From assembly GCF_903915725.1 (NCBI RefSeq), contig NZ_CAIWTY010000012.1:1-64000 (forward strand): a stretch of DNA of 64,000 nucleotides, given 5' to 3'. This document shows, piece by piece, positions 1 through 64,000 of this stretch. Each line of letters opens with the position of its first letter. The stretch's first letter is position 1. The position numbers were made by a program, and so were the translations under genes. The DNA comes from an uncultured Rhodopila sp. (lineage in GTDB: Bacteria; Pseudomonadota; Alphaproteobacteria; Acetobacterales; Acetobacteraceae). Under the pieces are notes generated by a model, which worked only from the letters and a program-made list of their open reading frames with translations, made no database searches and was not told the origin of the DNA.

Positions 1-133
1 GCTGGCCGATCTGGCGACGCTGGCGCGCAATACGATCGTCACCGCGATCAACCCGCTCTATCCGCTGACCGTGGTGACGCGGCCGACGCCGGTGCAGCAG
101 AAGGCGTTCGAACTGCTGGGCGTCGCGGTGTAG
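1..133 (+). CDS. C-terminal end of a CDS truncated by the window edge; possibly a transposase C-terminus
   Basis: Open frame from base 2 reads ...LADLATLARNTIVTAINPLYPLTVVTRPTPVQQKAFELLGVAV-stop; resembles transposase C-termini as recalled. Confidence 0.35.
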   Translation, partial: LADLATLARNTIVTAINPLYPLTVVTRPTPVQQKAFELLGVAV

Positions 134-230
134 CCAGTAGCGGGCTGCTGGAACGGCATTTTATATAATGCCGTCAATGGTCTATGTAAAACTGAAGTAG
201 GAAGTTCGGACTAGACGGGAGCGGTCGATG

Positions 231-659
231 TCAAGCATCGGACAGCAATTGGTCCAATGTCACCGGGCACACCTCCGACACCGGCAATGGCGGTTGGCCG
301 TCCATCTTCTCCGGCAGGGCGCGCAGCGCCTTGGCGTAGATGTCCGCCACGTCGATCTTCCGCCGCATGGACGGCGCATAGGCGTCCGCGGCGTTGATGC
401 GGGCGACCTGGGCCTCGGATCGCCAGTGCTGCACATCGCGGGACAGCGGCCACGCCTCCGCCTTCAGGTCGTGCAGCAATGCCTGAAGCAAGTGCGCCCG
501 GCAGGCCCGCAAGGTGTTGCGCCCCACGTCCTCCACCTCCTCGACGATATTTTGCCAATCGATCTGATCATTGACGTTCTCGCCCGACGCGATCCGGCGC
601 AGCAACTCAGACTGCTGCTCCGACCAGAGCAGGATATCGGTGTCATAGAGATCGCTCAT
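231..659 (-). CDS. DUF29 family protein
   Basis: 142 aa ORF, MSDLYDTDILLWSEQQSELLRRI...DWQNIVEEVEDVGR, characteristic of DUF29. Confidence 0.85.
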   Translation of the reverse strand: MSDLYDTDILLWSEQQSELLRRIASGENVNDQIDWQNIVEEVEDVGRNTLRACRAHLLQALLHDLKAEAWPLSRDVQHWRSEAQVARINAADAYAPSMRRKIDVADIYAKALRALPEKMDGQPPLPVSEVCPVTLDQLLSDA

Positions 660-887
660 GCGGTCGGCTCTCCCCGTCGTTCAGCGCCAGGCGGCCTTCG
701 TCGGTCTGCGGCATACCCAGACTAATACAATCGGCGATATTGGGCCAATCAAGCCCGGTCTCGGTAACCAACGCCCGGGCGCCGGCGCAGAAATTGGGAC
801 TGTTTGACCAACGGCCGCAAAGCTTGACCCCATCTCCGCGGCGCCTCCACAGTCGCAGTCATATGGCCGGAAGGCCAGCGACTGACA

Positions 888-1175
888 TCATGCCACGGCG
901 ACCGGCGCGGGCGCCTCAAAACGCACCAGCACGACCAGTGGGTTCTGATAGTCGCCAAGGTCGTAGGGCGGGATCACGCCATCCTCGATCGAGCGTGGCA
1001 AGGTCGCTCCGGCCTCGACCGCGGACGTTAACGCATCCCGAGCTTGCGACGCGATCTGCTCCGGACCGTCTGCTGCCGACGTGACGCCCGGGAGGTTCGG
1101 AAAGCTGATCCACCAGGCGCCATCTCCGGATGATTCGGCTATCGCGATATAGTTTCTCACGCTGGTTTCTTTCAC
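888..1175 (-). CDS. HicB-like antitoxin family protein
   Basis: YIAIAESSGDGAWWISFPNLPGVTSAADGPEQIASQARDAL pattern typical of HicB; no adjacent HicA seen. Confidence 0.75.
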   Translation of the reverse strand: MKETSVRNYIAIAESSGDGAWWISFPNLPGVTSAADGPEQIASQARDALTSAVEAGATLPRSIEDGVIPPYDLGDYQNPLVVLVRFEAPAPVAVA

Positions 1176-1203
1176 CGTTGCGGCGGATCCCCCTATCCGG
1201 TTT

Positions 1204-1968
1204 TCAAACCTCCGGCGGCTCCCCCGCTATCGGCACCTTCGCGAACCCCATAATCAGCTCCGTCACCTCGGCGATCGCCCGTTCCGCCGCCTCGCCGTCC
1301 GGCCCCTTGGCAACCAGGGCCACGCCGCTGCCGCCGGCGCGGTAGAACGGGTAGCTGCCGAGATCCAAGTCCGGATACCGTGCCTGCACCGCGGCCAGAC
1401 CCTCGGCAATCACACCCTCGGGCAAGCCGATGACGTGCACCGCACGGGATTCGATTTTTGCACCACCCGCCAGCGACGGTGCCAGCCACTCGAACATCGA
1501 CTGCATGATCCTCGGCACGCCGGCCAGCACGTAGACGTTCTCCAACTGAAAACCCGGCGCCACGCTGATGGCGTTCTCGATCAGCGACGCCCCGCGCGGC
1601 ATCGTCGCCATGCGTTGCCTTGCCGCATTGAACTCGCCCGCCTTGTAGGCCGCTTCCATGCGCGGCCAGGCGACCGGGTGGTGCTCCCACGGCACGCCGA
1701 ACGCCGCGGCGACGCACTCGCTGGTGATGTCGTCGTGAGTCGGGCCGATGCCGCCGGTGGTGAAGACGTAGTCGAACTTCCGGCGGACTTCGTTGACCGT
1801 CCCGATGATCGTCTCGGCAACGTCCGGGATGATCCGCACCTCTCGCAGCGGAATCCCCAGGTTCCCCAGACCCGTCGCCAGGAACTGGATGTTGGCATCG
1901 CGGGTGCGGCCGGACAGCACCTCGTTGCCGATGACCAACAGGCAGGCGGTCGGGTTTTTCCCGGTCAT
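1204..1968 (-). CDS. CinA-like competence/damage-inducible protein, molybdopterin-binding domain
   Basis: ACLLVIGNEVLSGRTRDANIQFLA ... VFTTGGIGPTHDDIT motifs. Confidence 0.9.
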   Translation of the reverse strand: MTGKNPTACLLVIGNEVLSGRTRDANIQFLATGLGNLGIPLREVRIIPDVAETIIGTVNEVRRKFDYVFTTGGIGPTHDDITSECVAAAFGVPWEHHPVAWPRMEAAYKAGEFNAARQRMATMPRGASLIENAISVAPGFQLENVYVLAGVPRIMQSMFEWLAPSLAGGAKIESRAVHVIGLPEGVIAEGLAAVQARYPDLDLGSYPFYRAGGSGVALVAKGPDGEAAERAIAEVTELIMGFAKVPIAGEPPEV

Positions 1969-1979
1969 GGATGTTTTCC

Positions 1980-3140
1980 CTACAGGAAGTCTCGCAACAG
2001 CGGAATCAGCGGCTTGTCGGCCGGCGGCATTTCGTACTCGGACAGCTTCGTCGCGCGCACCCAGGCCAAAGTCTGGTTCTCCCGCGGCGTCGGGTTGCCC
2101 TTCCAGCGGCGGCAGATGAACAGTGGCATCAGCAGATGAAAACCCTCGTACTCATGCGAGGCGAAGGCGAACGGCGCCAGGCAGGTCGCCGCCACGTCAA
2201 TGCCGATCTCCTCTTTCAGCTCGCGGATCAGGGCGGCTTCGGGGGTTTCGCCGGGGTTCAGCTTGCCGCCGGGGAATTCCCACAGCCCGGCCATCTTCTT
2301 GCCCTCCGGACGGCGGGCCAACAGCACGCGGCCGTCGAGGTCTACCAGGGCGCAGGCCACGACCAGCAGCAGCGGTTTCGCACCGGCCGGATGAGTCTCC
2401 GGATCGACTGCAGGCGCCTCAGGGCGGCCGAAGATGTCGTCGCGGGTGGCTTCGAACACCGTGACCATGTGTTCCGTGTCGGTGGTCAGCGAGGTCCGCA
2501 TGCCGATGCCGGCCTGGTGAAAGCCGACCCGGCGCAGCACGGCGCGGGACGCTTCGTTGCCGTCGGCCACCTCGGCGACGATCAGGTCCACGTTCAGGTT
2601 CGCGAACGCCCAGCTTGTCAGGCGCCTCGCCGCTTCGGTGGCGACGCCGTGCCGCCAGAAGGCGCGGCCGACCCAGTAGCCGAGGCGGGCGGTGCGGCCG
2701 GTACGGTCCATGCGCAGGCCGACAACCCCCACCAGCATTTCGTTCGGGCCGTCCTGGCCGGTGATGGCGAGGTGATAGGCGGACCCGTCGGCGAGCTGCT
2801 CCAGGGTCGAGGCAATCCAGTCGTCGGCCAGCGACCGGGGATACGGATAGGGTATTTCCTGGAGCGTGCGGGTCACCTCCCAGTCGTTCACCAGGCGGTG
2901 CAGCGACTCGGCGTCGTCCGGGTGCAGCGGGCGCAGGATCAGGCGCTCGGTCTTCAACGGTTCGAACCCGCCGGCGGCTGCCGGCGGCTGCGCGGATTTG
3001 GCTTTGCGCGGGGATTTGCGGGGACGCTTGGGAGGGGCGGTCACAGGAATCGGATCAACCTTATTGGCTTGGCGTTGCCGCAAACTGGCGCAGGGGGCGG
3101 GGCGGGCGCAAGGGTGGACGGCATGACAAGGACGGGTCAC
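1980..3140 (-). CDS. Bifunctional GNAT N-acetyltransferase / NUDIX (MutT-like) hydrolase fusion
   Basis: N-terminal TERLILRPLHPDDAESL GNAT region; C-terminal GLWEFPGGKLNPGETPEAALIRELKEEIGI NUDIX box. Confidence 0.9.
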   Translation of the reverse strand: MTRPCHAVHPCARPAPCASLRQRQANKVDPIPVTAPPKRPRKSPRKAKSAQPPAAAGGFEPLKTERLILRPLHPDDAESLHRLVNDWEVTRTLQEIPYPYPRSLADDWIASTLEQLADGSAYHLAITGQDGPNEMLVGVVGLRMDRTGRTARLGYWVGRAFWRHGVATEAARRLTSWAFANLNVDLIVAEVADGNEASRAVLRRVGFHQAGIGMRTSLTTDTEHMVTVFEATRDDIFGRPEAPAVDPETHPAGAKPLLLVVACALVDLDGRVLLARRPEGKKMAGLWEFPGGKLNPGETPEAALIRELKEEIGIDVAATCLAPFAFASHEYEGFHLLMPLFICRRWKGNPTPRENQTLAWVRATKLSEYEMPPADKPLIPLLRDFL

Positions 3141-3172
3141 GCTCAGGGTGCGTTCGTTGGAGGAGACTCACG

Positions 3173-3997
3173 ATGCAGCTTGGTATCCACCTGCCGCATA
3201 TCGGCCGCAAGGCCGGACCGGACTCGATCCGCCGCGCCGCCGTGCTGGCGGAGGAGGCGGGGTTCGCCGATGTCTGGGTCAGCGAGCACATCATCGTCCC
3301 GAAGGACGCCGCCTATCCGCCGACGCCGAATTTCTGGGACCCGGTGCTGACGCTGACCTGGGCGGCGGCGGCCACCAGCCGGGTGCGCCTGGGGACGTCC
3401 GTGCTGGTGCTGCCGCTGCGCCACCCGCTGCCGCTGGCGAAGGAACTGGCGACCTTGCAGAACCTGTCCGCGGGGCGGCTGATCCTGGGGGCGGGCGTGG
3501 GTTGGCTGGAGGCGGAGTTCGACGCGCTCGGGGTGCCGTTCCGGGAACGCGGGCGGCGGATGGATGAGGGCATCGCGATGATGCGGGCGGTGTGGTCGGA
3601 CGACCCGGTGTCGTTCGCGGCGAAATGGATTCCAGCGACGATCGACCGCATGGTCGCCCAACCGCAACCCGTCCACCCCATCCCGATCTGGATCGGAGGT
3701 TCGTCGGATGCGGCGATCCGGCGCGCGCTGAGGCAGGACGGCTGGCACGGCAGCCGCATCGCCCCGGATCAGGCGGCCGCCGTGGTCAAGCGGTTGCGCG
3801 CCGATCGGCCAGGGGAGGATTTTACGGTTTCGGTTCGCATGGTGGTCAACGCGGACATGGTGGGCGGGGTGCGCGACACGCTGGCGGCCTATCGTGACGC
3901 GGGTGTTCAACATGTGCTGGCCGCGCCGGATGATCGCGATATCGAGGCGTATTTGAGCACGGCGGAGACGTTTCGGCGGGCCGGGGACGGGATTTGA
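3173..3997 (+). CDS. LLM-class (luciferase-like) flavin/F420-dependent oxidoreductase
   Basis: MQLGIHLPHIGRKAGPDSIRRAAVLAEEAGFADVWVSEH...RLGTSVLVLPLRHPLPLAKELATLQNLSAGRLILGAGVGW. Confidence 0.9.
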   Translation: MQLGIHLPHIGRKAGPDSIRRAAVLAEEAGFADVWVSEHIIVPKDAAYPPTPNFWDPVLTLTWAAAATSRVRLGTSVLVLPLRHPLPLAKELATLQNLSAGRLILGAGVGWLEAEFDALGVPFRERGRRMDEGIAMMRAVWSDDPVSFAAKWIPATIDRMVAQPQPVHPIPIWIGGSSDAAIRRALRQDGWHGSRIAPDQAAAVVKRLRADRPGEDFTVSVRMVVNADMVGGVRDTLAAYRDAGVQHVLAAPDDRDIEAYLSTAETFRRAGDGI

Positions 3998-4100
3998 GGG
4001 TCCGTGGAATGCGCGCCAGGGCGCGCACAGGACCGGCCATTCCCGTCATGCTGATGCAGGTCGGTATTCAAGCTGTTGCCGGAACCCACATCGTCAGGCG

Positions 4101-4128
4101 TGGATGGTCCGCCTGCGCGGACCATGAC
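4101..4128. repeat. REP-like palindrome
   Basis: tggatGGTCCGCctgcGCGGACCatgac. Confidence 0.65.
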
Positions 4129-4228
4129 GCTTAAGGACACGCGCGAAGCTGTGATGTGACACATCGTGTCGCCATGATTTCTGGTCTGGATGCCTCCCCC
4201 ACATAGGTTCCTGAGAGGAGCCTCGCGC

Positions 4229-5398
4229 ATGGACCTGATCCGCCAATCCGCGGCGCGCGACCTGCGTGTGGATTTCTTCCGCGGCCTGGCGCTGTGGTGG
4301 ATCTACACCGACCACATCCCCGGCGACGTATTGGCGGATGTCAGCCTCCGCAACTTCGCCATGTGCGACGCGACCGAGGTGTTCGTGCTGCTCGCCGGCT
4401 ATGGCGCCGGGCTGTCATACGGCATGGGCCTCGGCCGGAACGGATACATCTCCACCGCCGCCGACGTGCTGAAGCGGGCGTGGACGCTGTATATCGCCCA
4501 CATCTTCCTGTTCATGCTGTTCACGGCCCAGGTCACCTATTCGGCGACGCTGCTGAACCGTATCAACTACCTGGAGGAATCGCGGCTCGATATCCTCGGC
4601 GACGATCCCTATCGGAGCATCCTGGAGGCGCTGCTGCTGCGATTCCAGCCGAGCCTGCTCAATATCCTGCCGCTATACGTCGCCCTGATGGTGTTCCTCG
4701 CGGCGACAATCTGGCTGCTGCGATGGCCGCGGGTTTTGTTCGGCCTGTCGTTCTGCCTGTATCTGCTGGTGCGTGTCACCAGCTTCAACCTGGCGGCATG
4801 GAGCGAGGACGGTTGGTTCTTCGATCCGTTCGCCTGGCAGTTCCTGTTCATCATCGGCGTCCTGCTCGCCTGCGCGCCGCCGCGCATGCCGTCTCGCCTG
4901 AGGCCGCTGGACGGGCTCGCCGTCATCGTGGTGCTTGCCGGCATGGCGGTGACCCTGGTCGTCGAGCCGAACCCGCATCTGCTGGAATGGGTCACCGCGT
5001 CGCCGTTGCGGGCGTTGGTGATCGAGGACAAAACCGGCCTGTATCCGTTCCGCCTGGTGTCGATCCTGGCGCTGACCTGGCTGTCCGTCCGCTTCATCCG
5101 CTTCGATCAGCCATGGCTGCGATCCCGCTGGGCCGCGCCGCTGGTGCTGCTCGGGCAGAATTCGCTGCCGGTGTTCTGCGGCGGCATCGTGCTGGGCTTC
5201 TTCGCCCGCATCGGGCTGGAATATAACGACCGCGCGTTGATGCAAATCGGCATCAATCTGTTCGGCGCCGCCGGCATGGTCGGCCTCGGCGCCCTGGCGG
5301 CATGGTACCGGACGAAGGGAAAACCCAAGGGGCCGCGCAGCGCACCTGCCACGTCATCCGCGCTCTTGCCCGCGAATGCCCGGGCTGATACCGGTTGA
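4229..5398 (+). CDS. OpgC-domain integral membrane protein (acyltransferase-3-like)
   Basis: DLRVDFFRGLALWWIYTDHIPG...FVLLAGYGAGLSYG; hydrophobic TM segments; ATG at 4229 preceded by GAGAGGAG. Confidence 0.9.
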   Translation: MDLIRQSAARDLRVDFFRGLALWWIYTDHIPGDVLADVSLRNFAMCDATEVFVLLAGYGAGLSYGMGLGRNGYISTAADVLKRAWTLYIAHIFLFMLFTAQVTYSATLLNRINYLEESRLDILGDDPYRSILEALLLRFQPSLLNILPLYVALMVFLAATIWLLRWPRVLFGLSFCLYLLVRVTSFNLAAWSEDGWFFDPFAWQFLFIIGVLLACAPPRMPSRLRPLDGLAVIVVLAGMAVTLVVEPNPHLLEWVTASPLRALVIEDKTGLYPFRLVSILALTWLSVRFIRFDQPWLRSRWAAPLVLLGQNSLPVFCGGIVLGFFARIGLEYNDRALMQIGINLFGAAGMVGLGALAAWYRTKGKPKGPRSAPATSSALLPANARADTG

Positions 5399-5402
5399 GC
5401 CT

Positions 5403-6182
5403 ATGAAATGGCTCCCGTTATCCTTTGTTTTCCTGGCTCTGGCCTGTTGGGCGACGAACCCTGCGCATGCGGCGGATGACGATTTGCCGCCGTGCGACAT
5501 GCCGGCGGAGCTCACCACGCCCGTAGCGCCGTTGACCCGGGTGGCGGATGCTTTGTCGGGGCCGGGCAAGGTGGATATCCTGGCCATCGGCTCCGGCTCG
5601 ACCGTCGGAGATACCGGCGGATCGACCGGACCCGCCTTCACATACCGGACGCCGGAGGCTTCGTTTCCGTTCCGCATGCTGGATGTGCTGCGGCAACTCC
5701 GGCCGCACGCGCAGTTCAACCTCACGGTCAAGGGCGGCCGCAACATGACCGCGGACGCGATGTATTCCACATTGCTGCAGGAACTGGCTAGTCATCACTA
5801 CGACCTCGTGCTGTGGCAGACAGGCACGGTTGAGGCGGTGCGCGGACTGCGGCCGCAGACGCTGCGTGAGGTGCTGGAGCAAGGCGTGGACGCCGCGGTG
5901 AAAGCCGATGCCGACGTGGTGCTGATCGATCCCCAGTTCAGCCGCTTCCTGCGCGCCAACACCGACATGAACCCGTATGAGATGGTGCTGGAACAGATCG
6001 CCGGCATGCCGGATGTGGGCCTGTTCCGCCGTTTCGACCTGACGCAGGCCTGGGTCTCCAGCGGCCAGATCGATCTGGAACGCGTCGGGCTGGACAAGCG
6101 CGACAAGACGATCGCGCTGCTGAACACCTGCCTCGGCCACGCGCTCGCCCGCTATGTGCTGGCTGGCGCCGAGGTGCGCTGA
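5403..6182 (+). CDS. Exported SGNH/GDSL-type hydrolase-like protein
   Basis: Signal peptide MKWLPLSFVFLALACWATNPAHA; ILAIGSGSTVG block, starts 5 nt after opgC-like stop. Confidence 0.75.
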   Translation: MKWLPLSFVFLALACWATNPAHAADDDLPPCDMPAELTTPVAPLTRVADALSGPGKVDILAIGSGSTVGDTGGSTGPAFTYRTPEASFPFRMLDVLRQLRPHAQFNLTVKGGRNMTADAMYSTLLQELASHHYDLVLWQTGTVEAVRGLRPQTLREVLEQGVDAAVKADADVVLIDPQFSRFLRANTDMNPYEMVLEQIAGMPDVGLFRRFDLTQAWVSSGQIDLERVGLDKRDKTIALLNTCLGHALARYVLAGAEVR

Positions 6183-6259
6183 CCCCCCATCCGGCCGGCC
6201 GAGGTCTGGCCTTTCCGGCGAATCCGCCCTTATCCTTCCGGCACGGCAAAACGGGGGGA

Positions 6260-7456
6260 ATGATGGACTACGACAACGCCTTCGCCGGACTGAAAGTGAT
6301 CGACCTCAGCGGCGGGGTGGCCGGTCCGTCCTGCGCCATGATGCTGGCCCAGCACGGTGCCGACGTGATCAAGGTGGAGACCCCGCATGGCGGCGACTGG
6401 TCCCGCATCCTCGGCCGCACCTACCAGGACCACTCGGCGTTTTCGCTGTATGGCACGCTGGGCAAGCGCAGCCTCGCGCTGGATCTGAAGACGCACGAAG
6501 GCAAGGACATCCTGTGGCGGCTGGTGCGCGACGCCGACGTGTTCATCGAGGGTTTTCGTCCCGGGACCATCGGGAAATACGGCTTCGGCTACGACGCGGT
6601 CAGCGCGGAGAACCCCGGCATCATCTATTACTCCATCTCCGGCTTCGGGCAGACCGGTCCGCTGGCGGCTCGCCCGGCAATGGACCCGGTGCTGCAGGCA
6701 TTCATCGGCATCGTCACCGAGAACAAGGGCGAGCACGACCAGCATCCCCACCGCATCGCGATTTCGCTGATCGACATGTTTTCCGGCCTGCTCGGCTTCC
6801 AGGCCATTGCCACGTCGCTGTACGTGCGGCGCGAGCAGGAAGTGAAGCAGGGGCGGTTCATCGAACTCAGCCTGATGCAGGGCGGCGCGCTGCTGTCGGT
6901 GATCCGGCTGATCGCGCATCATCTGGAGCGTGGCACGGCGCAGCGCACCAGCATGCCGAACGGGGTGTTCAACACCGCGGACGGGCAGATCAACGTGACG
7001 ATGGTGCGGCCGAGGGACTGGCACCCGTTCTGCGAGGCACTCGAACAGACCGAACTGCTGCACGATCCGCGCTTCGCCACGCACCACGCCCGCGCCGCGC
7101 ATCTGGACGAACTGTATGCCGTGTTGCGGCCGAAATTCGCGGTGCGGACGACGGCGTGGCTGTCGGAGCGGCTGACCGCCAGGGGGATCATGAACGGCCG
7201 GGTCAATAGCTATGAGGAGTTCCTGCGGGAGGAACAGGTGGCCGCCACCGGCATCATGTCGTGGCTGGCGCAGCCCGGCGTGCGGGAGCTGGTGCCGATG
7301 CCGAACCTCCCCGGCCTGCCGAAGTTCGTGGGCGGCACGAAGCGGGCGCATGCTCCGGTGCTGGGCGAGCATACCCGGGAGGTGCTGGCCGAGCACGGGT
7401 ATTCGCCGTCCGAGGTCGATGGGCTGTTCGAGCGGAAGGTCGTCGGGGGGCTTTGA
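6260..7456 (+). CDS. CaiB/BaiF family III CoA-transferase
   Basis: LKVIDLSGGVAGPSCAMMLAQHGADVIKVETPHGGDWSR ... GKRSLALDLKTHEGKDIL. Confidence 0.95.
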   Translation: MMDYDNAFAGLKVIDLSGGVAGPSCAMMLAQHGADVIKVETPHGGDWSRILGRTYQDHSAFSLYGTLGKRSLALDLKTHEGKDILWRLVRDADVFIEGFRPGTIGKYGFGYDAVSAENPGIIYYSISGFGQTGPLAARPAMDPVLQAFIGIVTENKGEHDQHPHRIAISLIDMFSGLLGFQAIATSLYVRREQEVKQGRFIELSLMQGGALLSVIRLIAHHLERGTAQRTSMPNGVFNTADGQINVTMVRPRDWHPFCEALEQTELLHDPRFATHHARAAHLDELYAVLRPKFAVRTTAWLSERLTARGIMNGRVNSYEEFLREEQVAATGIMSWLAQPGVRELVPMPNLPGLPKFVGGTKRAHAPVLGEHTREVLAEHGYSPSEVDGLFERKVVGGL

Positions 7457-7525
7457 TCCCTGCCGAGACAGTACGAGGCCGTCGAAGTTCTGGCTGGCTT
7501 TCACCGGCTGTGGTATTCACCCGTT

Positions 7526-8077
7526 ATGGACACTGTGTTGACTGACACATGGACGACCGAGCGCTTCCTCGCCTGGGAAGACAAGCAGGAAGGCAAGCAT
7601 GAATTCGACGGGCGCAAGGTCGTCCCGATGACCGGCGGCAGCATCGCCCATCAACGGATTGTCTTCAATCTCTGTCTGTCGCTGATGGGTCTATTGGGCG
7701 ACCGTCCTTTCATTGCAATCCACGAAATGCGTATCCGGACTGGCGCCAGTGTCCGCTACCCGGACGTTGTGGTCTGCGGCACACCGCAACATCAGACGGT
7801 CCGGACCCTGACCGATGCTGTGGTGCTTTTCGAGGTGCTGTCCGACGACACTGCCACGACCGACCGGGTGGACAAACTGCTCGACTATGCTGCTCTGCCG
7901 TCGCTGCGTTGCTATGTGCTTCTGGAACAGACCGCGATTGCCGCGACGGTGTTCCGCCGCAAGCCGGGCGGGGAGTGGATCGCCAGCGCCCATACCGGCG
8001 GCACGATCTCCCTGCCGGGCGTGGACGTCAGCCTGTCCCTGGCCGACCTCTATCTGGGCCTGACATTCGAGGCTTAG
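7526..8077 (+). CDS. Uma2 family (DUF820) restriction-endonuclease-like protein
   Basis: TERFLAWEDKQEGKHEFDGRKVVPMTGGSIAHQRI...RYPDVVVC. Confidence 0.9.
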   Translation: MDTVLTDTWTTERFLAWEDKQEGKHEFDGRKVVPMTGGSIAHQRIVFNLCLSLMGLLGDRPFIAIHEMRIRTGASVRYPDVVVCGTPQHQTVRTLTDAVVLFEVLSDDTATTDRVDKLLDYAALPSLRCYVLLEQTAIAATVFRRKPGGEWIASAHTGGTISLPGVDVSLSLADLYLGLTFEA

Positions 8078-8140
8078 GCTGCGTGACCCGGGCGGCCAGT
8101 CGGTGATAAGACGCGGTCATCCGAGGGAAAAGGACCGCCA

Positions 8141-9466
8141 ATGCCCGCCAATTACGACCTGCTGATCCGCAACGGCACCTGCGTGCTGCCCTGGGGTTCG
8201 GAGGCGACCGATGTCGGCGTCCGGCACGGGCAGATCGCCGCGCTGGGCGTGGCCTCGGACGCCACCGCGGACACGGTCGTTGACGCCACCGGCCTGCATG
8301 TCCTGCCCGGGCTCATCGACCCGCACGTGCATCTGCGCGATCCGGGCGACGCGGCGATCGAGAGCATCCCCACCGGGACGCGCGGCGCCGTGCTCGGCGG
8401 GATCACCGCGGTGTTCGACATGCCGAACACCAGTCCCCCCATCATCGATGCCGAAACCCTGGCCTGGAAGCAGTCCTATATCGAGCAGGCCGCCTGGTGC
8501 GACATGGGGATCTATTTCGGCGCCACGAAGACCAATATCCCGTCCCTGGCGGCGCTGGAACTCGGCCGCGGCGTCTGCGCGATCAAGGTGTTCGCGGGCA
8601 GTTCCACCGGCACCCTGATGGTGGAGGATGACGAACACATCGAACAGGTCATGCGCTCCGGCCACCGCCGCATCGCCTACCATAGCGAGGACGAGTATCG
8701 GCTGCAGGAGCGCAAGCCGATGTTCAAATCGGGCGATCCGTACCGCAACCACATGGTCTGGCGGGACGAGGAATGCGCGTTCCTCGGCACGCGGCGGCTG
8801 ATGGCGCTGGCGCGCAAGACCGGGCGGCAGGCGCATATCCTGCACGTCTCGACCTGGCAGGAACTGGAATACCTGCGGGATTTCCGCGACGTCTCGACCT
8901 GCGAGGTGCTGCTGAACCACCTCACCCAGGTTGCCCCCGATTGCTACGACCGCCTTGAGGGCTTCGGCGTGATGAACCCGCCGATACGCGGGGAGGAGCA
9001 TCGCGCCCTGGCCTGGAAGGCGATCAACGACGGCACGGTGGATACGGTCGGTTCCGATCATGCACCGCACTCGCGGGAGAAGAAGAAGCTGCCGTGGCCG
9101 CAATGCCCCTCCGGGCTGCCCGGCGTACAGACGCTGGCGCCGATCATGCTGGACCATGTGAATGCCGGGCGGCTGTCGCTGGGGCGGCTGGTCGATCTCA
9201 TGAGCGCCGGGCCGGCCCGGGTGTATGGCATCGCCGGCAAGGGGCGGCTGGCGGCGGGTTACGATGCGGATTTCACGCTGGTGGACATGAAGCGCCGGCG
9301 GCGGATCGAGGAGTCCTGGCTGGCCACGCCCTGCGGCTGGAGCCCGTTTACCGGAATGGAGGTGACGGGTTGGCCGGTGGCGACGATCATCCGCGGGAAC
9401 GCCGTGATGCGCGAGGATGAGGTGCTGGGGCAGCCGGTGGGCAGGCTGGTGAATTTCACGGCGTGA
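8141..9466 (+). CDS. Dihydroorotase / dihydropyrimidinase-like amidohydrolase
   Basis: GLIDPHVHLRDPGD, VGSDHAPHSREKK amidohydrolase motifs. Confidence 0.9.
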   Translation: MPANYDLLIRNGTCVLPWGSEATDVGVRHGQIAALGVASDATADTVVDATGLHVLPGLIDPHVHLRDPGDAAIESIPTGTRGAVLGGITAVFDMPNTSPPIIDAETLAWKQSYIEQAAWCDMGIYFGATKTNIPSLAALELGRGVCAIKVFAGSSTGTLMVEDDEHIEQVMRSGHRRIAYHSEDEYRLQERKPMFKSGDPYRNHMVWRDEECAFLGTRRLMALARKTGRQAHILHVSTWQELEYLRDFRDVSTCEVLLNHLTQVAPDCYDRLEGFGVMNPPIRGEEHRALAWKAINDGTVDTVGSDHAPHSREKKKLPWPQCPSGLPGVQTLAPIMLDHVNAGRLSLGRLVDLMSAGPARVYGIAGKGRLAAGYDADFTLVDMKRRRRIEESWLATPCGWSPFTGMEVTGWPVATIIRGNAVMREDEVLGQPVGRLVNFTA

Positions 9467-9526
9467 GAGCGGCGAGGTCGGGATAGAGCATCCTTGCCAT
9501 CCGGGCCGGCGGTCGTTGCTTTTGTG

Positions 9527-9613
9527 TCATGGCCGGGCTTGACCCGGCCATCCACGACTTGCGATGGTTGCTGAGGCGAAGTCGTGGATGGTCGGCACAA
9601 GGCCGGCCATGAC
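9527..9613. repeat. REP/REPIN-like palindromic doublet
   Basis: gtcatggccgggcttgacccggccatccacgac ... gtcgtggatggtcggcacaaggccggccatgac: two hairpins in inverted orientation. Confidence 0.75.
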
Positions 9614-9645
9614 ACAACCGCCCGGAACCAAAGCAGGGGATATCC

Positions 9646-10515
9646 ATGCGGACGCTGAAAATCGGTGACGTCACGATTACCAGCATCATCGAGCGGGACG
9701 GGCCATGGCGCACACCCGCAGCCGTGTTCCCGGCCTACAACCCGGAGATCGGCGCCAAACATCTGGCAACGCTGGACCCGGAAATTTTTGATCCCGCAAC
9801 GGGCATGATGGTCATCACCTACCAGACCTTCGTGGTGCGCACGCCGCACCACACGATCCTGGTGGATACCTGCACCGGCGAGGACAAGGGCTATCCGGCG
9901 CCGATGGACTTTCCGAAGCAGCGCTACCTGGATGAATTCAAGGCCGCGGAACTGTCGTTCGAAGCCATAGACTATGTATTCTGCACTCATTTGCATATCG
10001 ATCATTGCGGCTGGAACACGGTACTGCGAAACGGACGCTGGGTGCCAACCTTCCCGAACGCAAAATACGTATTCCACAAGAGGGAATATGCCGCGTGGGA
10101 GCAGGCGACAAAGGAGGGCAAGCAACCTCCGGGGAATGTTTGGCGTTACAATTGCGAGCCGATCGTGGAGGCGGGACAGGCGCTGCTTGTGGATGACGAT
10201 TATATGCTGGATGATACGTTCTGGCTGACTCCGACGCCGGGACACGCGCCCTGTCATTGCTGCGTCAACATCAAATCCGGTGGCCAGCGAGCGGTGGTGA
10301 CGGGCGACCTGATGCATCACGCGCTGCAATGCCGGGTGCCGGAATGGTCGACGATTTTTGACTGGGACGCGGCGGAGGGGATCAGGTCGCGGCGGCGGTT
10401 CCTGGGCGAGATCGCGGGAACCGGAACATTTGTCTTGCCGATACATTTTCCTCATCCCACGGCCGGGCTGGTGGAACCGCTTGGGGATGCGTTCGACTAT
10501 AAGTTCGTGCGGTAG
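9646..10515 (+). CDS. MBL-fold metallo-hydrolase
   Basis: CTHLHIDHCGWNT zinc motif; TPGHAPCHCC; TGDLMHH. Confidence 0.95.
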   Translation: MRTLKIGDVTITSIIERDGPWRTPAAVFPAYNPEIGAKHLATLDPEIFDPATGMMVITYQTFVVRTPHHTILVDTCTGEDKGYPAPMDFPKQRYLDEFKAAELSFEAIDYVFCTHLHIDHCGWNTVLRNGRWVPTFPNAKYVFHKREYAAWEQATKEGKQPPGNVWRYNCEPIVEAGQALLVDDDYMLDDTFWLTPTPGHAPCHCCVNIKSGGQRAVVTGDLMHHALQCRVPEWSTIFDWDAAEGIRSRRRFLGEIAGTGTFVLPIHFPHPTAGLVEPLGDAFDYKFVR

Positions 10516-11777
10516 GTTTTGCCGGCGTCACGCGTCAACGCAGCCAGGCCAAGCCGGCAGGCGATGGTTAACACCAGCATGGACACCGCCGCGGCGGCAA
10601 AGCCGAACCGGTAGCCGCTCGCCGCCAGCACCGCGCCGAACGCCAGTGCGCCCACGCCCTGGCCCATGAACAAGGCGAGTGCGAACGCCGAAACCGCGGC
10701 GCCCCGCGCCTCCGGCAACGCCTCCGTCGCGCGGGCCTGCAGCACGCCGTGGAACATGTAAAACGTCAGCCCGATCAGGATCTGCACGGCCGCGGCCACG
10801 GGCCAGGACGGGGTTAGCGCCATGCCCATCAGCCCGACGCAGACGCCGGTGCCGCCGAGCAGCAGCAGGTTGCCCTCACCGAAACGACGCACCAGGCGGC
10901 GGGCGAAGCGCGTATAGGCGAACGAACCGACCCCGAAACCGGCGACGATCAGGCCGGTGGCGGCGGGATCGAGGCCGAACTCGTCGATCAGGAAGGCGCC
11001 GGTATAGGGAAACGCGCCGCCGAACAGGCACAGCCCGTCGAAAAACGCCGACAGCAGCAACCAGCGGCCGATCGGCCGCTTGAGCAACCGCAGATAGGCG
11101 ACCGCTCCGGGCACCGCGCTGGAACCGGGGGCGTCCGGCGCCTGCCACAGGCTGCGGCCGAAGCGGACCGCCAGCGCCGCGCCGACGGCCATGCCGAACA
11201 CCCCCAGCACCACAAACACCACCCGCCACCCGCCATGCCCCCCGATGACGCCGGAGATCGGCCCCGTCAGCATCTGCGCCATCACCATCCCGGTCATGAA
11301 CTTTCCTAACACCGCCTGCCGATCGGCGTAGGGAACGTTGTCGCCGAGATAGGCCATGATCAGGGGGATGACGGCACCGGCGAACAGCCCCGATGCCGCG
11401 CGCAACGTGACCAGCGCCGCCATGCCCGGCGCCGCGGCGCAGGCGGCGACGAAGACGCCGTAGAACAGTATCGACACGCAGACCACCCTCAGCTTGCCCA
11501 GGCGGTCGCCGAGCGGCCCCAGCATGACCTGCCCCAGGCCGTAGGGCAGCATGAAGCTGGCGACCAGCACCGAGGCGCTCGCCACGGTGACGTGCAGGCT
11601 GTCGGCAACCAGCGGCAGCAGCGGGTCGAGCAGCCGCATGCCCGAACCTGTGGCGAAACCGCCGAGCGCGAGCAAGCCGATTGGCACCGCTGCCGGCTTC
11701 GCGAGGGCGGCTGGCGTCCCGCTGGTCAAGGCTGTGGTCATGGAAGGGAAGGACACGCGGCGGCGGCGGCGCGGCAT
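10497..11777 (-). CDS. MFS transporter
   Basis: Multi-TM protein, GDRLGKLRVV and typical MFS layout; overlaps the convergent MBL gene by 19 bp. Confidence 0.9.
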   Translation of the reverse strand: MPRRRRRVSFPSMTTALTSGTPAALAKPAAVPIGLLALGGFATGSGMRLLDPLLPLVADSLHVTVASASVLVASFMLPYGLGQVMLGPLGDRLGKLRVVCVSILFYGVFVAACAAAPGMAALVTLRAASGLFAGAVIPLIMAYLGDNVPYADRQAVLGKFMTGMVMAQMLTGPISGVIGGHGGWRVVFVVLGVFGMAVGAALAVRFGRSLWQAPDAPGSSAVPGAVAYLRLLKRPIGRWLLLSAFFDGLCLFGGAFPYTGAFLIDEFGLDPAATGLIVAGFGVGSFAYTRFARRLVRRFGEGNLLLLGGTGVCVGLMGMALTPSWPVAAAVQILIGLTFYMFHGVLQARATEALPEARGAAVSAFALALFMGQGVGALAFGAVLAASGYRFGFAAAAVSMLVLTIACRLGLAALTRDAGKTYRTNL

Positions 11778-11808
11778 TGATGCAAATCAAACAGCGGCCG
11801 CGCGGCGT

Positions 11809-11838
11809 ACGCGGGAAGGGTTCGGACCCTTCCCGCGT
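11809..11838 (-). terminator. Strong hairpin after the OmpA-family gene
   Basis: ACGCGGGAAGGGT-TCGG-ACCCTTCCCGCGT, perfect 13-bp stem, 6 bp past the stop codon; no T-tract. Confidence 0.6.
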
Positions 11839-11844
11839 GGTAGT

Positions 11845-12996
11845 TTATCGAACGATGATCTCGACCCGCCGGTTTTGCGGCTCGCGCACGTTGGGGCCGG
11901 TGGCGACCAGCAGATGCGTATCGCCGAAGCCCTGGATGTTGATCGCGCTCGCCGGCACGCCGTCCTTGGTCAGCTCGGCGGCCACCGCCTGCGCCCGGCG
12001 GACCGACAGCTTCTGGTTGTACGCCGCCTTGCCGGAGGTGTCGGTGTAGCCGTTGACTTCGATGCGCGTGTACTGCACGCGGGTCGAGTTGTCGGCCGCG
12101 TCCTTGATGATCTGGCGGGCGCGGTCGGTCAGCGTGGCCTTGTCCCAGTCGAAGAATACCAGATACGACCGCGACGGGGCCGGGGCCGGGGCCGCTATCG
12201 GTGAGGGCGGCGGCGGCGGCGGGGCCACGCCGAAGTTATAACGAACACCGAACAGGAAGGTGTTGTTGAGATCGTGTCCCAGTTCGAACTTGCCAAACCG
12301 GGTGACCGGCGCCGCGCCCGCTGCCCGGGTGGTGAAGCCGGCATCGTAATCCCGCGTCCCGGTCAAGGCCAGAATGCGATACTCGGCGGTCAGCGCCAGG
12401 CCCGGAACGGCGGCGATCTGGTAGCCGGCGCCGACGATGCCCTGGGCCGCGAACGAACCCCGTGTGTCCTGCGAGGTGATCGAGGTCGCCACGCCGCCCA
12501 CGCCCAGGCCGTTCCCGGTGGTGGCGAAGTTCTGCAGATGCGCCCACTGGTAACCCACGCCGAGACCAACATACGGCACCACGTAGGGAACGAGGTTGTT
12601 GAAGTCGTAAACCGCATTCACCATCGGGCCATAGAGCCGCTCGCTGCCGCCGGAGCCGACGGATACTCCATTGCCGGACCGGTTCTGGCCGCTGGCGGCG
12701 GAGAAGGAATTGCCGCGGTAGTCGCCCTCGACCTCCAGCCGCAAGCCGTTGCCAAGCCCGAAGCCGACGGTGCCGACGGCTGCTCCACCGATCGAGGTGG
12801 ACAAATTCGCATTGGGCGTCACCACACCGGCCGCTCCCGGTATGTTGCTCTGAACGTTGTTGATGTTGGGACTCGACTTGATGTTGAAGCCGCCGATGGC
12901 GCCGACATAGACGCCTGTTACAGGCTCGGTCTGTGCGTGTGCCGCCAGAGGCAAGGTCAGGATCGTTGTGACGAGTAATACTTTACGGAGCATCAT
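11845..12996 (-). CDS. OmpA family outer-membrane protein (beta-barrel plus OmpA C-terminal domain)
   Basis: Signal peptide MMLRKVLLVTTILTLPLAAHA; Pro-rich linker; NGYTDTSGKAAYNQKLSVRRAQAVAAEL peptidoglycan-binding motif. Confidence 0.93.
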   Translation of the reverse strand: MMLRKVLLVTTILTLPLAAHAQTEPVTGVYVGAIGGFNIKSSPNINNVQSNIPGAAGVVTPNANLSTSIGGAAVGTVGFGLGNGLRLEVEGDYRGNSFSAASGQNRSGNGVSVGSGGSERLYGPMVNAVYDFNNLVPYVVPYVGLGVGYQWAHLQNFATTGNGLGVGGVATSITSQDTRGSFAAQGIVGAGYQIAAVPGLALTAEYRILALTGTRDYDAGFTTRAAGAAPVTRFGKFELGHDLNNTFLFGVRYNFGVAPPPPPPSPIAAPAPAPSRSYLVFFDWDKATLTDRARQIIKDAADNSTRVQYTRIEVNGYTDTSGKAAYNQKLSVRRAQAVAAELTKDGVPASAINIQGFGDTHLLVATGPNVREPQNRRVEIIVR

Positions 12997-13278
12997 TATC
13001 TTCTCCCGCTGGTTGACCGGCTTGCTGCCTGTGCGAGCGGCAGACAAGCCGAAGCTCGGGGAAAATGCTACTGACGCGGGAAAGTGCCGCTGCGCAACTT
13101 TAAGCGAAGCGCGGCAAATGACCGCTTCACCGTGTCGCTGTGGACACGGTTCGCGTTCGGCGAGTGGCTTTCATTTCGCCACCGCGGATGAATACCACCG
13201 GTGGCTTCACAACAACGTGTCGGAGGTTTCAACCGCCGCGTGCGGCTCCGTCGATCAGCCGATACGGATCCGCGCACG

Positions 13279-16200
13279 TCAGGAGGTCTGTTGGTACGAG
13301 GTTGCCGCCGCATTGATCAACGCGGCGGTGGTCATGGCCGCCAGGCTCCCGGCGCCGCTGCCAATCGTGTCCGACGGGAGGACTGCGTAGGAGGCCGCGC
13401 CGACCGCCGGATCGGGCAGCACGAAACCAGCCGCGACAATCTGACTGGAAGCGCCGATCATGCCGGCGGCTGCGGAGAGGGCGTCCGTGCTGACCGAGAG
13501 AGGATCGGGCGAGGCTGCGGGCACCGCGCTACCAGTCGTGTCAGCGCTCAGGAACGAGAGGCTGGATGCGCTGCCGCCGGCCGCGAGGTTTGCCGGGGTC
13601 ACCTGGATCGTCTCGGAGGCCGCGGGCTGCGCGGTGCTGGTTCCGACCAGGAAGGACCCGCTGCCGCCACCGTAGAGATTGGCGGCGTTGTTGTTGTAAG
13701 CAGTGCCGTCGTAGCTCATGCCTTCGACATACAGGTTCCGCGATCCGCCTGCGTCGCTCAGTCCATTGGTGAAGTTGACAATGACCGCGTGCTGCCCGGA
13801 ACCCCAGTTGCCCAGGAAGGTGAAGTCTTCGTTCCCGCCCAGCAGCGTTGCTGTTTCGATCCCGCCGACCTGTGTTCCATCCACGCTGACGGTGAACTGC
13901 GCGTTGCCCTGATAAGCCGCCTCGCAGACATGCAGCACGAGCGAATCCGAACCCGTGCCGATGGGTGTTGCGGGGCCGATCAGGAAGGCCGCGGCACCGC
14001 CGCCGTAGAGATTGGAAACGTTGTTGCTGTAGGCGGTGCCGTCGTAGCTCATTCCCTCCACGTATAGGTTCCGCGATCCGCCTGCGTCGCTCAGTCCGTT
14101 GGTAAAGTTGACAACGATCGTGTGCTGTCCGGAACCCCAGTTGCCCAGGAAGGTGAAGTCCTGGACCGTGCCCGGCAGCGTCGCTGTCTCGACCCCGCCG
14201 ATTTGGGTTCCGTCGACGCTGACGGTGAACTGCGCGTCGCCCTGATAAGCGGCCTCACAGACATGCAGCACCAGGGAGTCGGAACCGGAGCCGATTGCGG
14301 AAGACGTTCCGACCAGGAAGGACGCGGCCCCGCCGCCGTAAAGATTCGCCGCGGTGTTGGTGTATTGTGTGCCGTCGTAGCTTATTCCCTCGACGTACAG
14401 GTTGCGCGAACCTGCTGCGTCGCTCAGTCCGTTGATGAAATTGACGGTGACCGAGTGCTGCCCGGAACCCCAGTTGCCCAGGAAGGTGAAGTCCTCGGTC
14501 GCGCCCAACAATGTCGCTGTCTCGACCCCGCCGATTTGGGTCCCGTCGACGCTGACAGTGAACTGCGCGTCGCCCTGGTAAGCGGCCTCGCAGACATGCA
14601 GCACGAGCGAGTCGGACCCCGAGCCGATGGGCGTTGCGGGTCCGATCAGGAAGGCCGCGGCGCCGCCGCCGTAGAGATTGGAAACGTCGTTGGCGTAGTC
14701 GGTGCCGTCGTAGTTCATTCCCCATATGAACAGGTTTCGCGAACCGCCTGCGTCGCTCAGTCCATTGATGAAGTTGACAAGAATCGTGTGCTGGCCGGAA
14801 CCCCAGTTGCCCAGTACATCGAAGGCCTCGGTCCGGCCGCCGCCCTGCACCGTTGCCGTCTCGATGCCGCCGATTTGCGTGCCGTCAACGCTGACGGTGA
14901 ACTGCGCGTCTCCCTGGTATGCGGTCTCGTAGACGTGCAACACCAGCAGGTCCGAGCCCGATCCGATCGTTGGAATGTCTCCGATTGTTAATGACGTGGA
15001 GCCGGACGAGGCCAGGGCCGCGGCATTGGCGGTGCTGTTGGTCCCGTCGTAGGTCACGCCCTGGAGGAGCATGGCGCGGCTGCCGTTCGCGTCGCTCAGC
15101 GGATTGACGAAGCTGATCGTGACAGTGTGCTGGGTGGTGCCCCAGTCACCGAGGAAGGTGAACGCCTGGGTGTCACCGCCGGCGTTGAGGGCGACGATGG
15201 TCTCGACGCCGCCGATTTGTATTCCGTCCACGCTGACGGTGAACTGCACGTTGCCCTTGTATGGATTTTCGCTGACCCGCAACACGAGGGAATCCGGTCC
15301 GAAGCCGATGGGCAGCGCGGTTCCGACCAGGAAGGACGCGTTGCCGCCGCCGTAAAGATTGGAGTCGTTGTTGACGTAGGCGGTGCCGTCGTAACTCATG
15401 CCTTCGACAAACAGGTTCCGTGATCCGCCTGCGTCGCTCAGCCCGTTGACGAAATTGACGGTGACCGAGTGCTGCCCGGAACCCCAGTTGCCCAGGAAGG
15501 TGAAGTCCTCGATCGCACCCAACAGAGTCGCTGTCTCGACCCCGCCGATTTGGGTGCCGTCCACGCTGACGGTGAACTGTGCGTCGCCCTGGTAAGCGGC
15601 CTCGCAGACATGCAGCACCAAGGAATCCGAACCCGTGCCGATCGGCGTTGCGGGTCCGATCAGGAAGGCGGCGAGGCCGCCGCCGTAGAGATTGGAAACG
15701 TTGTTGGCATAGTCGGTGCCATCGTAGTTCATTCCCCAGATGAACAGGTTTCGCGAACCCGCTGCGTCGCTCAGTCCATTGACGAAATCGACAACGACCG
15801 TGTGCTGGCCGCCCCCCCAGTTGCCGAATACGTCGAACTGCTCGGCCTCGCCGTCGTTCTGCATCGTCGCGGCCTGGACCCCGCCAACCTGTGTGCCATC
15901 GACGCTGATGGTGAACTGCGCGTCGCCCTGGTAGGCGGTCTCGTCGATGTTCAACACGAGCAGGTCCGGACCCGATCCGACCGCCGGAACGTCTCCAACT
16001 ATGAACGACACCGATCCCGTCGCGGACAGGGCCGCGTCATTGGAGCTGTAGCCGGTCCCGTCGTAGCTGATGCTCTGCGGGAGCATGGTGCGGCTGCCGT
16101 TCGCGTCGCTCAGCGGATTGACGAAGCTGATCGTGACGGAGTTCTGGGTGCTGCCCCAATCACCCAGGAAGGTGAACGTTTGGGTCTGATTGCCGGAGTT

Positions 16201-17277
16201 GAGGGCCAGGATGGTCTGGACGCCGCCAACCGGGTTTCCGTTCACGCTGACGGTGAATTGCGCATTGCCCTGATACGCGTTCTCGCTGACCTGGAGCACG
16301 AGCGAATCGGCACCTGAGCCGACGGTTATCGCCGGGGGCGGGACCAGCCCGGTGGTATCCACGATCTCGAAGTCGGAGCCGGTGACCGCGGTTTGCAGCA
16401 GGTTCAGATCGGCGTTGTTCCAGCGCGGATCGGGGGCGCCGGCAAGGAAGAAGTTCGACCCGTTGTCGATCAGGATCATCCCGTAGATCTTGAGAGTGTT
16501 CAGGATGACGATGTCTTCGATGGGAAGGCTCTGGTCGATCTGGAAGTCGGGGTTGAGCACGAAGCGCATCCCGAAGCCCGCGGCGCCGCCGCCTTGTGTC
16601 GCGTGTTCGGCCGCGCCGAAGATCTCGCTGCCGATGTCCCAGGACGCCAGCGTGAACGCGAGGGCGTGGTCGAGGTGGCCGTTCACTCCACCCTCGGCGA
16701 TGGCTTCCTGGACTTCGTCGTAGGTGATCAAGCCGGGGAATTCCGGCAGCCCGGCGGCATTGGCCGAGGTCCATCCCATCGGGATCTGGTCGTCGCCCCC
16801 GGTGAGGTTGAATTCGATGGCGTAGCCTTGCCAGACACCGTCGGTGTTCTGGCTGATCTGGAAGAAGTCGTATTCTTCGGCGAGATTCCCGTTCGCATCC
16901 AACTGCAGGACGATCAGATGGTTGTCATTATAGCCTGTGGCGCCCTCGCCCTGGATTGGCGGGTTGTCGGGAATGGGAAACGGGCCGGGGTCGGATTCGG
17001 TGGTGTAGAGATCGTTTATGAACGGAACCAACGGCTGATCGGCCGGCACCACGACATAGGGAATGCCGATCGTTATGCCGTCATAGGTTCCGGAACCAAA
17101 ATCGGGATGCAGTCCGACAGCGGTATTGATCGATGCCATTATCTGGGCCGAGTCCCAGAGGATCGGGGCATTCTCCACCGGTAGGTTCCACTGGCTTTCG
17201 GCATCGAACGGTATCGCTCCGTTCAGGTCAGCGTTGATGCCAGTATCCGGAGTGGCCATGTTCGTTGTCCCGGGCAA
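13279..17277 (-). CDS. 1332-aa protein: N-terminal uncharacterised domain followed by eight CBM60-like (xylan-binding-type) repeats
   Basis: N-terminal HPDFGSGTYDGITIGIPYVVVPADQP...LKIYGMILIDNGSNFFLAGAPDPRWNNADLNLL; repeats of type SLVLHVCEAAYQGDAQFTVSVDGTQIGGVETAT...NWGSGQHSVTVNFINGLSDAGGSRNLYVEGMSYDG. Confidence 0.85.
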   Translation of the reverse strand: MPGTTNMATPDTGINADLNGAIPFDAESQWNLPVENAPILWDSAQIMASINTAVGLHPDFGSGTYDGITIGIPYVVVPADQPLVPFINDLYTTESDPGPFPIPDNPPIQGEGATGYNDNHLIVLQLDANGNLAEEYDFFQISQNTDGVWQGYAIEFNLTGGDDQIPMGWTSANAAGLPEFPGLITYDEVQEAIAEGGVNGHLDHALAFTLASWDIGSEIFGAAEHATQGGGAAGFGMRFVLNPDFQIDQSLPIEDIVILNTLKIYGMILIDNGSNFFLAGAPDPRWNNADLNLLQTAVTGSDFEIVDTTGLVPPPAITVGSGADSLVLQVSENAYQGNAQFTVSVNGNPVGGVQTILALNSGNQTQTFTFLGDWGSTQNSVTISFVNPLSDANGSRTMLPQSISYDGTGYSSNDAALSATGSVSFIVGDVPAVGSGPDLLVLNIDETAYQGDAQFTISVDGTQVGGVQAATMQNDGEAEQFDVFGNWGGGQHTVVVDFVNGLSDAAGSRNLFIWGMNYDGTDYANNVSNLYGGGLAAFLIGPATPIGTGSDSLVLHVCEAAYQGDAQFTVSVDGTQIGGVETATLLGAIEDFTFLGNWGSGQHSVTVNFVNGLSDAGGSRNLFVEGMSYDGTAYVNNDSNLYGGGNASFLVGTALPIGFGPDSLVLRVSENPYKGNVQFTVSVDGIQIGGVETIVALNAGGDTQAFTFLGDWGTTQHTVTISFVNPLSDANGSRAMLLQGVTYDGTNSTANAAALASSGSTSLTIGDIPTIGSGSDLLVLHVYETAYQGDAQFTVSVDGTQIGGIETATVQGGGRTEAFDVLGNWGSGQHTILVNFINGLSDAGGSRNLFIWGMNYDGTDYANDVSNLYGGGAAAFLIGPATPIGSGSDSLVLHVCEAAYQGDAQFTVSVDGTQIGGVETATLLGATEDFTFLGNWGSGQHSVTVNFINGLSDAAGSRNLYVEGISYDGTQYTNTAANLYGGGAASFLVGTSSAIGSGSDSLVLHVCEAAYQGDAQFTVSVDGTQIGGVETATLPGTVQDFTFLGNWGSGQHTIVVNFTNGLSDAGGSRNLYVEGMSYDGTAYSNNVSNLYGGGAAAFLIGPATPIGTGSDSLVLHVCEAAYQGNAQFTVSVDGTQVGGIETATLLGGNEDFTFLGNWGSGQHAVIVNFTNGLSDAGGSRNLYVEGMSYDGTAYNNNAANLYGGGSGSFLVGTSTAQPAASETIQVTPANLAAGGSASSLSFLSADTTGSAVPAASPDPLSVSTDALSAAAGMIGASSQIVAAGFVLPDPAVGAASYAVLPSDTIGSGAGSLAAMTTAALINAAATSYQQTS
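13640..16325 (-). repeat. Eight tandem ~333-340 bp repeat units encoding CBM60-like domains, order A-B-C-A-B-C-C-C (N to C)
   Basis: Recurring gcggcctcgcagacatgcagcacg, ccggaaccccagttgcccaggaaggtgaag and cgatccgcctgcgtcgctcagtcc blocks at ~335 bp spacing. Confidence 0.9.
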
Positions 17278-17671
17278 GTATTGCGTCCGGGGTGGTCTAG
17301 AACGGTTTAGAGATAGTTAGCAATAAAGATAGATGTGATTATTCGCAAGGCGGGGATTTGCCGATCTTGGCTTCAAACAATGCAAAATACACACTAATTC
17401 TTACAAAATAGACGCGACGCTATAGTATCGTGAGGCCCGCGGGCGGTTGCGTTGCCGCCCCCCGGGAGCGTTCCTCAAAAAAACGCTGCTATCGTCTGCG
17501 CAGATTCAAACTCCGGCGCACGCACCCGGCGACACCGCGTCCCGATCCCGACATCTCCCGAAACACGGACTGAAGGAAGCCGGTCGGCGATGGTCTGCCT
17601 GAGACCGCTCCCTGGTCGCAAAGCCGGATCGAGTAATCGCGGCATAGTTGACTTGGAATAGGTATATACAA

Positions 17672-18073
17672 TTAGTCTGGCACAAAGTTCATCGCCACGC
17701 CGTTGATGCAGTAGCGCAAATGTGTCGGCGGCGGCCCGTCGTCGAAGACGTGGCCGAGATGGCTGCCGCAGGTGGCGCAATGCACCTCGGTGCGGACCAT
17801 GCCATAGCTGCGATCAACCGAGGTCTCGACGGCGCCCTCGATCGGGTCGTTGAAACTCGGCCAGCCGGTGCCGCTTTCGAATTTCAGGCTCGCTTCGAAC
17901 AGCTTCCGGTCGCAGCCGGCGCAGGTGAACGCGCCGGGACGCTTTTCCCGCAGCAGTGCGCAGCTTCCGGGCGCTTCGGTGCCGTGATCGCGCATGACGT
18001 GGTACTGCTCAGGGGTCAGGATGCGGCGCCATTCGGCATCGCTGCGCGTCACGGGATAGATTTTATCCGGCAT
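17672..18073 (-). CDS. msrB: Peptide-methionine (R)-S-oxide reductase MsrB
   Basis: MPDKIYPVTRSDAEWRRILTPEQYHVMRDHGTE...FESGTGWPSFNDP...CATCGSHLGHVFDDGPPPTHLRYCINGVAMNF. Confidence 0.95.
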   Translation of the reverse strand: MPDKIYPVTRSDAEWRRILTPEQYHVMRDHGTEAPGSCALLREKRPGAFTCAGCDRKLFEASLKFESGTGWPSFNDPIEGAVETSVDRSYGMVRTEVHCATCGSHLGHVFDDGPPPTHLRYCINGVAMNFVPD

Positions 18074-18162
18074 GGCATGTGTCCTGTTGCGGCCTGTCCG
18101 GATTACGCGACTCGGCGCCCTGTGCCAAGCTCCGGCGGCATGGCAGGCAACGGGCGGAACGA

Positions 18163-19775
18163 TGCCGTCTCCCGTAACCGAACTCGCTGAACTCCCGGGC
18201 AAAGCCCTCCGCCCCGGGGATTTCTACGCAAGGGGCACCGCGAAGCTGCTGGCCCCCTCGCTGTCGGTGGATGGTGTGGGTCAGATCGCCGTGCCGCTGC
18301 TGCCGGGGCAGGCCGAACAACTGGTTGCCGTATCGGAGCGGGCGCCCTATGGCCGCGGTCCCGACACCATCATCGACACCGCCGTCCGCAACACGTGGCA
18401 GATTGGCTCAGACCGCGTACATATTATTTATAAGGCAAGCACTGGCCGCCAACCCTGGCCGCGATGCTGGAAACGCTCGCCGAGGGGGCTGGGCGCCGGC
18501 GATCCGATCGAGGCCGAATTCTACAAGCTGCTGGTCCATGACCAAGGCAGCTTCTTTGTCGGTCATCGCGATACCGAGAAAAGTCCCGGCATGTTCGCCA
18601 CCCGATCCATTCCACGAACTGGCGCCGGACGAGCTGCATTTCGAAGAAGCCAGCGGCAACGAAGGGGTTTCGTTCGAGCGTCGCTATGGACGCGCGACTT
18701 TGGTCGTCTGGCAAACGATCGCGCGTTGGCGGTGCTGACTCAGATGGGGCTCGGCGTGACGGTGCCGCACCTGCTCGATCTGGCGCAGCGCTGGACTGCC
18801 TCCGGGGCGGACCGCGCGTCGCCTTCGTGGCGGGAGGCGCATAAACTGGCTGAGCGCGTGGGCGATGGCTGGCCGGACTATAGCGAGGCAACGGCCACTG
18901 AAGACAGCTCCACGACGGGGCTGCTGATCGCGTTGACGACGCTTGGCGATACGGATGGCATCGGCGGGTCCTTGCGGCGTGTGGTTGGCGCGGGCAGGGG
19001 CTACGCCAAGTCCGACAACGCCGCTGCCATTGCCATATTGTAACAATTCCCGCTTGGACAGTCGCCCGATCTGGTTGCAGCAATCGTCTCGGCCAATGCC
19101 GGGCAGCGGTTTGCCCCCTGCGCCGATCTGCTGGCGCGCGCTCCGTCATCGTTACTGGAAAACACCGAGATGAGAAAGGCGGCGGGCTCGCTGTTGAATG
19201 CCATGCCGCACGCCGATGCGGCGGCAAAACTGTGCGACGGGTCGTGGCGCGGCGATAGAGTCGAGCCCGGCTTCGTGGCCGATACGCTGACCGGGCTGGG
19301 CCGGATCGATGCGGCTTTGGCCGACCGGGCCGTGGGCTGATGCTGGGCGACTTGAAGAGCTATGATTTCGATACGGTGCTGGTGCCGGCTGCGGCCTGTG
19401 AACTTCGTTCCGCTGACAGTGTACCGGCGGCGGAGCGCCTCCGGGCGGCGTGCCTGGCGCATCTGCGGGCCCGCATCGCCCTGCCTCTGGCGCCGCCTGC
19501 GGACTGGAGGCGGCCCAGCGCCGCTGCTCGCGCTTTGGCGAACTCAGCCGCTTCCTGTTCGATGCGACGCAGAAGACCTGGATATATCGCGCCGCGGAAG
19601 CGGATCGCAGCCATGTCGCGCAGACCATCCGGACCGTCGCGTGCGATCTCGAACGATTACGGAAAAGAAGGGCCGTCCGTACAGCCTGATCTCCACCAAG
19701 AACCAGGCGAGCTATGAGCGGCGGGTGACGCAGCGGCAGCAGGACTTGCGGGACGAGGCTGCCCTCGCCGCCTGA
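18163..19775 (+). pseudogene. Decayed 2OG-Fe(II) oxygenase-like (prolyl-hydroxylase type) gene
   Basis: Coherent protein segments spread over different + frames: MPSPVTELAELPGKALRPGDFYARG..., GDPIEAEFYKLLVHDQGSFFVGHRDTEKSPGMFAT, ...STKNQASYERRVTQRQQDLRDEAALAA. Confidence 0.75.
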
Positions 19776-19780
19776 GCCTG

Positions 19781-20989
19781 CTATTCCGCCGGCTGCACCA
19801 CGGGGTCTTCGGCGCGGGCCGAGACCCGGGCGGAGCCGGCGCAGAACAGGCTCAGCAGCAGGATCACCGCGACCAGGACCAGCACCAGCTCCGGGTGGCC
19901 GCGGTCGATCAGCAGGCCGAACGGCACCGGCGTAATCGCGCCGCCGAGCGGCAGGCCGGCGCTGACGAAGCCGAACACCTTGCCGATCTGGCCGGGCGGG
20001 GCGGCGTCTTTGACCATGACGTCGCGCGGGGTGCGGCTGGCGCCGAGTGCCAGGCCGGAGGCGAAGGTGGCGCCGACGATCGCCGCGATCGGCAGGCTCA
20101 GCCAGTTCACGGCCAGCATGAGTAGCGCCGACAGGGTTGTCAGGCCGGTGACGAAGGGCAGGATGTGGCGCTTAAAGCTGTCGGCGAACCAGCCGCCGAC
20201 AAGCACGCCCGCGGTGGAGCCGAGCATGTAGGCGGTCAGCGCGGTGGCGGCCATCGCCAGGTCGATGCCCTCGACGGTGTGCAGGACGGTGACCAGCCAG
20301 GCCTGGATGCCGCCGCCGCCCATCGCGCCGAGCATGAAGAACAGGAAGAACAGCACCATGGTGCGGCTGGTGAGCAACTCGCGGCCGGACAGTGCCGCCA
20401 CCCCGTGTGCTTCTTCACGCACCTGATCCTTCAGGATGCGGCTTTGCAGCAGGATCGACAGGACGACCGGCACGCCGGCTAGACCGACGATCAGCAGGGT
20501 GGTGCGCCAGCCCACCAGAGCCATCAGGAAGGCCGCCACCGGCGGGCCGGCGGAGAAGCCGAGATTGCCGCTGAAAGTGTGCAGCGCGAAGGATCGGCCC
20601 ATGCGGGTCTTGTCCACCGAGCCGGACAGGATGGCGTAGTCCGCCGGGTGGATCACGGAATTGCCGATGCCGGATAGCGTCGCCAGCACCAGCACCTGCC
20701 AGAATTGCGTCGCCAGTCCCATGGCGGCGATCGACAGCGACATCAGCAGGGCGCCGCCGACGAGGAACGGCCTCGCGCCGTGGCGGTCCACCAGGAAGCC
20801 GACGGGGGTCTGCAACAGGGCGGTGGTGCCGGACATCAGCATGATGGTCATGCCGAGTTCGGCGAAGCTGACATGGAAGCTGTCCTGCCACGCCAGGAAC
20901 ATCGGCGGCAGGCAGAGGACGTAGAAATGCGAGAGGAAATGCCCGTTGCCAATCAGGATGTTGACGCGGGTGGAGCGGCTGAGCGCCAT
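19781..20989 (-). CDS. MFS transporter
   Basis: NILIGNGHFLSHFYVLCLPPMFLAWQ...GFLVDRHGARPFLVGGALLMSL; 12-TM-like. Confidence 0.92.
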   Translation of the reverse strand: MALSRSTRVNILIGNGHFLSHFYVLCLPPMFLAWQDSFHVSFAELGMTIMLMSGTTALLQTPVGFLVDRHGARPFLVGGALLMSLSIAAMGLATQFWQVLVLATLSGIGNSVIHPADYAILSGSVDKTRMGRSFALHTFSGNLGFSAGPPVAAFLMALVGWRTTLLIVGLAGVPVVLSILLQSRILKDQVREEAHGVAALSGRELLTSRTMVLFFLFFMLGAMGGGGIQAWLVTVLHTVEGIDLAMAATALTAYMLGSTAGVLVGGWFADSFKRHILPFVTGLTTLSALLMLAVNWLSLPIAAIVGATFASGLALGASRTPRDVMVKDAAPPGQIGKVFGFVSAGLPLGGAITPVPFGLLIDRGHPELVLVLVAVILLLSLFCAGSARVSARAEDPVVQPAE

Positions 20990-21113
20990 GATCGAGGGGG
21001 CCTTCGATTGATTTCAGGCAATCTTGGCCGGGGCGGGGAAGGGGGTCAAGGAAACGAGGGCGGCGCCGGGCCGGGAGCATCGGCGGCAAGGGCCGCCTCG
21101 TCGTTGCCAATTA

Positions 21114-21635
21114 TCAGGCCACCGGTTCCGTCAGGATGGTTTCGACCATCTCGGGCGCGCGGGCGAACAGCCGCATAAGGCTGACGGCCGCCGGGTCGGG
21201 CCGATTGCGGCCTTGCTCCCAGTTCTGCAAGGTCCGCACATCCACCCCCAGCATCTCCGCATACTCCCGTTGCGACAGCCGCCGATCGGCGCGCATCGCG
21301 GCGATGTCGGCGGCATCGGCGGAGGCGGGCAGGCGCCGGCGGATTTCCACGTTCATCGCCGCGAGGTCGCCGGCAAGCCGGTGCAGGTCTTCCGACCGGG
21401 CGACCGCGCAGACGGTGCGGCCGGCAGCCGCCAGTTGATCGATCGCGGTATGCGCTTGCTTCAACGTCAAACCGGCCGCGAACGGCCGGCGCGCGACGGG
21501 GACCGCTTTATCGAACGGGCCGGTCCGGCGCAGCACTACGACAATCGACTCGTCAGATGACAAGGGTGCGCGGGAAACGTCCCGGATTGGCCCCAGCCTT
21601 TCGAGCCGAGCCTTCAATTCGGAGTTCATCGACAT
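21114..21635 (-). CDS. HTH-domain regulator, antitoxin-like
   Basis: MSMNSELKARLERLGPIRD...IAAMRADRRLSQREYAEMLGVDVRTLQNWEQGRNRPDPAAVSLMRLFARAP. Confidence 0.75.
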   Translation of the reverse strand: MSMNSELKARLERLGPIRDVSRAPLSSDESIVVVLRRTGPFDKAVPVARRPFAAGLTLKQAHTAIDQLAAAGRTVCAVARSEDLHRLAGDLAAMNVEIRRRLPASADAADIAAMRADRRLSQREYAEMLGVDVRTLQNWEQGRNRPDPAAVSLMRLFARAPEMVETILTEPVA

Positions 21636-21861
21636 CGAGTTGTGCCTTCGCCCACCGCAAAAGCCGCCGCAACGCGGGCGGCCCCATCGAGTTCGGACCC
21701 GCCCCCGAGACGTGCAGTCTGTGCAACACGATCCGCCGCTGGCCCGCCTCGATATCGGCCACGATGTCGATCTGCTGCGGCCAGTTGGCCAATCGGACGT
21801 AAATCCTGCCAGGCTGGTCGAATTCGTTATCGAGGACGAGCCAGTCCATTCGCCGCACCAC
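21553..21861 (-). CDS. Small protein overlapping the HTH gene; putative toxin-like partner
   Basis: 102 aa, MVRRMDWLVLDNEFDQPGRIYVRLANWPQQIDIVADIEAGQRRIVLHRLHVSG; overlaps downstream start by ~83 nt. Confidence 0.55.
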   Translation of the reverse strand: MVRRMDWLVLDNEFDQPGRIYVRLANWPQQIDIVADIEAGQRRIVLHRLHVSGAGPNSMGPPALRRLLRWAKAQLDVDELRIEGSARKAGANPGRFPRTLVI

Positions 21862-22028
21862 TGATAAGCTTTGGAACGGCCAGCGAACCGGCTACGACGA
21901 TATAAGCGAACCACGTATACTCGGCCAATGTTTGCCGTGCGATAGCCGATGTCAAAACCCATCCGGACGCGTCAACCGGCACGCCCGGCGTCTGTTCTTG
22001 CGGAAACAGGACAAGGACGCTGCTACCC

Positions 22029-22805
22029 ATGACCAACCGCCCGATAGCCAGCCTCGGCAAGGTCCCCGAGATCACGCTGACCTTCTGGATCATCAAGATC
22101 GCCGCCACCACGTTGGGAGAGACCGGCGGGGATGCCGTCTCGATGACCCTGGGTCTCGGCTATGCCGTCAGCACCGCGATCTTTGCCGCGCTCTTTCTTG
22201 TGGTGGCGACGGCGCAGATCCGGGCAAGAAGCTTCCATCCCGCGCTCTACTGGCTGGTGATCGTCGCCACCACCACCGTCGGCACCACGATGGCCGACTT
22301 TGCCGACAGGTCTCTGGGCGTCGGCTATACCGGCGGCTCGTCCATCCTGTTCGTCCTGCTGATGGCCTGTCTAGGCACGTGGCGGCTGGTGTGCGGCAGC
22401 GTCTCGGTCAACCGGATCGACTCGCCGCGGCAGGAGACGTTCTACTGGGCGACGATCCTGTTCTCGAACACGCTGGGCACCGCGCTGGGCGACTTCCTGG
22501 CCGACGACGGCGGCCTCGGCTACGAAGGCGGGGCGCTGGTGTTCGGCGCGGCGCTTCAGGTGATCGCCGCCTTGTATTTCTTCACCGGCATCTCCCGCAC
22601 CCTGCTGTTCTGGGCGGCGTTCATCCTGACCCGCCCGCTCGGCGCCACGCTGGGCGACACCCTGACCAAACCACTGGCGGACGGCGGCCTGAACCTTGGC
22701 CGCATCGTCTCGTCGCTGGTGCTGGCGGTTTTCATCGCCGCCTGCGTGTGGCTGCTGCCGCAGCGCGCTGGAACCCATCCCGGGGAACCGGCCGCCGCGC
22801 CGTGA
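22029..22805 (+). CDS. COG4705/DUF347-type integral membrane protein
   Basis: Repeated TLGETGGD / TTVGTTMADFADR / NTLGTALGDFLAD / LGATLGDTLTKP motifs with TM segments. Confidence 0.88.
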   Translation: MTNRPIASLGKVPEITLTFWIIKIAATTLGETGGDAVSMTLGLGYAVSTAIFAALFLVVATAQIRARSFHPALYWLVIVATTTVGTTMADFADRSLGVGYTGGSSILFVLLMACLGTWRLVCGSVSVNRIDSPRQETFYWATILFSNTLGTALGDFLADDGGLGYEGGALVFGAALQVIAALYFFTGISRTLLFWAAFILTRPLGATLGDTLTKPLADGGLNLGRIVSSLVLAVFIAACVWLLPQRAGTHPGEPAAAP

Positions 22806-22961
22806 TCGCGGGACGGGACACACCCGCCCGGGGATTTGATAAAACGTCACGTTCTCGGGCCGCCGCGTGTTGCGTGCTCTCCAACCCCATGTTAGACGCC
22901 CCGCGCCGGTTCGCCGGCCGAACCCTGCATCTCGCCCGCGCCACACGGCTCGGCCCAACAT

Positions 22962-23543
22962 ATGGAAACGAACGTGGCGTCTGCGGCTACGACAATCGCA
23001 TCGGGCGGCGGCCTGGCTGATCGCTACGCCGCCGCACTCTATGGCCTCGCCGACGAGAACCGTGTGCTCGACACCGTCGTGTACCAGATGGAGAATCTCG
23101 GGCGGCTGATCGACGGCAGCAGCGACTTCCGCCGCCTGCTCGCCTCCCCGTTGATCGACGTGAAGACCGCCACCAGCGCCGCCCAGGCGGTGCTGTGGAA
23201 CGAGGGTTTCGGCAAGGAAGTCCGCGACTTCGTCGGCGTGATATCGGTCAACCGGCGGCTCAACGCGCTGCGCGACATCGTCAGCGCCTTCGCCACGCTG
23301 GTGGCCGAACGGCGCGGCATCGTCACCGCGCATGTCGCCTCGGCGCACGGCCTTAGCGACCTGCAGCGCCAGCAGTTGCGCGCCCGCCTGATCGAGGCCG
23401 GCTACAGCAACGTCAACATCGATGAGCGGGTTGAACCCGACCTGCTGGGCGGCCTCGTGGTCCGCATCGGCGCCCGCCTGTACGACACCAGTTTGAAATC
23501 CCGGCTGCAGAGACTGCAGTACGCCATGAAGGGAGCCGCCTAG
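22962..23543 (+). CDS. atpH: F1F0 ATP synthase subunit delta
   Basis: [19 protein letters not shown]..., first gene of the atpHAGDC order. Confidence 0.95.
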
Positions 23544-23544
23544 T

Positions 23545-25077
<1,533 letters not shown>

Positions 25078-25086
25078 GGGGCCGAC

Positions 25087-25968
25087 ATGCCTAGCCTGAA
25101 GGCTCTCCGGACACGCATCAACAGCGTGAAGTCGACACAGAAGATCACCTCCGCCATGAAGATGGTGGCGGCATCCAAACTGCGTCGCGCGCAGCAGCAG
25201 GCTGAGGCTGCGCGTCCCTATGCCGAGCGGATGGAACGGATGCTGCGCGCTTTGGCGGCATCCGTCACCGATTCGCCGACGGCGCCGAAGCTGCTGATCG
25301 GCACCGGGCAGGACAAGGTGCACCTGCTGATCCCGGTGACGGCGGATCGCGGCCTGGCCGGGGCGTTCAACACCAATGTCGGGCGTGCCACCCGCAATCT
25401 GGCCCGCAAGCTGGAAGCCGAAGGCAAGACGGTGAAGATCCTCGCCGTCGGCCGCAAGGGGCGCGACTACCTGAAGCGCGAGCTGGCCAGCCGCATCGTC
25501 GGCGACGTCAGCTATGCCGGGCGCAAACGCATCGACTTCACCGACGCGCAGGACATCGCCACCCGCGTCACCGCCTTGCTCCAGGGCGGTGAGATCGACG
25601 TGGCGACGATCGTCTACAACCGCTTCAAGTCGGTGATCGCGCAGATCGTGACCGAGCAGCAGATCATCCCGGCGCCGCCGCCCCCGGAAGGCGAGGCTGT
25701 CGATCTGGGCGGCGCGACGTACGAGTTCGAGCCGGACGAGGAAACCATCCTGGCCAAGCTGCTGCCGCAGGCCCTGGCGATCCAGGTCTACCGGTCGCTG
25801 CTGGAAAGTTCCGCGGGCGAGCATGGTGCGCGGATGACCGCGATGGACAACGCCACGCGCAACGCCGGCGACATGATCAAGCGGCTCAGCCAGAACTACA
25901 ACCGTGCCCGCCAGGCGAACATCACCAAGGAACTGATCGAGATCATCTCCGGCGCCGAAGCCGTCTGA
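25087..25968 (+). CDS. atpG: F1F0 ATP synthase subunit gamma
   Basis: [36 protein letters not shown]. Confidence 0.99.
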
Positions 25969-27438
<1,470 letters not shown>

Positions 27439-27441
27439 GCC

Positions 27442-27843
27442 ATGGCGGTCTCGCTGGAGATCGTCAGTCCGGAGAAGCTGCTGCTGTCCCGCCCGGTGGA
27501 CATGGTGGTGATCCCGGGGGCCGAGGGCGATATCGGTGTGCTGGAAGGCCACACGCCGATGATCGTTACTCTGCGCGGCGGCACGATCGATCTGTACGAG
27601 GGCGACAAGATCGTCGAGCAGTTGTTCGTCCATGGCGGGTTCGCCGAGGTGACGCCGGAGCGGTGCACGGTTCTGGCGAACAAGGCGGTGCCGCTGGGCG
27701 AGGTGAAGAAGGCTGAGGGCGAGAAGCTGCTGGCTGAGGCTGAGGCGGGTTACGAGGCTGCTGATAAGTCGAATACAGCGATTGAGGATGAGGCGCTGGA
27801 TCTGATCCAGTTGGCCCGGTCGATGATTGATCTGGGGCACTGA
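27442..27843 (+). CDS. atpC: F1F0 ATP synthase subunit epsilon
   Basis: LEIVSPEKLLLSRPVDMVVIPGAEGDIGVLEGHTPMIVTLRGG. Confidence 0.98.
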   Translation: MAVSLEIVSPEKLLLSRPVDMVVIPGAEGDIGVLEGHTPMIVTLRGGTIDLYEGDKIVEQLFVHGGFAEVTPERCTVLANKAVPLGEVKKAEGEKLLAEAEAGYEAADKSNTAIEDEALDLIQLARSMIDLGH

Positions 27844-27875
27844 GGGGTTTTCGGATTTTATGGTTGGGTTGAAAG

Positions 27876-27901
27876 GCCGGGCGGATAGCCCGGCTTTTTT
27901 T
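27876..27901 (+). terminator. Intrinsic terminator of the atp operon
   Basis: GCCGGGC-GGATA-GCCCGGC followed by TTTTTTT. Confidence 0.93.
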
Positions 27902-27976
27902 GGACCGCCCGGGTTGCGATTTTAGCAACGTCGCCACTCTGCCAATCTCAGCGGGAAGCTAGGTTGGCGCTGACCG

Positions 27977-27998
27977 TGCGACAGAGGTGCCTGTCGCA
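27977..27998. promoter_or_regulatory. Perfect 8-bp inverted repeat (candidate operator or RNA hairpin) upstream of the HEPN/KGGVGR cassette
   Basis: TGCGACAG-AGGTGC-CTGTCGCA, ending 16 bp before the ATG at 28015. Confidence 0.5.
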
Positions 27999-28014
27999 GG
28001 CTTAATCGCTCGCG

Positions 28015-28524
28015 ATGAGCGACCCCCACAAATCCCCGGACTGTCAGGCCGTCTACGAGACAGTTGCAGACTCAGCGCTTAATTGGCACCTTAGCGTTGA
28101 ACTGCGCCGGGCGGATAGTAGGGTGTCGCAAGGGTTTAATACCACATATCGAGCGGCTGCCCGCAGGCATCAGGAAGCTGCCGAAATCCTATACCAAGGA
28201 CCCAGACAAGACGTGGCCGGGTATCTTTATGGGCTAGCCGCAGAATGCGGTATTAAGGCGCTGATGCTCGATCTCGGTATGAGGCCAGCGGTGGATGGGC
28301 GTAGGAGTGACGACCCCTTCTATGCCCACTTCAGGCAGCTTAGAACGATGCTTCGCGACAACGCCTCAGCGCGGAAGCACACGGATCTGAGGAAGTTTAC
28401 CGAAGATGAGCGCTTTATGGAGCACTGGGACGTGGCTATGCGGTACTCCGATGGTAAGGACATTCTGAAAGCATGGGTTGAGGCGTGGCGCGACAACGCA
28501 AAAGACGTGATGGCAGAAATTTAG
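28015..28524 (+). CDS. HEPN-superfamily-like protein, first gene of the three-gene cassette
   Basis: RAAARRHQEAAEILYQGPRQDVAGYLYGLAAECGIKALM matches the HEPN helix pair pattern (RhxxAexLl...YLaGyAvECaLKa). Confidence 0.6.
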   Translation: MSDPHKSPDCQAVYETVADSALNWHLSVELRRADSRVSQGFNTTYRAAARRHQEAAEILYQGPRQDVAGYLYGLAAECGIKALMLDLGMRPAVDGRRSDDPFYAHFRQLRTMLRDNASARKHTDLRKFTEDERFMEHWDVAMRYSDGKDILKAWVEAWRDNAKDVMAEI

Positions 28525-28532
28525 GGGGCACG

Positions 28533-29876
28533 ATGACGGTACGCTTCGACGACAGTCTTCCTGCCCTCGTTGCCCTGGTGGAGGCGGAATTCGGCGCATC
28601 CGTCTTGGACACCGCGGTCTTTGTGCGTGACGCGACCGGCTACTTGTCCGTTGTCGTGGCCGACGAGGTTGAAGAGGACAAGCTTGCCGAACTCAATAAG
28701 AAGGCGGCCACAAGCCTAGGCGGCTACGCGCGAAGTGAGGACTGTGTGAGAGACCGGCGCGGACCGGGTTCTATCCGCTTATTAAGCGCCGCTTCGTCGC
28801 TAAGCCGGGTCGGCGTTAGCTGCCGAAAGGTCCTTTTCGTTGACCGCCGAATGGTCGGTGCCGATTGGCTTCTGCCGCCGAGGGCGGGAAGTAGCATACC
28901 GCGCATCGCGTTTGTCAGCGTGAAAGGTGGCGTCGGGCGATCTACCGCGCTCGCCGTGATGGCAGCTCACTTGTCCGCACGTGGACTCCGCGTGCTCGCG
29001 ATCGATCTGGATCTCGAGGCACCCGGCATTGGTACCATGCTCATCAGCCCGGATGCGATGCCGAAGTACGGCACCCTCGACTATCTTGTCGAGAACGGTA
29101 TCTCTGGGATTGACGAAGATTTCATGGAGAACACCAAGGGATGGTCCTTTCTCGGAGCCGGAGGGGCCCAAGTCATGGTTCTGCCGGCTTTTGGTAGTGA
29201 GACAATTGCGCACCCGGCTGGTGGTCTCGCGAAGATCGCCCGCGCCTACCTTGAAGACGTTCAGCTCGGCGGAGAGTCGTTATCCCTCACCGAACAGATT
29301 CGGGAAATGATCGAACGGTTTGAAGCAACCGGAGCCCACGATGTGGTCCTTGTTGATGGACGAGCGGGACTGCATGAAACAACTGCTGCGGTCATTCTCG
29401 GTCTCGGAGCCGAGACACTGTTCTTCGGCATAGATGAGCCGCAAACGTTCATCGGCTACAGCCTTCTCTTCTCCCATCTCGCGTCGCGTCAAGGCGTCGA
29501 TTACGAGAACTGGAAACAGCGCATCCAGTTCGTGCATGCCAAGGCGTCAGCCGATCTTCAATCGCAGGTGGAGGCAGCGGCGAGATTCAACGACCTAATG
29601 ACGGTACTTCGTCCCGAGCGCGAACAGAACGTCGACGAGGAGATCCCACTGACCGCTGACGACTTCGACTTGGGGTGGACAACAACCAATGAGGACGTTG
29701 TCGCCGAGATCGTCGGCGACGAAGCTCCCATCATACGTATCCTTGATGATGACCGCTATCACGCATTCGATCCGGTGCGGCAGCCCGCTTTACTTACGTC
29801 AGATCTGTTCAAAGCAACGTTTGCGGATCTGCTGCGCTGGGCAGACGCAGTGGCAGGATTAGACGATCAGACATGA
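28533..29876 (+). CDS. MinD/ParA-like P-loop ATPase with variant Walker A (KGGVGRST)
   Basis: RIAFVSVKGGVGRSTALAVMAAHLSARGLRVLAIDLDLEAPGIGTML ... DVVLVDGRAGLHETTAAVILGLGAETLFFGIDEPQTF; ~110-aa N-terminal domain. Confidence 0.85.
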   Translation: MTVRFDDSLPALVALVEAEFGASVLDTAVFVRDATGYLSVVVADEVEEDKLAELNKKAATSLGGYARSEDCVRDRRGPGSIRLLSAASSLSRVGVSCRKVLFVDRRMVGADWLLPPRAGSSIPRIAFVSVKGGVGRSTALAVMAAHLSARGLRVLAIDLDLEAPGIGTMLISPDAMPKYGTLDYLVENGISGIDEDFMENTKGWSFLGAGGAQVMVLPAFGSETIAHPAGGLAKIARAYLEDVQLGGESLSLTEQIREMIERFEATGAHDVVLVDGRAGLHETTAAVILGLGAETLFFGIDEPQTFIGYSLLFSHLASRQGVDYENWKQRIQFVHAKASADLQSQVEAAARFNDLMTVLRPEREQNVDEEIPLTADDFDLGWTTTNEDVVAEIVGDEAPIIRILDDDRYHAFDPVRQPALLTSDLFKATFADLLRWADAVAGLDDQT

Positions 29877-31339
29877 ACGCAATCGCGGAGCACTTCGCTG
29901 GGATACGAGCGGGACTGGCTAGCCTCGATGCGAGCGCGTCATCGACTGCCAGCGGCGCCGATCGGCCGCATCCTGAAGATATATTCGCACCCGCGCAACA
30001 CGTCGGCGCGCTTGATCCGAACACAACGATCGTGCTTGGGGCTCGGGGGGCCGGGAAAAGCTTTTGGGCCGGCGTTCTCGCTCACACTGACACTCGTGAG
30101 ATCGCAGCTCGCGCGTATCCCCAGATCGGGCTCGGGCGCATAGACGTTGCGCTCGGCTATACCGGCCAGGAGGGTGACCGATCGATCAGCCGCGCGACAA
30201 TCGACGCTCGAGTACCGTCCGGCGCCGAAACCGCCCAAGGCGTACTTCTGTGGCGTTGCGTTCTACTTCGGGCGGTTCGCGGGGTGATCTACCCCGATCG
30301 GCCATTGGAGCGCGTCGGGGCAATGATGACGCAATATGCCGATCCCGAGGATTGGGAGGAAGCTATGGATGAGGCCGACGCGATTCTACGCGCACGCGAT
30401 CTGCTGGTTGTCGTTTTGTTCGACGCTCTCGATAGTCTTTCAATTGAGTGGGCGCGCCTACGCGACCTCACAGATGCGCTGCTGCAAGTCGCCTGGGGCG
30501 TTCGCGGCTACAAGTCCATTCGAATGAAGCTTTTTCTGCGCCCCGACCAAATGCAGGACCTTGGGTTACGATTCATTGAGCTCCCCAAGCTGATATCCGG
30601 AGCCACCGAGCTGAGTTGGAGTGCAATCAATCTCTACGGGATGCTTTTCTCGCGCCTGGCAACATGCAACGCTCCTACTGCACGGGAGGGTTTGAACTGG
30701 GTTTTAGACAAATGTTCGTTGCCACGCCCTCCGGCCAATCTAATTGAGCTTCGCCGATGGCGCCTGTCCGTAAATCGCAAGGCACAGGCCCAAGCTTTCG
30801 AGCTAATTGCCGGCCTCCATATGGGCCGTGGTAGTAAAAGGGGACGGACGTACGATTGGCCGATCAACCATCTGGCCGATGGGCATGGCGTAGTTACCCC
30901 TCGTAGTTTTCTAGTACTTATGCAGTCAGCGGCAACGATGCCTCCCGCGTCAGAAAATCAGGCTATAACCGCTGAGGGAATTCGAAACGGACTTCGCGAT
31001 GCGTCAAAGGTAAGGCTTGAGCAGCTCGCTACTGAATACAAATGGATCAAGAGGGTCCTCCTGCCGCTTGCGCGATTGCAAGTTCCCTGCCAGGAATCAG
31101 TAATTATCCAGCGGTGGCAAGAAAACGAAACGGTGGAGGCTGTACTCCGAGGTGCCCAAGAGCGGCAACTCCTCCCTCCAATCGATGGAAATAGAGACGA
31201 AAGAGCCGACCATAAGTTGGTGATTCGGCTACTCCGGATGGGTGTGCTGAGCCTACGCAGTGACGGTAGATATGATATGCCGGACCTTTTCCGTGTCGCG
31301 GCGCGTCTTTTGAAGAAAGGAGGCGTCGCGCCGGTTTGA
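29873..31339 (+). CDS. Large P-loop NTPase, third gene of the cassette
   Basis: TIVLGARGAGKSFWAGVL Walker A; LLVVVLFDALDSL Walker B-like; start overlaps upstream stop as ATGA. Confidence 0.8.
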   Translation: MNAIAEHFAGIRAGLASLDASASSTASGADRPHPEDIFAPAQHVGALDPNTTIVLGARGAGKSFWAGVLAHTDTREIAARAYPQIGLGRIDVALGYTGQEGDRSISRATIDARVPSGAETAQGVLLWRCVLLRAVRGVIYPDRPLERVGAMMTQYADPEDWEEAMDEADAILRARDLLVVVLFDALDSLSIEWARLRDLTDALLQVAWGVRGYKSIRMKLFLRPDQMQDLGLRFIELPKLISGATELSWSAINLYGMLFSRLATCNAPTAREGLNWVLDKCSLPRPPANLIELRRWRLSVNRKAQAQAFELIAGLHMGRGSKRGRTYDWPINHLADGHGVVTPRSFLVLMQSAATMPPASENQAITAEGIRNGLRDASKVRLEQLATEYKWIKRVLLPLARLQVPCQESVIIQRWQENETVEAVLRGAQERQLLPPIDGNRDERADHKLVIRLLRMGVLSLRSDGRYDMPDLFRVAARLLKKGGVAPV

Positions 31340-31464
31340 CTATGTTATATTTTGGCATAATCGGTATCGAATCGTTTCTGACTTTGAGGACTGGCTCAAA
31401 ACTCATTACGCTTCTACGGTGTCGCCGCACCTGATGGCCATTCCGAATCGGACTTGCCGCGAAG

Positions 31465-32137
31465 CTAGGAAAACAACGCCCGGACCGCCGACCGGCCCTG
31501 ATCGGAAATCTGCAACCCGTCCCGTTCGCAATGCGCCAGCCCCTGACGGATAAAACTCAGCGGCTGGTCCCCGTGCGAGATCATGGCCCGGACCTTCCGC
31601 GAAAACCAAGTATCTCCCCGCCCCCCTGCATTCGCACCGCCCCATCCCAAAGGCGCGAAAAGCCCCGCCAATCGCGCGGCAATCGCGCCCGCGGCCATCC
31701 AACCCGTCTCGCCGTCATCCCAGCAGGCGCAACATCGGGAAGACCAACTCCCGCTCGGAGATACCCGGTTCCCCTTCCCTGGCGTAGCGAGGCCGCGGAG
31801 TTACCCGGGCCAGCACGTCCACCGCTTCAAGCTTCCCCGCACCGAAGTTGCTCGCGAAGCCGGCCGTCGGTTCGATAAAATACTCCCGCTTCACCATGTC
31901 CACCTCCAGCCCGAGCAGGAACCGGAAGATATCAACGGCCCCCGGTCCCATCGGCCACGAAAGGGCACCGTACGGGTCCTCGGGCGGCACTCCGCCGATC
32001 TTCAGGGCCAGGGTGTCGAGGAACAAAGGGATCGGCAGGTCCAGGTCCGACTCTTCGGTCGCGCAGTCATACGTCGTGACGCTATGCTCGATCCGGGCGG
32101 CAGCCGGCAGTGTCTTGACCTTCAGCGGAACGATCAT
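31465..32137 (-). pseudogene. Hypothetical protein gene interrupted by a single-base frameshift
   Basis: MIVPLKVKTLPAAARIEHS...GISERELVFPMLRLLG-stop continues in the adjacent frame as DDGETGWMAAGAIAARLAGLFAPLGWG...AVRALFS. Confidence 0.75.
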
Positions 32138-32530
32138 GGCGTCACCCTACGCCGGGGACCGGCCAGTCTCAATCGTTCCGCCGCCGTAGGAGCAAAAGCG
32201 CCAAGCGGTGTCTCCCCCGCAAGGGGCGCGTCATCTGCCCCTCCCTGCCGAAACCAATAACCGTGCCAAATCAGCCCATCGCCATTACCTCATGAGGTAC
32301 CGTCATCGCTCAGGCCCCCTCCCCCATGGACATCACCAAAGATATCCAGCCGATTTCAACGGGCTTGAGAAGACGGTTCCAAGCCTCTGCATCCCGGGTC
32401 GCATCCGCCGTCTCGATCGCCGCTTCCGCCACCTGTCCCGCGGCATCGGCCCCGCGGCATTCATCGCCGACTGGCAAGGTTCTTGCTCACACCAATGGAT
32501 GAAACCATTTCCCGGGATAGGAGCCAAATA

Positions 32531-32875
32531 ATGATCGACATCACCGAGCACGCAAGCCAAACCCTGCTGGCCGTCATGGCAAGGACCGACAAACCGGCGG
32601 CAGGGTTGCGCATCACAGCCGAACCGAAGGGCGACTCAGGGCTGAGCTATTCCCTGGGTCTGGTGAGCGAGGGCCTGTCGACAGACCATGTAATCACCAC
32701 TCCCGGCGGAATTACCTTGTTCGTGGCCAAGGATTCGCTGACCCATCTGATCGGCGCCACGCTGGACTATCAGGAAACCGAAAGCGGTCATGCGTTTAAA
32801 TTTCTGAACCCGCATGATTGCCCCTCCGCCCGGTCCGAGAGTTGTGAGTGCGGCACAGGGTCATGCTCGGCGTAA
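32531..32875 (+). CDS. HesB/IscA-like A-type Fe-S protein, divergent
   Basis: MIDITEHASQTLLAVMARTDKPAAGLRITAEPKGDSGLSYSLGL...CECGTGSCSA. Confidence 0.85.
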   Translation: MIDITEHASQTLLAVMARTDKPAAGLRITAEPKGDSGLSYSLGLVSEGLSTDHVITTPGGITLFVAKDSLTHLIGATLDYQETESGHAFKFLNPHDCPSARSESCECGTGSCSA

Positions 32876-33170
32876 TGCAAAAAAGTTCGGATGCGTAAAT
32901 TCGTCCTTGGCAAAGTACCCGCCTGTATATTGAGCGACGCGCAATGCTGAACGGCTGCGGGCGAAGGCCTCCGGTTGACGATCTCAAGACCGGTCGCGTC
33001 CGGCCGGCCAGCGCGGTCGTTGATGAACTCCGCGCTGACCATGGCATCCCGCCCTGACCTGACGGAGCGGGCAGATCGAAACCTCCGTGCCACGGCAATG
33101 GTCCCCCTGGACCCCCTGACAACGCATCGTACAAAGTCCAATATTGACGGTGTGGACAAGGAGATCTGCT

Positions 33171-33551
33171 ATGGAAGACCTAGAGATTCGAGCCGCTCTT
33201 GATCGCCACTGGGCCGCCTCCGATGCAAACGACTTCGAGGCCGAGCACCGGATCTACCAAGAGGATGCGGTGCTCGAATATCCGCAATCGGGTGAACGCA
33301 TCCGCGGGCGGCAGCATATTCAGCTCTCCCGCACCGCGCAGCCGAACCGGAAACGTTTCACCGTGCGGCGGATCACCGGCGCGGGCGACCTCTGGGTGAC
33401 CGAATACGTCATAACCTATGACGGGCAGCCGTCCTACACCGTCAGCATCATGGAGTTTCGCGACGGCAAGGTGGCCCGCGAGACCCAGTATTTCGGCGAT
33501 CCGTTCGCACCCGGTCCGTCCCGTGCGCAGTGGGTCGAGCGGATGCCCTGA
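33171..33551 (+). CDS. SnoaL/NTF2-like family protein
   Basis: IRAALDRHWAASDANDFEAEHRIYQEDAVLEYPQSGERIRGRQHI...EFRDGKVARETQYFGDPF. Confidence 0.88.
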   Translation: MEDLEIRAALDRHWAASDANDFEAEHRIYQEDAVLEYPQSGERIRGRQHIQLSRTAQPNRKRFTVRRITGAGDLWVTEYVITYDGQPSYTVSIMEFRDGKVARETQYFGDPFAPGPSRAQWVERMP

Positions 33552-33565
33552 CCCCCGGGCGCCCG

Positions 33566-34165
33566 ATGCCTGGCCAACCGCCGCTCGCCCGCTCGGAACT
33601 GCCGATCGGCACGGTTTCCCTCGCCCGCTATCTCATCGGCAAAGTCGTGGTGCGGATGTTGCCTGAAGGCATCGCCAGCGGTCGCATCGTCGAAACGGAG
33701 GCGTATGTCACCGGCGATGCCGCCGGACACGCCTACCGAGGAATGACCCCGCGCAATGGTGCGTTGTTCCTCGCGCCCGGGCACGCCTATGTCTATCTCG
33801 CCTACGGCATCTCATACATGCTGAACGTTTCGAGCGAAGCGCCCGGGATCGGCGCAGGCGTGCTGATCCGGGCGCTCGAACCGCTCGAAGGGATCCCGAT
33901 CATGCAGATGAATCGTGGCATCGAGCGCTTGCGCGACCTGGCACGAGGCCCGGGACGGCTCGCCGCAGCGTTGCGGGTTGATCGCCGGCTCGACGGGATC
34001 GATCTGTGCCGCGAAGGCCCACTATGGCTAAGTTGCGATGACTACAAACCCGGCGAAATCGGGCAAAGCGTCAGGATTGGCATTTCGCGTGATGCGAACC
34101 GCCTGCTGCGGTTTTATCTGCGCGGCAATCCGTTCGTCAGTGGTCCGAAATCGCTGATGGAATAA
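33566..34165 (+). CDS. DNA-3-methyladenine glycosylase (AAG/MPG family)
   Basis: LARYLIGKVVVR...GRIVETEAYVTGDAAGHAYRGMTPRNGALFLAPGHAYVYLAYGISYMLNV. Confidence 0.95.
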   Translation: MPGQPPLARSELPIGTVSLARYLIGKVVVRMLPEGIASGRIVETEAYVTGDAAGHAYRGMTPRNGALFLAPGHAYVYLAYGISYMLNVSSEAPGIGAGVLIRALEPLEGIPIMQMNRGIERLRDLARGPGRLAAALRVDRRLDGIDLCREGPLWLSCDDYKPGEIGQSVRIGISRDANRLLRFYLRGNPFVSGPKSLME

Positions 34166-34333
34166 AATCGTTCGTTACAAAATCCATCCGCGGATCGAAC
34201 CTCGATCAGCCGGGCGGTGGCTGCCCGGTGAAAACCGCCAACCGGGCGTCGAAAGCCAACTTGTATTTCGGCGAAGGTAGACCGCACCCAACTCCGTGCT
34301 ACGCTGCGCCTGATTTAGAAGGAGATCCCAGCA

Positions 34334-34795
34334 ATGGCCGAAGCGAAACTCGCCCCGAACCTGCCTCAGTGGATGATCGATCATGCGAACCGCTACGTCT
34401 CCAGCGGCGGCACCGAAGGCCACATCTACACCGTCACCCCGCCGGGCTACGCGCAGATGGATGTGCCGTCGCTGTTGCTGACCACGACCGGCCGGAAGTC
34501 CGGCGAGAAATTCATATTCCCGTTGTTCTATGGCGAAACGGGGGACAGTTACATCATCGTGGCCTCGAAGGGCGGCGCGCCTGAGCACCCCGGCTGGTAT
34601 CGCAATCTCCTCGCTCATCCCGAAGTTGAGGTTCAGGTGGGGACGAAGCACCTCAAGGCGCGCGCCAGAACCGCCAGCGGCACGGAGCGTGCTCAGTTGT
34701 GGCAACAAGCTCTCGAGTTCTGGCCGCCCTACGCGGACTATCAGAAGAAGACCGAGCGCGAGATCCCGGTCGTCGTGCTCGATCCGATCAAATAG
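34334..34795 (+). CDS. DDN-like nitroreductase-family, deazaflavin-dependent oxidoreductase
   Basis: PSLLLTTTGRKSGEKFIFPLFYGETGDSYIIVASKGGAPEHPGWYRNLLAHPEVEVQVG. Confidence 0.93.
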   Translation: MAEAKLAPNLPQWMIDHANRYVSSGGTEGHIYTVTPPGYAQMDVPSLLLTTTGRKSGEKFIFPLFYGETGDSYIIVASKGGAPEHPGWYRNLLAHPEVEVQVGTKHLKARARTASGTERAQLWQQALEFWPPYADYQKKTEREIPVVVLDPIK

Positions 34796-34881
34796 CTCAT
34801 CCGCTTCCAGGCCCAACGGCCCGCACGTAGATCCGGTGGTGGTCAAATTCGGTTGCGTGCGGTGGCGGCAAGCCTTTTCCC

Positions 34882-35754
34882 GTGGACCGGACCTCCAGCA
34901 GAGTACTTGCCTTCCCCGCGGTATCGCCCATTTTGCCACCCATGCTGCGATACGCTCTTGCCCTGATCGTCGTCCTCGCGCCAGCCGCCACCCGGGCGGA
35001 CGCGCCAACCTCGCTCAGCGCCCGTTACGCAACCTACGCCGCCGGGCTGCACATGGCGGACATCGAAACCGCCGTCAGCACCAGCCCCCGCTCTTACGAA
35101 ATGAGCGTCACCTTCCGCACCACCGGCCTCGCCGGTTTCTTCTACAGCGGCAGCCAGACCGGCATCGTCCGCGGCTCCTGGCACGGCAGCAACGCGGTTC
35201 CCGAACAGTATATCGGCGAGGGAACCTGGCGCGGCGCCAAACGCCTCGCGGATATCGAGTATGAGCACGGCCAACCGAAAGTCCGCCAACTCGTCCCGCC
35301 CAACGAGACCGAGCGCGAGCCGGTGCCGGAAAACCTGCGGGCCAACACGATCGACATGATGAGCGCCATGATGCAGCTCGTCCACGCCGCCGGCACTACC
35401 GGCCGCTGCGAAGGCACTGTGCGCACCTACGAGGGCCGGCGCCTCGTCGAGATTGAGGCCCATACCATCGGCACCGAAATCCTGCCGCCCTCCGACCGTT
35501 CGAGCTTTTCCGGCAGGGCGTTGCGCTGCGACTTCTCCTCGCGCCTGCTGGCCGGGTTCAGTCTCGACGGCGACCGCGCCCGGGAAGCCCGTCCGATGCA
35601 CGGCTCCGCATGGCTGGCCCCGGTAGTGGCCGGAGGCGCGCCGATGGTGGTCCGGGTCAGCTTCGAAACCCGCTGGGTCGGCGACGCCATCACGGAGCTG
35701 ACCGGCGTCGGCGGGGCAGCCGATATCACACTCGCCGGCGGCCATCAGCCCTGA
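34882..35754 (+). CDS. DUF3108 domain-containing exported protein
   Basis: Signal peptide near MLRYALALIVVLAPAATRADA (internal ATG ~34942); ARYATYAAGLHMADIETAVS...YEMSVTFRTTGLAGFFYSGSQTG. Confidence 0.82.
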   Translation: MDRTSSRVLAFPAVSPILPPMLRYALALIVVLAPAATRADAPTSLSARYATYAAGLHMADIETAVSTSPRSYEMSVTFRTTGLAGFFYSGSQTGIVRGSWHGSNAVPEQYIGEGTWRGAKRLADIEYEHGQPKVRQLVPPNETEREPVPENLRANTIDMMSAMMQLVHAAGTTGRCEGTVRTYEGRRLVEIEAHTIGTEILPPSDRSSFSGRALRCDFSSRLLAGFSLDGDRAREARPMHGSAWLAPVVAGGAPMVVRVSFETRWVGDAITELTGVGGAADITLAGGHQP

Positions 35755-36054
35755 CGGTCGCCCGCCCGGAACTGCCGCCCCACGAGCGAGATGGCTGAAG
35801 GGGCGCGGCTACCCGCATAGCGGCGACTCGCCAGATGTCGCCGCGCCGGTATGCGGATTTTTCAGCCGCCTGTTAAGCGTTTCTTTACCCTTTCCTGCGC
35901 ATGAAGGACCCGTATTTCAGGGTGGTGCCGTGCGCTTTGCTTTCGGCCGGGGTCTTAGGGGGTTGCTCGGGGCGACGGCGCCAGGCCGGCATGCGCCGCC
36001 GGCGATACGTCTCATCCGCAGGGTCGCGCGGCCGCGCGCTCTCGCGTCCCGGCC

Positions 36055-38763
36055 ATGACACGCCGATTCGTCCCGAGGATTTGCTTCCTCCCGTCCGGCA
36101 GCGCCCGCCGCCTGGTCCGTATCGGCGTCCTCGCCATCGCTGCCATCGGTGCCACGGTAGCCTGGATGATTTGCCAGCAGCGCGACGCCGCGCTGGCCGA
36201 GGCGTGGAACTCCGGAACCAATCTCGCGCACGTGCTGGCCGAGCAGACCTCCCGCACCCTGCAGCCGGTCGATCTGACCTTGCGGGAAATCGCCGAAAGG
36301 CTGGGCGCCGATGAGGCGGAGCAAGGCTCCGGCGGCTGGGCGAACAGATCAACGCACGACATGCTGGTGCAGAAGCTGAAGCTCCTGCCGCAGGTCGCGG
36401 CGCTCATGGTGGGCGATGCAACCGGGCACATGATGAGCAACTCGCGCGACTTTCCGCCGCAACCGGTGGAAATGGCCGGCCGTGCGTATTTCAAGCATTT
36501 CCAGTCCCTGGACGACCCGGGCGTTTTCATCAGCGAGCCGGTCAAAAGCTATGTTCGCGGCTCCTGGTCGATTTTCCTCGTCCATCGTATCAACGGCCGG
36601 AATGGCGAATTTGCCGGCGTCGTCGCGGCACGGCTCACCCTTGCCTACCTGCAGGATTTCTACCAGGCCGCGATGCCGCCGAACTGGGCGGTCACGCTAT
36701 TGGCGCGAGACGGCACGATCATCGCCCGATATCCGCCCGTGGAGGGACGGATCGGCACCAAGCTGCCGCCGGAAGCGCCATGGTACCAGATTGTCGACGA
36801 GGGCGCCGGTGCTTTCCGCTCGCCCGGTTACATCGACGGCAGGCCAACCCTGGTGGCCGTCCATCCGATGCGCGACTTTCCCCTGGTGATCGATGCCAGC
36901 ACCACCGAGGCGACAGCATTGACGGACTGGCGGCGGCAAACCCGGCTGCTGCTGGCGGGTGGCGTCTGCGCGGCCGGGCTGGTCGTCCTGCTGTTGCGGG
37001 TGTTCGGCAAGCAGATCGCCCGGCTGGAGCGCTCGGAAACCGCGCTCGCCCGGCAGAACGCAGCGCTTGAAACCGGCCGTCTGCAATTCCATGCGGCGCT
37101 GGAAAACGTCTCCCACGGGATCGCCTTTTACGACGGCGACGCAAGGCTGGTCGTTTGCAACCGGCGCTATGGGGAGATCTACTGCCTGTCGGAAGACCAG
37201 ACGCGCCCTGGCACCGCGTTCTCCGACATCGTCAGGTATCGGGAGCAAGCGGGAACCCTGGTGGTTGCGCCGTCCGAAGCCTATCTGGCGCGGCGCGAAG
37301 CAGCCTCCGCTGCCGCGGTGCCTTTCGATGTCACAGAGGAGCTTCGGGACGGCCGCGCGATCCTGATGCGCTACCAGCCGATGCCCGACGGCGGCTGGGT
37401 GGCGACGCACGAGGATATCACCGAACGGCAGCTCGCCGCGCAGAGCCTGGCGTTCCTGGCGCACCACGACGCGTTGACCGAGTTGCCGAACCGGGCGCTC
37501 TTTCACGAGCGATTGAGCGAGGCGATCGCCATGACGCGCAGTGGCGTGCATTGCGCCTTGCTGTGCCTCGACCTCGACCGTTTCAAGGTGATCAACGACA
37601 CGCTGGGGCATCCGACGGGCGACGAGTTGCTGCGCGCGGTCGCCGGCCGGCTGTCGTCCATCGTCCGGGAGATCGACACCGTCGCCCGCCTCGGCGGTGA
37701 CGAATTTGCCATCGTGCAGACCGGGCTGACGTCCGCCGCGCAGGCGGCGCAGATCGCCGATCGGCTGATTGCCGCGGTGCGGCGGCCGTATGACATTGGC
37801 GGGCATCGGATCGTCGTCGGCGTCAGCATCGGCATCGCCATGACCCCCGCGGATGGCACGACATCTGAGACGCTGCTGAAGAAGGCGGATATCGCGCTGT
37901 ATCTGGCGAAAGCCGAAGGGCGCGGCACATGGCGCTTCTTCCAGCCGGAGATGGATGCGCGCGCGCAGGAACTCCGTCTGGTGGAGATGGATCTGCGCAA
38001 CGCGCTGCCGACGGAAGACTTCGAGCTGCACTACCAGCCCATCATGGACGCTCGATCCGGCCGGGTGACCGGGTTCGAGGCGCTGATACGCTGGAACCAC
38101 CCGCTTCGCGGCCTGGTGAACCCGGCCGACTTCATCCCGCTGGCCGAGGAAACCGGCCTTATCATGCCGATCGGCGAGTGGGCGGCGCGGACTGCGTGCG
38201 CGGCGGCGGCCAAATGGCCGGCGAATGTCGACGTCGCGGTCAATATCTCGCCGATACAGTTCAACGACGGCCGGCTTCTGGAGGTCGTGCGGGAGGCCCT
38301 GGAGGTTTCCCGCCTGGCCCCGGGACGGCTGGTGCTGGAGGTCACCGAATCGGTCCTGCTACAGAACAGCGAGGATCGGCGGGCGATCCTGCACCGGCTG
38401 CGCGCGCTGGGGATTCGCATCGCGTTGGACGATTTCGGGACCGGATATTCGTCGCTCAGCTACCTCAGGAGCTTCCCGTTCGACAAGATCAAGATCGATC
38501 AGTCGTTTATCCGCGACCTCGGCAGCAACCCGGGTTCGATGGTGATCGTGGAGGCGGTCATCGGTCTGGCGCACGGCCTCGGCATGATGACTGTCGCGGA
38601 AGGCGTGGAGACGGCGCAGCAGCTTGCGACGTTGACCGACATCGGATGCACCCGCGTGCAGGGCTATTTCTTCAGCCGGCCGGTTCCGGAACAGGAGGTT
38701 CCCGGGTTGATCGGGACGCTGTCGGTGTCGCATCCACTCCAGATGGCACTGGCATCCAAATAA
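36055..38763 (+). CDS. Sensor diguanylate cyclase/phosphodiesterase (periplasmic sensor-PAS-GGDEF-EAL)
   Basis: N-terminal TM; RLGGDEFAIVQ GGDEF motif; GFEALIRWNHPLRG EAL motif; DDFGTGYSSLSYLRSFPFDKIKIDQSF. Confidence 0.96.
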   Translation: MTRRFVPRICFLPSGSARRLVRIGVLAIAAIGATVAWMICQQRDAALAEAWNSGTNLAHVLAEQTSRTLQPVDLTLREIAERLGADEAEQGSGGWANRSTHDMLVQKLKLLPQVAALMVGDATGHMMSNSRDFPPQPVEMAGRAYFKHFQSLDDPGVFISEPVKSYVRGSWSIFLVHRINGRNGEFAGVVAARLTLAYLQDFYQAAMPPNWAVTLLARDGTIIARYPPVEGRIGTKLPPEAPWYQIVDEGAGAFRSPGYIDGRPTLVAVHPMRDFPLVIDASTTEATALTDWRRQTRLLLAGGVCAAGLVVLLLRVFGKQIARLERSETALARQNAALETGRLQFHAALENVSHGIAFYDGDARLVVCNRRYGEIYCLSEDQTRPGTAFSDIVRYREQAGTLVVAPSEAYLARREAASAAAVPFDVTEELRDGRAILMRYQPMPDGGWVATHEDITERQLAAQSLAFLAHHDALTELPNRALFHERLSEAIAMTRSGVHCALLCLDLDRFKVINDTLGHPTGDELLRAVAGRLSSIVREIDTVARLGGDEFAIVQTGLTSAAQAAQIADRLIAAVRRPYDIGGHRIVVGVSIGIAMTPADGTTSETLLKKADIALYLAKAEGRGTWRFFQPEMDARAQELRLVEMDLRNALPTEDFELHYQPIMDARSGRVTGFEALIRWNHPLRGLVNPADFIPLAEETGLIMPIGEWAARTACAAAAKWPANVDVAVNISPIQFNDGRLLEVVREALEVSRLAPGRLVLEVTESVLLQNSEDRRAILHRLRALGIRIALDDFGTGYSSLSYLRSFPFDKIKIDQSFIRDLGSNPGSMVIVEAVIGLAHGLGMMTVAEGVETAQQLATLTDIGCTRVQGYFFSRPVPEQEVPGLIGTLSVSHPLQMALASK

Positions 38764-38885
38764 GTGCCCTGCCGCCCGCCCGTCCGGGCGCCGCAAAGTG
38801 GTCGCCGGAACAGACCCCGAAATGGTCCTTGATCCGGCCTTCGTATGACGCCCATTGGGCGCAGTCATTTCCTCAGGGACCAGCC

Positions 38886-39605
38886 ATGAATGAGACGGCG
38901 TCGGGCAGCTACCCGGTCACATCCATCAACCGCGTGAAACGCCTGCACGAGCGGGGTTCCTACGACCAGGCGCAGATTCACGCCCTGCTCGACGCCTCGA
39001 TGCTCTGCCATGTCGCCTACGTCATAGACGGACAGCCCTATTGCACGCCGACGCTGTTCTGGCGCGAAGGCACCCGGCTGTACTGGCATGGCAGCAGCGC
39101 CAGCCGCATGCTGCGCAATCAGTCCGAGGGTGAACCCGTCTGCCTGACGGTCAGTCACCTCGACAGCCTCGTCCTGGCGCGCTGCGGCTTCAACCATTCC
39201 GTGGACTACCGCTCGGTAATGGCCTTCGGACGCGCCCGGATGATCGAGGACCCGGAGGCGAAAGCCCGCGCTCTGACCGCCATGGTGGACCGCTTCTACC
39301 CCGGCCGCACCGCGACCTTGCGGCAAAGCACCGAGCAGGAAATCAAGGCGACACGCGTCATCGGCATGGAAATCGAACAGGCATCGGCAAAAGTCCGCAC
39401 CAAGGGCATTGGCGACGAGGAGGAAGACTACGCCCTGCCAGTCTACGCCGAGCGGATTCCCGTACGCACGGTTCTCGGCGCGCCGGAGCCTTGCGCGCGT
39501 TTGCTTTCCGGCGTCGAACGCCCGGAAGGACTGGCGCCCTATCGCGAAGGCCGAACGCTCGATGACGCGGTGCTGGAAGCCTACCGAACGACGTTTCCAT
39601 CGTAA
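38886..39605 (+). CDS. Pyridoxamine 5'-phosphate oxidase-like FMN-binding family protein
   Basis: INRVKRLHERGSYDQAQIHALLDASMLCHVAYVIDGQPYCTPTLFWREGTRLYWHGS. Confidence 0.9.
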   Translation: MNETASGSYPVTSINRVKRLHERGSYDQAQIHALLDASMLCHVAYVIDGQPYCTPTLFWREGTRLYWHGSSASRMLRNQSEGEPVCLTVSHLDSLVLARCGFNHSVDYRSVMAFGRARMIEDPEAKARALTAMVDRFYPGRTATLRQSTEQEIKATRVIGMEIEQASAKVRTKGIGDEEEDYALPVYAERIPVRTVLGAPEPCARLLSGVERPEGLAPYREGRTLDDAVLEAYRTTFPS

Positions 39606-39611
39606 TTCGGG

Positions 39612-40340
39612 TTAGATATAAAGTGCCGCCATCCTGCGCCACGCGCCCGCGCTATGGGCGCGTCCGTCCCACAGATGCAGTTGATGCCGCACGCTCTTTT
39701 CATCCAGCAGGCGGCTGAGGTAACGGTTATTACCAAGAAACGGATCAGCCTCGCCAATGGCCAGCACGATGTCGATCTGCCGCAGCTTCTCCAGCCGCCA
39801 TGCGCAGCTCAGGCCGGGCAGGAAATGCGTCGGGGTGTGGAAATAGACGTCCTCGCCGTAATAGCCGTCGAATAGATCGCCGAAGTCTTCGACCCGCATC
39901 GTCAGATCGAAGCGGCCGGAAAAGGCGACCAGCTTGCGAAACAAATGCGGGTGCCGCAGCACCAGGCTCACGGCCTGGAACGCACCGAGACTGCAGCCCA
40001 TGACAATCGTGCAGTCGTGGGTATTGATCAGCGCCATCAGCGGCAGGACTTCGTTGAGGATATACGCCTCGAACGCGGCATGCCGGCGCATACGGTCGGC
40101 CGGATGGCGGCCTCCATCGTAAAAGGTCTCCCGCGCCAGTCCCTCGATGCAATAAAGCTGCAAGTGCCCGGCCTTGACCTTATCGGACAGACTCGCAACG
40201 ACATTGAGCTTCTCGTATTCCCAGAAGTGCCCGTCCCGGGTCGGAAACATCAGCACCTTCGCTCCGGCATGGCCGAAGATCAAAAGCTCCATGTCCCGAT
40301 GCAGCCGCGGACTGTACCAGCGCCGGTAATCTCGCCTCAT
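39612..40340 (-). CDS. Putative esterase (alpha/beta hydrolase)
   Basis: MELLIFGHAGAKVLMFPTRDGHFWEYE...TIVMGCSLGAFQAV nucleophile elbow; ATGA overlap with upstream gene. Confidence 0.87.
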   Translation of the reverse strand: MRRDYRRWYSPRLHRDMELLIFGHAGAKVLMFPTRDGHFWEYEKLNVVASLSDKVKAGHLQLYCIEGLARETFYDGGRHPADRMRRHAAFEAYILNEVLPLMALINTHDCTIVMGCSLGAFQAVSLVLRHPHLFRKLVAFSGRFDLTMRVEDFGDLFDGYYGEDVYFHTPTHFLPGLSCAWRLEKLRQIDIVLAIGEADPFLGNNRYLSRLLDEKSVRHQLHLWDGRAHSAGAWRRMAALYI

Positions 40341-41302
40341 GTCGCCCTGAAGAACCGTCTGACCTTCTCCGAGAGGAGTGCTCGCTGCTGCTCCTGACCA
40401 GGATAGTCGAAATGGCCCGCATCCAGGACGACGATTTCATGATGGTTTGATGTCGGCAACGCATTGGCGACCGAAAACTGGCAGGGTGGCGCCACCACCG
40501 GATCGAAGCGCGCGACCGCAAGCAGCATGGGAACCCCGATCCGTGCGGCCGCCGTCGCCGCATCGAACAGCCTGAGGGTTTTCAGCACCTCCCCATGCGT
40601 CTTGAGATAGTTTTGCACGGAATGGCCGCTGCCGGTTGTCGGCAGCGTCAGCCAGAGCGGCATGTTGCCGAAGGTCGGCACCACCAGATGGCCACGATCG
40701 ATGCGCTCGTCGAAAGCAATCGCCAGCGCGCCGATGCCGCCGCCGAAGCTGGTGCCGCTGTAGCCGATGCGCCCCTCGATCCCGGGAAAAAGCCGGGTCA
40801 AAACAGAGACGGCTGTCCAGAGATCCTCGACGCAACCGCCGAGGATATAGCGCTCCGGCTTGTCGATATCATGCAGCACATGCCACGCGGGATCGTCCGA
40901 AATCGGCGAACGGGCGCTACGCGACAGGCCGCGGAAGCAGGGAAACAGGACCACCGTCTGTTTAACCGGAATGTCGAAATCCGGCTGGTCGCGCCCGCCA
41001 TAGCCATGGCCGACAACGAGGCCGCGCCTGACCCTTCCCTCGCGCGGCAACAACAGCCAGCCGCCAATGGGGAGTTGGTCAGTTGACGTATAGGTGATGT
41101 CATGCACCTGCCAGTCAGGATGGCGAGACCCGCTTTCGGTCAACTGCAGCCTCGGATCCAGGCCAAGCGCGGCGGCATGGCGTGCGCGCCAGATCTCATC
41201 GAAGCCGGGCGGCGCCGGGGGCGGTCTTATCGCGCGAAGTTCGTCGATCCCAAGGCCGTAGGTCGGATCGAAATCATGGGGATGGTCTGTGGGGATAGTC
41301 AT
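40337..41302 (-). CDS. Acetylxylan-esterase-like (AXE1) alpha/beta hydrolase
   Basis: GRVRRGLVVGHGYGGRDQPDF...GRIGYSGTSFGGGIGALAIAFDERIDRGHL. Confidence 0.85.
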   Translation of the reverse strand: MTIPTDHPHDFDPTYGLGIDELRAIRPPPAPPGFDEIWRARHAAALGLDPRLQLTESGSRHPDWQVHDITYTSTDQLPIGGWLLLPREGRVRRGLVVGHGYGGRDQPDFDIPVKQTVVLFPCFRGLSRSARSPISDDPAWHVLHDIDKPERYILGGCVEDLWTAVSVLTRLFPGIEGRIGYSGTSFGGGIGALAIAFDERIDRGHLVVPTFGNMPLWLTLPTTGSGHSVQNYLKTHGEVLKTLRLFDAATAAARIGVPMLLAVARFDPVVAPPCQFSVANALPTSNHHEIVVLDAGHFDYPGQEQQRALLSEKVRRFFRAT

Positions 41303-41505
41303 GCGATGCCGCTGCCATGCTACTGTGCCAAAGACGGTGTATGGCAATATCCGATCCGGCAACAGGCCCGTTAGAGACTGATTCTAACCCTTTTCGCCGC
41401 CATAATGTGGCTTTTCGGTCGGTTTGCTTCAGGCCCGTTATCGAGGTTGCAGCAGTCGTCTGATCCGGTTAGATGTAAGTTCTTGGCATCTTAAGACTGG
41501 GCAGC

Positions 41506-41949
41506 GTGACTGACATCGAACAGCAATGGTTGTCCGAGACAACGTCGGAGAACTTCTACTTCTCCACCTTCCCCGGGCAGTCCTGCGACCTGCGCCGGCA
41601 CAACAGCATTACCGGTGCTCTCGCAAAGCTCCGCTTCGGCAGCTACATGAATCTCGCCGGCAGATGGGTCCCGGACGATCGGGTCGTCTGGCTGGGGATG
41701 ATTACCTCCGACACCCCGGGGGACGGAGCGCGCCTGCTGACCCGCATCCTCGAACTGGCGGCGCAGCATTCCTGCGTCGTTGTCGGTGAGCCGACACCGC
41801 TCAAGCCGAAGGACTGGTCAACCGATCGGCCCTGGTGTTGCGAACCGGATCATCTGATCGCTTGGTACAGACGGCATGACTTCGCGTTCCGCACCGAAGG
41901 GCGCACGACGCTTATGTGCAGCCCCGCCTCACGCATCGATACCATCTGA
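41506..41949 (+). CDS. Hypothetical protein
   Basis: 147-aa ORF with good codon bias; no family recognised; start uncertain. Confidence 0.6.
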   Translation: MTDIEQQWLSETTSENFYFSTFPGQSCDLRRHNSITGALAKLRFGSYMNLAGRWVPDDRVVWLGMITSDTPGDGARLLTRILELAAQHSCVVVGEPTPLKPKDWSTDRPWCCEPDHLIAWYRRHDFAFRTEGRTTLMCSPASRIDTI

Positions 41950-42153
41950 CCACAGCCGGGCTGCGTGGTCGCACGCCCAACCGCCAGGACGCCACACACG
42001 CGGCCGTGGTACCGGCGCCCCTCTGCCTGTTGCCAAAATGCATCGCCACCCGAAGCGTGACGGCGGTCGCGCCGCCCGGGCGGTTTCACCCCCGGTGCGA
42101 TCGACATATATACTCTCGTCAGGCGGCGAACCTTCGGTGAGCACGGTATCGAG

Positions 42154-42975
42154 ATGAAGCACTGGCGGATTGAAGATGTTGCGTGGGACCGGTTCGATCC
42201 CTCGGCCGTCGACCCGGCGATCGTCCCGCTGGTGAAGGCGGCGGCAATGGTCGAGCGCAATGGCAAGGAATACGCGCTGTATCTCGGCGGGGTGTTCCGC
42301 GACGACCCTGACTTCTGCAAGGCGGCCGACAACTGGGCGATCGAGGAAGTCCAGCACGGCGACGCCCTGGCCAAATGGGCCGAACTGGCCGATCCCGGCT
42401 GGAATTTCGCGGCGGCGTTTGAGCGGTATCGTACGGGATACCAGATCAAGACCGATGCCGGCGCCTCGATCCGAGGCTCCTTGACGGGCGAGTTGATCGC
42501 CCGTTGCATGGTGGAAACCGGCACGTCCAGCTACTACTCGGCGCTGGGCGAGGCGACGTCGGAGCCGGTGCTGAAGCAGGTCTGCAAGCTGATCGCCGCC
42601 GACGAATACCGCCACTTCAAGCTGTTCTACGACCACATGCGCCGCTACCTCTCACGCGAGAAAATCGGCGTGCTGACCAGGCTGCGGGTGGCGCTGGGGC
42701 GCATCGGCGAGTCGGAGGACGACGAACTGGCCTACGCCTATTACTGCGGGAACGAGCCCGCATCGCAGGCATTTCAGCATGCGCGGTGCACCGCGGCCTA
42801 CATGGGCCGGGCGATGGCGGTCTACCGCTACCACCATATTGAGCGCGGCACCGGAATGATGCTCAAAACGGTGGGTTTGCCGCCGCGTGGCAGGCTGTCG
42901 AATGTCGTGACCTCGCTCGGCTGGCGCCTGCTGCAGTGGCGTCAGCGCCGGTTCCTGCAGGATCTGGTGGCCTGA
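42154..42975 (+). CDS. Ferritin-like domain-containing protein
   Basis: NWAIEEVQHGDALAKWAEL and LIAADEYRHFKLFYDH Glu/His metal-binding motifs. Confidence 0.88.
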   Translation: MKHWRIEDVAWDRFDPSAVDPAIVPLVKAAAMVERNGKEYALYLGGVFRDDPDFCKAADNWAIEEVQHGDALAKWAELADPGWNFAAAFERYRTGYQIKTDAGASIRGSLTGELIARCMVETGTSSYYSALGEATSEPVLKQVCKLIAADEYRHFKLFYDHMRRYLSREKIGVLTRLRVALGRIGESEDDELAYAYYCGNEPASQAFQHARCTAAYMGRAMAVYRYHHIERGTGMMLKTVGLPPRGRLSNVVTSLGWRLLQWRQRRFLQDLVA

Positions 42976-42983
42976 TAGCGCGG

Positions 42984-44555
42984 TCACCCCCTGCCGTTCG
43001 GACCCGGGCCGTCCCCCGCTTCGACAACCTCGATCCGCCGCACCCCCGCCGCATCCGCCAGCAGCTTAAGCCGATCGGCCACCACCTCGCTTTCCGGAAC
43101 ACGAGCGGTCGGCTGGACGGTCAGCCGCACTTTCTTGTCGCTTATCGACAAATCGGCGGCGGTCAGGATCTCCGGCACGCCGCCCGCCAGCCGATAGCCG
43201 AGCAACAGCGCGCGCCCGAGCAGTTGCGCGCGGCGCACCGCCGCCGTTGGCAGCAGGCCGACGGCCGGCGACAGGATCGGATCATCCGACGCGCCGGCAT
43301 AACGGGCGTGGATGGCGGTGGCGAGAAACACACGCTCGGCATGATCCAGCCCGATCAGCGGAAACTGCAGCAGGCGCCGGAAGCTTTCCGCCGCCCGCAA
43401 TCCCGCCTCGTCGCGCCAGGCGAAGTCGGACAACGCGCAGGCGGCGACCCGCAGCCGCCGTTCGGCCGCCGTCTCGCCCGGGAACAGCCCTGACGTCCAC
43501 TGCGTCAACGCAGCGGCGAAGGCGGGAACCCGGGCAAATGGCAGCGCGAAGGATTGCGCCGCCTCGACCAGCGGATCGAGGTCCTGCTCGGCCGCGCTCA
43601 GTTGCGAATACAGCCATCCTTCCCGCACGCCCAGCATGGAAAACACCACCCGCTCCGGCCGCAGCCGCTTCACCACGCGGTCGAGCACCAGAGCGGCCGC
43701 CGGCAGACTGCCGGCCCGGCGCCTCGGCAGCCCGGGCAGTGCCGCCAGCTTAGCCGGCGACAGCTTCAGGATGGATTTGGCGAAGGCGCGGGCCTCGGCA
43801 GCGGCCAGGGCGTAGCCGTGCACCACGCGCACCGGAGCGTTGCCCGCGGCCAGATGCACCCGGGCGAGGGCGCGCCAGCCGCCGCCAACGGCATAGAAGG
43901 TGGGACTGCGGATCCCCGCCGGAATGCCATCCTCCAGCAGTGCGTCCACCCGCGTCTTGGCGGCCGCCACGCCATCCTCCAGCAGTTTGCGCACCGGCAG
44001 GGCCCCGAGCGGCAGGCTGATGCGGTTCGATCCGACGCTGTCATCGAGGACATCCGCCATTTCCAGGCTGCCGCCGCCCATGTCGCCGGTCAGCCCGGCG
44101 GGCCGGTAGAAGCCGGACACCACGCCGAGCGCGCCGAAATAGGCCTCCTCCTCGCCACTCAGGATACGCGCCGAGAGGCCGGTCTGCCGGGCGATCTCGG
44201 CGACAAGCTCCGGCCCGTTGCTGGCCTGGCGCACTGCCTCGGTGGCGAGCGCGTCGATCCGCTCGACCCCCATCGCCTCGGCGATGGCGCGGAACCGGCG
44301 CAGCGCGGCGAGTGTGCGGGCGATACCCTCGGGCGTCAGCGCCCCGGTGCGGGCGTAGCCGTCGCCGAGTTGGCAGAACGCTTTCTCGTTGAAGCGCGGG
44401 AACGGCGCCCGGCCGATGGCATCGTAGACGACGAGGCGCACGGAGTTGGAGCCGATATCGATGATCGCGTAGGCCGGACGCCCGGTGCTGTCGAGGCGCC
44501 CGACGGCCAGGTCCAGCGTGCGTTCCGGTGCCCCGGCGTGGTCGCGGGCATCCAT
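42984..44555 (-). CDS. Ppx/GppA family phosphatase
   Basis: YAIIDIGSNSVRLVVYD; ATEAVRQASNG; LTGDMGGGSLEM. Confidence 0.93.
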   Translation of the reverse strand: MDARDHAGAPERTLDLAVGRLDSTGRPAYAIIDIGSNSVRLVVYDAIGRAPFPRFNEKAFCQLGDGYARTGALTPEGIARTLAALRRFRAIAEAMGVERIDALATEAVRQASNGPELVAEIARQTGLSARILSGEEEAYFGALGVVSGFYRPAGLTGDMGGGSLEMADVLDDSVGSNRISLPLGALPVRKLLEDGVAAAKTRVDALLEDGIPAGIRSPTFYAVGGGWRALARVHLAAGNAPVRVVHGYALAAAEARAFAKSILKLSPAKLAALPGLPRRRAGSLPAAALVLDRVVKRLRPERVVFSMLGVREGWLYSQLSAAEQDLDPLVEAAQSFALPFARVPAFAAALTQWTSGLFPGETAAERRLRVAACALSDFAWRDEAGLRAAESFRRLLQFPLIGLDHAERVFLATAIHARYAGASDDPILSPAVGLLPTAAVRRAQLLGRALLLGYRLAGGVPEILTAADLSISDKKVRLTVQPTARVPESEVVADRLKLLADAAGVRRIEVVEAGDGPGPNGRG

Positions 44556-44663
44556 GGCGGTCTCTCCTTCCAGGCTGAGTGTGCCGGCTTATAGTAGCCT
44601 GCGCTGAGAACGACGCTACGGACGTTCAGGCGTCATGCCGGCGCAGACCAGCGGGGTGCCAGT

Positions 44664-44695
44664 CGTGGATGGCGGCCCCGCGCCCGCCATCACGA
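44664..44695. repeat. Degenerate REP-like palindrome
   Basis: cgtggatggcggccccgcgcccgccatcacga. Confidence 0.45.
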
Positions 44696-44742
44696 ATGGG
44701 CCGCCAGTGCGTCGACGGCCGGCCGTTACCTGGAGAGTGCAA

Positions 44743-45372
44743 TTACGCCTTGGCGCTGGGGCGCTGGTTCACCGCTTCGTACCAGCGCTGCAAGTGCCGG
44801 CAGGAGTCCGGAATCTTCACCTCCGACCAGGCGGCGAAGTCCACCGCCGCCAACGTTGTCGCGTCCGCGATGGTAAACCGCTCCCCGGCGACGAAGGGAT
44901 TGTCGGCGAGTTGGCGATCGAACTTGGCGAAGAACCGGCCCAGCCTGGCGCGGCCCCGGTCGCGCAACGCCGGAATCGCCGGAATCGGGTCAGCCGCGCC
45001 GGGCAGGCCGCGCTCGGCGAAGTGCGGGTGAGTGTTGCGGAACAACTCCGAGGCCGGCAGCATGCCTTCCTCGTTGGCCCGTTTCTCCCACATATCGACA
45101 ATCGCCTTGTCTTTGGCATCCGTGCCCATCAGCGGCGGCTCGGGATGCGTCTCCTCGAAATAGCGGGCGATCGCCATGGCTTCGCCTATATGCGTGCCGT
45201 CATCCAGTTCCAGCATCGGCACCATCGCATGCGGATATTTCTGCTTGAACCAGGGTGCGAGCGTGAAATCTTCCTGCCCGACCTCGACCAGATCGATCTT
45301 GATGCCCTTTTCCGCCAGGTAGATGTGCAGACGGCGTGGATTGGGCGCGATGTGCCAGTCGTAGATTTTCAT
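44743..45372 (-). CDS. Glutathione S-transferase family protein
   Basis: MKIYDWHIAPNPRRLHIYLAEKGIKIDLVEV...MVPMLELDDGTHIGEAMAIARYFEE. Confidence 0.94.
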   Translation of the reverse strand: MKIYDWHIAPNPRRLHIYLAEKGIKIDLVEVGQEDFTLAPWFKQKYPHAMVPMLELDDGTHIGEAMAIARYFEETHPEPPLMGTDAKDKAIVDMWEKRANEEGMLPASELFRNTHPHFAERGLPGAADPIPAIPALRDRGRARLGRFFAKFDRQLADNPFVAGERFTIADATTLAAVDFAAWSEVKIPDSCRHLQRWYEAVNQRPSAKA

Positions 45373-45652
45373 TGTGTTCCTCCCTGAGCAGCCCGCTTGC
45401 CGAGACGGGTTATTCGGCGGAGGTTTGGCCGCAATGCGACCCGCTGCAAGCGATCCGGGCATCACACCTGATTGTTGGCCTGCTGTTGATGCCGTCAGGG
45501 CGGACGGACGCTACAACCATAGCGCGATTTTGTGGTTGCCTTTACACTGTTACCAAATGATGAACTTCAAACGCTCTCCAAGAATGCCGTTTCCATCCCG
45601 CGGCAGTCTGCTAAGGCCCACCTTGGACAGCGACGTGACTTGACCGGATAGC

Positions 45653-47017
45653 GTGCCAGGATTCGGCACGTTTACAGGAGCTTCAATCGTGGATGTGCTT
45701 GAGCCGACAGCGCAGCGGACAGACACCCGGACCAACCCGGATAATCACGCCGATCAGACTATGCCGCCCCGCAGGCGTCTACCGCGCAAGTTGCAGGCCC
45801 TTCTGCTGCTCGCACTGGCTGGGGTGCTTATCGCCGCGCTCCTGCTCAGCGGCGTGTTGCACACGCAGCGAACCGGCGACCAGGCGGAGGAGCAGCCGGC
45901 CGCGTCCGAATCCGGCACCAGCTTCAAGCCGACCGCACGGCAATGGGCCGGCTTTGCCATCGCCCCGGTGGCGGAACGGACGTTTCAAGCGGTGCAGGAA
46001 ACCGACGGCAAGATCGCCTTCGACGACGACCTGACAACGCCGGTCTATTCGCCCTTCACCGGCCGCGTCACCGCCTTGTTCGCCCGCATGGGCGACAGCG
46101 TGAAACGCGGCGACAAACTCGCCGCCATCGAAGCCACCGAGTTCGTGCAGGCGCAGAACGACCTGATCACCGCGACGGCCGGGCTGAAAACCGCGCGCGC
46201 GCAACGTGCCCTCGCGCAGACAAACGAGAAGCGCCAGCATGCGCTGTACCTCGCGCAAGGCAGCGCGCAAAAGGACTGGCAGCAGAGCCAGGTCGATCTG
46301 TCCACTGCCGAAGGCGCGGAACGCGGCGCCGAGATCGCGCTCGGCGCGGTGCAGAACCGGCTGCGCATCCTGGGCAGGTCCGACCAGGAGATCGCGGCGA
46401 TGCAGAACGCCCCCGGCACGGTCAGCTTCAGCCCGGAAGCCTGGATACTGGCGCCCATCGGCGGCGTGGTGACGCAGCGGCAGATCGGCCTCGGGCAGAA
46501 TATCGTCAGCCAGTCCAATGGCGGCTCCACGGCGTTGTTCTCCATCGGCGACCTGTCGAAAGTCTGGCTGCTCGCCAACGCGCGGGAGACGGATGCCCCG
46601 CTGATCCATCCCGGCGATGCGGTCGAGGTGCGGGTGCCGGCCTATCCCGATCGGGTGTTCGCGGGACGCATCTCCTTTGTCGCACCGTCGATCGATCCCA
46701 CCACGCACCGGCTCGAGGTGCATGCGGAAGTGGAGAATCCCGGCCAGGCGCTGAAGCCGGAAATGCTGGCCAGCTTCCGTATCACGACCGGCCAGCCGGT
46801 GGTCTCGGCCGCCGTGCCGGAAGGCGCGCTCGTGTATGAGGGCGCGAAGGTCCATGTCTGGGTCGCCGACGACGCGAACAAGACCATCGCGCTGCGGGAG
46901 GTCGTCATCGGCATGATCGATAACCGGATGGTGCAGATCCTCGACGGGTTGCGCCCGGGCGAGTCGGTGGTCACCGCAGGATCGCTGTTCATCGACCGCG
47001 CCGTGACAGGAGATTGA
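45653..47017 (+). CDS. RND efflux periplasmic adaptor (membrane fusion protein), CusB/CzcB-like
   Basis: VYSPFTGRVTALFARMGDSVKRGDKLAAIEATEFVQAQNDL; precedes RND permease. Confidence 0.92.
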   Translation: MPGFGTFTGASIVDVLEPTAQRTDTRTNPDNHADQTMPPRRRLPRKLQALLLLALAGVLIAALLLSGVLHTQRTGDQAEEQPAASESGTSFKPTARQWAGFAIAPVAERTFQAVQETDGKIAFDDDLTTPVYSPFTGRVTALFARMGDSVKRGDKLAAIEATEFVQAQNDLITATAGLKTARAQRALAQTNEKRQHALYLAQGSAQKDWQQSQVDLSTAEGAERGAEIALGAVQNRLRILGRSDQEIAAMQNAPGTVSFSPEAWILAPIGGVVTQRQIGLGQNIVSQSNGGSTALFSIGDLSKVWLLANARETDAPLIHPGDAVEVRVPAYPDRVFAGRISFVAPSIDPTTHRLEVHAEVENPGQALKPEMLASFRITTGQPVVSAAVPEGALVYEGAKVHVWVADDANKTIALREVVIGMIDNRMVQILDGLRPGESVVTAGSLFIDRAVTGD

Positions 47018-47018
47018 G

Positions 47019-50000
47019 GTGAACGCAGTCGTCACCTTCGCGCTCAAGCAGCGCGTGCTCATTCTTGTGCTGACGCTGTGCATCTTCGCCGCCGGCGCCG
47101 TCGGGTTTATGCGGCTGAATATCGAGGCCTATCCCGATCCGGTGCCGCCGCTGGTGGATATCGTCACCCAAAGCTCCGGTCAGTCCGCCGAGGAAATCGA
47201 ACGCTACATCACCATCCCGATCGAGGTGCAGATGGCGGGCATTCCGCACGTCACCTCGGTGCGGACCATTTCACTGTTCGGCCTGTCGGACGTGAAGATC
47301 CAGTTCACCTACGACTTCACCTATGAAGAGGCGGAGCAGTGGGTGATCAACCGGCTGGCGCAGATGCCGCCGATGCCCAACGGCGTGACGCCGTCGATCT
47401 CGCCGGAAAGCCCGATTGGCGAAATCCTGCGCTATCGTGTCGTTGGTCCGCCCGGGTATTCGGTGACCGACCTCAAGACCATCGAGGACTGGATGCTGGA
47501 ACGCCGCTTCAAGGCGGTGCCCGGCGTGGTCGATGTCAACGGCTGGGGCGGCAAGACCAAAACCTTTGAGGTGCAGATCGACCAGGGCAAGCTGTTGCGC
47601 TTCGGCCTGACCTTGCCGCAGGTACTGGCGGCGCTGAACAACGCCAATATCAATGTCGGCGGCCAGACGGTGAATTTCGGTCCGCAGGCCGCGGTGGTGC
47701 GCGGCATCGGGCTGATCCACTCGATGGACGACATCCGCAACACGATGCTGAGCGCCAACAACGGCTCGCCGGTGCTGATCAGCGACGTCGCCACGGTAAC
47801 CGTCGGGCATCAGCCGCGGCTCGGCATCGCCGGTCAGGACAACGACGACGACATCGTGCAGGGCATCGTGCTGATGCGCCGCGGCGCCGAAAGCATGCCG
47901 ACGATCCAGCGGGTCGAGGCGGAGATGCAGAAGATCAACGCTTCCGGGATCCTGCCGCCGGGGGTGCGGATCGAACGGATCTACGACCGTTCGGAGTTGA
48001 TCCGCCTGACCACCCACACCGTGCTGCACAACATGCTGGTCGGCATGTGCCTGATCTTCTTCCTGCAATGGATGTTCCTGGGCGACCTGCGCACGGCGAT
48101 CATCGTGTCGCTGACGATACCCTTCGCGCTGTCCTTCGCCATCGGCGTGATGCTGTTGCGGGGCGAATCCGCCAACCTGCTGTCGGTCGGCGCCATCGAC
48201 TTCGGGCTGATCGTCGATGCGACCGTCATCATGGTGGAGAACATCTTCCGGCGGCTGTCGCAGCCGGCAAAGGACCGTTTCACCTACTCCAGCGAGGTGC
48301 ACCGGACGGAGTACCCGATGGAACTGCGCGGCAAGTTCCGGCTGATCGTCTTCGCGGCCACCGAGGTGAACAAGAGCATCTTCTTCTCCGCCGCCATCAT
48401 CATCGCCGGGTTCGTGCCGCTGTTCACCATGAGCGGGATCGAAGGCCACATCTTCGGCCCGATGGCCAAGACCTATGCCTATGCGATCGCCGGCGGCCTG
48501 CTCGCCACCTTCACCGTCACCCCGGCCCTGAGCGCCATGCTGCTGCCCGGCCACCTGGAGGAGACCGAGACGATCGTGGTGCGGGGGTTGCGGCGGATCT
48601 ACCGGCCGATCCTGGCGTTCGTGCTGGCCAACCGCATCCTGGCGCTCGGCACCCTGGTGCTGCTGCTGCTGTTCACCGGCTTCGCGGTCCGCACGCTCGG
48701 CCTGGAGTTTCTTCCCAAGCTGGAGGAAGGCAATTTCTGGGTGCGCGCGACCATGCCGACGTCGATCTCGCTGGAGGAAGGCAATGGCTACGTCAATCGG
48801 ATGCGCGCGGTGTTGCGCGGCTTTCCGGAGGTGGTCACAGTCGTTTCCCAGCATGGGCGGCCCGATGACGGCACCGACGCCACCGGCTTCTTCAATGCCG
48901 AGTTCTTCGTGCCGCTGCGTCCGTTCGACACATGGCCGGCCGGCGTGAACAAGGAGACCCTCGCCGTCCGGATGAACGCGGCGCTGGAGGAGCAATTCCC
49001 CGGCGTTGACTTCAACTTCTCCCAGTACATTGAGGACAATGTCGAGGAAGCCGCGTCAGGGGTGAAGGGCGAGAACTCGGTCAAGCTCTATGGCAACGAC
49101 CTTGAGACCCTGGAAAGGACCGCAGACAAGATCAAGGACGTCATGTCATCGGTGCCGGGGATCGCCGATCTGGCGGTGCTGACGTCGCTCGGGCAGCCGA
49201 CTGTGCGCATCGACGTCGATCGCGGCAAGGCGGCGCGCTACGGCCTGGCGCCGGGCGATATCAACGCGACGGTGCAGGCGGCCATCGGCGGCCAGGCGGC
49301 CGGCAACCTGTACGAGAATGCCAGCGACCGGAATTTCCCGATCATCGTCCGCCTCTCGCCGGAATACCGCCAAAGCCTGGACGCCATCCGCCGCATCGAT
49401 ATCGGCGCCCCGACCGCCAGCGGGGGGATCACGCCGATACCGCTGACCGACGTGGCCGATGTGCGGCTGCTGTCGGGCGCGGCGTTCATCTACCGGGAGC
49501 AGCAGGAGCGCTACATCCCGATCAAGTTCTCCGTGCGCGGCCGCGACCTCGGCACGGCGGTGCTGGAAGCGCAGCAGAAGGTGGCCGATCAGGTTCTGCT
49601 GCCCGGCGGCTTTCATCTCGAATGGGCCGGCGAATTCGGCAACCTGGAGGAAGCGCTGGGGCGGCTCGCGGTGATGGTGCCGCTGTCGATCGTCCTGATC
49701 TGCCTGCTGCTTTATGTGAATTTCGGCTCGGTGACGGATATGCTGCTGGCCGCCAGCGTCATCCCGATGGCGCTTATCGGCGGCGTCTTCGCGCTGTTCG
49801 TGACCGGAACGCCGTTCAGTGTCTCGGCCGCCATCGGCTTCGTCGCCCTGTTCGGCATCTCGGCGATGGATGGCATCATCGTGCTGACCTACTTCAATCG
49901 GGTCGTCGAAGCGGGGATGGAGCGTGGCCCCGCCATCTGGCGCACCTGCCAGACACAGTTGCGGCCGGTGATGATGACCTGCATCGTGGCGGCAGTCGGC

Positions 50001-50192
50001 TTGATGCCGGCCGCCCTGTCCACCGGTATCGGTTCGCAGGTGCAGCGGCCGCTGGCGCTGGTGGTCGTCGGCGGGGCGCTGATGCTGCCGGTGCTGATCC
50101 TGCTGGCGTTGCCGGTGCTGATCGAAGTGTTTTCCCGCCGCAACGCGCCGGAGAAAGAAGAAGAAGATCTTGCCGCGAAGCCGGCGGAGTAG
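47019..50192 (+). CDS. RND efflux permease, CusA/CzcA (HME) family
   Basis: 1057 aa; NIEAYPDPVPPLVDIVTQSSGQSAEEIERYITIPIE; DFGLIVDATVIMVENIFRRL. Confidence 0.96.
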   Translation: MNAVVTFALKQRVLILVLTLCIFAAGAVGFMRLNIEAYPDPVPPLVDIVTQSSGQSAEEIERYITIPIEVQMAGIPHVTSVRTISLFGLSDVKIQFTYDFTYEEAEQWVINRLAQMPPMPNGVTPSISPESPIGEILRYRVVGPPGYSVTDLKTIEDWMLERRFKAVPGVVDVNGWGGKTKTFEVQIDQGKLLRFGLTLPQVLAALNNANINVGGQTVNFGPQAAVVRGIGLIHSMDDIRNTMLSANNGSPVLISDVATVTVGHQPRLGIAGQDNDDDIVQGIVLMRRGAESMPTIQRVEAEMQKINASGILPPGVRIERIYDRSELIRLTTHTVLHNMLVGMCLIFFLQWMFLGDLRTAIIVSLTIPFALSFAIGVMLLRGESANLLSVGAIDFGLIVDATVIMVENIFRRLSQPAKDRFTYSSEVHRTEYPMELRGKFRLIVFAATEVNKSIFFSAAIIIAGFVPLFTMSGIEGHIFGPMAKTYAYAIAGGLLATFTVTPALSAMLLPGHLEETETIVVRGLRRIYRPILAFVLANRILALGTLVLLLLFTGFAVRTLGLEFLPKLEEGNFWVRATMPTSISLEEGNGYVNRMRAVLRGFPEVVTVVSQHGRPDDGTDATGFFNAEFFVPLRPFDTWPAGVNKETLAVRMNAALEEQFPGVDFNFSQYIEDNVEEAASGVKGENSVKLYGNDLETLERTADKIKDVMSSVPGIADLAVLTSLGQPTVRIDVDRGKAARYGLAPGDINATVQAAIGGQAAGNLYENASDRNFPIIVRLSPEYRQSLDAIRRIDIGAPTASGGITPIPLTDVADVRLLSGAAFIYREQQERYIPIKFSVRGRDLGTAVLEAQQKVADQVLLPGGFHLEWAGEFGNLEEALGRLAVMVPLSIVLICLLLYVNFGSVTDMLLAASVIPMALIGGVFALFVTGTPFSVSAAIGFVALFGISAMDGIIVLTYFNRVVEAGMERGPAIWRTCQTQLRPVMMTCIVAAVGLMPAALSTGIGSQVQRPLALVVVGGALMLPVLILLALPVLIEVFSRRNAPEKEEEDLAAKPAE

Positions 50193-50197
50193 AGACG

Positions 50198-51718
50198 ATG
50201 CGGAGATCCGGCGTTGCCGTCCTGATGCTGCTGGCCGGCTGTGCGGTTGGCCCCGACTACAAGCGCCCTGCCCCGCCGGCCGATGCCGGCTATACACCCG
50301 AACCGTTGCCCGCCTCGACGGCCGCCGCCAACACTGCGGCGGGCGCGTCGCAGCGTTTCGTCTCCGGCGCGGACCTGTCCGGCGAGTGGTGGACGCTGTT
50401 TCACTCCCCGCCGCTGAATGCCCTGGTCGAGCAGGCGGTGAAGGGCAATCCGAATGTCACCGCGGCCCGCGCCGCCTTGCGCCAGGCGCACGAGACCGTG
50501 CTGGCGCAAAAGGGCGTCTATTATCCCCAGATTGCCGCCGGTTTGTCCGCCAGCCGCAACCTGACGCCCATCGGCGCGGTTTCGCCGGCGTCGGCGTCAG
50601 GCAATCCGTATTACAGCCTGATCACGCCGCAGCTCAGCGTGTCGTTCGTTCCCGACATCTTCGGCGAGAATGCGCGGACGGTGGAATCGCTCGCGGCCCA
50701 GGCGGAAAACCAGGAATTTCAGTTGCAGGCGACCTATCTGACGCTGACGTCGAATGTCGTCGCGGCGGCGGTGCAGGAGGCTTCGCTGCGCGGCCAGATC
50801 GCGGCGGTGCAGGAAACCATCCGGATCGAGAGCGACCTGCTCGGCATCCTTCAGAAGCAGATGGCGCTCGGCCAGGTGGCGGGCGCGGATGTCGCGGCGC
50901 AGGAGGCGGCGCTGGCACAGGCGCAGCAGGCGCTGCCGCCGTTGCAGAAACAACTGGCCCAGCAACGCGACCAGATCGCCGTGTTGATCGGGCTCGGACC
51001 GGGCGCCGATATCCCGGAACGGTTCGAACTCGATGCGCTGGACCTGCCGGTCGACCTGCCGGTAAGCCTGCCCTCGAAGCTGATCGAACAGCGGCCGGAT
51101 ATCCGGGCCGCGGAGGCAACGCTGCACGCGGCGAGCGCACAGATCGGGGTCGCAGTCGCTGCCAGACTGCCACAAATCACCCTGGGCGGAGTCGTTGGCG
51201 GCAGCGCCAACCAGCTCAGCACGCTGTTCACGCCCGGCAGTACCTTCTGGACTATTTCGGCGGGCCTGACGCAACCGATTTTCGAGGGCGGCACGCTGCT
51301 GCACAAACAACGTGCCGCCGAAGCCGCCTTCGATCAGGCAACCGCGGCGTACCGGGCGACCGTCCTGACCGGGATGCAGAACGTGGCCGACACCCTGCAT
51401 GCGCTGGTGTCGGATGCCGACGCGCTGCGGGCGGCCGTTGCCGCTGAGGCGGCCGCCAGGCGCAGCCTTGAGATCACGCGCCAGCAGCTCAAGCTGGGGC
51501 AGATCGCCTACCTGGCGTTGCTGAACGCGGAACAAACCTATCAGCAGGCGCGGCTTTCGCTGGTGCAGGCCGAGGCCAATCGCCTCGCTGATACAGCGGC
51601 GTTGTTCCAGTCGGTGGGCGGCGGATGGTGGAATCGCCTGGATGTTGCGGAGGCAGAGTATAAACCGGCGAAGCATAATGACGGTTCAGCCCGGGCGGGC
51701 GGCAGCGGCACCGACTGA
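50198..51718 (+). CDS. RND outer-membrane efflux lipoprotein, NodT/OprM family
   Basis: MRRSGVAVLMLLAGCAVGPDYKRPAPPADAGY lipobox; FSLS-type TolC repeats. Confidence 0.94.
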   Translation: MRRSGVAVLMLLAGCAVGPDYKRPAPPADAGYTPEPLPASTAAANTAAGASQRFVSGADLSGEWWTLFHSPPLNALVEQAVKGNPNVTAARAALRQAHETVLAQKGVYYPQIAAGLSASRNLTPIGAVSPASASGNPYYSLITPQLSVSFVPDIFGENARTVESLAAQAENQEFQLQATYLTLTSNVVAAAVQEASLRGQIAAVQETIRIESDLLGILQKQMALGQVAGADVAAQEAALAQAQQALPPLQKQLAQQRDQIAVLIGLGPGADIPERFELDALDLPVDLPVSLPSKLIEQRPDIRAAEATLHAASAQIGVAVAARLPQITLGGVVGGSANQLSTLFTPGSTFWTISAGLTQPIFEGGTLLHKQRAAEAAFDQATAAYRATVLTGMQNVADTLHALVSDADALRAAVAAEAAARRSLEITRQQLKLGQIAYLALLNAEQTYQQARLSLVQAEANRLADTAALFQSVGGGWWNRLDVAEAEYKPAKHNDGSARAGGSGTD

Positions 51719-51796
51719 GGCCTGAGCATTCCCGCGCTGACTGGGAAGACAACGGACGCTGCCACACCGTCGGACCCAAACGCTGTTCCCAAAACC

Positions 51797-51945
51797 GTCA
51801 TGGCCCGGCTTGTCCGGGCCACCTATCGCGGCACGTGCCGGAACAGTGGTCCCGGACAAGCCGCATGGGCGCTGACTTAACGAAGGGGGCGTCGGCACCA
51901 CCACTTGTGTCATGGCCGGCACAAGGCCGGCCATGACACGGGGAC
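51797..51945. repeat. Cluster of REP/REPIN-like palindromes
   Basis: gtcatggcccggcttgtccgggccacc ... tgtgtcatggccggcacaaggccggccatgacac. Confidence 0.7.
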
Positions 51946-52047
51946 AAAGCCCGTGCCGCCCGTCCTTGAGCTCTGACGGATTGGCGAGGCTCACGCCGCC
52001 CGCCGCCGACAACGGGGCGCTGCAAGGCCGGGGTGGCATTGCACTCC

Positions 52048-53457
52048 TCACCCCACCACGGCGGTCTGCTCCCGCCGAAGCTGCACCGTCAGCTCATCCA
52101 GCGCCTTGCCGAACCGGTTGAGCAGCTCATCGATCTCATTCTTCGAAATGATCAGCGGCGGGCTGAAGCACAGCGAGTCGTTCGCCACCGAGCGGCTGAT
52201 AATCCCATGCTCCTCGCACAGCTTCGCCAGCCGGGGGCCAATCTTCGCCGCCGGATCGAAATTCCCATGATTCACCGGATCGGGAGACAGCTCGACCGCC
52301 GCGATCAGGCCGATGCCGCGGACCTCGCCCACCAGCGGATGCCCGGCGAAGCGGCGGCGCAGTTCGGCCTGGAAATGCGGGCCGGTGACTGCGATCTGGC
52401 CGCCGATATCGATCTCGTCGTAGATCTTCAGCGTCTCGATCGCCACCGCGGCTGGCACCGGATGACCGGAGTAGGTGAAGCCGTGGCCGAAGGTGCCGAT
52501 GACGTGGCTCTCCTGCGCCAGCGCCTGGAACACCCTGTCGGTCACCAGCACCGCGCTTATCGGCAAATACGACGCCGACAGCGCCTTGGCGCAGACCAGG
52601 ATGTCGGGGTCGATGTCGAAAGTCTGGCTGCCCCAGTAGTTGCCGGTGCGCCAGAAGCCGCAGATCACCTCATCGACGGCGAACAGGATGTCATACTTCC
52701 GCAGCACCGCCTGGATCTTCGGAAAATACCCGCGCGGCGGCAAAATCACCCCGCCGGCCCCCATGATCGGCTCCGCCCACATCGCGGCGATGGTCTCCGG
52801 CCCCTCGGCCAGGATCAGCTTTTCCAGTTCATCGGCGCAACGTGTGGCGTACGCATCCTCGGTCTCGCCGGACAGCGCGCCGTGGTAGAAATGCGGCGTG
52901 ATGGTGTGCAGGAAGCCCGCCAGCGGCACGTCGAAGCTGCGGTGGTTGGCCGGCAGGCCGGTCAGCGAAGCAGATCCGATGGTGATGCCATGGTAGCCCT
53001 TCACCCGCCCGATGATCTTCTTCTTCGCCGGACGCCCCAGCGCATTGTTCATGTACCAGACCATCTTGATGGCCGAGTCGTTCGCCTCGGACCCGGAGTT
53101 GGCGAAGAACACCTTGCTCATGGGCACCGGCGCGCGGGCCAGCAGCCGCTCCGCCAGGTCGATCATCGGGTCGTGCGACTTGGCGTTGAAGCCGTGGTAG
53201 AATGGCAGCTTGCGCATCTGCGTCACGGCGGCCTGCACCAGCCGCTCATTGTCAAAGCCGAGCGAGGCGCACCATAGCCCGGCAACCGCCTCGATGTATT
53301 CCTTGCCGGTCTCGTCCCACACTCGCACGCCTTTGCCGCGCGACATCACCACCGGCCCGACCGTCTGGTGCGCTTCCAGGTCGGTGTAGGGGTGGATGAC
53401 GCTGGCAATATCGCGGGCGGCGGCGGAATTGGCGCCGAAGGGTGGGGGCGGTGCCAT
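52048..53457 (-). CDS. Class III (omega) aminotransferase
   Basis: HPYTDLEAHQTVGPVVMSRGKGVRVWDETGKEYIEAVAGLWCASLGF; FAVDEVICGFWRTG. Confidence 0.96.
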   Translation of the reverse strand: MAPPPPFGANSAAARDIASVIHPYTDLEAHQTVGPVVMSRGKGVRVWDETGKEYIEAVAGLWCASLGFDNERLVQAAVTQMRKLPFYHGFNAKSHDPMIDLAERLLARAPVPMSKVFFANSGSEANDSAIKMVWYMNNALGRPAKKKIIGRVKGYHGITIGSASLTGLPANHRSFDVPLAGFLHTITPHFYHGALSGETEDAYATRCADELEKLILAEGPETIAAMWAEPIMGAGGVILPPRGYFPKIQAVLRKYDILFAVDEVICGFWRTGNYWGSQTFDIDPDILVCAKALSASYLPISAVLVTDRVFQALAQESHVIGTFGHGFTYSGHPVPAAVAIETLKIYDEIDIGGQIAVTGPHFQAELRRRFAGHPLVGEVRGIGLIAAVELSPDPVNHGNFDPAAKIGPRLAKLCEEHGIISRSVANDSLCFSPPLIISKNEIDELLNRFGKALDELTVQLRREQTAVVG

Positions 53458-53582
53458 GGTTGAGACTCCTGAACTGGCGGCAGCCGCCGACTGTAGACCC
53501 GAAGCCGGGTGGGGGAAACACGTGGTTGAAGCGCACCGGGTAATACCGCAAATTCAAGACGCATTACCGAGAGGCTACGGCC

Positions 53583-53719
53583 ATGGTCGGATATTGGGAC
53601 AAGGTTGGAGCCGATGCCGCGTGCGGCCGGGCCAAGGCCTACCTGCGTTACCGCGCCAGGCGCGGCAGCCGAACCGGCGTGTTGTCGGATTTTTTCGTCG
53701 GAGCGGGGCGCTGCGATAG
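53583..53719 (+). pseudogene. Probable C-terminal remnant of a PIN-domain (VapC-like) toxin gene
   Basis: AKAYLRYRARRGSRTGVLSDFFVGAGRCDS-stop resembles PIN tail (RYR..GG.R..VLPDFFIGAHA). Confidence 0.4.
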
Positions 53720-53979
53720 CTGAACTCCGTTTGATCGACGCCGGACAAAAAGCCGATCAGGTCGCGTCGGCGGCGCAGGTGGTGTATATTTCGAATTAAG
53801 CGACGCATGGGATGCGGATCGTGCTGGAATGCATCCCATATATGTTACGTTTCCTACTGTGGAATGGCTGTGGATTTTCCGCAGATGACGCTCACCGAAC
53901 TGTGATATCGTGCAACGACTTTGCCACCCCGGCGCGATGTTTAAGTGCACTATCAGAATGTGACGAGTTGTTGGAGGCG

Positions 53980-56900
53980 ATGATCGGATTTCCGTACCGC
54001 AATGCACACGGGAACACCATCCCGAGCGGCTCCGTCACAGCGCTTCCGGTTTCGCCGCCGGAGTCGCGGCCGGACAACGGCCCGCGGCAGCCACGCCGCA
54101 CCGCCCTGTCGTTACGGGCGCGGCTGCTGCTGCTTGTCGTCGCCAGTGTCGTCCCGCTGGTCTGCATGGGGATCGTCCGGGAGTATTTGGAATATCGGGT
54201 CGAGCGGCAGCAGGTTTACGAACGGCTGCGAACCATGGCCCGCGGCATGGCCGTGGCGGTGGAGCGCGAACTGCAGTTGCGGGTATCCGCGCTGGAAGCC
54301 CTGGCGACCTCACCGGCCCTGCAAGCCGATGACCTGACACAGTTCGACAGGCAGGCGCAGGCATTTCTGGCACGGCAACCGCCGGGCGCGGTGCTCGGAC
54401 TGTCCGCCGCGGATGCGTTCCGGCTACGCATGTATGGTCTGCCGCCGGACGCGCGCCCGCCGCTGTCGCACCGTGATCCCACCGCCGCGGGCACCGAGGT
54501 ATTCACAACCGGCCGTCCCCTCGTCACCAACCTGCATGTCGGACACGCGACCGGGTTGGCCGGCTTCAGCGTCGATGTTCCGGTGTTCCGCGACGGCAAG
54601 GTCGCCTACGACCTGTTCCTGCGCCTGCTGCCGCGGGACATGGCGGACCTGATCGCCAGGCAGCATTTGCCGCCGCAGACCATCATGACCATCGTTGACC
54701 AGGCCGGCGCCGTCATCGCCCGGGTTCCCAACCCGGATCGCTTTGTCGGAACCCACATTGTTCCCGATCTGTGGGCTGCGGTCCAAGGCCATCCGGAGGG
54801 TATCGCGACCGTCCCGACCCTGGAAGGCGCGCCGGCTGTCGCCTCCTATACCCATGTCGACCCGTTCGGCTGGTCCGTCATTGTCGGCGCGCCGGAGGAA
54901 GTGCTGCTGGCGCCTGCACGGGCGGCCATCGCGCAAGTCGCCGTGGCCGGGCTGCTGGTGCTGGCTGCCGGCCTGGCGTTGGCAAGTTTCGCCGCGCGCC
55001 ATGTCACCCGGCCGATAGAACGCCTCCGCCGCCTGGCCGCCGGCGGAGACCCGGCCGATCGGCGGGTGGCGGAGCCGACCGGGCTTCCCGAGACGGACAT
55101 GGTGGCCGACGCGCTCATGGCCGCCTCGGCCCATCGGCGCGAGGCCGCGCGGGCTTTGGCGGAAAGCGAGCAGCGTTTCCGCGCGGTGTTCGAGCGTTCC
55201 TCGAGCGGGGCGATCCTGCTCGACCCGGACACCACGCGCATCATCGATTGCAACAAGGCCGCCGCCGGCTTCGTCGGCTGCACGGCGGAGGAATTCCGCC
55301 AGTGCAAAATCACCGACTTCCGCCTCGGAACCAGCGTGGAGCGGATCTTCGAGATTTGCCGCTCGGTCGTCGCCGGCCAGACCCTGCGCTATGAAGCCCG
55401 GGTGAAGGGGCGGCAAGGCCCGCGCGATCTGCTGGTGTCGGTGGGACCCCTGGTGGTTGGCGGGCGGACCCTGGTGCTGCTCAACCAGATCGATGTAACC
55501 GATCTGCGCAGGGCCGAAGCGGGACTGCGAATCAATGAAGAACGCCTGGAACTCGCGCGGCAAGGCGCCAATCTCGGCATCTGGGACTGGGATGTCGTCG
55601 CGGGAACGCTGAGCTGGAGCGACCACAACTGGTTCCTGCACGGCCTGGAGCCGCGGCCGGATGGCCCCGCCTCGGACGAATGGCGGCGGACGCTCGACCC
55701 CGCCGATATGCCGCGGGTGGTCGATGAACTGTATTCCGCGGTGAAGACACCGGGGGTCCGGTTCGCCTCGGAATATAACGTCATCCTGCCGGACGGCTCG
55801 TTCCGGCGCCTGCTGAGCCGCGGCCAGATCATCCGCGGCCCGGATGGACGCGCCGTCCGCGTCGTCGGCATCAACATGGACGTCACCGCCCGGCACGAGG
55901 CCGAAAAGGCGCGCGATCGCCTGATCCACATGCTGGAGACCGAGCGAAGCCGGCTCGCCGAAATCATCGAGGCCCTCCCCATCGGCGTCGGCATTGTCGA
56001 TCGCTCCGGCTGGCTGACGCTGGGCAATCCGATCATGCAGGCGCTGACCGGTCCGGTGATCCCGTCGATGGACAACGGGCGGGCGGATCAATGGATCGCC
56101 CATCACCCCGACGGCAGCCGCGTGGCGGCCGAGGACTTCCCGATCGAGCGGGCCTTGCGCGGTGAGACGGTGCTGCCGGGAGACGAATTTCTCCACCGCG
56201 CCGCCGACGGGACCGAAACCTGGATCACCGTCGGCAGCCTGCCGCTGCGGCGGGAGAACGGCGATGTGCAGGAGGTTCTCGCGATCCTGCAGGACGTCGA
56301 TGCCGAGAAGCGCCTCAAGGACGTCCAGCAGCAGACCAATGTCCGGCTGGAGCAGCGCGTGCGGGAGGAGATGGCGGCGCGCGAAGCGGCCCAGCAGCGC
56401 GCGGCGCATGCCGAGCGTTTGCAGGCGCTGGGACAGATCGCGGGCGGCATCGCGCATGATTTCAACAATGTGCTGCAGGCGGTGGCCGGCGGCGCGGCGC
56501 TGATCGAGCGGCGCCCGAGCGACATCGACCGGGTGCTGCGCAACGCCCGCATGGTGGCGGATGCGGCGCGGCGTGGCGCGGCGATCACCAGCCGCCTGCT
56601 GGCCTTCGCCCGGCGCGGCGACCTGCGCGCGGAGAGCCTGGATGCCGGCGAGTTGTTGCGCGATATGGGCGAGGTGCTGACGCACACGCTCGGCGGATCG
56701 GTTGTCTGCAAGGTCAACGTCGCTCCTGACCTTCCGCCGCTGTTCGCCGACAGGGGGCAGTTGGAGACGGTCCTGGTCAATCTGGCGACGAATGCCCGGG
56801 ACGCGATGCCGTCCGGCGGCACGCTGACCCTGTCGGCCGATGCCGAGGAGGTGACCGCCGCGATGCCGAATCTGAACGGCTTGCCGCCCGGCCGCTATGT

Positions 56901-57558
56901 GCGGATCGTCGTCGCGGACACCGGCAGCGGGATGGATCGCACGGTCCTGGCGCGCGTCACCGAGCCGTTCTTCACGACCAAGGAGACCGGACGCGGCACC
57001 GGCCTGGGCCTGGCGATGGCGAAGGGCTTCGTCGAGCAGAGCGGTGGCGGGTTGTCGATCGACAGCACTGTCGGCCAGGGAACCAGCATCACGTTCTGGC
57101 TGCCTCAGGCCAAGGCTCCGCCGGAACCGGGGTCCGCGGCCCCGGGTGCCGATGACCTTGAGAGCGGAGGCGCCCGCGTGCTGCTGGTCGATGACGATGC
57201 GCTGGTCTGCGATGTGCTGGCCGCGTCGCTGGAGGATGCAGGCTATACCGTGCAAAGGGCGAATAGCGGGCCCGCTGCGTTGGCCGCGCTGGCGGCCGGC
57301 GACCGGGTAGACATCATCGTGTCGGACCTGACGATGCCGGGCATGGACGGGTTGGCCCTGATCCGCATGGCGCAGCAGCAGCGTCCGGGGCTGCCGGCGG
57401 TGTTGCTGACCGGGTATGCCGGCGACGGCGCGGCGCTGGCCGTCGGCGGCGCGTTGAGCGGCTCGTTCTCGCTGCTGCGCAAACCGGTTTCGGGCTTGCA
57501 GCTTGCGGACCGGATCAATGCGCTACTGGCGTCGGGGAACGTCGCCGCGGGGGCATGA
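53980..57558 (+). CDS. Hybrid sensor histidine kinase/response regulator with N-terminal sensor and PAS domains
   Basis: GQIAGGIAHDFNNVLQAVAGGAALIE H-box; GTGLGLAMAKGFVEQSGGGLSIDS; C-terminal REC VLLVDDDALVCDVL; SD GGAGG before ATG 53980. Confidence 0.93.
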   Translation: MIGFPYRNAHGNTIPSGSVTALPVSPPESRPDNGPRQPRRTALSLRARLLLLVVASVVPLVCMGIVREYLEYRVERQQVYERLRTMARGMAVAVERELQLRVSALEALATSPALQADDLTQFDRQAQAFLARQPPGAVLGLSAADAFRLRMYGLPPDARPPLSHRDPTAAGTEVFTTGRPLVTNLHVGHATGLAGFSVDVPVFRDGKVAYDLFLRLLPRDMADLIARQHLPPQTIMTIVDQAGAVIARVPNPDRFVGTHIVPDLWAAVQGHPEGIATVPTLEGAPAVASYTHVDPFGWSVIVGAPEEVLLAPARAAIAQVAVAGLLVLAAGLALASFAARHVTRPIERLRRLAAGGDPADRRVAEPTGLPETDMVADALMAASAHRREAARALAESEQRFRAVFERSSSGAILLDPDTTRIIDCNKAAAGFVGCTAEEFRQCKITDFRLGTSVERIFEICRSVVAGQTLRYEARVKGRQGPRDLLVSVGPLVVGGRTLVLLNQIDVTDLRRAEAGLRINEERLELARQGANLGIWDWDVVAGTLSWSDHNWFLHGLEPRPDGPASDEWRRTLDPADMPRVVDELYSAVKTPGVRFASEYNVILPDGSFRRLLSRGQIIRGPDGRAVRVVGINMDVTARHEAEKARDRLIHMLETERSRLAEIIEALPIGVGIVDRSGWLTLGNPIMQALTGPVIPSMDNGRADQWIAHHPDGSRVAAEDFPIERALRGETVLPGDEFLHRAADGTETWITVGSLPLRRENGDVQEVLAILQDVDAEKRLKDVQQQTNVRLEQRVREEMAAREAAQQRAAHAERLQALGQIAGGIAHDFNNVLQAVAGGAALIERRPSDIDRVLRNARMVADAARRGAAITSRLLAFARRGDLRAESLDAGELLRDMGEVLTHTLGGSVVCKVNVAPDLPPLFADRGQLETVLVNLATNARDAMPSGGTLTLSADAEEVTAAMPNLNGLPPGRYVRIVVADTGSGMDRTVLARVTEPFFTTKETGRGTGLGLAMAKGFVEQSGGGLSIDSTVGQGTSITFWLPQAKAPPEPGSAAPGADDLESGGARVLLVDDDALVCDVLAASLEDAGYTVQRANSGPAALAALAAGDRVDIIVSDLTMPGMDGLALIRMAQQQRPGLPAVLLTGYAGDGAALAVGGALSGSFSLLRKPVSGLQLADRINALLASGNVAAGA

Positions 57559-57562
57559 AAGC

Positions 57563-58204
57563 CTAACCTGCCGCCCGCCTTGCGTCCCGCCTCGCGTCGA
57601 GTTCGGCCGCCCGGCGCTGCTCGCGGTTCATGAAGGCACCGGGATCGCCCGCAGCTTGCTGTTGCGCCGCCGTCTGCGCCCGCTGCTGAGCCATCCTCTC
57701 ATGCACCGCCCGCAGGATGGCCGCCTGGTCGCGGCCAGCGTTCGCCTCCGGCGCCTTCGCCGCCCCGGGGTGCGGCGCGGCCTGCGGCCGGCCCCCAGCA
57801 TACATCCTGTCCAGAGTCCGTGTCGCACGGTGCCCGGCGGCACTCAGCGATACCGCCTTGGTCCGCAGCGCCTCGCGCTGCACGTCCGGCATCGTCCGGT
57901 TGGTCTGGGCCCGGCGCAGGTTGTCCAACGCCGAGTGCGAAAAAGCGATGGTCTCGGTGATGAGCTGAAGCTCCACCGCCGAGCGGGGGGCATAGGATCT
58001 CAGCAGTTCGAGCACGGCACTGCGCGCCCTGGCCGGATCGCCCTCCGCGCCGTCCATGAAGAACGGGACCAGGTTGATCAGGGCCTGGTCGAACAGATCC
58101 AGTTGCGCGGTATCCGTCCGGGGTGGGCGTGGCTGGGATTGGGCGGCGTCGGGTTCGGGCATGACAGGGTCCGGGGATTGAGTAAACGTTCTTGATATGT
58201 TCAC
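57563..58204 (-). CDS. Hypothetical protein
   Basis: 213-aa ORF, Ala/Arg-rich C-terminus NREQRRAAELDARRDARRA; no family recognised. Confidence 0.6.
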   Translation of the reverse strand: MNISRTFTQSPDPVMPEPDAAQSQPRPPRTDTAQLDLFDQALINLVPFFMDGAEGDPARARSAVLELLRSYAPRSAVELQLITETIAFSHSALDNLRRAQTNRTMPDVQREALRTKAVSLSAAGHRATRTLDRMYAGGRPQAAPHPGAAKAPEANAGRDQAAILRAVHERMAQQRAQTAAQQQAAGDPGAFMNREQRRAAELDARRDARRAAG

Positions 58205-58358
58205 TATATGATGAACCCCGTTGCGAAATCAAGCCCAAATGCCGCGGCGGCGGCGCAATCGCGGCGAACCGCCGGATCTGGCACGCGGCTTGCTGCTTTG
58301 ACCGTTGCCTCCGGCCCGAATCGGCCCGCGATATCATCCCCTGACAGGACCAGTCGCC

Positions 58359-59702
58359 ATGCACGCTACCGCAGCATCGCCGAAACCGCCGTCTCCGCTG
58401 TATAAATCGCTGTTCGTGCAGGTCGTGGCAGGGCTGGTGCTCGGCATCGCGCTCGGCGTGGCGGTGCCGGGCTTCGCCACCGGGCTGAAATTCTTCAGCG
58501 ATGCCTTCCTCAAGCTGATCTCGATGATCGTCGCGCCGATTGTGTTCTGCGTCGTCGTGCACGGCATCGCCGGGGCTGGGGACCTGAAGAAAGTCGGCCG
58601 GGTCGGTGGCAAGGCATTGATCTACTTCGAGGTTATGACCACCGTCGCGCTGATCGTCGGCCTGCTGCTGGCGTTCCTGGTGGCGCCCGGCAAAGGCATG
58701 AACATCAACGTCGCCAGCCTCGACAGCCACGCGCTTAGCACATACGCCGACAACGCCCACAAGCTGTCGGGCGGCGGCATCGGCAGCTTCATCCTGAACA
58801 TCATCCCGACGACCTCGTTCGACGCGCTGTCGCGCAACGACGTGCTGCAGGTGCTGTTCTTCGCCATCGTGTTCGGCGTCAGCCTCGCTTTGGTGGGGGA
58901 GCGCGGCAAGCCGGTGTCGGAGATGATCGAGTCCGTCTCGGTCGTGCTGTTCCGCGCGATGGGATTGATCGTTCGGCTGGCACCGTTGGGCGTGCTGGGG
59001 GCGGTTGCCTATACTGTAGGCCAATATGGCGTCGGCTCGCTGCAGCAACTGATCTCCCTGGTCGCGCTGTTCTGGGTGTCCGTGGCGATTTTCGTCGTCG
59101 TCGTGCTCGGCACGGTGATGCGGGTCTTCACCGGACTGAACATCCTGCGCTTCCTGGCCTATTTCCGGGAGGAGCTGACGATCGTGCTGGCCACCGCCTC
59201 GTCCGATGCGGTGCTGCCGCAGATCATGCGCAAGCTGGAGCGGATGGGTGTCAAGGACTCGGTCGTCGGGCTGGTGGTGCCGACGGGGTATTCGTTCAAC
59301 CTCGATGCGTTCTCGATCTACCTGACCCTGGCGACGGTGTTCATCGCCCAGGCGACCAATACGCCGCTGTCGTTCGGCGACCTGCTGCTGGTGCTAGGGA
59401 TTTCGCTGGTGACATCGAAGGGCGCGCACGGCGTGCCCGGGTCTGCCATCGTCATCCTGGCGGCAACCCTGAACGCGGTGCCGGCGATCCCGGCCATCGG
59501 CCTGGTGCTGGTGCTCTCGGTCGACTGGTTCATCGGCATGGCGCGCGCTTTGGGCAACCTGATCGGCAACTGCGTCGCCACGGTGGTGATTGGCGCATGG
59601 GAGGGCGATCTGGACGTGGCGTTGGCGCAGAAGGTTTTGCGCGGCGACGTCGCGGTGGACCTGACCGAAGATATCGCGGCGGAGCCGCTTCCGGCGGAGT
59701 GA
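58359..59702 (+). CDS. Dicarboxylate/amino acid:cation symporter (DAACS family)
   Basis: LYKSLFVQVVAGLVLGIALG; DAVLPQIMRKLERMGVKDSVVGLVVPTGYSFNLD. Confidence 0.96.
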   Translation: MHATAASPKPPSPLYKSLFVQVVAGLVLGIALGVAVPGFATGLKFFSDAFLKLISMIVAPIVFCVVVHGIAGAGDLKKVGRVGGKALIYFEVMTTVALIVGLLLAFLVAPGKGMNINVASLDSHALSTYADNAHKLSGGGIGSFILNIIPTTSFDALSRNDVLQVLFFAIVFGVSLALVGERGKPVSEMIESVSVVLFRAMGLIVRLAPLGVLGAVAYTVGQYGVGSLQQLISLVALFWVSVAIFVVVVLGTVMRVFTGLNILRFLAYFREELTIVLATASSDAVLPQIMRKLERMGVKDSVVGLVVPTGYSFNLDAFSIYLTLATVFIAQATNTPLSFGDLLLVLGISLVTSKGAHGVPGSAIVILAATLNAVPAIPAIGLVLVLSVDWFIGMARALGNLIGNCVATVVIGAWEGDLDVALAQKVLRGDVAVDLTEDIAAEPLPAE

Positions 59703-59799
59703 TCCAGCGTCACGATGATGCGAAGCAGCCCGGCGGCTGGTGTGTCGCTCTGATTGATGGCTAAGTCTCCCCGCTCATCGGTGAGCAGGAGTATTCAGC

Positions 59800-60249
59800 A
59801 TGCGCCTTACGACATCCCTGGTGGGCTTTGCCGCCCTGGCCGCGGTCGCGATGCAGGTTTCGCCTGCCGGGGCGCAGCTTATGGATCAGTTGAAGGGCGC
59901 GGTCGGATCGGGACAAAGCGGCGGCGCCGGCGGGGCGATGGGCGGACTGACCGGAGGGCTGCCCTCGGTCACCCAGGCCAGCCCGAGCAACACGGCCGGG
60001 GTGCTGCAGTACTGCGTGCGCAACAAGCTGGTTAGCGGCAGCGCGGCTTCCTCGGTTAAGGATTCGATGGTCAGCAAGGTCACCGGGTCCGGACAGGGCG
60101 TCAACGACAGCGGCTTCAAGGCCGGCAACAACGGCTTGCTGCAAACCGGAAATGGCCAGAGCTTCAGCCTGAGCGGCAGCGGCGTGAAGGAGCAGGTTAC
60201 CCAGAAGGTGTGCGGCATGGTGCTCGACCATGCGAAGTCATTGTTGTGA
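59800..60249 (+). CDS. DUF2501 domain-containing exported protein
   Basis: Signal peptide; SNTAGVLQYCVRNKLVSGSAASSVKDSMVSKV...VTQKVCGMVLDHAKSLL. Confidence 0.88.
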   Translation: MRLTTSLVGFAALAAVAMQVSPAGAQLMDQLKGAVGSGQSGGAGGAMGGLTGGLPSVTQASPSNTAGVLQYCVRNKLVSGSAASSVKDSMVSKVTGSGQGVNDSGFKAGNNGLLQTGNGQSFSLSGSGVKEQVTQKVCGMVLDHAKSLL

Positions 60250-60615
60250 GCGCCTGAAGCGCCCGGGGTTTTCGAGCAGGCGATGTCGGTTTCAGCCGGC
60301 GGTCATCGATCTGAATGGTCGAATGGCTCGGGGGGTACCACCCCTCCCGCTGGCCGATGCGCTTAATCTCTGTAATCTGTGTTGCATCTTGTTTTCTGCT
60401 GCTGCGAAAACCGATAGAGGCGGTCCACCCGGCCTTCGCCGCACCGGCGGAGACTGTGTTAGAAAAGCGACGGTCCGAAGCCCGGCTTCCCACCCGGAAT
60501 GGCGCGGCAACGCGCTCCGTCCGGAAGCAGACCGCGGTGCCGCTTCCGTTTGGCCGAATCGCCCGCATCATGGGAACACTGTCCGTCTGTTCAAACCGGC
60601 CGCGCGGAGTTCCCG

Positions 60616-61734
60616 TTGAGCGAATACCAATACTATGAATTCCAGGCTGCCGATCGGCCGCTAACCCCGGCCGATCGGCAGGCGCTGCGGTCGTTGTCGA
60701 GCCGCGCCACGATTACCGCAACCAGTTTCACCAACGAGTACAACTTCGGAGACTTCCGCGGCGACCCGGTGAAGCTGATGCAGACATGGTTCGATCTGCA
60801 CGCTTACGTGGCGAACTGGGGTTCCCGGCGGCTGATGATCCGTCTCCCGGCGCGCCTGCTGGATCGTCCGTTCGTGGATCACATCGGCGATGCGGCGGAC
60901 TGCCTGACTGTCATTGAGGCGGGCGACAACTTCATCCTCGACATCCGTCGCAACGATGAAGAAGGCGGTGAATCGGTGGAGGACGGCCCGGGCTGGCTCG
61001 CCTCGCTGGCGCCGCTGCGAGCCGATCTTCTGGGCGGCGATTCAAGGGTGCTGTATTTGCTCTGGCTGATGGCGGTCGAGGCGGAGGGGATCGAGCCGGA
61101 CGAGCCCGAACCGCTGCCGGGCATCGGTCCGATGACGGATGCGCTTGAGGCGTTCGTCAATTTCTTCGGTATCGACCCCGACCTGGCCGCCGCCGCCGCC
61201 GAGCGGGTGTCGATGGAGCAGATTGCCCCTGGCGCCGCGCAGGCTGTGATCGCGGCGATGGACGGACCCGGGAAGAACGCGCTTCTGCTGCGGTTGTTCG
61301 AAAGCGACCCGCTGGCGGCAGCCGATTTACGGGCGGCGGTCCGGCAGGGTCAGCCCGGGGCCCCGCAAGCCGCCCGCCGCACCGCCGCAGAGCTTCTCGC
61401 CCGGGCCGAGGTGCAGCGCGAAGAACGCGAGGCAGCCGAGGCGCGAAAGTCAGCGGAACAGCGCCGCCTGGCGGACGAGAGGGCCCGGAAAGAAGAGCGG
61501 GCACGCCGGGATGCGCTGATCCGTCGCGGTGAGGCCGTCTGGCGGGAGATCGAGGCGGACATCGAGACCTCCAGCGCGAAAGGCTATACAGCCGCCGCGT
61601 CGCTGTTGTCCGAGATGCGGGAAATTGCCGAAGAACGCGGCCAGACGGTTGATTTCGCTCGCAGGCTTGTGGCTATCCGCGAACGGCATGAGCGCAAGAA
61701 GCAGTTTCTCATTCGCATCCGAGGTCTGGAGTAG
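60616..61734 (+). CDS. Conserved uncharacterised protein (MSEYQYYEFQAxDRPLT family), probable TTG start
   Basis: SEYQYYEFQAADRPLTPADRQALRSLSSRATITATSFTNEYNFGDFRGDPVKLMQTWFDLHAYVANWGSRRLMIRLP; charged coiled-coil C-terminus. Confidence 0.8.
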   Translation: MSEYQYYEFQAADRPLTPADRQALRSLSSRATITATSFTNEYNFGDFRGDPVKLMQTWFDLHAYVANWGSRRLMIRLPARLLDRPFVDHIGDAADCLTVIEAGDNFILDIRRNDEEGGESVEDGPGWLASLAPLRADLLGGDSRVLYLLWLMAVEAEGIEPDEPEPLPGIGPMTDALEAFVNFFGIDPDLAAAAAERVSMEQIAPGAAQAVIAAMDGPGKNALLLRLFESDPLAAADLRAAVRQGQPGAPQAARRTAAELLARAEVQREEREAAEARKSAEQRRLADERARKEERARRDALIRRGEAVWREIEADIETSSAKGYTAAASLLSEMREIAEERGQTVDFARRLVAIRERHERKKQFLIRIRGLE

Positions 61735-61844
61735 CACCGGCCTGCTGATAATAGCAGTCCGCCGTTATAGCGACTCTCCGGCCGCGCGGCCTAGTCATGC
61801 GACGAAGGTCGGCATCCACGCCGTGTGCCGGGTCATGCATCGTA

Positions 61845-61885
61845 AGGCGTGGATGGTGCGCCTTCGCGCACCATGACGACGGGAC
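61845..61885. repeat. REP-like palindrome
   Basis: gtggatGGTGCGCcttcGCGCACCatgac; related to 4101-4128 tggatGGTCCGCctgcGCGGACCatgac. Confidence 0.65.
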
Positions 61886-61926
61886 ACCAACCGCCCCGCC
61901 ATGACGGGAGGAGCATCGGCGCTCCC

Positions 61927-62436
61927 TCACCCGTCGGCGCGCGGCACCCAGGGAATCCGGCCGATATCGATCCCCTCCTCGGCCAGGCTTTCCGCCTCTT
62001 CCTCGGTGGCTTCGCCGTAGATGCTGCGACGCTCCGTCTCACCGTGATGAATCTTCCGCGCCTCATCCGCGAAGTCCGGGCCGACATAGTCGCAGTTCTT
62101 CTCCTCCTCGGCGCGGATGCGCTGGAGCACCGCCACGACCTGAGCCGGGATGCGGCCTGCGGCCAGCTTCACCTCGGCGGGCACCTCAACCGGCGCCACC
62201 GCCGATGGCGATGCCGATGGTGATGCCGCCGCCGGGGACTGCGGCGCTTCGATCGGCATCGGCGGGGCAGCGCGCCTGGACACCGCAGGCGCCATCAGCG
62301 CGCGCTCCACCTCGGTGCCGCCGCATTCCGGGCACTCGATCAGGCCGAGCTTCGCTTGCTGTTCGAACGTGGCGCTGTCCTTGAACCAGCCGTCAAAACC
62401 GTGCTCCCGGGTGCACCGCAACTGGTAGTGGATCAT
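61927..62436 (-). CDS. DUF1178 family protein
   Basis: MIHYQLRCTREHGFDGWFKDSATFEQQAKLGLIECPECGGTEVERALMAPAV. Confidence 0.93.
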   Translation of the reverse strand: MIHYQLRCTREHGFDGWFKDSATFEQQAKLGLIECPECGGTEVERALMAPAVSRRAAPPMPIEAPQSPAAASPSASPSAVAPVEVPAEVKLAAGRIPAQVVAVLQRIRAEEEKNCDYVGPDFADEARKIHHGETERRSIYGEATEEEAESLAEEGIDIGRIPWVPRADG

Positions 62437-62515
62437 GCCTCGTCCTGACGGGAGCCATTATAGTTACAGACCATGCTGCAATCTTGCACCGCCCCCAGCG
62501 GCGCGCCAATGAATT

Positions 62516-62776
62516 TCACCCGGGGGCAAGCAGGGCATCCAGCTCTCCCGCGCGGTCCAGCGCTATCAGGTCGTCGCAGCCGCCGATATGCCGGCCGTCG
62601 ATGAAGATCTGCGGCGCGCTGGTCCGGCCCCCCGACCGCTGCCGCGCCTCCGCCCGCTCGCGTGATCCGCCGGGGGCATCGATCTCCCGGAATGCGACGC
62701 CTTTACTGGTCAGCAATTCCACCGCGCGCTCGCAGTACGGGCACCAGGGCTGCGTGTAAATCTCGATATTCGCCAT
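62516..62776 (-). CDS. grxC: Glutaredoxin 3
   Basis: MANIEIYTQPWCPYCERAVELLTSKGVAFREID...SAPQIFIDGRHIGGCDDL. Confidence 0.94.
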   Translation of the reverse strand: MANIEIYTQPWCPYCERAVELLTSKGVAFREIDAPGGSRERAEARQRSGGRTSAPQIFIDGRHIGGCDDLIALDRAGELDALLAPG

Positions 62777-62809
62777 GGATTTCACCTCTTTACCCACATG
62801 TTGGGCAGT

Positions 62810-63985
62810 TCAGGGCGGGGCGCAAGATTGGCGCGCCAGCTCCGCGCCGCAGGCCGCCTTGTCCGCGATGCAGCCGCCATCCAGCCACCACTGCCGCACC
62901 TGCCGCAGCAGCGCGCCGACGCGCGGCCCGGGAGCCACGCCGAGCGCCACCACGTCGCGCCCTTCCAGCGGAAACAACGGCCGCGTCATTCCGGCCAGGC
63001 GCTGCCGCAGCGTCTCCGGCCCGCGATCCAGCCACACCCGGCCGATCAGGTCCTCCAGTTCGTGATCCGCCAGCAGGCGGCGCAGGGTGGCATCATCGTC
63101 GTCCGGCCGGGGCGAGGGCGTGGTCAGCAACCGGACCAGCCGATCGCGATCCTCGTTGGAAAGCTTGAGCCGGAGCGCCAGCGCCAGCGGCTCGGCTGTC
63201 AGCATCGCCGCCAGGCGCAACAGCGGATCGGGCGGCAGCCCTTGCAGCCGCGAGATCGCGGTCGCTTCGGGCAGCACCGCATGCCAGACGCCCAGGGCAT
63301 CCATCAGCGAGACGGTCGCCGACGGATCCTCCGCGTTCAGGATCAACCGCAGTTCGTTCCAGATGCGCTCGGCCGACAGCCGCGCCAGGCCGGGAACGCC
63401 GGCGCGCAGGGCAGCTTCGGTCTCGCCGTCCGGAGGCACGCGTCCGTAGCGTCCCTGGAACCGGAAGAAGCGCAGGATGCGGAGGTAGTCCTCCGCGATG
63501 CGGGTCGCCGGATCGCCGACGAAGCGGACCCGGCCGGCCGCCAGATCGTCCGCGCCGCCGAAATAATCGAACACGCTGCCGTCGCGCGCCATCGACATCG
63601 CGTTGATGGTGAAATCCCGGCGCGAGGCGTCCTGCCGCCAGTCGGCGGTAAAGGCGACCACGGCGTGGCGGCCGTCGGTTTCGACATCCCGGCGCAGGGT
63701 TGTCACCTCGAACCCCCGCCCATTCACCAGGGCGGTCACCGTCCCATGGGCCAGGCCCGTCGGTATGACGCGCAAACCGGATTTTTGTAGCGCGTCCGTC
63801 ACCGCGTCCGGGGTGCGCGGCGTGGCGAGGTCGATGTCCGATACCGGGCGGCCCGCCAGGACGTCGCGCACCGCACCGCCGGCGATCCGCGCCTCCGGCA
63901 GCGCGTCCCACACCGCCGCAAGCGCGGTGTCGTTCCCGAACGGCGGCGGGTCCAGGCGCAGCGCGGCGGGTTCGGCTTCGGTCAC
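62810..63985 (-). CDS. cca: CCA tRNA nucleotidyltransferase / poly(A) polymerase family
   Basis: IAGGAVRDVLAGRPVSDIDLATP; RRDFTINAMSMARDGSVFDYFGGADDLAAGRVRFVGDPATRIAEDYLRILRFFRF. Confidence 0.94.
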   Translation of the reverse strand: MTEAEPAALRLDPPPFGNDTALAAVWDALPEARIAGGAVRDVLAGRPVSDIDLATPRTPDAVTDALQKSGLRVIPTGLAHGTVTALVNGRGFEVTTLRRDVETDGRHAVVAFTADWRQDASRRDFTINAMSMARDGSVFDYFGGADDLAAGRVRFVGDPATRIAEDYLRILRFFRFQGRYGRVPPDGETEAALRAGVPGLARLSAERIWNELRLILNAEDPSATVSLMDALGVWHAVLPEATAISRLQGLPPDPLLRLAAMLTAEPLALALRLKLSNEDRDRLVRLLTTPSPRPDDDDATLRRLLADHELEDLIGRVWLDRGPETLRQRLAGMTRPLFPLEGRDVVALGVAPGPRVGALLRQVRQWWLDGGCIADKAACGAELARQSCAPP

Positions 63986-64000
63986 GGTGGCTGGGGTTGC

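Follow-up and report, generated by a model that had tools for sequence, protein, structure and literature searches.

A mobile three-gene cassette of a HEPN-like protein and ParA-like and ORC/Cdc6-like ATPases in Rhodopila matches the PDC-M28 defence-candidate family

Results

Gene organization and composition

In the 64-kb window, that is, the whole stretch of Rhodopila DNA analysed here, three intact and co-directional genes, which we call A, B and C, lie between atpC, which ends at 27843, and a broken gene on the minus strand (Table 1). Genes A and B are separated by an 8-nt gap, and B and C share an ATGA overlap. This arrangement had been described from the sequence alone, for the same span (28015-31339), and the KGGVGR, DLDLEAPG and GARGAGKS motifs reported in that sequence-only reading are all present. 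The broken gene, just 3' of the trio and outside it (31406-32137, minus strand), looks frameshifted, with its two pieces at 31406-31702 and 31715-32137.

Table 1 Features of the A-B-C trio, with positions in the window.
Feature	Position	Strand	Basis
Gene A, 133-aa HEPN protein (PDC-M28A)	28123..28524	+	PADLOC PDLC04558, weak PF05168, shared GTG
A, E41-x3-K45 motif of the HEPN fold	28243..28257	+	invariant 31/31
A, H69 in helix 2-3 insert, candidate alternative catalytic His	28327..28329	+	invariant 31/31
A, R107-Y108, without the His of canonical Rx4-6H	28441..28446	+	R 31/31
Gene B, 447 aa, N-terminal domain and ParA/MinD-type SIMIBI ATPase of the KGGVGR family (PDC-M28B)	28533..29876	+	NF047398, PDLC04559, AF2/Foldseek
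B, deviant Walker A KGGVGR (K131 retained as signature Lys, R136 at the position of the P-loop Lys)	28923..28940	+	invariant
B, switch I DLDLEAPG	29004..29027	+	D158, D160, E162, P164, G165 invariant
B, Walker B/switch II DGRAG (family D-x-R-x-G)	29355..29369	+	D275, R277, G279 invariant
Gene C, 488-aa ORC/Cdc6-like AAA+ (STAND-type) ATPase (PDC-M28C)	29873..31339	+	PDLC04561, AF2/Foldseek
C, Walker A GARGAGKS	30038..30061	+	G56, G59, G61, K62 invariant in 24/24
C, Walker B VVVLFDALD	30407..30433	+	D184 invariant, D187 nearly invariant

The open frame of gene A reaches up to an ATG at 28015 (28015-28524, 169 aa). Its homology starts at GTG 28123 in common with the three closest relatives (the GTG is shared with loci L028 and L010), and the sequence 5' of this codon looks unrelated between the window and its closest relatives. 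Since homology begins there, GTG 28123 is probably the true start, giving a protein of 133 rather than 169 aa.

The trio has a GC content of 58.0%, and its GC3 of 0.59-0.64 compares with 0.85-0.89 in atpA, atpG and atpD. Of all 3.2-kb stretches in the 64-kb window, the one with the lowest GC (57.6%) begins near position 28,200, within the trio. The 50-55% estimated earlier from sample lines was slightly too low. Compared with the 77%-identical copy in genome G023, dN is 0.14-0.16, and dS reaches 1.5 in B, with saturation in A and C; all three genes are under strong purifying selection. A promoter and terminator scan of the trio gave nothing beyond shuffled controls, and an Rfam scan of 27400-33200 returned no RNA family over its threshold.

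Assignment to PDC-M28

All three proteins match the gene set catalogued as PDC-M28 in PADLOC-DB 2.0, over nearly the full length of the three models. The scores are E ~7.8e-31 to 2e-30 for A against PDC-M28A (PDLC04558), which also matched all 31 A relatives; E=1.9e-82 for B against PDC-M28B (PDLC04559; residues 1-440 of 447); and E=2.9e-114 for C against PDC-M28C (PDLC04561; residues 10-487 of 488). The components are adjacent in one operon-like run, and we found no feature that speaks against membership. Judged by these profiles, the trio is a member of this catalogued defence-candidate family and not an undescribed combination. The sequence-only reading had known of no function for the trio; that much holds, as our literature search found no paper describing or functionally characterizing PDC-M28 and no mention of PDC-M28, KGGVGR or Sll1717, but the gene set itself was already on record. 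The family is an unvalidated candidate. According to a 2026 paper (PMC12988326), PDCs (phage/putative defence candidates) come from the 'guilt-by-embedding' survey of Payne et al. (2024 preprint) and most of them are unvalidated. A 2026 BREX survey mentions standalone HEPN effectors, and searches of its text found no mention of the A-B-C trio. The tripartite, CARD-NLR-like LypABC system was also considered and ruled out, as it consists of different proteins.

Features of the three proteins

That the first gene is HEPN-like, as proposed, remains probable, with a revised start. The window protein alone matches PF05168 weakly (E=0.02-0.05, below cut-off); relatives do better, with 7/31 family members matched and a best E of 5e-5. 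AbiV comes second among the Pfam families with matches to A proteins, and the MAE_18760 family gave no match among the 31 at E 0.1. A PDB sequence search with the A profile returned chance matches only. Across the alignment of 31 relatives, R15, E41, K45, H69, R107 and Y108 are invariant. The canonical Rx4-6H motif is not found: the arginine is invariant, and a histidine at R+5 to R+7 occurs in only 2 of the 31. Because this RNase motif is absent, reading 'HEPN' as 'RNase toxin' would be unsafe. In HEPN proteins of the HEPN-T AF0298-like and AbiV groups, the histidine of Rx4-6H is lost and another lies in the insert between helices 2 and 3, where it may form an alternative active site (PMC3710099). 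The combination of R107 and H69, both present in 31/31 and placed on the helices by alignment only, follows this pattern, and A fits an AF0298/AbiV-type HEPN with a putative alternative histidine. In the Mesorhizobium locus L010 (~6600), a stop codon in frame ends A roughly twelve codons short of where members of the family usually end.

Gene B was rightly read as encoding a MinD/ParA-like protein of an annotated KGGVGR family: it scores 168.6 bits (E=1.9e-49) against AAA_KGGVGR (NF047398; cut-off 90), and the Foldseek neighbours of the ATPase in its AlphaFold2 model (pLDDT 81.5) are FleN, Soj and ParA. A further conserved domain, distinct from the ATPase, takes up the first ~110 residues of B. 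Both K131 and R136 are invariant in 20/20 and 14/14 relatives. From what is generally known of P-loop NTPases, an arginine in place of the P-loop lysine suggests nucleotide binding with slow or no hydrolysis, and ATPase activity may be absent. KGGVGR-type ATPase domains also occur outside the trio in many frames of 600-1500 aa in the same genera, possibly as parts of other conflict proteins.

Gene C, earlier described as a P-loop NTPase of ~490 aa, encodes an AAA+ protein with invariant Walker A residues (Table 1). Its AlphaFold2 model has a pLDDT of 89.1 and a pTM of 0.87, and the best folds in Foldseek are archaeal ORC2 and Cdc6/Orc1, followed by BrxC of BREX, with RdrA ranking lower. Because the TM-scores are modest (0.3-0.4), they support the fold class and not close kinship. 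C shares its fold type with the ORC-Cdc6-type STAND ATPases BrxC and DUF499, and differs from BrxC in being short (488 aa) and only weakly similar (12% identity, TM about 0.3). It matches the Sll1717 ATPase family (NF047389) only partially, scoring 52.7 bits where the cut-off is 75, and by this profile test it is not a member. A PDB sequence search with the C profile gave chance matches only, and Foldseek of C against viral structures gave nothing under E 0.001.

Co-inheritance, distribution and mobility

The three genes travel together. In a set of 60 loci assembled from C only, 54 hold all of A-B-C in this one order, the genes overlapping or standing a short gap apart, and the objection raised earlier, that the homologues might rarely co-occur, fails. 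Of the six incomplete loci, L029 and L032 are truncated where their contigs end, and L020 and L026, both Streptomyces plasmids, have only C. On the latter two, the C homologues are 26-28% identical, and no A or B was detected beside them. Conversely, all 19 full-length PDC-M28B matches in 399 phylum genomes adjoin C matches. The trees of the three genes vary together: Mantel r between their distance matrices is 0.79/0.89/0.79, and permutations reached at most 0.16. One genome (L140) encodes B and C as one fused frame of 930 aa. A distant 910-aa frame, B-like and then C-like (L133; G503:C111:136576-138732), hints at a wider B-C fusion family.

The distribution is patchy, which answers the second objection, namely that the trio might be fixed in core genomes. 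C is present in 8/59 close relatives, all of the genus of the window, in 6/385 genomes of the class and in 21/399 genomes of the phylum, two of these 21 matches being weak or partial. Copies within the genus range from 77% down to ~30% identity and are scattered over the C tree, where the nearest kin of the window copy beyond G023 are found on a Mesorhizobium chromosome, in the alphaproteobacterial genome G069, on an Agrobacterium plasmid and in prophages. In G023, the trio and the atp genes lie on different contigs. G006 is a close relative with 94% in the flank; there, homology stops at the end of atpC and resumes at window position 33087, so that 1.2 kb of unrelated DNA without the trio stands where the window has 5.2 kb.

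C was found in 20 plasmid records, and all 13 IMG/VR prophage contigs carry the complete trio, whose neighbours there include genes for integrase, repressor and terminase; several trios adjoin a tyrosine recombinase or integrase. There was no C match in INPHARED phages, and the Enterobacter C gene had no match at the DNA level in complete E. coli genomes. The patchiness within the genus, the scattered C tree, the plasmids, prophages and integrases, and the absence from the G006 atp locus show that the trio is a horizontally acquired, mobile cassette, passed as a unit among bacteria, plasmids and prophages.

Close relatives carry quite different genes 3' of atpC (window 27844-33087, L072 15024-16197, L071 9000-15700), among them, in G024, efflux/regulator genes and, judged by eye, PIN-domain toxin-like ORFs, and this stretch looks like an insertion hot spot. 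In Mesorhizobium (L010 5980-6065) and one prophage (L085 1690-1763), the trio is preceded, at a distance of ~170-290 bp, by tRNA-Leu and tRNA-Cys genes. Direct repeats of the att type were sought around the trio of Mesorhizobium, and all matches were of chance length.

Immune-related contexts and fusions

The trio is embedded in a BREX-2 operon in Candidatus Thiodictyon pTs417 and on a Sphaerotilus plasmid; in both, it stands between pglX and pglY-like/pglZ, co-directional and closely spaced. Most trios lie outside BREX loci: the core genes brxC, pglX and pglZ are found only around L022 and L025, and not beside the window trio in its ORF list, and BREX accounts for 2/12 annotated plasmid contexts. 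A TIR protein gene adjoins the trio on an Enterobacter asburiae plasmid, and a type III restriction gene is near it in Calothrix.

In one other genus (g341, loci L135-L139), five C genes read on without a stop into a calcineurin-like metallophosphatase (PF00149, E 1e-11 to 1e-16) and a NACHT domain (PF05729, E 1e-6 to 1e-9), with intact metallophosphatase core motifs and an intact Walker A in the NACHT domain. The same domain pair makes up DS-8, for which phage protection was shown and both domains are essential (PMC13092281). DS-8 acts alone, and the fusion is not seen in the window. We found no earlier report of PDC-M28C fused to metallophosphatase-NACHT. In L154, TPR repeats follow C in a shifted frame. 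Most copies have no extra effector.

Neighbours of the chromosomal copies of relatives are mostly housekeeping genes, and many copies stand alone between such genes, with those of Tistrella and Skermanella in metabolic contexts. A scan of chromosomal neighbours, made without a control set, found few defence matches, including PDC-S13, PDC-S05, a type I specificity subunit and an AriA-like protein, and none of ten chosen neighbour proteins matched in a PADLOC scan. Enrichment in defence islands is modest, and the trio is no consistent resident of them.

Discussion

The earlier proposal of a mobile candidate defence cassette built from a HEPN protein, a KGGVGR ATPase and a P-loop NTPase is supported by these data. 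We regard a defence role as likely, based on the BREX-2 embedding, the TIR and restriction-modification neighbours, the metallophosphatase-NACHT fusion, the resemblance of C to BrxC and RdrA, and carriage by prophages. The fuller picture of a mobile anti-phage or anti-mobile-element PDC-M28 system, in which a HEPN effector is gated by the B and C ATPases, is our preferred reading, and we give it an even chance; the defence role, the complex, the identity of the sensor and the RNase activity of A are each inferred. In such a mechanism, C would bind or assemble on an infection-linked ligand, which we guess to be DNA or a replication intermediate, and switch state with ATP. The ParA-like B, with its invariant P-loop arginine, could act as a slow nucleotide-locked switch or an adaptor between C and A. 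The HEPN effector A would be inactive in the resting complex and freed or activated on infection; active A would cleave or block RNA, leaving the infected cell dormant or dead, as in abortive infection.

A is also the subject of a doubtful variant of the defence reading, in which it would serve as a non-catalytic nucleic-acid-binding or adaptor subunit while damage is done by the B-C complex or by partners such as the fused metallophosphatase-NACHT. The loss of Rx4-6H (H in 2/31) and the varying additions to C (metallophosphatase-NACHT in L135-L139, TPR in L154) would fit this role, but the invariance of R15, E41, K45, H69 and R107 in 31 diverged sequences seems to exceed the needs of binding only, and most copies lack an extra effector to do the damage.

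It is rather unlikely that the trio is instead a stability/addiction or partition module that keeps plasmids and prophages, with a HEPN toxin (A), a ParA/Soj-type antitoxin (B) and a maintenance or replication function (C). Its presence on plasmids and prophages and the ParA-like and ORC-like folds of B and C are in line with such a module, as is the precedent of the MAE_18760-type pairs, where a HEPN gene likewise stands beside a ParA/Soj-like ATPase and which were postulated as toxin-antitoxin in 2013 (Anantharaman et al., PMC3710099). The trio differs from that dyad by a PF05168/AbiV-like A without Rx4-6H and without a MAE_18760 HEPN match, by its third gene and by the KGGVGR P-loop, and its chromosomal single-site copies, BREX-2 placement and metallophosphatase-NACHT fusion fit defence better. 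The toxin-antitoxin and defence roles are compatible and not exclusive. Very improbable is an accessory stress- or transcription-regulation cassette, mobile by chance and outside immunity: the many copies alone among housekeeping genes and the metabolic contexts in Tistrella and Skermanella would suit it, but the position within BREX-2 operons, the carriage by prophages, the immune-type fusions, the listing as a PADLOC candidate and the rapid horizontal turnover sit poorly with this reading.

For PDC-M28, otherwise only a catalogue entry as far as we found, the composition and spread of a co-evolving cassette are new, and the C fusion links the family to the architecture of a validated immune protein. 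If the trio is defensive, its ParA-like and ORC-like ATPases would jointly form an infection switch, a combination that to our knowledge has not been described. As a speculation that we think unlikely in its full extent, the trio might be a portable immune switch that acts alone through an alternative-active-site HEPN or is plugged into BREX-2 or a metallophosphatase-NACHT NLR-like protein, with a new form of control by an arginine-P-loop SIMIBI dimer and an ORC-like ATPase. The key residues singled out by the analysis are H69 and R107 of A, R136 of B and K62 of C.
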